Shown here: piece by piece, positions 1 through 30,719 of the stretch | Numbering within the stretch: the stretch's first letter is position 1 | Layout: each line of letters starts with the position of its first letter | IMG/VR virus record: IMGVR_UViG_3300019828_000026 | Span: 1-30,719 of that record | DNA length: 30,719 bases | Source: a virus | Reading direction: 5' to 3' (one strand) | The notes under the pieces: generated by a model | Seen by the model: only the letters and a program-made list of their open reading frames with translations | The model's database searches: none | What the model was told of the DNA's origin: nothing | Program-made: the position numbers and the translations under genes

Positions 1-408
1 GCTCATCCAACTACAACGTCTGTATTTAGTTTTCCTATGAAAGCTCCTAAGGGAGCAATCACTCGTAATGATATGACAGCTATAGAACAGTTAGAGAACT
101 GGTTAATATATCAACGTCATTGGTGTGAACATAAACCTTCCGTTACTATATCAGTTAAAGATAATGAATGGTTAGAGGTAGGGGCATGGGTATGGAAGTA
201 CTTTGATGAGATAAGTGGTATTAGTTTCTTACCTTACAGTGATCACAGTTATGTACAAGCACCATACCAAGACTGTACTAAAGAAGAGTATGAGGCTCTT
301 AAGAAAACAACTCCACAGAACATTGATTGGAGTACATTCTTAGAGGAAGATGATAACACTGAAGGTGCACAAACATTAGCGTGTACTGCTGGAGGATGTG
401 AGATATGA
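1..408 (+). CDS. Class II ribonucleotide reductase, C-terminal fragment (5' part outside window)
   Basis: The reading frame is open from the first base, so this is the 3' end of a larger gene cut by the window edge; the ATG at 37 is internal. The class II enzyme reduces ribonucleotides to deoxyribonucleotides using adenosylcobalamin and feeds phage DNA synthesis. The visible 135 residues contain the stretches TSVFSFP, HWCEHKPS, EWLEVGAW, GISFLPYSDH and YVQAPYQD, and end in LACTAGGCEI. The C-terminal pair of cysteines fits the redox tail of the monomeric RTPR-type enzymes that I recall from marine podoviruses. The stop overlaps the next start (ATGA). The active-site cysteine and cobalamin-binding parts lie upstream and cannot be checked. 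Family assignment is from remembered sequence similarity. Confidence 0.85.
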   Translation, partial: AHPTTTSVFSFPMKAPKGAITRNDMTAIEQLENWLIYQRHWCEHKPSVTISVKDNEWLEVGAWVWKYFDEISGISFLPYSDHSYVQAPYQDCTKEEYEALKKTTPQNIDWSTFLEEDDNTEGAQTLACTAGGCEI

Positions 409-512
409 AACTGATTATAGCAGCGGTTATAATAGCAGTAGGTCTTGTTATAGCTGGTAGTTTAATTGATATAGATACGATTGTTAAGATTAATAAGGAG
501 TGTGAAGTATGA
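405..512 (+). CDS. 35-aa single-membrane-segment peptide
   Basis: This small ORF has its ATG overlapping the stop of the reductase gene (ATGA) and its own stop overlapping the next start (ATGA). The product begins MKLIIAAVIIAVGLVIAGSL, a hydrophobic segment of about 18 residues, followed by a short polar tail (DIDTIVKINKECEV). The sequence GGAGGATG just upstream could serve as ribosome binding site, with GGAGG about 9 nt before the start. It is probably an inner-membrane peptide. No function is recognised. Tight coupling on both sides supports a real gene. Confidence 0.6.
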   Translation: MKLIIAAVIIAVGLVIAGSLIDIDTIVKINKECEV

Positions 513-646
513 GATTAACAGTATATCCTATACTAGGAGTACACCTTGGGTTTGAGTTCACCGATGGTGTAGTTAATGGTGAAGCTATTAGTTATATGCT
601 AATAGATTTGTTTATTATTCGTTTACAATTTGCGTGGTATCAATAA
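509..646 (+). CDS. 45-aa hypothetical protein
   Basis: The ORF starts inside the stop of the 35-aa gene (ATGA) and stops inside the start of the next gene (TAATG). AAGGAG lies about 10 nt upstream of the ATG. The product starts MRLTVYPILGVHLGFEF and ends with hydrophobic and aromatic residues (LIDLFIIRLQFAWYQ). I recognise no family. Its place between two coupled genes is the main support. Confidence 0.5.
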   Translation: MRLTVYPILGVHLGFEFTDGVVNGEAISYMLIDLFIIRLQFAWYQ

Positions 647-1038
647 TGAAATTAGCTATTATGGGTAGTAGAAGTATTACAGATGATATTTTTATACTAA
701 AAACAGTAGATAAGCATGTTAAAGAGTTAAATCCGAGCTGTATATTAATTGGTGATGCTAAAGGTATTGATCCTGCAGTAGCCCATTATGCACAGTCTCA
801 TAAGATAGACATCATTAGGTTCCTTCCATATCATTTGTTAGATCCTACATCTAACTTTGATAGTAAGTATTTCTTTGTTCGCACCAAGCAACTTATAAAC
901 AATGCAGATGCTTTACTAGCAATATGGAATACACACAGTAAGGGTACGGAATATGCAATCAAGTATGCTCAGAAGCTAGAGATACCTGTAAAGGTAATTA
1001 AAGTACCTCAAGTTGTTAGTACGTTTGCCTACTCTTAA
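646..1038 (+). CDS. SLOG / YspA-like (DUF2493-type) nucleotide-binding protein
   Basis: The product is 130 aa from the ATG at 646. An upstream in-frame GTG at 634 is less likely because 646 forms the TAATG overlap with the preceding gene, as elsewhere in this genome. Residues 1-10 form a beta strand with a glycine turn (KLAIMGSRS), residues about 38-45 read IGDAKGID, and GTEYAIKYAQK lies near residue 105. This is the Rossmann-like layout of SLOG/YspA proteins, which bind nucleotide-derived ligands and are common small genes in phages. The exact ligand is unknown. The gene is the last of the + strand block and is followed by a hairpin. Confidence 0.65.
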   Translation: MKLAIMGSRSITDDIFILKTVDKHVKELNPSCILIGDAKGIDPAVAHYAQSHKIDIIRFLPYHLLDPTSNFDSKYFFVRTKQLINNADALLAIWNTHSKGTEYAIKYAQKLEIPVKVIKVPQVVSTFAYS

Positions 1039-1055
1039 CTGTCCAAAGGTTGATA

Positions 1056-1077
1056 GGAGGGAACGTCAGTTCCTTCC
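1056..1077 (+). terminator. Hairpin between convergent genes
   Basis: GGAGGGAAC, loop GTCA, then GTTCCTTCC form a 9-bp stem with one G-U pair when read on the + strand; on the - strand that pair becomes an A-C mismatch. It sits 18 bp after the + strand stop and before the end of the - strand block. No clear T-tract follows, so it may be a weak terminator or an RNA 3' end stabiliser rather than a classical intrinsic terminator. Confidence 0.55.
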
Positions 1078-1099
1078 ATTCAATAAGCTAATTATATAT

Positions 1100-1792
1100 T
1101 TAGTCCTTTGCTAGTTTTTCAAATCGTTTAGTCCAACCTTTGCCATGTTCTTTCCAGGTTCTAAACGTAGAGTACTTCTTTAGTAAGGCATCTTTAAAGT
1201 CTTTCTTAGTAAACTTGGCATTAGCCATAGCTTTCTTAGTATTAGGTCCTGCTACACCATCTTCCTTTAATCCTAGTAATCCTTGAACTACTTTAATACC
1301 ATTACTACCACTATTGACTACACTATTAAACACAATTTCTTGTAGGTCTTGAGGTAATATATCTATTCCAAAAGAGGTATAGTAATTTTCTTTATATATA
1401 GCTTTAGCTTCATCTATAGTTAAGGCTTTCATATCTTGAGCAGTAGGTTTTTTTCCTAAAAACTTAGCTAGCACAGGTGCAGAAATTCCATGATTAGTTC
1501 CTATAAAGGCACTGCTAGTGTCCTCATTAAGATAGTTACCAACATCATTTACATCTGTAGAGTAGCCACCTTCATGTTTAAATACAGAAGGAAGCAGAGT
1601 ATTTTCAAAGTAATCTGAAGCAGAAGCGTCAGGAGTAACAACTATCGGAGGTAGTGTTATCTCTGTAGTACTAGCTACCTTTCTTTCTTCACCAGTAAAT
1701 ACTGAGGCATTCTCAGCAATAAAACTAGGAGCTTCTTTATTTTCTATAGTAGAAAAAAGAGGTTGAGAATCTTTTGCAATAAAGCCAATCAT
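1100..1792 (-). CDS. GH108-family lysozyme with peptidoglycan-binding C-terminus
   Basis: The product is 230 aa and probably cleaves peptidoglycan glycan strands. Residues 1-60 look unstructured. The catalytic domain starts near residue 62 and holds HEGGY (Glu74 is the presumed catalytic acid), followed by a degenerate DxGN segment and GTNHGIS at about 98-104. From about residue 150, VFNSVVNSG and GLKEDGVAGPNTKKAM match the peptidoglycan-binding half usually linked to GH108 domains. It is the last gene of the virion block and its ATG overlaps the previous stop (TAATG). No signal peptide is seen. It could be the endolysin released with the holin cassette at about 21.7 kb, or a virion-carried muralytic enzyme used at entry; its position after the internal virion proteins favours the latter without excluding the former. 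Confidence 0.8.
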   Translation of the reverse strand: MIGFIAKDSQPLFSTIENKEAPSFIAENASVFTGEERKVASTTEITLPPIVVTPDASASDYFENTLLPSVFKHEGGYSTDVNDVGNYLNEDTSSAFIGTNHGISAPVLAKFLGKKPTAQDMKALTIDEAKAIYKENYYTSFGIDILPQDLQEIVFNSVVNSGSNGIKVVQGLLGLKEDGVAGPNTKKAMANAKFTKKDFKDALLKKYSTFRTWKEHGKGWTKRFEKLAKD

Positions 1793-3636
1793 TATTTTCT
1801 CTTAGCTATTCCAGAACCATCTACAAATATATCACCAGAATTTAAAAGATCTAGGTCTGCTTGAGAGGTTACTGAAGGATAAAGTAATCTAGGGAAATCT
1901 TCTTGTAATGTTTGTTCAAAAATCTCTGAAGGTTTAACTCCCATGCCTCTAGCTTTATAAGCAATATAATTATTAATACGTTGCTGTGCTGATCTATATG
2001 CTGGGTTACTACTAGTAACAGTACCTAAATTAGGGTTGAAAGTTAACTCAGGTAAGCTAGAATCTTTTACTCTAGCAGCAATAATATCTTTTTTAATTAT
2101 TACTTTATAATTATTTTGTTCTTCTACATACGCCATAGCATAGTCTGGTGCATTCTTAAGCATCCATTCATTTACTACAGGATCTATAATATTAACAGTT
2201 CTAATTAACTCATCAGAAGCAGCCATTCTACCTGGAGCAGTATCCATTTTAGCAGTAACATTCCATATATTATTTAGATGACCTTTAGTTAATGATGGAA
2301 TTTTACCTGTCTTTTCTAAACTTTCTTTTGCAACTCTACTAGTAGCTGGAGCTTCTTTTAAAAACTGCATATTAAAGAGCTCTCCAAAAGTAGGATCATT
2401 AGGATCTAACCTAGTTCCTGTTTCTCCATTTATATCTGTTTTAGTTATTTGATTAACCCAACTACTCATAATACCTATAAGTTCTGATTGATCCTGTTTA
2501 AAATCAGGACTAACACTTTTCATTTTTTCAAGAATCTCTACTTGTTTTCTTTGATATTCCTGCATTTCAGGATCAAGAGTCTGTCTAATTTTTAATTCAT
2601 TAGTAAATTTATCAGTCTCTACTGCTTTTTTTAGATCGTCTACTGTATCTGTACCATTAATTAAGTTAAGACCTCGTTCATATAGAGAATCAATAGACTT
2701 AATATTATCATTATATAAGTTAGTATATTTGTCTGGTCCTAGTAGATCAACCATAGCCCCTAGACTATTCTTTTTAAGTATACGTAAACTATCTAAGGAT
2801 GCACGTTTTTCCTCATTAGTCCCACCTGATGCAGCAATGTTTTCTATCTCTGTCTGATACATTTGTAATGAGGTATTAATCATACCAAAGGCACCACCAG
2901 GACTCTTTAATATCTCTGTACGTAACTCAGCTCTATCCTCTTCAGTAGCAGCATTTAAAGCACCAGTATTCATTTCAAACGAAGCTACCTTACTTGTTTG
3001 ATTTCCTACCTCAGCATATTTTAAAGCAATTTCTTCAGGATCTTGTCCTCTCATAGGAAAACCTTCCTGCTCTAAGAATTTAACTTGACCCTCAGTTACT
3101 TTTGCTTGTGCATCTCCTTGATTTTTTAATATCTCTGTATCAATTTTAATAGTATCCATTAATCCTGTACGCTCATAAACTTTTTGCATAGAGGCTAAGA
3201 TTTTATCTGCATAAGCAGGATTGTTTGATAAGATTTTTTCTGCTTCTATTTGAGTTCTCTTTTGAAATTCGTATGCAGAAATTTGTCCTTGTTCATAACC
3301 AAGTTCTAGCTTTCTATTAGATTCATTTAACATATCTTGCCATACAGGATTCTCTGGTTCTTGTGCTAATCCTTCTACTGCAGTTTGTTTTGCTTGAGTC
3401 CAATAGTTTATTTCAGAAGGACTCTGACTCATATAAGCATCAGATAAGTCTTTAGCTCGTTCCTCAGCTGTCTTAACTACATTCATTTGATCTATTGCTA
3501 TAGCAGTTTTAACTCCTGTATTTAATAAATCAGCAGCTCCTCCCAATTTACTATACTTTCCTGGCATTGCTTGAGGAGTAGCATAGGTTAATCCTGGAGA
3601 GTTCATCTGTATTTTGTCTGTAGTAAATTCACCCAT
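1792..3636 (-). CDS. Putative internal virion protein (614 aa)
   Basis: The product is mostly hydrophilic and predicted helical, rich in Glu, Gln, Lys and Ala, with long heptad-like stretches (for example EERAKDLSDAYMSQ near residue 80 and many E/Q-rich segments to about 380). No enzymatic motif is visible. It lies between a 270-aa protein and the lysozyme, with TAATG-type overlaps at both ends, in the position that podoviruses use for ejectosome proteins comparable to T7 gp15. Function is inferred from order, size and composition, not from sequence identity. Confidence 0.55.
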   Translation of the reverse strand: MGEFTTDKIQMNSPGLTYATPQAMPGKYSKLGGAADLLNTGVKTAIAIDQMNVVKTAEERAKDLSDAYMSQSPSEINYWTQAKQTAVEGLAQEPENPVWQDMLNESNRKLELGYEQGQISAYEFQKRTQIEAEKILSNNPAYADKILASMQKVYERTGLMDTIKIDTEILKNQGDAQAKVTEGQVKFLEQEGFPMRGQDPEEIALKYAEVGNQTSKVASFEMNTGALNAATEEDRAELRTEILKSPGGAFGMINTSLQMYQTEIENIAASGGTNEEKRASLDSLRILKKNSLGAMVDLLGPDKYTNLYNDNIKSIDSLYERGLNLINGTDTVDDLKKAVETDKFTNELKIRQTLDPEMQEYQRKQVEILEKMKSVSPDFKQDQSELIGIMSSWVNQITKTDINGETGTRLDPNDPTFGELFNMQFLKEAPATSRVAKESLEKTGKIPSLTKGHLNNIWNVTAKMDTAPGRMAASDELIRTVNIIDPVVNEWMLKNAPDYAMAYVEEQNNYKVIIKKDIIAARVKDSSLPELTFNPNLGTVTSSNPAYRSAQQRINNYIAYKARGMGVKPSEIFEQTLQEDFPRLLYPSVTSQADLDLLNSGDIFVDGSGIAKRK

Positions 3637-4448
3637 TATTTATTTCCTTGTTGTTGTTCTTGATATTCTTTATTTATTTTTATCATATACTTTGCTCTAT
3701 TCATAGTCTTTTCAGAATCTAAATATTGTCCTTTATTCTTTTGTATTTCTGAAAGTTTTAAAAGTTTATCTACAGTTGTAGGATCATATAGCTCTTGCAT
3801 TACTAAGTCTGCAATCTCTTTATCTGCTAGAGTATTTACTAAAGCTTCATCTTGTCGTTTAATAACAGATTCAAATTCAGCAATAAACTCTAAAGCTTGT
3901 TGTGTATCTACAACAAGACCTTGTTCTTTTAATAAATGTACCCAAGCAACAGTATGATCTTTTAAATCTTGAATAGTAGCTCGTTCTTGATTAGCAACAA
4001 AGAATACCTCAGCTGATTGTTTAGCTAAAGTTTGATATTCTTTTCTACGTTTAGTATCATCGTTAACTATTTCCCAAAGAGTTTGTTGATCTTTAGTTTG
4101 AACACCTAGTAAACCTCTAATAAAAATATCTGATTTAGTACCACCAATACCTAGAGCATGCCCAGTTTTAGTTGATAGATCATCTAAAATTAATTGTTGT
4201 TCAGTTGCATCTAAGTTTCGTATAAAAGGAACATACCTTGAAACAAGAGTAACAGCAACTTTTGCTTTTTCCTCAGAGTCTAGCATTGGATTAAAGTATA
4301 AAGACATAATAGTAGGCAATGTTCCACGAGGACCAAAGACTTTTTCTAATAAACTGATAGTTATTCCTTTATTTACATTACCACCTTGATCACCTAAAAT
4401 TGCATAAACAAAAAGAGCATATACAGTTCCTTTAAATCCCCAAGCCAT
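3636..4448 (-). CDS. Putative internal virion protein with N-terminal hydrophobic segment (270 aa)
   Basis: The N-terminus (FKGTVYALFVYAILGD, residues 5-20) is hydrophobic and could enter a membrane. The rest is helical and charged, ending in a Lys/Glu/Gln-rich tail (NKEYQEQQQGNK). It follows the 1421-aa protein after a 20-bp gap and overlaps the next gene by one base. The setting suggests a virion protein delivered with the DNA. No family is recognised. Confidence 0.5.
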   Translation of the reverse strand: MAWGFKGTVYALFVYAILGDQGGNVNKGITISLLEKVFGPRGTLPTIMSLYFNPMLDSEEKAKVAVTLVSRYVPFIRNLDATEQQLILDDLSTKTGHALGIGGTKSDIFIRGLLGVQTKDQQTLWEIVNDDTKRRKEYQTLAKQSAEVFFVANQERATIQDLKDHTVAWVHLLKEQGLVVDTQQALEFIAEFESVIKRQDEALVNTLADKEIADLVMQELYDPTTVDKLLKLSEIQKNKGQYLDSEKTMNRAKYMIKINKEYQEQQQGNK

Positions 4449-4468
4449 TTCTTTACTGCCATAAGGAC

Positions 4469-7400
4469 TTATTTTTCACCAATCATAAGTCTATCACCTT
4501 CACCCCACTCACCTGTCATTAAATACTCTAAACCATAATCAAGAAGAGCAAACTTATCCCAGGTTTTCATGTTCTTTTCTATATCATCATCTTCAAAGAA
4601 AGCATCATAGATAGTTTCAAGAGCATTTGTGAGCGTTGCAAACATTCCAAATACAGCTGTCCCTGTTAGTCCTGCCCATAGACCTGCAGCAGCCCACGCT
4701 TCTTTTGCAGTACCTATTCTAGCCCTTTCATTTGTTACCATTTCTCTTTGTTTATCTACATAAATAGCAAACTTACCAAGTGCAGCCGTAACAGTAGTTT
4801 TACTATAATTAAATCTAGCATATCGGTGCATAGATCCTGCTAGTTGGTCTGCATTCATAAAGATTTCTGTCATTGCTTCAGTTGTTTTCCAGCTTTTTCC
4901 TGGATTTTTTGCTTGCCAATCATGTACTGATACAATTATTTGAGGTATCCTTGAGAATGCTTCTGAAGCAATATAGACATCACCAGAAAGTTTAGTAGCT
5001 CGTTTTAAAGTATTGGCTGGATTTAACAGGCGATACGTTAGGTCTTTAAGCCCTTCAGGAGATGTATTCCAAGAGGTTTGTCCTTCACCAAGCTCAATCA
5101 TTTTATTAGCAAAGAGAGAAGTCATCATCTCATGGTTTGTTACATCTAAAAACCCTATCTCTTTTGCTTTATAAAGAATAAACATTAATTCTTCTGATGA
5201 TATTTTTTCTTTATATCCAAAAAAACCTTTCTTACTTTCAGGTAAATTAACTAATTCTCCCATTTCCATATACTTATCTAAAGCATCCCATACTGCTTTG
5301 TCTGTTGCTTTCTCTTTAAATCCTAGTCTCATTGCCATCATAAATAAACGAGCGGAATCTCTAAAGTTTTCTGCTACTTTTATAGGATTATATAAAGGTC
5401 CATCTTGACCATAAACAAACAAGTTTGCTAGTGCTGCAGGAGATTGTACTAATAACATATTAAAAGGATTAAGTCTAATACTTAAAAAAGTTATTGCTCT
5501 ATCAAGAGCTCCTTCAATTTCTTTAGATCCTCTTTGTGTTCTTCTTAAAGCTATAATAACTGGATTTGTGTTAATACTTTTTAAGAATCCAGAATTATTT
5601 TCTAGCTTATCTGCAATACCTTTTGCCGTATTAAACACAATGTTAGCTAATACTCTATTAGGAACACCTTGGCGTAGCTCTACAATTTGATCATACAAAG
5701 CTAAGGCTTGATCAAACTCTGCTTGCATTTCTGCTTTTTTCTTAATTTGGTCTCTCGATACAGGAAAAGCATTTGATTTATCTGTACGTACAGAATGTTT
5801 AGGATTAGGAGTTATTGTAACTTTACCTTTAGCTCCAGGTTTTACATATAGTTTTACATACATCTCTTCCATACGAGTTACTGCAAGATCATTAAGATAT
5901 TTTTTACCTGTTGTATGACTCTTAATGAGTGTTGATTTTAATGGTCCATCTGCAGTATCCCAATGTAATAGATTACCACGTAATGATCCAGACATAGCTG
6001 TGTTTGCTTCTGCTTCATAATGCAAACGTACTGTTTGAGCTTGTAAGTCTTTACCTAAGCGTACAATAAAAACATGGTTAGGATACATTTGTTTCATTTT
6101 ATTTAACGACATTGATGAAAACTCTTGTGCATTTTTAAGAGATTCAAAAGTACCAACAACTCTACCATATTGTTCATGAGCTGTAATTAATTCAGACTTA
6201 GCCTCACTAACCTTTTGTGATAAGTTTTGTTCTGATAAATCTACTAGTCCTTCTTTTACAGTACCTATATTAGGAGTATTTCCTTTTGAATCCATAAAGT
6301 TTGAGGTAATACCATTACGTACTACTTTGTAAGGAATAGCTACAATAACATTTGAGTCAGTATTAATTCTTGGTATATGACCAGGTATGTAAGGAATCAC
6401 ATTAGTTTGTAATGGCTGTGGTTTAAATGTATTAGACATCACATAATCAGATTTTACTTCTAATGGAGTATTAGGATCTTCTATTATATGACTTGCTCTA
6501 AAGATTTGTTCTTTAGGCATACCATTTTCAAAGTTAAATACTTTTCCTGTTTCATGCATATGTTGTTTATTTACAGTAATTAGTCTCATTCCCTGGTAAT
6601 CACTATGATATACCATAATATTATAGATATTACCATCAGGACCTACAGCTATAACATTATCTGGAGTTATCATAAAGTTCTCCATTACAGGAAGAACTTG
6701 GGGTACCCCTGTACGAGGATCTTTTAAAATAAACTGTTGATTATATCCAGAACGTGTAAGTACATTATATGCTTCACTACTTTGAAAACGATACATACTA
6801 TTTAAAAACATTCTAAAGTTATGAGCAGCTCTTTGAATACGTAGTTGACGTTCTAATTTCATAGGAGGTAAGACATCTTGAATTAACTCTAATGTAGGAT
6901 AATCCATTTGTAATTGACGAGCAGCATCCAATACTTTATCTAACATGATTTGATCTGTTTTACCTAGTCTAGCTACTACGTTTTTAAGCATAATCTTACG
7001 TTGTTGATCACCATACTGTTGTACTCGTAGCATACTTTGTCTATAATGCTGCTCAACCTCTTTAGGAAATCTACCAATACTCATATTCCAATACGCTGTA
7101 GGACCACCAATACTAGGACTACTTCCTGGTAGTATTCTGATTGTAGCTTTAGGAAAAAATCCTCCTACTATACTATTACTATATAATTCTTCAGGAGTTC
7201 TAGTAAGTTCATTATCAAAGAACTCAGTAAAAGAAGTCTTTTCATTCCATCTAATAATAAAAGAACTAGTAGTATCCCTGTTTAATCGTTCTTCAGGAAT
7301 GATACCATCTTTATATACCTCAATAGGTTGGAATGAGCCATCTCTGTCTAGTACCTCATGAATTTCTAATGATTGTTCAGGTAGTAATTCTTTAGCTTTC

Positions 7401-8734
7401 CTAGTATTTAATATCTTAGCTTTAATAGCATTGTATACTCTCATAACTTCTTGAGGACTCTTAAAGTTTTCTACAATACTTTTTCTATAAGCAACTCCAT
7501 AATTAAAGCCAGTACCTGTACCTTGTAATATATCTAAAGAAGGTGCTTGAACTACTGGATAATCTTTTATTATTTGTTCATTAAGTTCTAATGTTTTAAA
7601 TATATATTCTCTTTTTAAAGCTACATGAGGATCAGCAGGGTCAAGTAATGCCATCATATCTTCAGCTTTTTTAGCTCTGGCTATTTGAGCAATGTAAGTT
7701 GCATCAGGAACTGGTCCTATGTTATTAGCTTTATATACATTATCTACAGGATCATACATCTTAAGGAGTAGTTGCTCAGGATTAAGACCTACCTTAGGAA
7801 GTGTATCAGGATTTCTTAGGATCTCTGTCCACATTTCTATACCTGCGGTAGGATTAGCAATATTAGTTGTAACTAAAGGAGTGTTAACTTTTGGATTACC
7901 TTCTGCAGGCATTACTTTTTGAATATCTTTATATCTTTTAGCATTAAAACTTTCATATGAACTACGATTAATCCTTGCTTCATAGTTTGCTTTAGACTCT
8001 TCAGGTAACTGAAGATTAGTTACATGAGCTATTTCATGTTCTACAATAAACTGTACATACTCTTCAGGAGTATTAATTACAATCTCAAACTCACCAAATG
8101 CTTCAAAGTCTTCTATTTGTTTTTGTTGTTCAGGTATAGCTGGATTTCTCCATGTTACTATACCATCTACAATGAATGCTCTAGCAGGTACTTTTGGAAA
8201 TGTTTTTTTAATTAATTCTGCATCTACAGTAATTTCTAGTGTTTCTTTATTAAACTGTGCCTTTACTGGATTACCCTTTAGACTAACACGACCAGTAGGG
8301 TTATAGTTAATAGGAACTACTATACCAGCAGAGGTTATAGTACTTGTAGGTAGTGTTATGTTTTCTAATGCAGGATCTACTACACTCTTAACTTCTTTTT
8401 CAAATCTAAAAGGTTTCTTTTTAGGCTGTCTTATTTTGTGAATAGCATAAGGTAAAGCAAATAATAATACAGTTTCTAGCATTAATGCTGTTTTACCAGG
8501 ATCCTTACTAGACTTTGCTGCTGCATCTATAGCTTCTCCTAGTAGATCAAAAGGCATTTTAGCTATTGAATTGGCTTGTACATCCATTCCTAATTGTCTT
8601 AAAGACCAATCTAATCCTTCTGCAATTTCTTTGGTTAATGCAGTTTTTCGTTGCTCCTGCACACCTTCTCTTATCTCAGTAAAAGTCCTTTTTCTATTTT
8701 CAATTAATTGTTTACCTGCCTCGTCTGAAGACAC
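4469..8734 (-). CDS. Giant internal virion protein with HExxH metalloprotease motif (1421 aa, GTG start)
   Basis: This is the largest gene of the window. By size and place it corresponds to the long ejectosome proteins of podoviruses (compare T7 gp16). Residues 231-240 read VEHEIAHVTN, an HExxH zinc-protease motif (His233, Glu234, His237), with acidic residues downstream (PEESKANYEARI) that could supply the third ligand. The C-terminal 100 residues hold alanine/glycine-rich hydrophobic stretches (AWAAAGLWAGL, GTAVFGMFATL) and an acidic patch (FFEDDDIEKN). The start is a GTG preceded by AAAGGA 8-10 nt upstream. Both lie in a recent duplication: the first residues MSSDEAGKQ repeat the C-terminus of the preceding ORF, so this ORF and the 297-aa ORF were probably once one reading frame of about 1.7 thousand residues. 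The protease function is inference from the motif. Confidence 0.7.
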   Translation of the reverse strand: MSSDEAGKQLIENRKRTFTEIREGVQEQRKTALTKEIAEGLDWSLRQLGMDVQANSIAKMPFDLLGEAIDAAAKSSKDPGKTALMLETVLLFALPYAIHKIRQPKKKPFRFEKEVKSVVDPALENITLPTSTITSAGIVVPINYNPTGRVSLKGNPVKAQFNKETLEITVDAELIKKTFPKVPARAFIVDGIVTWRNPAIPEQQKQIEDFEAFGEFEIVINTPEEYVQFIVEHEIAHVTNLQLPEESKANYEARINRSSYESFNAKRYKDIQKVMPAEGNPKVNTPLVTTNIANPTAGIEMWTEILRNPDTLPKVGLNPEQLLLKMYDPVDNVYKANNIGPVPDATYIAQIARAKKAEDMMALLDPADPHVALKREYIFKTLELNEQIIKDYPVVQAPSLDILQGTGTGFNYGVAYRKSIVENFKSPQEVMRVYNAIKAKILNTRKAKELLPEQSLEIHEVLDRDGSFQPIEVYKDGIIPEERLNRDTTSSFIIRWNEKTSFTEFFDNELTRTPEELYSNSIVGGFFPKATIRILPGSSPSIGGPTAYWNMSIGRFPKEVEQHYRQSMLRVQQYGDQQRKIMLKNVVARLGKTDQIMLDKVLDAARQLQMDYPTLELIQDVLPPMKLERQLRIQRAAHNFRMFLNSMYRFQSSEAYNVLTRSGYNQQFILKDPRTGVPQVLPVMENFMITPDNVIAVGPDGNIYNIMVYHSDYQGMRLITVNKQHMHETGKVFNFENGMPKEQIFRASHIIEDPNTPLEVKSDYVMSNTFKPQPLQTNVIPYIPGHIPRINTDSNVIVAIPYKVVRNGITSNFMDSKGNTPNIGTVKEGLVDLSEQNLSQKVSEAKSELITAHEQYGRVVGTFESLKNAQEFSSMSLNKMKQMYPNHVFIVRLGKDLQAQTVRLHYEAEANTAMSGSLRGNLLHWDTADGPLKSTLIKSHTTGKKYLNDLAVTRMEEMYVKLYVKPGAKGKVTITPNPKHSVRTDKSNAFPVSRDQIKKKAEMQAEFDQALALYDQIVELRQGVPNRVLANIVFNTAKGIADKLENNSGFLKSINTNPVIIALRRTQRGSKEIEGALDRAITFLSIRLNPFNMLLVQSPAALANLFVYGQDGPLYNPIKVAENFRDSARLFMMAMRLGFKEKATDKAVWDALDKYMEMGELVNLPESKKGFFGYKEKISSEELMFILYKAKEIGFLDVTNHEMMTSLFANKMIELGEGQTSWNTSPEGLKDLTYRLLNPANTLKRATKLSGDVYIASEAFSRIPQIIVSVHDWQAKNPGKSWKTTEAMTEIFMNADQLAGSMHRYARFNYSKTTVTAALGKFAIYVDKQREMVTNERARIGTAKEAWAAAGLWAGLTGTAVFGMFATLTNALETIYDAFFEDDDIEKNMKTWDKFALLDYGLEYLMTGEWGEGDRLMIGEK

Positions 8735-8785
8735 AGGAAAAGTCCTTTTTCTATTTTCATTGTTTACCTGCCTCGTCTGAAGACA
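8681..8785. repeat. Imperfect tandem duplication (53 bp and 48 bp copies)
   Basis: A 53-bp unit at 8681-8733 recurs as 48 bp at 8738-8785, with a 4-bp spacer. The copies are identical except that the second lacks 5 bp (ATTAA on the + strand). In the - strand reading this deletion puts TGA right after MSSDEAGKQ and ends the upstream ORF. Confidence 0.95.
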
Positions 8786-9650
8786 TTGTAGGTAAGAGTT
8801 TATCTAGTCCTGTTATCTCAGTAAAAAAAGATGCACGTAAAGAACGTAGATCAGCAGCACTTGAAGTTGTAGGTAAGAGTTTATCTAGTCCTGTTATCTC
8901 AGTAAAAAAAGATGCACGTAAAGAACGTAGATCAGCAGCACTTGAAGCTTGATCCCATGTTTGTGTTATCTCAATAAAATAATCAGGTGTATGATATACC
9001 ATACTAGCTAGAAAGGCAAGGTCATCCCATACTGGAATATAACCAGGATCATCAGCTTCTGTTGGATTTAAATTATATGTACCAAACTCTTTCCATGTAT
9101 CTAATATTCTATTAAATCTTGTAGAAAAGGTATCAAAGTCAGGAGGAGTTTGTATCTCTCCTGCATCTGCAGCTTCTATGGAGTCTTTTATTTGTTCAAA
9201 AGATTGCTCTGTTTGTAGTTCACCAACTTCATTATCTGCTGCAATAAACGAGTCTGTACTTTGTAAGTTATTTTCTACTATATACTCATCATTTAGATCC
9301 TTTGTCCATTTATCTTTAAGTTCAGTAGACATAAAAGGAACATCAGTTAAGTACTTTCTTAATTGTGTTTTTTTAAATTCAACATCAATGGTAGGATCAT
9401 CAATAAGATTAGTTACTACCTGCTGTTTTTCTGCATCTTGCTCTAATACCCATTTTTCTTTAACTTTATCAACTAGACTAGAGTAACCATAGTTAAGTAT
9501 CTCAGTTTCCATAGTATCAAACAAACTAGTAGCAGGCTCCTCTGTCTCAGAGCTTTCAATTAAAGCAGCATAAGCTGGCTCATCCTTATTATAACCTGTT
9601 TGTGGAGGTCTATAAGGAGGAGGAGCAATTCCTATATTTTCTAATTCCAT
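8757..9650 (-). CDS. N-terminal part of split internal virion protein (297 aa)
   Basis: The product starts MELENIGIAPPPYRPPQTGY, a proline-rich N-terminus, and continues as an acidic helical protein (DDPTIDVEFKKTQL near residue 85). Residues about 234-288 are two identical 27-residue repeats, after which it ends in MSSDEAGKQ and a TGA. The same nine residues start the 1421-aa protein, where they continue as LIENRKRTFTEI. Removing the extra copy gives one continuous reading frame. It therefore looks like the N-terminal domain of the giant internal virion protein, now made as a separate polypeptide. The start follows AAGGATATAA closely upstream. Confidence 0.65.
   Translation of the reverse strand: MELENIGIAPPPYRPPQTGYNKDEPAYAALIESSETEEPATSLFDTMETEILNYGYSSLVDKVKEKWVLEQDAEKQQVVTNLIDDPTIDVEFKKTQLRKYLTDVPFMSTELKDKWTKDLNDEYIVENNLQSTDSFIAADNEVGELQTEQSFEQIKDSIEAADAGEIQTPPDFDTFSTRFNRILDTWKEFGTYNLNPTEADDPGYIPVWDDLAFLASMVYHTPDYFIEITQTWDQASSAADLRSLRASFFTEITGLDKLLPTTSSAADLRSLRASFFTEITGLDKLLPTMSSDEAGKQ
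8786..8947. repeat. Perfect 81-bp tandem duplication
   Basis: Positions 8786-8866 and 8867-8947 are identical. They encode two copies of a 27-residue unit (SSAADLRSLRASFFTEI followed by TGLDKLLPT and a junction residue) at the C-terminus of the 297-aa protein. The absence of any difference shows the event is recent or maintained by recombination. Confidence 0.97.
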
Positions 9651-9658
9651 TTATATCC

Positions 9659-10543
9659 TTATGTTTGACCAAATATACTAGCAATATTACTACCTTGAGA
9701 TAGCAGGGTGCCTCCTAGAGTATCTACACTACTCCACATACCCGCTTTAGCTTTTGCACTATTAGCTTGTGATCCTGCATTAGCACCTGCTACATTAAAT
9801 CCAGTAATTTGATTACCAACATCTTCTGCTACATTAATGTTACCAAGGTTAGCAGAGGTTTGAGAACCAATAGAACCTATTGAGCCAGTGTATCCAGATG
9901 TTCCACCTTGACCTAATATACCCATATTACCACCAATCTGTCCTTGCCCAACACGAGCTTGTCTAATAGAAGCAAGTCTACTTCTTTTTTGTAGTAATTG
10001 ATTATACCTATTCCTAGCTTCATCTGCTTTATTTGATTGAATTGTTTGTTCTCTTGTAGCATCTACCCCTTGAGAAATATACTTTTGAGATTGAACATTA
10101 CCAGCCACTTGACCAACAAGTCCTCCTGCTTGCATGATAGTACCAGCATTTTTGGCTAGAAAGCTACCTGCAGTAGCTAGACCACCAAAAGCACTTGAGG
10201 CTGTTCCTATTCCACCTGCTGTAGTCATTAATGTTGGGAAGGTGCCTCCTGCTAGTCCTACTCCAGCACCAGAACTTGCTGCCATTAAAGCACTACCACC
10301 ATAGTAAACTGCTGCACCAACTGCTGCTACTTTAGCTACTTTAACTACTGCCTTCTTATATTCAGGAAGTCCTGTTATAGGATTAATAGTTCCCGATCCA
10401 CCATGAGCTTTTAACAGAACAGCCTCTTCAGAATTAATATGAGCAAGCATAGTATCACCATCTTGCCCTTTATTAGCAAGCTCTGAATAGAGTTCTTTTA
10501 ATAAAGAAACCTTTTCTTTCATTGATAAATTTGCTATACTCAT
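9659..10543 (-). CDS. Internal virion protein, gp14-like (294 aa)
   Basis: The N-terminal 60 residues are charged and contain a GGSGTINPITGLPEY motif that I associate with this family in marine podoviruses. Residues about 65-150 form a long Ala/Gly-rich hydrophobic region (VAAVGAAVYYGGSALMAA and onward), then a basic helical part (NRYNQLLQKRSRLASIRQ) and a Gly/Ser/Gln-rich tail. This pattern suits a small ejected core protein comparable to T7 gp14 that inserts in the envelope. It sits directly upstream of the large internal virion genes and 8 bp before the 297-aa start. Assignment rests on architecture and order. Confidence 0.6.
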   Translation of the reverse strand: MSIANLSMKEKVSLLKELYSELANKGQDGDTMLAHINSEEAVLLKAHGGSGTINPITGLPEYKKAVVKVAKVAAVGAAVYYGGSALMAASSGAGVGLAGGTFPTLMTTAGGIGTASSAFGGLATAGSFLAKNAGTIMQAGGLVGQVAGNVQSQKYISQGVDATREQTIQSNKADEARNRYNQLLQKRSRLASIRQARVGQGQIGGNMGILGQGGTSGYTGSIGSIGSQTSANLGNINVAEDVGNQITGFNVAGANAGSQANSAKAKAGMWSSVDTLGGTLLSQGSNIASIFGQT

Positions 10544-10849
10544 TTAAATCTCCAATTTTGTCATATAATTTAATACACCATCTTCTGTTAAAACTATTCC
10601 ATTTGTTACTGCTTTAGCTCCAAATACTATGTTAAACTTTCTTTCTTTCTTTGTTTCACAAATACCTATGACATGATCAATTCCTCTATCTCTAAGCTTT
10701 TGTTTAGCAATCTCTAAACCTTTTAAATATCTCTTAAACTTTGTATGACTCCAAGAGTTACATTCTATATGCATCTCCCAATCATTAAGTGCTTCATTCC
10801 AAGTAATGCCTATAAAACCATTATCTTCTTCTTCATATAATATTTCCAT
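10544..10849 (-). CDS. Small protein, possibly gp13 / acetyltransferase-fold virion protein (101 aa)
   Basis: The sequence has the form of the second half of a GNAT fold: FKRYLKGLEIAKQKLRDRGIDHVIGICETKKERKFNIVFGAKAV, that is helix, strand, helix and an FGAK turn near residue 76. Small proteins of this kind sit between tail tubular B and gp14-like genes in T7-type phages. Catalysis cannot be claimed because no clear acetyl-CoA loop is seen. Its stop directly adjoins the next start (ATTTAAATG). Confidence 0.4.
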   Translation of the reverse strand: MEILYEEEDNGFIGITWNEALNDWEMHIECNSWSHTKFKRYLKGLEIAKQKLRDRGIDHVIGICETKKERKFNIVFGAKAVTNGIVLTEDGVLNYMTKLEI

Positions 10850-10850
10850 A

Positions 10851-13097
10851 TTATTGTGTTGTTAGCATAGTTACTGGATGACCCCATCCTAGTAATCTCA
10901 TATCTTTATTTGATTCTGAAGCAATGTATAAACTTAAGCACTTACCTGATCCTCGTAGTTTATTCTTAGTAACTACCATAGTCTCACCACTATCAAAAGT
11001 CCCTGCTCCTGAAGGAGTATAGTTTCTTAATATTTTGTATGCTTGAAAGGCAGTTCCCCATTTACCATTAGCATTAGAGTTAGACCACCCCCATTGTGCT
11101 TGTACTTGACAACCTGATTGAGGACTATATACTAAATCACTACCCGATAAAACAAAACTATTTTCAGTTCTTTGGAAATAAAAGAATATATAAGGTATCT
11201 GTTTCTCTCTCATTATGTCACCAAACAATTCATAACCTGTTATTAAATAACTACTATAGTTAGCTCCTACAGTATCTTTAGTTTTCCAATCTACAAAAGT
11301 ATTATCATTGTACTCAGCCAAGGTAAAAGAAGTACCAACTATTGTTAAGAAACTAAATTGAGCTGTTCTATTTATTTCCACATCATCATCTACAACTACA
11401 GTATCTCCTGCAGTTACTAGTACAGTATCTGTGCCTGCAACAACAGTTTCCTCTTGTTCATTAACAGAATATCCTGGAATATCTACATAGGATGCTACAT
11501 AAGGGGAGTCAGATGCTAAATCAGATAACTCATTTTTATACCAGGCAGTTAAAGTTAAGTCATAGATTAATTCTTTATTATACTTATTAATATAATTTAA
11601 TGTAGTATAAGCTGCACTATCATTGTATAAAAATCTAACTCTGTTTTCTTTCTCATCATAAAATCCTTTAGCATTGTTCTTACCTGCTTCAGGTATCTCT
11701 AAGTAAAGATTTTGTATAGATGTTAATGAAATAGATTCTGCTGCAAATCGTCCTGAGGCTGAATCAGGTTTAAGTAAGTATATACCAGCTCTTGACCAGT
11801 AAATAAAGTTACCATTAACATTAACAATTGCTTTAGGATTAAATACACCATTGGTAGAAAGTTTAGAAGCTTGAAAAGAGGTAGCAATAAACCCACCAGT
11901 ATCTCCATAGATCTCCCATATGCCATTTTCTGCAAAGACTAATATAGAGGCTTGTGAAGCTACAATTTTTACAATACTAGTAATCTCTGGTATTTGTATA
12001 GAGCCACCATCAGTATCTATTAAATCATTAATACCTGGATCAGTAGGATCAGCTTCTTGATAACAAGTTCCTAAGTCATCATCATTTTTAATAACTTTTG
12101 AAAAGAAGATATAACCAGAGTAATTAGGTGATCTTGAGTCTCCACTAGTTACGCTAGAGTCTATACCTGCATAAAATATTCTTTGTGCATAAGAGGTAAC
12201 ACTAGTAATTTTACCTTGCTCCTGATCTAAAGGTAAACCAGAGGTAACGTCTGACTTAGCCATCCTAGAGGTTCCTCTGTTAAAAGCATCAATAATAAAT
12301 GAGCCTTTAGCAATCTGATAGTTAGACTGTGAGTTCTTAACTAGTGTATCTGGATCATACTTTTCATAGTCTGTACTTGCAGCATTTGATATTTTACCTA
12401 ATGTCCAGTTATCAGAATTACTTGGATACTGAGCAATCTCAGTAAAAGTATACGTAATAGCATCTGCACCAGTACTTGTAACAATATTCTTATTCCAACC
12501 TTGGTTACGTAGGTTATACTTATGAGTATCAGTTAATGTAACAGGTCTAGTATCAATAAATAAATTATCATTTACACCATATAAATCTCTAATTTCAAGA
12601 GTAATCTCTGATTGAGTTACAGCACCTGTGGTAGGTTCATACTTAAGTAAAATAGGTTTAGATAAATCTTTAGAAACAATAATACAATTATTATTAATAA
12701 CAGATGTTTCAATGTTACTATTACTTAATCCTGCAATAGTAATAGCAGCACCACTATTCTTAAGATTAGAAGATGGGGAAGGAGTTAACAAATCCATAAA
12801 CCAAAGTTTATTCTTAATGCGTATAATACCTAAAGATACTGTTGTATCTCCACCAGGACTTTCCCAGGGATGAAAAGATTGTTTACCTTCTTTTATATCA
12901 GTAGGAGTAAAACCAGTAGATGTTAAGGAATAGTCTGATTCATAATCAACACCCAGACGTCTATATCGTGAACCATCACGATTAAGAACAAAATTAGCTT
13001 CATCTACAGAAGCATCATCTGGAAATGTTAATTGATTTGCTTCAGTAATAAGTCCCTTAACAAAGGACCTAAAAGCCTTTTCACCCTTCTTCGCCAT
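10851..13097 (-). CDS. Tail tubular protein B-like nozzle protein (748 aa)
   Basis: The protein begins MAKKGEKAFRSFVKGLITEANQLTFPDDASVDEANFVLNRDG (shown here only as a description of residues 1-42: a basic start, then FVKGL, LTFPDDA, EANFVLNRDGS), a start I recognise from tail nozzle proteins of marine podoviruses. The body is rich in beta-type alternation, and FAENGIWEIYG near residue 390 and YNDSAAYTTLNYI near 490 fit a beta-propeller tail protein. Length is close to T7 gp12 (about 790 aa). It lies after tail tubular A and two small genes, as expected for the tail module. Confidence 0.75.
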   Translation of the reverse strand: MAKKGEKAFRSFVKGLITEANQLTFPDDASVDEANFVLNRDGSRYRRLGVDYESDYSLTSTGFTPTDIKEGKQSFHPWESPGGDTTVSLGIIRIKNKLWFMDLLTPSPSSNLKNSGAAITIAGLSNSNIETSVINNNCIIVSKDLSKPILLKYEPTTGAVTQSEITLEIRDLYGVNDNLFIDTRPVTLTDTHKYNLRNQGWNKNIVTSTGADAITYTFTEIAQYPSNSDNWTLGKISNAASTDYEKYDPDTLVKNSQSNYQIAKGSFIIDAFNRGTSRMAKSDVTSGLPLDQEQGKITSVTSYAQRIFYAGIDSSVTSGDSRSPNYSGYIFFSKVIKNDDDLGTCYQEADPTDPGINDLIDTDGGSIQIPEITSIVKIVASQASILVFAENGIWEIYGDTGGFIATSFQASKLSTNGVFNPKAIVNVNGNFIYWSRAGIYLLKPDSASGRFAAESISLTSIQNLYLEIPEAGKNNAKGFYDEKENRVRFLYNDSAAYTTLNYINKYNKELIYDLTLTAWYKNELSDLASDSPYVASYVDIPGYSVNEQEETVVAGTDTVLVTAGDTVVVDDDVEINRTAQFSFLTIVGTSFTLAEYNDNTFVDWKTKDTVGANYSSYLITGYELFGDIMREKQIPYIFFYFQRTENSFVLSGSDLVYSPQSGCQVQAQWGWSNSNANGKWGTAFQAYKILRNYTPSGAGTFDSGETMVVTKNKLRGSGKCLSLYIASESNKDMRLLGWGHPVTMLTTQ

Positions 13098-13098
13098 T

Positions 13099-13377
13099 CT
13101 ATTCCTCTATTGTGGTAGCTTCTTTCTTAGCCTGTTTTTTCTCGTAACGTATTACAGCTTTTTCTGCTTCATCTAACTTAGGTTCTTCTATAGTTGAGTT
13201 AACATAGTTAGCTACCTGTGTATCTACAAAGGCAAGAGAAGTAAACTGTCCTGCTAGAGCTTGTGGAATTGATCCTCCACCACTCCATTGTAATACGTAA
13301 TGTGATGTACCTGGTTGTATTACTGCTTGTATATCCATAGTACCATTTGTTTTATAACTCTTTGCAACATTGGTCAT
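13099..13377 (-). CDS. 92-aa hypothetical protein in tail module
   Basis: The N-terminal half has beta-type segments (GTSHYVLQWSGGGSIPQAL) and the C-terminal 30 residues are strongly charged (EAEKAVIRYEKKQAKKEA). It lies between a basic protein and tail tubular B. I do not recognise a family. A structural or assembly role is possible from location only. Confidence 0.6.
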   Translation of the reverse strand: MTNVAKSYKTNGTMDIQAVIQPGTSHYVLQWSGGGSIPQALAGQFTSLAFVDTQVANYVNSTIEEPKLDEAEKAVIRYEKKQAKKEATTIEE

Positions 13378-13391
13378 GTTTATCCTTATTT

Positions 13392-13802
13392 TTATAAATA
13401 TTTATTTTGCATAGAGGTCATTGTTACTAAGCCTCTACTCTTCTTTTTAGTACTTGGTTTCTTTTTATCCATTCTATTTACACCTGAAGGTGTATTCTTA
13501 CTTACTAATGCTGGATTAACAGGTGCTTTCTTTTTAACTGCTGCACTACCAGGAACAGAATTACCTTTAGTATTACGATTAACCTTACCCATATTAGGAC
13601 CTACAGGTTTAAGTTGTGTAGGAGTATAAGCATTACCATCCATTGTACTTGCAGAAGGTTTAGTTGTTTTTTTCATGTAAGAGGGACCACCTGTTGTATC
13701 AATAGGTTTACCTTTCATAGTACCTTGAACAGCTGTCTTCTTTTTTGTCATGTTTTCTTTTACTTTTCGTTTCATTCTATATCGTTCTATAAAATTAGCC
13801 AT
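13392..13802 (-). CDS. 136-aa very basic, probably disordered protein
   Basis: Lysine, arginine, threonine, proline and asparagine dominate; blocks such as KKKTAVQG, KKKPSTKKKSRG and MKRKVKENMTKKK are spread over the length, with no hydrophobic core visible. The product is likely a nucleic-acid-binding or packaged basic protein. Its ATG overlaps the stop of the 57-aa ORF upstream (TAATG). It shares the short element TMDG, next to basic stretches, with that ORF. Function unknown. Confidence 0.55.
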   Translation of the reverse strand: MANFIERYRMKRKVKENMTKKKTAVQGTMKGKPIDTTGGPSYMKKTTKPSASTMDGNAYTPTQLKPVGPNMGKVNRNTKGNSVPGSAAVKKKAPVNPALVSKNTPSGVNRMDKKKPSTKKKSRGLVTMTSMQNKYL

Positions 13803-13975
13803 TACTTCTTTCTCCCTGATTTTGTTCTAAGCTGTTTACTAAAACTACCTGGTATATTCTTAAATACTGTACCATCCATTGTTGTCGATATACCTTTCTT
13901 TAATTTCTTTTTCTTCTTTGCACCATATACATCCCCTTTAATAAAGGGAGCAGTATTACTTGTTAAAGAACTCAA
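13802..13975 (-). CDS. 57-aa basic protein with TTG start, coupled to tail tubular A
   Basis: This ORF fills the gap between two recognised genes. Its only sensible start is TTG at 13975-13973, sharing two bases with the TGA of the preceding gene (ATTGA), a typical translational-coupling overlap. The product reads (M)SSLTSNTAPFIKGDVYG, then a lysine block (KKKKKLKK) and ends LRTKSGRKK. Its TAA overlaps the following ATG. No ATG is available in frame. Both overlaps, the gap it fills and a basic character like the next gene support it. Confidence 0.55.
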   Translation of the reverse strand: MSSLTSNTAPFIKGDVYGAKKKKKLKKGISTTMDGTVFKNIPGSFSKQLRTKSGRKK

Positions 13976-14748
13976 TAGTTAGGTGTCCTTTTAGTTGCTC
14001 TGTTTCTACCATAGTTTGGATACTTAATACCTTGTTCAATTTTCCAAGCATCTTGACTCATTCTTCTTCGTTGACTAACAGAGATCTGCTCTGCTTTTTG
14101 ATTAGTCATTTGTTTAAGAGTTAAGAACGCTGCAGACTTAGCCTCATTAAGAAGGTAAGTAAACATCTGTATAGGTAAGTCAGGAGTAAAGGTATCTGAT
14201 AAAACAAAAGCTATAGATCGTTTACCCCAACACTGTGTCTTAGAATTCTGTAATGCAGAATCTACTGTGTTATCATATGAATCAAAGACTAAGTTAACAT
14301 CATCAAAAGAGGTAAAGTATTGTGGAGCTTTATCATTTAATACATTGATTGATATACCAGTACTATCTGTTACTATTTGAACATTTGTTGCAGTACTATC
14401 TCTACCATCTACAATATACATGAAGTCTTCTGGTACTTTATATTCTATTGTTTTAAATATATTTTTAGCAGAGGTACTTGTTTTACAATTATACTTAAGC
14501 CATTTTAAATCTATAACATCATCAGGTAATGCCATATGAGTAGGACGAGTTACAGTACCTCCTGTATCTACTTGAAACAGTTCATATAAAAAAGCATAGT
14601 TCTTACCATCAATAATATTATAGTAAGTTGTTTTAATTATTTGAGCTACTTGTAAAGCTTCAACACTATCATTAATACTATTGATATCATCTGAATCCAT
14701 ATCAGACATGATGTCTTGTGTCATTTCTAGTAATGTCATTTTAGCCAT
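13972..14748 (-). CDS. Tail tubular protein A-like head-tail adaptor (258 aa)
   Basis: The product starts MAKMTLLEMTQDIMSDMDSDDINSI, followed by a helix with YYNIIDGKNYAFLYELFQ, then FMYIVDG and a C-terminal helical segment (LLNEAKSAAFLTLKQMTN). This order (N-terminal helices, a central beta domain, C-terminal helices ending in basic residues) is typical of T7 gp11-type adaptors in marine podoviruses, as is the position between capsid genes and tail tubular B. It forms the ring between portal and nozzle. Confidence 0.7.
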   Translation of the reverse strand: MAKMTLLEMTQDIMSDMDSDDINSINDSVEALQVAQIIKTTYYNIIDGKNYAFLYELFQVDTGGTVTRPTHMALPDDVIDLKWLKYNCKTSTSAKNIFKTIEYKVPEDFMYIVDGRDSTATNVQIVTDSTGISINVLNDKAPQYFTSFDDVNLVFDSYDNTVDSALQNSKTQCWGKRSIAFVLSDTFTPDLPIQMFTYLLNEAKSAAFLTLKQMTNQKAEQISVSQRRRMSQDAWKIEQGIKYPNYGRNRATKRTPNY

Positions 14749-14756
14749 AATTTATC

Positions 14757-15326
14757 CTAAGTTGCTGTCAGTGTTAATGCTAGTTTAGTAACTGTCATAT
14801 CACCTGCACCTGTTGTATTATCTGCATATACTTCAAAATAATCAGAAGTTGCTGCTGATACTAAACAAGATCCTACTAGACTCGTTGCATCAGCTGTAAC
14901 CACATCTGCATAAGCTTCAGATCCTGCTATTACTGTGCCATTTTTATGTATCGCTATTAATACTGGAACATCAGTACCTACAGCATGTTGAACTGTAATA
15001 TCAAAGTCTAGCTTAAGTACTGCTGTTGGTGTTGCTGTATATGTAAGTCTTGCTGTTGTTGCTTCAGTAACTCCTACTGCTAAGCCTGAGGCTATTGTTG
15101 CAGGTGCTACAATAGTAGGAGAGGCATTCCATGTATGTGTATATGGAGATCCTACATTATAGAAATGAAACTTTCCTTTTGGTAAAGCCATAGTGCTTGT
15201 AGTTAGTATTGACCAAGCTCCTGAAGAGGAACCATCTGCAACATAAACTTCATTTGCTGACGCTGCAGCTACCCCTTTAGGTTCATGCAAGTCTGCTCCT
15301 GTAATTACTGAATGTTGAATCGTCAT
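14757..15326 (-). CDS. 189-aa beta-rich virion protein, possible capsid decoration or fibre
   Basis: The N-terminus (TIQHSVITGADLHEPKGVA) carries the HEPKGV element often seen in phage head-fibre or decoration proteins, and the rest is Thr/Ala/Val-rich with alternating hydrophobic residues (AVGVTEATTARLTYTATPTAVLKLDFDITV) described as a beta fold. A good ribosome binding site (AGAGGAATTAGTA) precedes the ATG. It follows the capsid gene cluster and a strong hairpin. Role inferred from position and composition. Confidence 0.55.
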   Translation of the reverse strand: MTIQHSVITGADLHEPKGVAAASANEVYVADGSSSGAWSILTTSTMALPKGKFHFYNVGSPYTHTWNASPTIVAPATIASGLAVGVTEATTARLTYTATPTAVLKLDFDITVQHAVGTDVPVLIAIHKNGTVIAGSEAYADVVTADATSLVGSCLVSAATSDYFEVYADNTTGAGDMTVTKLALTLTAT

Positions 15327-15354
15327 TACTAATTCCTCTGTGTATTAAATTAGG

Positions 15355-15384
15355 GAGATACACTCCCCAAAGGGGAGCTATCTC
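15355..15384 (-). terminator. Strong intergenic stem-loop between two capsid-associated genes
   Basis: On the - strand GAGATA and CTCCCC pair with GGGGAG and TATCTC around a TTT loop, with one small internal loop. It sits between the 155-aa and 189-aa genes. No run of T follows, so it may be an mRNA processing or stabilising element, or a partial terminator that lowers expression of later genes relative to the capsid genes. Confidence 0.6.
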
Positions 15385-15390
15385 GTTGTA

Positions 15391-15858
15391 TTACACGTTG
15401 TATTTAAACTTAACTACAACTCTGGCAGTACCTGCAGAATAAGTACCTGTGGTTGCTGCTACTAATTGCCCTGCGGCAGCACCAACAGTAGTGCCTACTA
15501 AAGCACCACCACCAGCAATAACTTTATTTGCAGTTAATGATGCTGTAACTGTTGCTACAACCAGACCATCTGCATCAATTGCAACACCAGCTGGTGTATA
15601 TAAACCGATAGTTAGGTTAGTACCACCAACCCAAGCAGTATCTACATACAAAGTAGCTTCAACGATAGAAGCATTTGCAGGTATAGTCTGTGCAAGATTA
15701 CTGTTTAGTACTGCTGAAAGATTGTCGTAGCTAAATGACCACTCCGCACTTTTAACAATACCCTCTTTTGTAGATTCTTGACCACCTAATGCATTATTAG
15801 ATGTACGAACCCCGTAGTGACTTGCTACGCCCCTGATAGGAGCTAATTCAATAGTCAT
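15391..15858 (-). CDS. 155-aa beta-rich protein next to major capsid gene
   Basis: The first residues (TIELAPIRGVASHYGVRTSNN) are followed by a beta-type region with ATLYVDTAWVGGTNLTIGLYTPAG near 70-95 and a glycine/alanine segment, ending VVVKFKYNV. The gene follows the capsid gene by 12 bp and has AGGAGA before its start. A decoration or capsid-stabilising protein is the likely role; no motif proves it. Confidence 0.5.
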   Translation of the reverse strand: MTIELAPIRGVASHYGVRTSNNALGGQESTKEGIVKSAEWSFSYDNLSAVLNSNLAQTIPANASIVEATLYVDTAWVGGTNLTIGLYTPAGVAIDADGLVVATVTASLTANKVIAGGGALVGTTVGAAAGQLVAATTGTYSAGTARVVVKFKYNV

Positions 15859-15870
15859 AATATATATCTC

Positions 15871-16857
15871 CTAGTAAGTTGAGTCGTTAGTGATAATCAC
15901 ACCCAGTGTATCAGCACGCTGAACACCGAAACCAAAACGAGAAGTAACTTGATATTTATCAGCTCTTTCCTCGTTGTCTCTCCATCCTTCTGTTTGCGGA
16001 GCACGTCTCCATGCATGCATAACAGGTTTACAAGAGTCATCAGCAACACACATAAAGACATTAGCTTTATCGCCAACTTCTCCAGTGTCATTTGCAAGAC
16101 TATAAGCAGAAGCGTCAATAGCTTCAGTTGCAGTCAATGATGGTACAAAGTTTGATGTGTATACATCCCAACCCATAATGTTTCTTACAAAACGATGATC
16201 TTTAGCAAAACCTTCATTAACAACACCTTGGAATTGCGGAGTATTATTAATTACTGATGTTGAAGAAATCAAAGTGTTGAGAGAAGCTTCTACGATAGGA
16301 TCAACAATTGCTATACGACCACCTGCTGGTGAGTTAGCTTTATCAAATGCGAGTTTCATAGATACAAAATCAGCTAACACCATGTTACGTGTTGTTGCTG
16401 ATGCACCTCCAGCTACCCAACGGTGAGGTCTTGCATTCACTAAGTTAAGAGCTGCTGCGGTTTGTCCTGCGTTAGCTGTACCTAAGAATCTTGACTCATG
16501 GTTTTCACCAAGAGCACGTGTAGATTCCATTGCACGCATAGCCATCAATGTATCAACTTGTGATCCATCTTCACGAAGGTCATCAGATACTTTCCAAGCA
16601 TCACCAATGTAATCAGTGATAGTTAGGTTGATAGTACCTGTGTCAATGTTTGTAAAGTTTAAAGGTGTATCCTCTGCTGCATCTTGAAGTGTTACAGTAC
16701 CGACAGTTTTAATGTTAAGTGTTGTACCTGAACCGAAGTCTGTTACATCACGCCACATCCCTTCTGGAAGAAGGTAGTCGTGTAAGTTATCAAGAATAAA
16801 CTGAGAATACTGCTGTGCCTCAATAAAGGCAGTAGTATTACTTGTCAGTTGTGACAT
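15871..16857 (-). CDS. Major capsid protein (328 aa)
   Basis: The sequence shows the order seen in marine podovirus capsid proteins: N-terminal helix QQYSQFILDNLHDYLLPEG, a DFGSGTTLNIKTVGTVTLQD strand segment, AWKVSDDLREDG, LADFVSMKLAFDKANSP near 165, and a C-terminal beta part with GWDVYTSNFVPSL and FGVQRADTLGVIIT. It is expected to adopt the HK97 fold and form the shell. It follows the scaffold gene and has a strong ribosome binding site (TAGGAGA). Length is close to other podovirus capsid proteins. Confidence 0.85.
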   Translation of the reverse strand: MSQLTSNTTAFIEAQQYSQFILDNLHDYLLPEGMWRDVTDFGSGTTLNIKTVGTVTLQDAAEDTPLNFTNIDTGTINLTITDYIGDAWKVSDDLREDGSQVDTLMAMRAMESTRALGENHESRFLGTANAGQTAAALNLVNARPHRWVAGGASATTRNMVLADFVSMKLAFDKANSPAGGRIAIVDPIVEASLNTLISSTSVINNTPQFQGVVNEGFAKDHRFVRNIMGWDVYTSNFVPSLTATEAIDASAYSLANDTGEVGDKANVFMCVADDSCKPVMHAWRRAPQTEGWRDNEERADKYQVTSRFGFGVQRADTLGVIITNDSTY

Positions 16858-16868
16858 TTAAAAGTCTC

Positions 16869-17579
16869 CTAAGACTGTTGTTGTATTTTAGCTTTAGCGT
16901 TACCCCAAGCAGCTAATAAGTCTTTCGTAGAACCCCCTTTTACCTTTGCAGATAGTATTGCAGGAGTTGTTTGATTACTTAAAGCTTGTGTATTAATATC
17001 ACTTTCAAAAGAACCTGAAGGTGCTTTAGCAGAATGTAATCCTGCTGCTTTTAATACTACTTTAGGGCTTGTTGCTGCAAGCTCGTTTAGTTGTGTAACA
17101 GTTAGTCCCAAGTCATTAGCAATAGAGTTATAAGTTTTTTCAGCTTCTTGACCATACTGACTAGTAAAAGCTTTCGCTACCTGATCAGCATTAGTTTTAG
17201 CCGTAGCTTGTTTCTCTCTAATACTTAATGTTTGATTAACTAAATCCATTACGCTATCTTGATTAAGTTCCCCTACTGGCATTGTCGTGGCTGTCGGTTG
17301 AACTCCAGACTTGATTTCATCTAAAAGTTCCTGAGTAGTTTTGCGTTTAGTTAGTTCTTCCCTTACTTCAGCAAGTTCAGACTCAAGAGTCTCAATATGC
17401 TTCTGTGCATGAGGAACAGATCTTAATGCATCTTCTGTGCTCTGGTACTTTTTCCCTTCACCAACTAATGCTTGAACTTCGGTCGGAATTTCAAATGTCT
17501 TTGGTGCAGTATCTGTTTGTACAGCTTCGTTGGTACTCTGCTCTACAGGTTGTTCTGTTGCTTGTGTTTCATTTTCCAT
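16869..17579 (-). CDS. Scaffolding protein (236 aa)
   Basis: An acidic Gln/Thr-rich start (MENETQATEQPVEQSTNEA) leads to a coiled-coil segment (ETLESELAEVREELTKR, about 78-95) and a helical basic C-terminus (DLLAAWGNAKAKIQQQ). This is the usual make-up of podovirus scaffolds, which guide capsid assembly and bind the coat protein by the C-terminus. It lies directly before the capsid gene and is preceded by AAAGGAGA. Confidence 0.75.
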   Translation of the reverse strand: MENETQATEQPVEQSTNEAVQTDTAPKTFEIPTEVQALVGEGKKYQSTEDALRSVPHAQKHIETLESELAEVREELTKRKTTQELLDEIKSGVQPTATTMPVGELNQDSVMDLVNQTLSIREKQATAKTNADQVAKAFTSQYGQEAEKTYNSIANDLGLTVTQLNELAATSPKVVLKAAGLHSAKAPSGSFESDINTQALSNQTTPAILSAKVKGGSTKDLLAAWGNAKAKIQQQS

Positions 17580-17595
17580 GTTGCTTCTCCTTTGG

Positions 17596-17802
17596 TCAAG
17601 GTAATAAGTTGTATAGTTTTGTTAAAGCTTTTTGGACACCTCTATGATAAGCTTGATACTCATTGTAAGCAGGTAGTTTGAAAGATTCTTCATCTATACA
17701 CTTTCTTTGAGATACTCCTACTTGATCATCAAGGTAAACCTTTAACTCTTCAATAACTTGTTTCTTTGTTAAAGACTGTGCTTTATCACTTTTTAAATCC
17801 AT
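17596..17802 (-). CDS. 68-aa hypothetical protein, likely leaderless
   Basis: The product begins MDLKSDKAQSLTKKQVIEEL and ends YNEYQAYHRGVQKALTKLYNLLP; it is helical and charged. The ATG lies only 6 nt after a consensus TATAAT box, so its mRNA should start at or within a base or two of the ATG and have no ribosome binding site. It is the first gene transcribed from the promoter that serves scaffold and capsid genes. Function unknown; I do not recognise a named family. Confidence 0.65.
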   Translation of the reverse strand: MDLKSDKAQSLTKKQVIEELKVYLDDQVGVSQRKCIDEESFKLPAYNEYQAYHRGVQKALTKLYNLLP

Positions 17803-17808
17803 ACTATA

Positions 17809-17837
17809 ATTATACCATATTTTTAAGTAAAAGTCAA
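17809..17837 (-). promoter_or_regulatory. Sigma70-type promoter P2 for capsid genes
   Basis: On the - strand TTGACT (17837-17832), 17 bp, TATAAT (17814-17809). The start codon of the 68-aa gene lies 6 nt further. It shares TTGACTTTT and the downstream element AGTAT with two other promoters of the window. Confidence 0.85.
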
Positions 17838-17849
17838 GTAATACTTGAC
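17833..17849. promoter_or_regulatory. Perfect 17-bp palindrome over the -35 box of P2
   Basis: GTCAAGTA, one centre base, TACTTGAC. It covers five of the six -35 bases and the region just upstream, the usual place for a repressor or a class II activator. No regulator gene for it is visible here. Confidence 0.65.
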
Positions 17850-17856
17850 CTATGTA

Positions 17857-19662
17857 TTACATCTCAGGAGGCATCTGCCCTTCTACTTGCTGAATCTGTT
17901 GATCCACCATTTGCTCTTCCATAGAAGGACCTGCTTGCTGAGATTGTAAATCTTGTTGAATCTGCATTTTAATTTTCTCTTGCTCTCCTGCTTCAAATAA
18001 TGCAGCATTATCTTTAATAAATCCATATTTATCAAAACCCATATACTCCTCTACCATTTCGGCTAAATGTTTAGGTGATACATGTGGAGCAATTATTTGA
18101 CCAATAGGACTATTAAATATACCTAGTATGTTCTGTAGTAACTGTGCTCTAGCTGCATAGTGTCTAGCACCTATAGGTCTAATTTTACCACGTGCGGTTA
18201 AATCTTCTTTAGTAATAGACAAGAAATCTTGCACACCAAAGTCATCATCATAGACTTTAGCTAATTCTGGTAAGTTAAGATTCCGTTTAGCAGTTTCTAA
18301 CATCATGTTAAGAACAGGTTCTAGGAACTCAATCTCAAACTGATTAACTTTATTTTGGAATATTCTACCAGCAGCATTCTGTAATGACTGTACTTCAAAG
18401 GCTGTCTTCTCTCCAGGTGTTCTTATACCCATTGCTTCTTTAGGAGCACCAGCCATCTCTTCCATTGTATTCATTAGTGCTGCTAGCTCATTGTTAACTT
18501 GGAAAGCTGCAGGGTTAGGTGGTAACATTTGTATATCACCATCTTCTTGTAAATGAATAGTTACTTCAGGACCCCAAGTAAATGGTTCTACCTCACCTCT
18601 AACTACCATAGGGGGATGGATAGTTAAGTCTAGTGCATCTGCCTTAGCATTCTCTAGGTGGTCAATACGATATTGTAAACCTACTAGGTTATCTAGTGGT
18701 CCCATACCATATAAATTATCAGGACGTTTTCTCCATGCTACATGAGCTTTGCTGTCATGACCAATGTAACTAGGATTCTCTATGTTTCTTAGAATATAAG
18801 ATCTGTCAATGATAGTTATTAATCTATTCTCATAGAGTTTATCTTCATCTTTATCATACCAATCTCCTTCAAACTCTAGTATCTCTACCATACCTGATTG
18901 ATAATATTCTTGTAGTGTACCAAAGCCATCAGCAATGTATGCTTCTGCTTTGTTTACATCCTCTACTCTAAACATAGATATAGTTTTTCTAATAGCCACA
19001 GCTTTATCAAAAGCTGCTTTGTCATAGTTTAAGTCAGGACGGGTAGTTAGTTGTTTTTTTAGTTCACCAATAGAGGTTACTTTTCTAGTAAACTTTGGTG
19101 ACTTAGCAAAGGAAGATGCTATAGGATTAAAGACAAGATCAAAAGGAGAAATCCTTTTTAGTTTAGGACCATTGTAAGTAGTAATAATTTCTTCCGTAAT
19201 AGGATCTACATGTGAGTCATTAACATACATAACCTCACCAAAAGAATTACCATAGTCAATATAGTCATAAACAAGTAAGCTAACCTCTTCTCTAAACCTA
19301 GACTCTTTCAGTTTAGTCTTCATGTAAGCTTCAATAGCTTTGCGTTTTTTCATGGTAGTAGCTTCTTGTGTAGCTCCTTCCCACTTCATCCAGTTGTCAT
19401 TAGGGAACAAAGCATCCATATAGTTAGCATGTAGATTATCTCTAATCTGTGTTAACTTAGGAAGAGTAGTTTTGTTTTTCCAAGGAAGAGAACTATTAGA
19501 CGTAGTTGTAGTATCAGTAGCAAAGAGGTAATTCCTTAACTCTCTCCATTCTGATTCTTTATTATTTCTTTGAATCCACCATTGGTTATATAATCCAGCT
19601 AGTGTCTTAGCTAAGTTTTCTGTACCAATTGCTTGCTCTATTTGTGCTACTTCACCTGCCAT
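17857..19662 (-). CDS. Portal protein (601 aa)
   Basis: The product shows the podovirus portal layout: N-terminal helical part with LYNQWWIQRNNKESEWRELR, a clip/stem region with YGMGPLDNLVGLQYRIDHLE at about 318-337, the MNTMEEMAGAPKEAMGI segment at 398-412 and GEKTAFEVQSLQNAAGRIFQ at 417-436, which I recognise as conserved in collar-type portals. The C-terminal 45 residues are Gln/Glu/Met-rich. It forms the dodecameric vertex for DNA packaging and lies 9 bp after the large terminase gene. Confidence 0.85.
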   Translation of the reverse strand: MAGEVAQIEQAIGTENLAKTLAGLYNQWWIQRNNKESEWRELRNYLFATDTTTTSNSSLPWKNKTTLPKLTQIRDNLHANYMDALFPNDNWMKWEGATQEATTMKKRKAIEAYMKTKLKESRFREEVSLLVYDYIDYGNSFGEVMYVNDSHVDPITEEIITTYNGPKLKRISPFDLVFNPIASSFAKSPKFTRKVTSIGELKKQLTTRPDLNYDKAAFDKAVAIRKTISMFRVEDVNKAEAYIADGFGTLQEYYQSGMVEILEFEGDWYDKDEDKLYENRLITIIDRSYILRNIENPSYIGHDSKAHVAWRKRPDNLYGMGPLDNLVGLQYRIDHLENAKADALDLTIHPPMVVRGEVEPFTWGPEVTIHLQEDGDIQMLPPNPAAFQVNNELAALMNTMEEMAGAPKEAMGIRTPGEKTAFEVQSLQNAAGRIFQNKVNQFEIEFLEPVLNMMLETAKRNLNLPELAKVYDDDFGVQDFLSITKEDLTARGKIRPIGARHYAARAQLLQNILGIFNSPIGQIIAPHVSPKHLAEMVEEYMGFDKYGFIKDNAALFEAGEQEKIKMQIQQDLQSQQAGPSMEEQMVDQQIQQVEGQMPPEM

Positions 19663-19671
19663 ATTATTTCC

Positions 19672-21204
19672 TTAATGTGTTATCCCGCCAAACCTGCTGT
19701 GGGTTGGTAATGGTTTACTAAAACTTAAACCTTGATATGCTCTTACCTTTGGAACTAAAGATATAGCTATCGCATTAGATAAGGCATCTTTAATATCATC
19801 ATGTGGTGGATGTACCATTACTAATTCTTCTTCTAATGTCTGACAGTTACCACCCTTGTAGTGCCATATTTGTAAGTTATCATACTTAGGTTCTAATACA
19901 GAACCCACTCGTTGGGCTTTATCTCCTAGATGTCTTGTAGGTCTAAACTCATCTATTGACAAAGGTATTCCATTAGGTTTAAGGTAACTATCTTTTAGTT
20001 CTTTTACAATCGTTTGTTGTGCTACAGTAATCTCAGCACGTATCTTCCTGAATCCCCATTTTTCCCATGACTGTAATATATGTTTGTAGTAATCTACAAT
20101 CTTTTCTGTTTTAAATCTATCTATTTCTAAGATATAATAGTTTGCTTGGTGATCAACACCTACTACTACAAGAGCAGTATAATCTGCTTGTTTCCTTAAA
20201 CTAAACGCAAAGTCAATTGCTGCATAGATGTTTAGTTTTCTATCTCTAATATACCAGTCTCCTTCTTTATTTTGTAAGACTGCTTTATCAAAGTACTGAA
20301 AGTTATCTTTATTAATTCTAGCACTTTCTGTAGTATTAGGATCATTATAATACTGAGCAAAGAATTGTGTCTGGTCAATGTATTTAGCTTTAATCCTTGC
20401 AAGTTCCTTAGCATCAAAACCAAAAGACTTCCCATCACTTCTTGTTCGTTTTGCCCAGAGAAACTCTCCGTCTATCTCTACTACTTTTTGAAAGAGTTCA
20501 TATACTTCATGTTCGGTTTCTTCTTCTTCATCTGTAGCATAATAAACCTCTTTCATGTTTATCATAGTATCATAAATGTCTCTAGGATGATAACGAGTGC
20601 CAACAACCCACTCAACCGCACCAGGATTCTCAATAGAGGCTAGCTGTGAATAAGCTGAAGCTACTTTATCTCTTCCCTCTTCTGTATATGCGTTACCAGG
20701 TACTACTATATCGTCCAGTACGACCACGTCAGCGTGAAAACCAGTGGTGTTTGAGGTCAACCCTACCGCTTTTACTGTAGCGTCTCTAATACCCTCTAAT
20801 TTGCGTTGAGGGTGGTCAACAGATATTTCAGCTACTGCCCATTTTTCTCTTTTTCCTTCTTCAGGATGGACCATGTCTGACCAATACCTACGATAGATGG
20901 GGGAATCTATTATCTGTTTTATTGCATAGAGCTGTTTCTCTGCTAAATCTGCTGTTGCTGATACATAGAGTACTGTTGTTTCAGGATTCTTAGTTATATG
21001 CCAAGCTGTCCTGTAAGCAATGAGCTTACTCTTCATATGTCCACGAGGAAGTAGGACTAATTGGTTATCTTTAGCTTCTGATCTTGCCCACCAACTAATA
21101 AGTTCTTCATGTAAGGCTCCATATAATATATGAGGAGCAACTAATTTAATAAAGGTAAGTAAGTCTGCTTCAGCAGCTTCCCTGATTTGGTCAATCTGAG
21201 ACAT
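19672..21204 (-). CDS. Large terminase subunit (510 aa)
   Basis: ATPase-nuclease motor that packages DNA into the procapsid. The ATPase Walker A-type motif is LPRGHMKS (residues 52-59), Walker B is VVVLDD (160-165) and a coupling motif VGTRYHPRD lies at 201-209. The nuclease domain shows AAIDFAFS with Asp331, Glu391 and HDDIKDAL at 468-475, giving the expected acidic triad. It precedes the portal gene as in most podoviruses. A Glu after the Walker B Asp is replaced by Asp165, unusual but seen in some terminases. Confidence 0.92.
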   Translation of the reverse strand: MSQIDQIREAAEADLLTFIKLVAPHILYGALHEELISWWARSEAKDNQLVLLPRGHMKSKLIAYRTAWHITKNPETTVLYVSATADLAEKQLYAIKQIIDSPIYRRYWSDMVHPEEGKREKWAVAEISVDHPQRKLEGIRDATVKAVGLTSNTTGFHADVVVLDDIVVPGNAYTEEGRDKVASAYSQLASIENPGAVEWVVGTRYHPRDIYDTMINMKEVYYATDEEEETEHEVYELFQKVVEIDGEFLWAKRTRSDGKSFGFDAKELARIKAKYIDQTQFFAQYYNDPNTTESARINKDNFQYFDKAVLQNKEGDWYIRDRKLNIYAAIDFAFSLRKQADYTALVVVGVDHQANYYILEIDRFKTEKIVDYYKHILQSWEKWGFRKIRAEITVAQQTIVKELKDSYLKPNGIPLSIDEFRPTRHLGDKAQRVGSVLEPKYDNLQIWHYKGGNCQTLEEELVMVHPPHDDIKDALSNAIAISLVPKVRAYQGLSFSKPLPTHSRFGGITH

Positions 21205-21221
21205 AATTATATTCTTCTTTT

Positions 21222-21284
21222 TTAATTAGACTTTGCTAGTTGATTACCAAAGTAGAACTCTATGATAATAGTCATGTATGGCAT
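21222..21284 (-). CDS. Possible 20-aa peptide between holin and terminase
   Basis: The ATG overlaps the holin stop (TAATG) and the ORF reads MPYMTIIIEFYFGNQLAKSN before a TAA. It is very short and no homologue is known to me. Support is only the same overlap design used by accepted neighbours and the fact that it fills the gap. Confidence 0.3.
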   Translation of the reverse strand: MPYMTIIIEFYFGNQLAKSN

Positions 21285-21679
21285 TATTTAGTTAATCCTT
21301 TCATTTTCTCGAATGTTCTCATAGAACCTAATCCTAATAAACCCATTAGTACCGTCATTAAACTACTCATATCAAAGACAGGTAGCTCTGGTATTACTGT
21401 TCCTGACCAAGCAGCTAAAAACATAATGAGTGGTACACCAACAAAGTGCCAAGCCATTGCTACTCCACATACCCATCCTATGAATGGTCGCCATCCTGCT
21501 ACCCATACGGTTCTATGAGCTGCTTCTATTTTATTAGTATCTGCTTGAGCTAGGTTGAGTTGTGTTGCATTAGCAATAAGCTCTGCCTCTATAGCTTGTT
21601 TAGCTTTCTCTGCACCATTCTTGTCTGGGATGACTCTATCAATCACAGTGGAGATTAGTGGTAATAGTATGTTTAGCAT
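21284..21679 (-). CDS. Holin, 3TM-type (131 aa)
   Basis: The N-terminal segment (LNILLPLISTVIDRVIPD) is amphipathic or membrane-associated, followed by a charged helix (EKAKQAIEAELIANA) and then VWVAGWRPFIGWVCGVAMAW at about 68-87, a long hydrophobic segment to about 100, and MTVLMGLLGLGSMRTFEKMKG at the end. The WRPFIGW and GLGSMRTFEK elements match the 3TM holin family first described in gene transfer agents and phages. It should permeabilise the inner membrane at lysis. It is preceded by two smaller membrane peptides. Confidence 0.75.
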   Translation of the reverse strand: MLNILLPLISTVIDRVIPDKNGAEKAKQAIEAELIANATQLNLAQADTNKIEAAHRTVWVAGWRPFIGWVCGVAMAWHFVGVPLIMFLAAWSGTVIPELPVFDMSSLMTVLMGLLGLGSMRTFEKMKGLTK

Positions 21680-21793
21680 TTAGTAAGACCATCCATATAA
21701 TAGACAAGCAATAATAGGAGTAATAGGTAATGCTACTAGTAATGCTAAAGACCAGACAACTGGTTTTCCTAATAGTCTAGCTAGGTAACTCAT
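21680..21793 (-). CDS. 37-aa membrane peptide in lysis cassette
   Basis: The ATG overlaps the stop of the previous ORF (ATGA), and the stop lies immediately before the holin start (TAAATG). The product, MSYLARLLGKPVVWSLALL and onward, has one long hydrophobic segment (about residues 12-33) and ends YGWSY. It could act with the holin, for example as antiholin or a spanin-like aid, but nothing in the sequence proves it. Confidence 0.55.
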   Translation of the reverse strand: MSYLARLLGKPVVWSLALLVALPITPIIACLLYGWSY

Positions 21794-21951
21794 ATTTTCC
21801 ATCCATGTGATACAGACCAAAGATAAACTAAAGCAACTAAAGCCATAGCAAGTATTCCCCTAACGGATAGTTTACCAAACTCAGCAAACTTTTCATTGAG
21901 CCATTCGCTTAAGCCTTCTTTAATAGCTTTCTTATGTTCTTCTGGAGTCAT
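21790..21951 (-). CDS. 53-aa membrane protein in lysis cassette
   Basis: A charged N-terminal helix (TPEEHKKAIKEGLSEWLNEKFAEF) is followed by one transmembrane segment (RGILAMALVALVYLWSVS) and a short end (HGWKI). This N-out or N-in single-span pattern is common in small phage lysis proteins. The ATG lies two bases after the Cys-rich mini-ORF stop, and the stop overlaps the next ATG. Function inferred from context only. Confidence 0.6.
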   Translation of the reverse strand: MTPEEHKKAIKEGLSEWLNEKFAEFGKLSVRGILAMALVALVYLWSVSHGWKI

Positions 21952-21953
21952 AT

Positions 21954-22016
21954 TTAGCATCCCTTACATTTACATTCTTTACATTTACACATAATCACTT
22001 CCTCTTCGATTGCCAT
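21954..22016 (-). CDS. 20-aa cysteine-rich mini-protein
   Basis: The ORF starts inside the stop of the preceding secreted-type protein gene (TAATG) and encodes MAIEEEVI followed by MCKCKECKCKGC; an internal ATG could also make the 12-residue form, with GAGGAAG 5-11 nt before it. Five cysteines alternate with lysines (CxCxxCxCxxC), suggestive of metal binding or a redox tag. I recall no named family. Confidence 0.5.
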   Translation of the reverse strand: MAIEEEVIMCKCKECKCKGC

Positions 22017-22345
22017 TATAGAGCTTCCACATCTACACCACTAAACCATTTTTTTGGCATAGGAATAACTTGGTTCTGTACATCATCAGGAAAAGCTACA
22101 TAGACATGTGTATCCCCTAATCTAGTATTCCAACAACCTGTATGAGCATTACCATTCTCTGTAGCAATAATTTCATATGGCATGTTAAGTAGCACTGGGA
22201 ATGAGCAAGCCTTCTCTGTTAGCGTTACTGTCCCTACCTCTGTTGTCATGACCATAAGGTCAGGAAGGTCTGTTTCTGCTGATACCTGTGTGTAACTAAA
22301 AGTATAAAGTAAAGAGATTATTAATAATGTTTTAGTCATTATCAT
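22016..22345 (-). CDS. Secreted-type 109-aa protein with signal peptide
   Basis: Residues 1-23 (MIMTKTLLIISLLYTFSYTQVSA) look like a Sec signal peptide with cleavage after VSA. The mature part has two cysteines (KACSFPV and TGCWNTR) that could form a disulfide in the periplasm, and a beta-type pattern (GTVTLTEKAC, THVYVAF). Such small periplasmic proteins are frequent next to lysis genes in marine phages; an immunity, adhesion or lysis role is possible. The start overlaps the preceding TAA (TAATG) and follows AAAGGAAC; a second ATG two codons later is also possible. Confidence 0.6.
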   Translation of the reverse strand: MIMTKTLLIISLLYTFSYTQVSAETDLPDLMVMTTEVGTVTLTEKACSFPVLLNMPYEIIATENGNAHTGCWNTRLGDTHVYVAFPDDVQNQVIPMPKKWFSGVDVEAL

Positions 22346-22629
22346 TAAGTTCCTTTTGGATATTTCGTTTTAACCACATCAATAGCTTCTTTCCAACCAA
22401 CAAGTCCGCCATGATAGAGTAAGTCTAGTTGGTCAGGGATTGATGGGTAAGCGACAGCTCGTAGTTCTTGATATGTTGGTGGTGGTGGAATATCAGCAGG
22501 AGTTGGAGTATTGCCTTCTTCTACCCATGCTAGGTATTCAATATAGTCAGTATTAGCTAGGTCATTAGGGATGCTTGCATTATCTGCAAGACGATTAATA
22601 CTGGTTGATTTATAATTTAATTTATACAT
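22345..22629 (-). CDS. Fibre-associated small protein with YPSIPDQLD...YPKG end (94 aa)
   Basis: The C-terminal half reads AVAYPSIPDQLDLLYHGGLVGWKEAIDVVKTKYPKGT, a pattern I know as a separate ORF or the tail end of phage tail-fibre and fibre-chaperone proteins. It directly follows the 380-aa fibre gene and is probably an assembly factor or small fibre subunit. A second, divergent member lies at 23776-24069. (Motif given in two parts by position: residues 58-70 and 77-94.). Confidence 0.55.
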   Translation of the reverse strand: MYKLNYKSTSINRLADNASIPNDLANTDYIEYLAWVEEGNTPTPADIPPPPTYQELRAVAYPSIPDQLDLLYHGGLVGWKEAIDVVKTKYPKGT

Positions 22630-22632
22630 AGT

Positions 22633-23775
22633 TTATAGCTCCGAAGTTGCTGTGTACTGAGCCGCAATGGTGTTTGCTCTAGTAGTAAATCCCGAGCCTT
22701 TAGTAAGTCGCGGTAGTGTTGTTGCAGTCCCTCCCGTATATCCTATGGTGGTAATTGCAACACCTGCGTCATTATCACGCGCTGAATTGACCCCAGAACC
22801 ACCACCAGGATAATAGATAGTGAATGTTGGTGTGGCTCGCATAGGGGTAGGGTAAGAGCCGCCATTAGAAGTGTCAGCGGTGTTAATGGCTACCCATGTA
22901 ACACCATCTGTAATAGTAGTAACGCCATCAGCGGCAACTCCAGAAGGATAGCTTGTTTGATAATACCTCTGACACAATGCTAACTCTTGACCATACATTC
23001 TGTATTCAAATGCCGTTGCTGTAGAGCCTAATTCTAGTTGGACTCCTGTGATGTTAATATAGTTATCTGTAGAGTCTGCTAGGTTTACATTGGATGATGA
23101 TACTCTATTGGGATTTGATATTGTTGCCCATGATGTTGCTAAAGTTCCTGATGTAAATGCTGTACCTGCACCCATCCACCACAATAATCTATAACCATCT
23201 CCATTATCATTATCAATTACTCCAGTTGTATCTCCATCAATTGTAATTGTTTTCTTTTCCCAAGTGTCTGCACTATCTATTGTGTAAGTATTACTCATAT
23301 CTCTATTGCTATCAACTCTATAAAATTCTAAAGTATAAGTTCCAGTTTTATTAGACTTTACCCAAAAAGACAGTGTTACACTTTCAGCGTTTGCTGACCC
23401 ATATTTTAATTGTTGAAAATTTTGACCTTCATTTCTTGACTCTATTGCAAAGTAAGCACCACTACCTAATGAAGCGTTTGCCGTAGTACATGAATACTTC
23501 ATACTGCTTGCAAATCCTTCTCCAGTTGGCACATCTGTATCTTGTGTCATTGTCCAAGTGCCTGCAGTATTTAATTCTCTTGTAAATCTATCAACTGTAT
23601 TTAATCCATCACCTGTGATTCCAGTCGCACTCGTACCCCTCTGTGCAATCTGCATATTACCATTGATGATAAGGTTCTTTGTACCCAGAGGTACACTTGA
23701 TGCCATATCAGCAGTAACAATAACTCCATCTTGTACTAGGCTGACTCCAGTTGACCCATTTATATTAACTGACAT
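22633..23775 (-). CDS. Tail fibre / receptor-interacting protein with carbohydrate-binding-like domain (380 aa)
   Basis: The start MSVNINGSTGVSLVQDG is the small repeated fibre cap seen in many marine phages. NLIINGNMQIAQRGTSATG (about 33-51) begins a jelly-roll type domain, including SVTLSFWVKSNKTGTYTLEF near 130-150 and ITGVQLELGSTATAFEYRMY near 242-262, then LALCQRYYQTSY. This arrangement is found in fibre proteins with carbohydrate-binding-like folds. It probably helps bind the cell surface. The 94-aa protein follows 4 bp later. Confidence 0.65.
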   Translation of the reverse strand: MSVNINGSTGVSLVQDGVIVTADMASSVPLGTKNLIINGNMQIAQRGTSATGITGDGLNTVDRFTRELNTAGTWTMTQDTDVPTGEGFASSMKYSCTTANASLGSGAYFAIESRNEGQNFQQLKYGSANAESVTLSFWVKSNKTGTYTLEFYRVDSNRDMSNTYTIDSADTWEKKTITIDGDTTGVIDNDNGDGYRLLWWMGAGTAFTSGTLATSWATISNPNRVSSSNVNLADSTDNYINITGVQLELGSTATAFEYRMYGQELALCQRYYQTSYPSGVAADGVTTITDGVTWVAINTADTSNGGSYPTPMRATPTFTIYYPGGGSGVNSARDNDAGVAITTIGYTGGTATTLPRLTKGSGFTTRANTIAAQYTATSEL

Positions 23776-24069
23776 TTATACTACCCCCTTTGGATATTGA
23801 GCTTTGATTGCTAATATAGCATCTACCCATGTTGTAGTGTTATTAACTGTATCATCAAAACGCATTTCATCTTGGTTGAGTAAGTCATATTGTTCTTTAC
23901 GATTCCTAGCATAGGCTTGTGAATCATATATGTTTTGTAGTCGTGTTACTTCTGCTGTGATTAATGCTTCGTCTAATACCACTGTATTACCATTAGCATC
24001 TTTGGCTTCTATCTCACCACTAATAGTAACAACAGTTAAGTGGGTATTTCTAATCGCTAAATCTCTCAT
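23776..24069 (-). CDS. Second fibre-associated small protein, YPKG family (97 aa)
   Basis: The C-terminus (TTTWVDAILAIKAQYPKGVV) matches the end of the 94-aa protein (GWKEAIDVVKTKYPKGT) and is preceded by RKEQYDLLNQDEMRF in place of YPSIPDQLDLLY. Both proteins flank the 380-aa fibre gene. It is likely a fibre chaperone or small fibre subunit; the N-terminal half differs between the two. Its ATG comes 1 bp after the preceding stop. Confidence 0.5.
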   Translation of the reverse strand: MRDLAIRNTHLTVVTISGEIEAKDANGNTVVLDEALITAEVTRLQNIYDSQAYARNRKEQYDLLNQDEMRFDDTVNNTTTWVDAILAIKAQYPKGVV

Positions 24070-24070
24070 A

Positions 24071-24685
24071 CTATGCTCCTATTTCCATAAGTGTTATATG
24101 TGATGAGTAGTCAAAGCCAGTATCACCACGTTCATTGACTCTAGCTGTATTAGCTCCTGATTTAAACTGAAATTTATAAGTTGTTGCTGATGTTGTTGCA
24201 GGAGAGTCTAAATGATTTATACTGCCAGTTTGCACCCCTGCAGTAGTCCCCATCCGACCACCAAAACAAATACCACTAGCCCCATTACCTATTGATACCG
24301 CATCTCTCATGAGTCTAAAAAGCGCATTATCTGATGTGGACGAAGAACTATAATTAACCGAAGCTATCACAAGTATCTTACTAGTTGCGCTAGACGGTGT
24401 TATAGACAATGTTAGGTCTGTTACATCAACGTAGCTGGTTGATGTTGTACTCACAACTGTGGTGGATGTTGTACTCACAACCTGCAACACCTTACCACCA
24501 CTAATCCCTGTTAGTGCAGAACCATCAATTGCAGGTAATGCTCCACTTAATTTAGAAGAAAGTAATGTGCTATTCTCATCATGTAGTGTCCCTGTACTTG
24601 CAGGTAATGTTAAGGTATTAGTAACAGCATCTGTAGATTGTAAGGTAGTGCTTCCACTTGTAGCACCCGTTAGAACTAATGGCAT
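24071..24685 (-). CDS. Fibre-type protein with Ser/Thr-rich beta region (204 aa)
   Basis: The first 60 residues (PLVLTGATSGSTTLQSTDA, LTLPASTGTL, GALPAIDGSALTGI) are a fibre shaft motif found in many phage tail fibres. A Ser/Thr/Val repeat follows at about 69-84, encoded by a 24-bp tandem repeat, then a beta domain from about 88 to 204 ending in SSHITLMEIGA. It likely forms a trimeric short fibre. AAGGAG precedes the ATG. Confidence 0.6.
   Translation of the reverse strand: MPLVLTGATSGSTTLQSTDAVTNTLTLPASTGTLHDENSTLLSSKLSGALPAIDGSALTGISGGKVLQVVSTTSTTVVSTTSTSYVDVTDLTLSITPSSATSKILVIASVNYSSSSTSDNALFRLMRDAVSIGNGASGICFGGRMGTTAGVQTGSINHLDSPATTSATTYKFQFKSGANTARVNERGDTGFDYSSHITLMEIGA
24434..24481. 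repeat. 24-bp tandem repeat (2 copies) in fibre gene
   Basis: Two adjacent 24-bp units (24434-24457 and 24458-24481) differ at only about three bases and encode VVSTTSTS and VVSTTSTT. They may expand or contract in frame and alter fibre length by 8 residues. Confidence 0.85.
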
Positions 24686-24706
24686 ATCAACTCCTTATTT
24701 TTGCAA

Positions 24707-24943
24707 TTATTCAAAATCTTCTTTAGTAAATCCAAATCTTTCAATAGTAGATAAATCTTCTATATCAGTCCAGATAGGTTCTAGTGTTGCACCATCATAA
24801 TCAGGTTCATTATAATTATCAGGATAGGTTTGAATGTTTTGCTTTCTACTCATAGTACCTTTTAGTAAAATAATAAATTCATTATATTCAGGTGTGCCTT
24901 GAATCTTATTTAAGTCTTGTCTAGTGTTAATTATATATTTCAT
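24707..24943 (-). CDS. 78-aa acidic protein following the Mtd-like gene
   Basis: The product starts MKYIINTRQDLNKIQGTPEY and ends DLSTIERFGFTKEDFE; acidic and aromatic, without membrane segments. It starts two bases after the stop of the Mtd-like ORF. The place resembles that of accessory genes next to DGR targets, but its length and sequence do not resemble Avd, so a chaperone or small fibre role is equally possible. Confidence 0.5.
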   Translation of the reverse strand: MKYIINTRQDLNKIQGTPEYNEFIILLKGTMSRKQNIQTYPDNYNEPDYDGATLEPIWTDIEDLSTIERFGFTKEDFE

Positions 24944-24944
24944 A

Positions 24945-25766
24945 TTATTCTCCTACCTTATGATTACAGACGCCACGCGACCCAACATCGCTACCAGAAA
25001 CCGTCGGAGCACCATTCCATAGAGAATTACGTGATCCAGAGTAAGAAGTACTACTCCAATTACCACCGAGTAGCACGACGTTAGATAGATTATAAGTTGA
25101 ACCACGACCTTCAGTATTAGCAGTCCAAGCCGAAGAACCATTAGGTCCACCAAAATCATTACCCCAAGTACGCATACAGCCAGTTGATTGGATAACACCC
25201 CATTTAGAAGTAAAGTTATCGTCTGTTGCACTCATTTGTGTTGTAGTTGGGTCACTTCCTCTTGAACTTGCTTCTGTAGTTCCATAAGCTAATGCAGAAA
25301 ATTCTTGATAAGTAGGTGGTCTTTTCCCATGAGAAGATAATAGTTCAGCTTGTTCCCACCAAGTATAAGAACCATAAGTTGTTGAACCATTACCACCAAA
25401 TAAACTTGGTACTTTAGGTGGTGAACTTCCATCTGCTATTGTAACATTATAATAAGATGTTCCATTAGTATGATGATCAACTCCTGTTAAATAAATATCT
25501 GACCAAAAATGTCCACCAACTAAAGTCATACCTCTTGGGTCTGGACAATTAGGTTTCCATTTTAAATCCCATAATGAATATTCGTTAATTGATGCAGTAG
25601 TATCTCCACCTGATGTTCCTGTTGCGTTTCCACCAGGAGCATAATGAAATCCACCTACTTTTCTAGCATTTGCTGATGGTGGACTAACATGGTCTGTAGT
25701 TGCTTCTAAAGCACCAGCAGTTGTACACCAAATAGCATAATCTGTTCCAGCTGTAGCTGATGGCAT
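24945..25766 (-). CDS. Mtd-like receptor-binding protein, C-type-lectin fold, DGR-target type (C-terminal ORF, 273 aa)
   Basis: Most of the protein matches what I recall of Mtd-type variable receptor-binding proteins: KVGGFHYAPGGNATG, SLWDLKWKPNCPDPRGMTLV, IYLTGVDHHTNGTS, PSLFGGNG, LLSSHGKRPPTYQEFSALAYG and RTWGNDFGG. The last 39 residues (235-273) contain GGNWSS, YSGSRNSLW and GSRGVCNH, matching the GGxW, LSGSRxxLW and GARGVCDH frame of Bordetella phage Mtd, where the residues between are the variable ones. The ORF has no ribosome binding site before its ATG and is joined at its start to the 96-aa ORF in another frame, so it appears to be the 3' part of a broken gene. No reverse transcriptase or template repeat is in the window. 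It should determine host attachment at the fibre tip. Confidence 0.8.
   Translation of the reverse strand: MPSATAGTDYAIWCTTAGALEATTDHVSPPSANARKVGGFHYAPGGNATGTSGGDTTASINEYSLWDLKWKPNCPDPRGMTLVGGHFWSDIYLTGVDHHTNGTSYYNVTIADGSSPPKVPSLFGGNGSTTYGSYTWWEQAELLSSHGKRPPTYQEFSALAYGTTEASSRGSDPTTTQMSATDDNFTSKWGVIQSTGCMRTWGNDFGGPNGSSAWTANTEGRGSTYNLSNVVLLGGNWSSTSYSGSRNSLWNGAPTVSGSDVGSRGVCNHKVGE
24948..25064 (-). other. Variable-region-like segment of the Mtd-like gene
   Basis: These 39 codons correspond to the variable region of DGR targets. Many codons at the presumed variable places (AAT, AGT, AGT, TAC, AAT, AAT, GGT, GTT, GGT, AGC, GAT, GTT) can be derived from AAY by changes at the adenines. GC-ending codons (CCG, ACG, AGC, GGG, TCG, GGC, GTC) are frequent here and rare in neighbours. 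Confidence 0.55.
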
Positions 25767-25786
25767 AGTAATAGAAGTTGCTGAAG

Positions 25787-26077
25787 CTATAGTTTAACAT
25801 CACCATTAACTTCAATGTATAATCCTGTGTTGGTCTCCATTGTAAAAGCACCTGTTTTATCCCAAGCAACAACTGTTGGGTCAATTTTAGAAAATAATCC
25901 ATATGCTATACTTCCAGAAATCGCATCACCTGTTAAAGTCTTACCACTAGCCATTGCTAAACCCGTACTACTAACTGTAGCAATCGTTGTTCCAGCAGAT
26001 TGTAGTGCTATTTCACCACTTGTGTCTGATGTTATTTTTAATCCATCACTTGTATCCGCATTAAATAATGTAGTCAT
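25787..26077 (-). CDS. N-terminal part of the Mtd-like fibre protein (96 aa)
   Basis: The product starts MTTLFNADTSDGLKITSDTSGEIALQSAG (residues 1-10 and 11-29), a shaft motif common at the start of phage fibre proteins, and runs to GLYIEVNGDVKL before TAG. The next frame continues without a gap as TIASATSITMPSATAGTDYAIW, which is what usually follows GDVKL-type sequences in Mtd relatives. A change of one or two bases near 25790 would join both ORFs into one protein of about 375 residues. The 96-aa piece alone would be only the virion-attachment part. Confidence 0.6.
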   Translation of the reverse strand: MTTLFNADTSDGLKITSDTSGEIALQSAGTTIATVSSTGLAMASGKTLTGDAISGSIAYGLFSKIDPTVVAWDKTGAFTMETNTGLYIEVNGDVKL

Positions 26078-26524
26078 TTATAATACCACCCATCGTTGTC
26101 CACTTGGAATTGTTACTGTTACACCACCTGCTATTACCATTGGTCCTACACTCATGCCATTTGTTCCCGTTGATATTGTATAATTTGTTGAGATTGTATC
26201 TGAATTTTCGTAGATTGCTCCATTAGCTGATGCTCCTCCACCAATAGATCCCCAGGCACCTGCAGCATATCCTTCAAATTCAGCAAGAGAGGTATTATAT
26301 CGAAACATCCCATTAGCTGCTGAAGCAGATCGTTCTCCTGTTGTTCCTGTAGGAACTTTTAGTGATCCTGTTCCTGACATTTCAATGTCATTAGGACTGA
26401 ATACATAGGTTAAAATCTGAAGACCTGTTACCTTTTTAGAGGTACCTGCTTCATTAATTTCAAATTCATTTGCAGCTGCCGTTACTGCTGCTGCTGCTAA
26501 CCCTGATATTTTTACATTTGCCAT
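26078..26524 (-). CDS. Fibre-type protein with conserved GPMVIAGGVTVTIPSG end (148 aa)
   Basis: The N-terminus (ANVKISGLAAAAVTAAANEFEINEAG) is a fibre-cap motif of marine phages; the middle has NGMFRYNTSLAEFEGYAAGAW; the end TNYTISTGTNGMSVGP, MVIAGGVTVTIPSGQRWVVL is a small beta-helix type module. I have seen this end in many phage fibres. It probably forms a short trimeric fibre with its neighbours. Stop and next start adjoin (TAAATG). Confidence 0.65.
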   Translation of the reverse strand: MANVKISGLAAAAVTAAANEFEINEAGTSKKVTGLQILTYVFSPNDIEMSGTGSLKVPTGTTGERSASAANGMFRYNTSLAEFEGYAAGAWGSIGGGASANGAIYENSDTISTNYTISTGTNGMSVGPMVIAGGVTVTIPSGQRWVVL

Positions 26525-26827
26525 TTAATATACCCTTTTCCAAACACCACTTTGTTTAATATAAATACTTGCTGGTTCTTTCCATATTCCTACATCTTTA
26601 ACATAAGGAACAAAAGATTCCCAATTCCCTTCATATTTTACATAAGCATTATTTATAAAGCCTATTATATTTCCAGTAGCTGTTAAGAAACTTTGTGTAA
26701 AATTTGTCTTTATCTCACCAGTAATACGTGTATCACCTGCTTCAGTAATACGTATGTCCTCTGCTTCAGTAAGTCTTATTGCATCTGTTATTGTCTGTGA
26801 TGAAAACTGTCCATAATATATTGTCAT
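26525..26827 (-). CDS. Short fibre protein with RITE repeats (100 aa)
   Basis: Residues 18-37 hold three 8-residue units (RLTEAEDI, RITEAGDT, RITG), residues about 45-55 a single copy of the 20-residue repeat type (SFLTATGNIIGF) and residues 58-100 three GVW-type units (YVKYEGNWESF, YVKDVGIWKEP, IKQSGVWKRVY). It is a reduced paralogue of the next gene upstream, which has ten repeats between the same two ends. The start overlaps the preceding stop (ATGA). Confidence 0.6.
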   Translation of the reverse strand: MTIYYGQFSSQTITDAIRLTEAEDIRITEAGDTRITGEIKTNFTQSFLTATGNIIGFINNAYVKYEGNWESFVPYVKDVGIWKEPASIYIKQSGVWKRVY

Positions 26828-27645
26828 CGTAAGTAAACCCTTTGCCAGACACCACCAACATTTTTATATATTTCTTGTGGTTCTACCCAAACACCTTCAG
26901 ACTTAACAAATGGTATGTCTTCTTTCCAAACTCCATCTACTTTAACATACATATTAAAATCATCAGACTCAGTAGCTTTGGCAGTTATGGATCCTGTTGC
27001 ACTTAAGCTTGCTATACCTGGTACCTTATTTAAAGCTACTGCAGTAAGAGAACCAGTACCAACTAACTCTGTAGAGACAAATATTTTAATAATAGCTTCT
27101 GAGCTTACAGAGCCAGTACTTAATAAATCAACAAGTCCACCCAATGTTAGTATAGCTGTAGAGGTAAGTGTGCCCACTGCTGAGCCACTAAATCTTCCAA
27201 ATAAAGTATTTACTCCAATAGAAGCATGACTACCTGTTGAAGCTAAACTAGAAGAGGCTACTTGAGTTAAACTAGGTACTGTTGTTATAGTTCCAGTACC
27301 AGCAAGATCACCTAATCCATATTGTATTCTTATACCTATACTACTTATTGTTCCTGCAGCATTTAGAGAACTATCGGTTACTTGTGTTAAAGAAGGAAGA
27401 GTACTCTCTGTGCCTACTCCTATAAACGAACTTGCTCCAGATTGAGTTCTTAAACCTATACTTGCTATTGAGCTAGTACCAGTTAAACTTGTATAACCAA
27501 AAGCAGTTAAATCAGAGTCTGCTATTAAAGAACCTGTAGCTGATAGACTACTAAAGACTTCAACATACTTTTCTGTGATTCGGAACACACTAGCTTCAGT
27601 TATCCTGCTATCACCATTTTCTAGGATTCGGAAGCCGTCAGCCAT
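26824..27645 (-). CDS. Repetitive fibre protein: RITE repeats, ten 20-residue repeats, GVW repeats (273 aa)
   Basis: Residues 6-29 contain three 8-residue units (RILENGDS, RITEASVF, RITEKYVE). Residues 31-227 consist of ten units of 20 residues (the first has 21, the last is cut to 16) of the form S-L-x-x-T-G-S-I followed by a hydrophobic strand. Residues 228-273 carry three units of 14 residues with the core GVW (YVKVDGVWKEDIP, FVKSEGVWVEP, YKNVGGVWQRVY). A repetitive beta structure, such as a solenoid or a chain of small beta units, is likely, giving a rod whose length depends on repeat number. It is in the fibre cluster and overlaps the next gene (ATGA). Confidence 0.65.
   Translation of the reverse strand: MADGFRILENGDSRITEASVFRITEKYVEVFSSLSATGSLIADSDLTAFGYTSLTGTSSIASIGLRTQSGASSFIGVGTESTLPSLTQVTDSSLNAAGTISSIGIRIQYGLGDLAGTGTITTVPSLTQVASSSLASTGSHASIGVNTLFGRFSGSAVGTLTSTAILTLGGLVDLLSTGSVSSEAIIKIFVSTELVGTGSLTAVALNKVPGIASLSATGSITAKATESDDFNMYVKVDGVWKEDIPFVKSEGVWVEPQEIYKNVGGVWQRVYLR
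26965..27555 (-). repeat. Region encoding ten 20-residue protein repeats
   Basis: The period is 60 bp, but the DNA copies have diverged, so the repeat is visible mainly in protein. Units 3 and 5 share PSLTQV and units 2, 4 and 6 share SIG followed by a hydrophobic residue, pointing to an older 40-residue (120-bp) unit. Confidence 0.8.
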
Positions 27646-27654
27646 GACAGTTCC

Positions 27655-28047
27655 TTAAGCTAATGCTAAGTCGATATTACCAATAGAAAATTCTAAAGTA
27701 TCTCCGTCATCTACAGTCTTAGCTGCAGTCATTGCTCCATGCCAAAGTAAGTTACCTGCAGTTGAAGCATCATGAATACCAATCCATCCTACTGTTCCAA
27801 AAGCTCCACCTGAAGCAGTATAAGATACCGCACCTGTGTTTGCTGTTGTACCACCTGGTGTAGCTGCTGCCGAGAATGTTACTGCTTGACGAGCATAACC
27901 ACTACCTGAAACTTCTGTACCACCCCCTGAATCACTTGGTGCACCTGTATATAGAGCCACATACCACGCTGTTGGGCGAGTAGCAGTTCCTGCAGTCATT
28001 GCAAAATCTAGCAATAACTTTTCTGTATAATCTGACAAAGCTGCCAT
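27655..28047 (-). CDS. Conserved phage fibre-region protein, YVALYTGAPSDSG type (130 aa)
   Basis: The sequence contains TAWYVALYTGAPSDSGGGTEV (residues about 26-46) and GYARQAVTFSAA, then VGWIGIHDASTAGNLLWHGAMT, the hallmark order of a conserved phage protein found beside tail fibres in many siphoviruses and podoviruses. It is predicted to be a beta sandwich virion protein. Role in fibre or baseplate is inferred from that context. Confidence 0.65.
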   Translation of the reverse strand: MAALSDYTEKLLLDFAMTAGTATRPTAWYVALYTGAPSDSGGGTEVSGSGYARQAVTFSAAATPGGTTANTGAVSYTASGGAFGTVGWIGIHDASTAGNLLWHGAMTAAKTVDDGDTLEFSIGNIDLALA

Positions 28048-28064
28048 TTGTTTCTCCTAATTAA

Positions 28065-28415
28065 TTAAGCTAATACTTTAAACCAAATATCTCCGTTCGT
28101 ACCACCTGAAGGAGCATCTGTACTAATTGTTACTCTGTTTATTAATGCTAAGTAATTATTATAAATACTTAACATCTCTGCGGTATAGTCAACACCATCT
28201 ACAGTAATAGCCCCTGTCATTGAAATATTATTAACATTGTTAATACTATTACTATTCATGTCTATATCATTTTCCATCTGATTTGGTTCATCAGCAGGAT
28301 TATTACGATATAGTATTTTATTTTGGAATTCGGATTCTATGGAATCAAATGCAGTATTGAATGTAGTATTACTAGCGTATCCTGATCCAATGGTAGGTAA
28401 TGTTATTTTAGCCAC
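28065..28415 (-). CDS. Short tail fibre N-terminal-type protein (116 aa)
   Basis: Residues 36-56 read LYRNNPADEPNQMENDIDMNS, the virion-attachment signature of T7-type and marine podovirus fibres. The rest is a helical shaft (YTAEMLSIYNNYLALINRV) and an end GDIWFKVLA. In related phages this domain begins long fibres; here it is a separate small protein, so the fibre may be assembled from several short chains. It overlaps the 3' end of the HNH-like gene by 8 bp. Confidence 0.65.
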   Translation of the reverse strand: MAKITLPTIGSGYASNTTFNTAFDSIESEFQNKILYRNNPADEPNQMENDIDMNSNSINNVNNISMTGAITVDGVDYTAEMLSIYNNYLALINRVTISTDAPSGGTNGDIWFKVLA

Positions 28416-28659
28416 GTTTTTTCCTCATTGCTTCTTTTTTAAGATTAGTCTTAGCCGCAACTTTGCGAATATTTGATTTACTATTGTTTCTAGGGTTATT
28501 ATCTTTATGATCCACTTGTCTAGGGTCTCCCACTTTTAGTCCTGCTAGCTTTCTTGCAGCATTACGTTTAGCTCTATCTAGGACTCGTCCTGGTTTCTTT
28601 TTCTTTTCCCAAGCTAATTCCTTCTTATAGTCCCTCTTGCCCTTTGTCATAAAAGCCAT
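28408..28659 (-). CDS. Small HNH-like protein (83 aa)
   Basis: The product is very basic. Residues 32-64 (RNAARKLAGLKVGDPRQ and VDHKDNNPRNNSKSNIR) follow the layout of small HNH proteins, with VDHKDNNPRNN as the HN part. The last His or Asn of the HNH triad may be Asn58 or Asn71. It could nick DNA at packaging or replication, as small HNH proteins of tailed phages do, or be a remnant. The start overlaps the previous stop (TAATG). Confidence 0.6.
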   Translation of the reverse strand: MAFMTKGKRDYKKELAWEKKKKPGRVLDRAKRNAARKLAGLKVGDPRQVDHKDNNPRNNSKSNIRKVAAKTNLKKEAMRKKRG

Positions 28660-28925
28660 TATAGTTTAGCATATGGTAATACAACATCATCATTCTGTAC
28701 TTCTGGGTTAACCATTCCTTGGCTAACAACACCTATATTACCTGATGCTGCTTGTTGTTGTGGTCCACCTTTAGATTGCATACCCGTAGCTCTATTAGTT
28801 ACAGACTTATTAGCTCCTGTAACTGCAGATGTTCCCTTAGGTATAGTTCCTGCTGCCGCTTTGTTTTGTACAATCTTAGCTACTTTGGAGATTAGTCCTG
28901 ATGCTACTAAGCTAGAAAATCCCAT
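28659..28925 (-). CDS. 88-aa hypothetical protein
   Basis: The start at 28925 (MGFSSLVASG) is chosen because GGAGG lies 10 nt upstream and it adjoins the preceding stop; a longer frame from 28958 has no ribosome binding site. The product has a hydrophobic helix start (LVASGLISKVAKIVQ) followed by a Gly/Gln/Ser/Asn-rich region. Similar small Gly/Gln-rich proteins are usual near fibre genes. No function recognised. Confidence 0.5.
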   Translation of the reverse strand: MGFSSLVASGLISKVAKIVQNKAAAGTIPKGTSAVTGANKSVTNRATGMQSKGGPQQQAASGNIGVVSQGMVNPEVQNDDVVLPYAKL

Positions 28926-28926
28926 A

Positions 28927-29460
28927 TTACTTGCCTCCGTTAACGACTTTAAGACCAATACGCTCTAAGTCAGTTTGATGTTCTTTTGCAGCCCTAGCAT
29001 CTACCTTGAGTTCTCTTTCTACTTCTTCTTTGCTAGGTCTACCTCGTTTTGGTGCATACCCTTTCTCTACAAGATACTTAGCTGCTTGTAACCCTTTAGG
29101 GTCATCATCTAGACTATGTAGTATAATGGCTTTAATACCTTTAGCTTTAATACGTACATCTAACTCATCACGCCATCCTTTGATCATTTCCTTTATAACA
29201 GGAGTAGTATCATTGCATAGCTTTAACCAGTGGTCCCAAGATCCAAAATGCTCCATTGCGAAATCATATTCAAATCCTGGTACGTGGGAATAGTTCATAT
29301 ATAAATTCTTTAACGAGGGATAGGTGATTCCTTCCTTTACAAGATCATAGTCCTTCATGCTCCAGATAGGTGCAGTACCATTGATAACGTCTCTCATCTC
29401 CCAGAAGAGGGATTGAGTTCTATACCTGCCCATAGAATCTTTGTATGATGTTTTGCTCAT
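28927..29460 (-). CDS. Putative small terminase-type DNA-binding protein (177 aa), likely leaderless
   Basis: The product starts MSKTSYKDSMGRYRTQSLF. It has SLKNLYMNYSHVPGFEYDFAMEHFGSWDHW (a helical region, residues about 48-77) and near the end LQAAKYLVEKGYAPKRGRPSKEEVEREL, where KRGRPSK is an AT-hook-like basic turn. Proteins of this form occur next to structural genes in marine podoviruses and are sometimes called small terminase; DNA binding is plausible, the packaging role is inference. The ATG at 29460 lies 6 nt after a TATAAT box, so translation is probably leaderless; the longer frame starting with TTG at 29478 would lie inside the promoter. Confidence 0.55.
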   Translation of the reverse strand: MSKTSYKDSMGRYRTQSLFWEMRDVINGTAPIWSMKDYDLVKEGITYPSLKNLYMNYSHVPGFEYDFAMEHFGSWDHWLKLCNDTTPVIKEMIKGWRDELDVRIKAKGIKAIILHSLDDDPKGLQAAKYLVEKGYAPKRGRPSKEEVERELKVDARAAKEHQTDLERIGLKVVNGGK

Positions 29461-29466
29461 ACTAAT

Positions 29467-29495
29467 ATTATAACACAAGTAGTCTTAAAAGTCAA
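29467..29495 (-). promoter_or_regulatory. Sigma70-type promoter P3
   Basis: On the - strand TTGACT (29495-29490), 17 bp, TATAAT (29472-29467), then ATTAGT and the ATG of the 177-aa gene. Same design as the promoters at 17809-17837 and 30436-30464. Confidence 0.85.
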
Positions 29496-29506
29496 GGATT
29501 ATTTGA
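29492..29506. promoter_or_regulatory. Dyad TCAA-N7-TTGA over the -35 of P3
   Basis: TCAAGGATTATTTGA has the same arm sequence and spacing as the perfect palindrome at P2, and the same place over the -35 box. It overlaps the end of the upstream gene. Arms are shorter here. Confidence 0.45.
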
Positions 29507-29837
29507 AGGTAAAGGTTAAACCTACATTTGCAGAAGAGCCCTTACTCTTACTAGACCAATCAGAGCCCTTTACTTTAAACTTACTCGTGTGTGCTCCAGC
29601 ATTAAGAGTTACATTCTTATTAACCTTATACTGAGCATTAACCCCTGCAGAAGTTCCAGAACCTCGTACAGATTCAGAATACTTTCCTTTTTGTTTACCA
29701 TAGCTAGGAGTCACAGTAAGCTTCTTACTTATACCAAGCTTCTTACTAACCTGTAGATTACTTGAGTAACCTTTCTTAGTTGTTCTTCCAGAACCAGATA
29801 TATTAACTATAGGTTCTTCTTGTTGATCATTAGCCAT
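29499..29837 (-). CDS. 112-aa beta-barrel-like small protein
   Basis: The sequence alternates polar and hydrophobic residues in many short strands separated by Gly/Ser/Lys turns (SSNLQVSKKLG, KLTVTPSYG, AGVNAQYKVNKNVTLNAGAHT) and ends ANVGLTFTFK, close to the strand-ending aromatic found in outer-membrane beta-barrel proteins. No signal peptide is present, so it may be a virion protein or be delivered. Function unknown. AAGGAT precedes the ATG. Confidence 0.5.
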   Translation of the reverse strand: MANDQQEEPIVNISGSGRTTKKGYSSNLQVSKKLGISKKLTVTPSYGKQKGKYSESVRGSGTSAGVNAQYKVNKNVTLNAGAHTSKFKVKGSDWSSKSKGSSANVGLTFTFK

Positions 29838-29850
29838 TACTTATCCTTAG

Positions 29851-30126
29851 TTACCATTTAACTTTATCTGCCCAATAAGCAGCACTTGTCTTTCCTTTTG
29901 CTATATTTTTACGATGTCTTGCTTTAAATGATTTACGTTTAGCTTTCATTTTATCTGATTCTCCTGATTTAGGAGCACCTGCAGTAGAAGCTCCTGCCTC
30001 TCCAAATCTAATCATTCTATCTTTGCCACCATCTTTAATAAGAACTACATGAGACTTTTTACCTTTAGTAGATCTTTTAGGTTTATTATAACCTGCAAAT
30101 GTTTCACCTCTATAATCTATACTCAT
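29851..30126 (-). CDS. 91-aa basic conserved marine phage protein
   Basis: The product is Lys/Arg-rich. The C-terminal part KRKSFKARHRKNIAKGKT, SAAYWADKVKW is a pattern I recall from conserved small proteins of unknown function in marine podoviruses. It may be packaged with DNA. It overlaps the previous stop (TAATG). Confidence 0.6.
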   Translation of the reverse strand: MSIDYRGETFAGYNKPKRSTKGKKSHVVLIKDGGKDRMIRFGEAGASTAGAPKSGESDKMKAKRKSFKARHRKNIAKGKTSAAYWADKVKW

Positions 30127-30305
30127 TAATAACCCAGGCTCATACTTTTTTTAGCTACCTTTTTAACTTTAGCTTTGTTTTTACTTTTAGTATGACTATA
30201 CCCTTTTGCTTTTAACTCAAGATGTCTTTTCTTAGTAGTTACCATTACTCCTTTACCAGCTTTGGAATACATCATATGAGGTTTAACTTTCTTATCTACA
30301 GCCAT
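30126..30305 (-). CDS. 59-aa basic protein, first gene of the rightmost operon
   Basis: Start chosen at 30305 (MAVDKKVKPHMMYSKAGKG) because AAGGAG lies 9 nt upstream; an ATG six codons earlier has no such site. The rest is Lys-rich (KKRHLELKAKGYSHTKSKNKAKVKKVAKK). It and the next gene form a basic pair that may bind nucleic acid. Function unknown. Confidence 0.55.
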   Translation of the reverse strand: MAVDKKVKPHMMYSKAGKGVMVTTKKRHLELKAKGYSHTKSKNKAKVKKVAKKSMSLGY

Positions 30306-30435
30306 AGCTTTGGTCTCCTTCATATTTAATTAATCTCTATTATAACATGATACAATGATACTATTATAAACTACTATTAAAACTATTGATTATATCATTA
30401 GTTACATGTTATTGATTATTACTTATTATACTAAT

Positions 30436-30464
30436 ATTATATCATACTTTTAATCAAAAGTCAA
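30436..30464 (-). promoter_or_regulatory. Sigma70-type promoter P1
   Basis: On the - strand TTGACT (30464-30459), 17 bp, TATAAT (30441-30436), followed by ATTAGTAT as in the other two promoters, but here ATA replaces ATG, so the mRNA has a leader before the first gene at 30305. Confidence 0.8.
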
Positions 30465-30482
30465 TAGGTATTATGTAATTAG

Positions 30483-30503
30483 GTGATTAGTATTACTTAT
30501 CAC
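30483..30503. promoter_or_regulatory. Imperfect 21-bp palindrome upstream of P1
   Basis: GTGATTAGTA, centre T, TTACTTATCAC-type arms: all but one pair match around the centre. It shares the core AGTA-N-TACT with the palindrome at 17833-17849, and lies about 19 bp upstream of the -35 box. A candidate operator. Confidence 0.45.
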
Positions 30504-30601
30504 GTACTGATTCTGGATAATCCTTCCTTGCAAAAAAGGAATCCTATTCCGAACATTTCTCCTAGATAATTTTAAGTTGTAATTCATTTAGTATATGCTG
30601 C

Positions 30602-30667
30602 GACTAATCCCCCCTGGAGGGGGGTTCCACATAAACCTGTGGAAAAGGACTATCGTCCTTATTAGTC
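30602..30667. other. Perfect four-way-junction (cloverleaf) element
   Basis: Seven-bp closing stem GACTAAT / ATTAGTC encloses three hairpins: CCCCCC-TGGA-GGGGGG, TTCCACA-TAAACC-TGTGGAA and AAGGAC-TATC-GTCCTT. All arms are perfect and follow each other without one unpaired base at the junction, in 66 nt. It has no tRNA landmarks. Either strand can fold; function unknown. Confidence 0.85.
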
Positions 30668-30694
30668 TTGCTAATTAATTCTGTGTAGAGAGAC

Positions 30695-30719
30695 ATGTAT
30701 ACGATAATAATAATGTGTA
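30695..30719 (+). CDS. Possible start of a rightward gene, cut by window edge
   Basis: An ATG at 30695 preceded by GAGAG opens a frame (MYTIIIMC) to the window end. Only eight codons are visible, so this is a weak call. Confidence 0.25.

Follow-up and report, generated by a model that had tools for sequence, protein, structure and literature searches.

The window, a 30719-base IMG/VR record analysed over its full length, carries at positions 30602-30667 a perfect four-way junction, an element that is real, is conserved in structure among related phages and lies at the predicted end of the phage genome; its function is unproven. On balance, the element is probably a module of folded DNA, placed where a linear phage genome of the T7 style has its left physical end. 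Its structure, the maintenance of pairing across unrelated arms and its position beside a conserved end motif are all well supported. The features on which the argument depends are as follows.

19672-21204, minus strand: large terminase gene (phrog_38).
30126-30323, minus strand: final leftward ORF ahead of the non-coding region, 65 amino acids, no PHROG.
30436-30464, minus strand: strong sigma-70-like promoter TTGACT-17-TATAAT, reading leftward to the late genes and away from the junction.
30555-30590, no strand: block A, the conserved terminus motif ATTTCTCCTAGATAATTTTAAGTTGTAATTCATTTA, from motif comparison.
30580-30581: predicted left genome end and start of the direct terminal repeat, with the cut between these two positions (+/-2 nt), by homology with five isolates.
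30581-30719: predicted direct terminal repeat, as far as the record covers it, by homology.
30602-30667, no strand: perfect four-way junction (cloverleaf), from sequence, folding, scanner and shuffles.
30602-30608: closing stem, 5' side, GACTAAT, pairing with ATTAGTC at 30661-30667, from sequence and fold.
30609-30624: arm 1, CCCCCC-TGGA-GGGGGG, from sequence and comparison.
30625-30644: arm 2, TTCCACA-TAAACC-TGTGGAA, from sequence; letters not common to other lineages.
30645-30660: arm 3, AAGGAC-TATC-GTCCTT, from sequence; letters not common to other lineages.
30661-30667: closing stem, 3' side, ATTAGTC, from sequence and fold.

The stems are 7, 6, 7 and 6 bp long, no base is left unpaired at the junction, and all 26 pairs are Watson-Crick. 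Folding of an 86-nt segment gives the junction both as the minimum free energy structure (-34.6 kcal/mol) and as the centroid; the z-score is -5.0, no fold among 200 shuffles is equally good, and the junction is formed by either strand with RNA and DNA parameters alike. The gapless four-way geometry of the original prediction is thus borne out by the sequence, by its pairs and by the fold. A scanner written for the purpose, which looks for a closing stem enclosing three abutting hairpins, gives the junction a score of 68. When the window was shuffled 2243 times with its dinucleotides preserved (68.9 Mb in all), zero-gap junctions scored 63 at best, and junctions of any kind reached 65 or more three times. 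Because no shuffled zero-gap junction attained 68, a chance origin is not reasonable, as had been supposed from the letters alone. The element had also been described as not being a tRNA, and indeed ARAGORN finds no match to a tRNA or tmRNA. No Rfam family reaches its gathering score in the window, and a relaxed search of the element gives sub-gathering matches only, among them P9 (18.9 of 43 bits) and whalefall-1 (RF01762; 14.6 of 37 bits), the latter aligning weakly and locally with arm 1 while the overall layout is unmatched; the matches in MEP402 are likewise below threshold. An artefact of assembly might be suspected, since the window is a fragment from a metagenome and stops 52 nt past the junction, but L114, an independent and longer contig, has the identical element, L100, from a different sample, matches it exactly from +56 past the cut onward, and the cultured phages MEP401 and MEP402 have the same architecture. 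These independent records already refute an assembly artefact, and its probability is practically nil.

The phage of the window is a marine Zobellviridae podovirus near the Methylophilales (OM43) phages MEP401 and MEP402, both of which infect OM43 strain FZCC0133 and are placed in the Zobellviridae; the terminase and portal DNA of the window is 81% identical to that of each. The late genes of the window run leftward. One of its minus-strand ORFs (4469-8734, 1421 aa) occupies the place of an internal virion protein and contains an HEIAH zinc-peptidase-like motif, with no match in Pfam. L114, which is identical to the window across the junction and its right flank, has early genes running rightward past the junction. 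Since both L114 and the MEP401 and MEP402 genomes show these rightward early genes, the junction sits in the gap between leftward late and rightward early genes, as it does in MEP401 and MEP402. The earlier description of a non-coding region beside possible divergent transcription can therefore be refined to this late/early gap. Window and L114 are nearly identical over 419 aligned nt apart from a 72-nt segment, rich in inverted repeats, that is extra in L114 just to the left of block A (2300-2378 of L114 against 30548-30556 of the window); the difference may reflect a deletion in the window lineage or an effect of assembly.

About 20 nt upstream of each junction lies block A, a deeply conserved motif of 36 nt that reads mostly TTTCTRTGAGATAWTTTTTNNTTGYARTKCA in relatives. 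A tolerant pattern finds it in 48 distinct sequences, a few of them spurious matches inside genes, and it is also present in the isolates ICP2, PA11, VP41s3, CRP-4 and Vibrio phage 1.264.O. Block A contains the start of the annotated direct terminal repeat in two cobaviruses, ICBM1 and ICBM2, and of the known repeat in the much more distant VpV262 and RIO-1, and the start of the ICBM3 record falls there too; in these five isolates the starts lie 17-19 nt downstream of the motif's AG, a spread of 2 nt. The ends of ICBM1-3 were determined from PacBio reads, and the cobaviral repeats were noted to have a conserved, G+C-rich 5' portion, which was supposed to be an enzyme binding site (PMC6775973). 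The window carries the motif in its late/early gap, the mark of a Zobellviridae-type terminus. Because the starts of the five isolates fall in block A, the end of the window phage is predicted, by homology with these relatives, to lie between 30580 and 30581 (+/-2 nt), and with a cut there the junction would begin 21 nt into the terminal repeat; over six junction sequences the distance is 18-21 nt. The record ends 139 nt past the predicted cut, a distance that falls among the repeat lengths of relatives (121-172 bp). MEP401 (OP830906) and MEP402 (OP830907) are deposited as circles starting at a gene; block A predicts that their true linear starts fall between AGATATTTATTTGTTGC and AGTTC (+/-2 nt). 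In the same way the motif predicts ends for many Zobellviridae-like genomes and contigs that are circularised or cut arbitrarily in the records. Among the roles first suggested for the element, a link to packaging or concatemer cleavage fits this evidence.

The ends of metagenomic contigs bear on the same point. Of the 48 motif contigs, eleven have an end in the 200 nt past the predicted cut (16 in the first 320 nt), as against one with an end in the 200 nt before it; the L168 group, L280 and L283, which are unlike genome ends, were excluded from these statistics. In contig 3300030376_000768, a near relative lacking the junction, the predicted cut falls 1-2 nt from one end, and the two ends share 90 nt as a repeat with one mismatch; the window covers one end only. 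Such patterns, which come from contigs of relatives rather than from a measurement on the window phage, would be expected if a physical end with a terminal repeat exists.

Upstream of the cut, some relatives have inverted repeats. Hairpins with GNA triloops (e.g. CTCATC-GAA-GATGAG) occur upstream of block A in eight sequences (L036, L044, L282, L218, L219, L246, L291 and L298), compared with about one expected from shuffles; in five of these, which come from related phages, the hairpin is the same one, TAGCGNAGCTA.

The junction is found at the same place in six sequences, those of the window, MEP401, MEP402 and three further IMG/VR phages, and these fall into three unrelated sets of arms, with pairing intact in each. 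The MEP-type set (MEP401, MEP402, L088 and L028/L040) has the closing stem ACTGCC/GGCAGT and longer arms, and L056 (= L178, L272), with GCTAGC/GCTAGC, represents the third; in both, 2-3 unpaired bases separate the closing stem from arm 1. In arms 2 and 3, and likewise in the closing stems, no sequence is evidently common to the three sets, although all of them pair. Arm 1 takes the form CCCCC-TGG..GGGGG in every carrier and always comes first, its CCCCCTGG..GGGGG core being the only arm core that recurs in all of them. The equivalent of arm 1 in wider relatives is a C/G hairpin or C-runs, and distant relatives keep these together with the motif while the junction is absent. Three or four C-runs past the cut, in the place of the C/G hairpin of the OM43 phages, give the other strand G-quadruplex potential in ICBM1 (L303), ICBM2 (L306), PA11 (L310), 1.264.O (L304), L282 and L006. 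These conclusions about carriers rest on comparison of structures, a joint MAFFT alignment being unusable with arms that are unrelated. Within the MEP set, alignment gives one compensatory pair between MEP401 and MEP402 (CTAC/GTAG to CCAC/GTGG), one T-G to T-A change in the helices and, in L028, the loss of one pair at a helix end. A search for compensatory changes had been proposed at the outset, and they are indeed found across lineages, where unrelated arms still pair. Over the 110 nt past the cut, carriers have z-scores with DNA parameters between -4.9 and -6.6, whereas the median of all 55 sequences is -1.1. A pattern scan for further carriers gave no new one; its matches in L318 and L319 were false, and a match in a Flavobacteriales MAG from a scan of genome contigs was unrelated.

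The distribution of the junction is patchy. Close sisters lack it (L036 beside L028, L044 beside L056, and L039), from which it follows that it is not essential for making ends in this clade, and carriers are interleaved with non-carriers within a well supported clade of the terminase tree, so that the junction must have been gained or lost several times. Repeated gain or loss agrees with a useful structure that can be replaced; it is also the best argument that the junction is a functionless by-product, with palindromes recurring at the genome end through fold-back synthesis or end-joining and being tolerated in a non-coding repeat. The complete turnover of arms between near relatives and the sisters without a junction agree with such an origin, as does the 72-nt inverted-repeat-rich difference between the window and L114 just upstream. 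However, simple fold-back would give single hairpins rather than a closing stem over three abutting ones, the four-arm layout appears in three lineages, each time equally far from the cut and always with the C/G hairpin first, and the compensatory pair of MEP401 and MEP402 also speaks against it; we regard a by-product as quite unlikely. A stronger version of the functional reading, for which we claim only a tentative place, is that the OM43 phages have repeatedly rebuilt the cloverleaf from unrelated sequence as a working part of end formation that is read by its shape; inside the repeat and beside the terminase cut, the candidates for reading it would be the terminase complex or a phage four-way-junction resolvase.

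We infer that the element acts as DNA rather than as RNA. Folds of the top strand with DNA parameters contain no G-T pairs in any carrier, and G-U pairs number 2 of 40 in each MEP-type RNA fold and none in the top strands of the window and L056; since the two strands fold alike and G-T pairs are absent, there is a weak sign that DNA, rather than one RNA strand, is the molecule under selection. A structured phage RNA, such as a leader, a put-like antiterminator or a packaging RNA, would have to be transcribed rightward across the repeat after circularisation or concatemer formation. The strong RNA fold and the early genes downstream on the plus strand are in keeping with such a transcript, as is the precedent of the phi29 pRNA, likewise encoded near a genome end, but G-U pairs are nearly absent, no Rfam family is matched, and the upstream block A coincides with genome ends. 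Moreover, no strong consensus promoter reading into the junction was found in the three genomes scanned, and the sole strong promoter, which matches the consensus at 11 of 12 positions and is the same in MEP401, MEP402 and L114, is directed away. A possible sigma-70 promoter within block A was considered and rejected, as no consistent -35/-10 pair is directed into the junction. The suggestion of a structured RNA thus found no positive support, and we consider it unlikely.

Similarly, the element had been proposed as a boundary to transcription from either side. Its location between divergent blocks of genes would suit a bidirectional barrier between the two arms of the genome, and very stable hairpins can slow a polymerase. 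Arm 3, however, is not followed by the U/T-run of an intrinsic terminator, the next letters being ATTAGTCTTG (the terminator-like prediction in L114 has only this ATTAGTCTTG tail); the terminators annotated in related phages are at the other, convergent junction; and the leftward promoter begins beyond the element. A boundary, too, is left without positive support, and a barrier of this kind is very improbable.

The folded-DNA module at the left end, the reading that we prefer, presumably has a part in repeat formation or packaging, and the following course of events can be imagined. Within the concatemers formed during replication, the terminase complex would recognise block A and cut at about 30580/30581, which would leave the cloverleaf 18-21 nt inside the direct terminal repeat. 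In a single-stranded or supercoiled state, as might arise during duplication of the repeat or through strand displacement at the cut, the first hundred bases of the repeat would fold to form the four-way junction, which could then be read by the end-processing machinery, for which the terminase and/or a phage T7-type endonuclease I is our guess. Alternatively, the junction might keep the end in position until a second cut is made. T7-type endonuclease I is a resolvase of four-way junctions, and the enzyme (PF05367) is encoded by MEP401 (4e-24) and L114 (3e-24), as well as by ICBM1, ICBM2 and CRP-4. Among solved structures, those of phage endonuclease I match the L114 protein. The window does not span this gene, which is present in its close relative L114. 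Because these phages encode such an enzyme, a junction nuclease may recognise the element, as had been suggested.

No prior description of this junction, of a family-wide cut-site motif or of the compensatory change was found. The closest comparison is with the repeats of ICBM1-3, VpV262 and RIO-1, which belong to the same family, occupy the same place on the gene map and have block A at their start, but which contain C-runs or other folds rather than a four-way junction. T7 shares a linear genome with short direct repeats, an endonuclease I and inverted-repeat DNA near an end; its described hairpin, however, is a simple palindrome outside the repeat, whereas here the predicted repeat contains a closed cloverleaf, at 21 nt from the cut. 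The inverted terminal repeats of parvoviruses such as AAV also place a multi-arm palindrome at a genome end, as T-shaped hairpins at the very terminus that self-prime replication, in contrast to the direct repeat and internal junction of this tailed phage. The pRNA of phi29, a branched podovirus transcript with a three-way junction and a link to packaging, resembles the element in its branching and in being encoded near the end of a podovirus genome, but no transcript, Rfam match or strong promoter was found here. In phages with short direct repeats, T7 included, duplication of the repeat and the making of the left end are poorly understood. A conserved shape at a defined distance from a cut-site motif offers a concrete, testable handle on left-end formation, the more so as the group includes the cultured MEP401 and MEP402 and encodes a four-way-junction nuclease.

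Downstream of the junction, many relatives share a further conserved stretch, in which TTGTATTACAAT is followed by TATACTATTC and TTATTGATAT (e.g. at 3893-3920 of L002).
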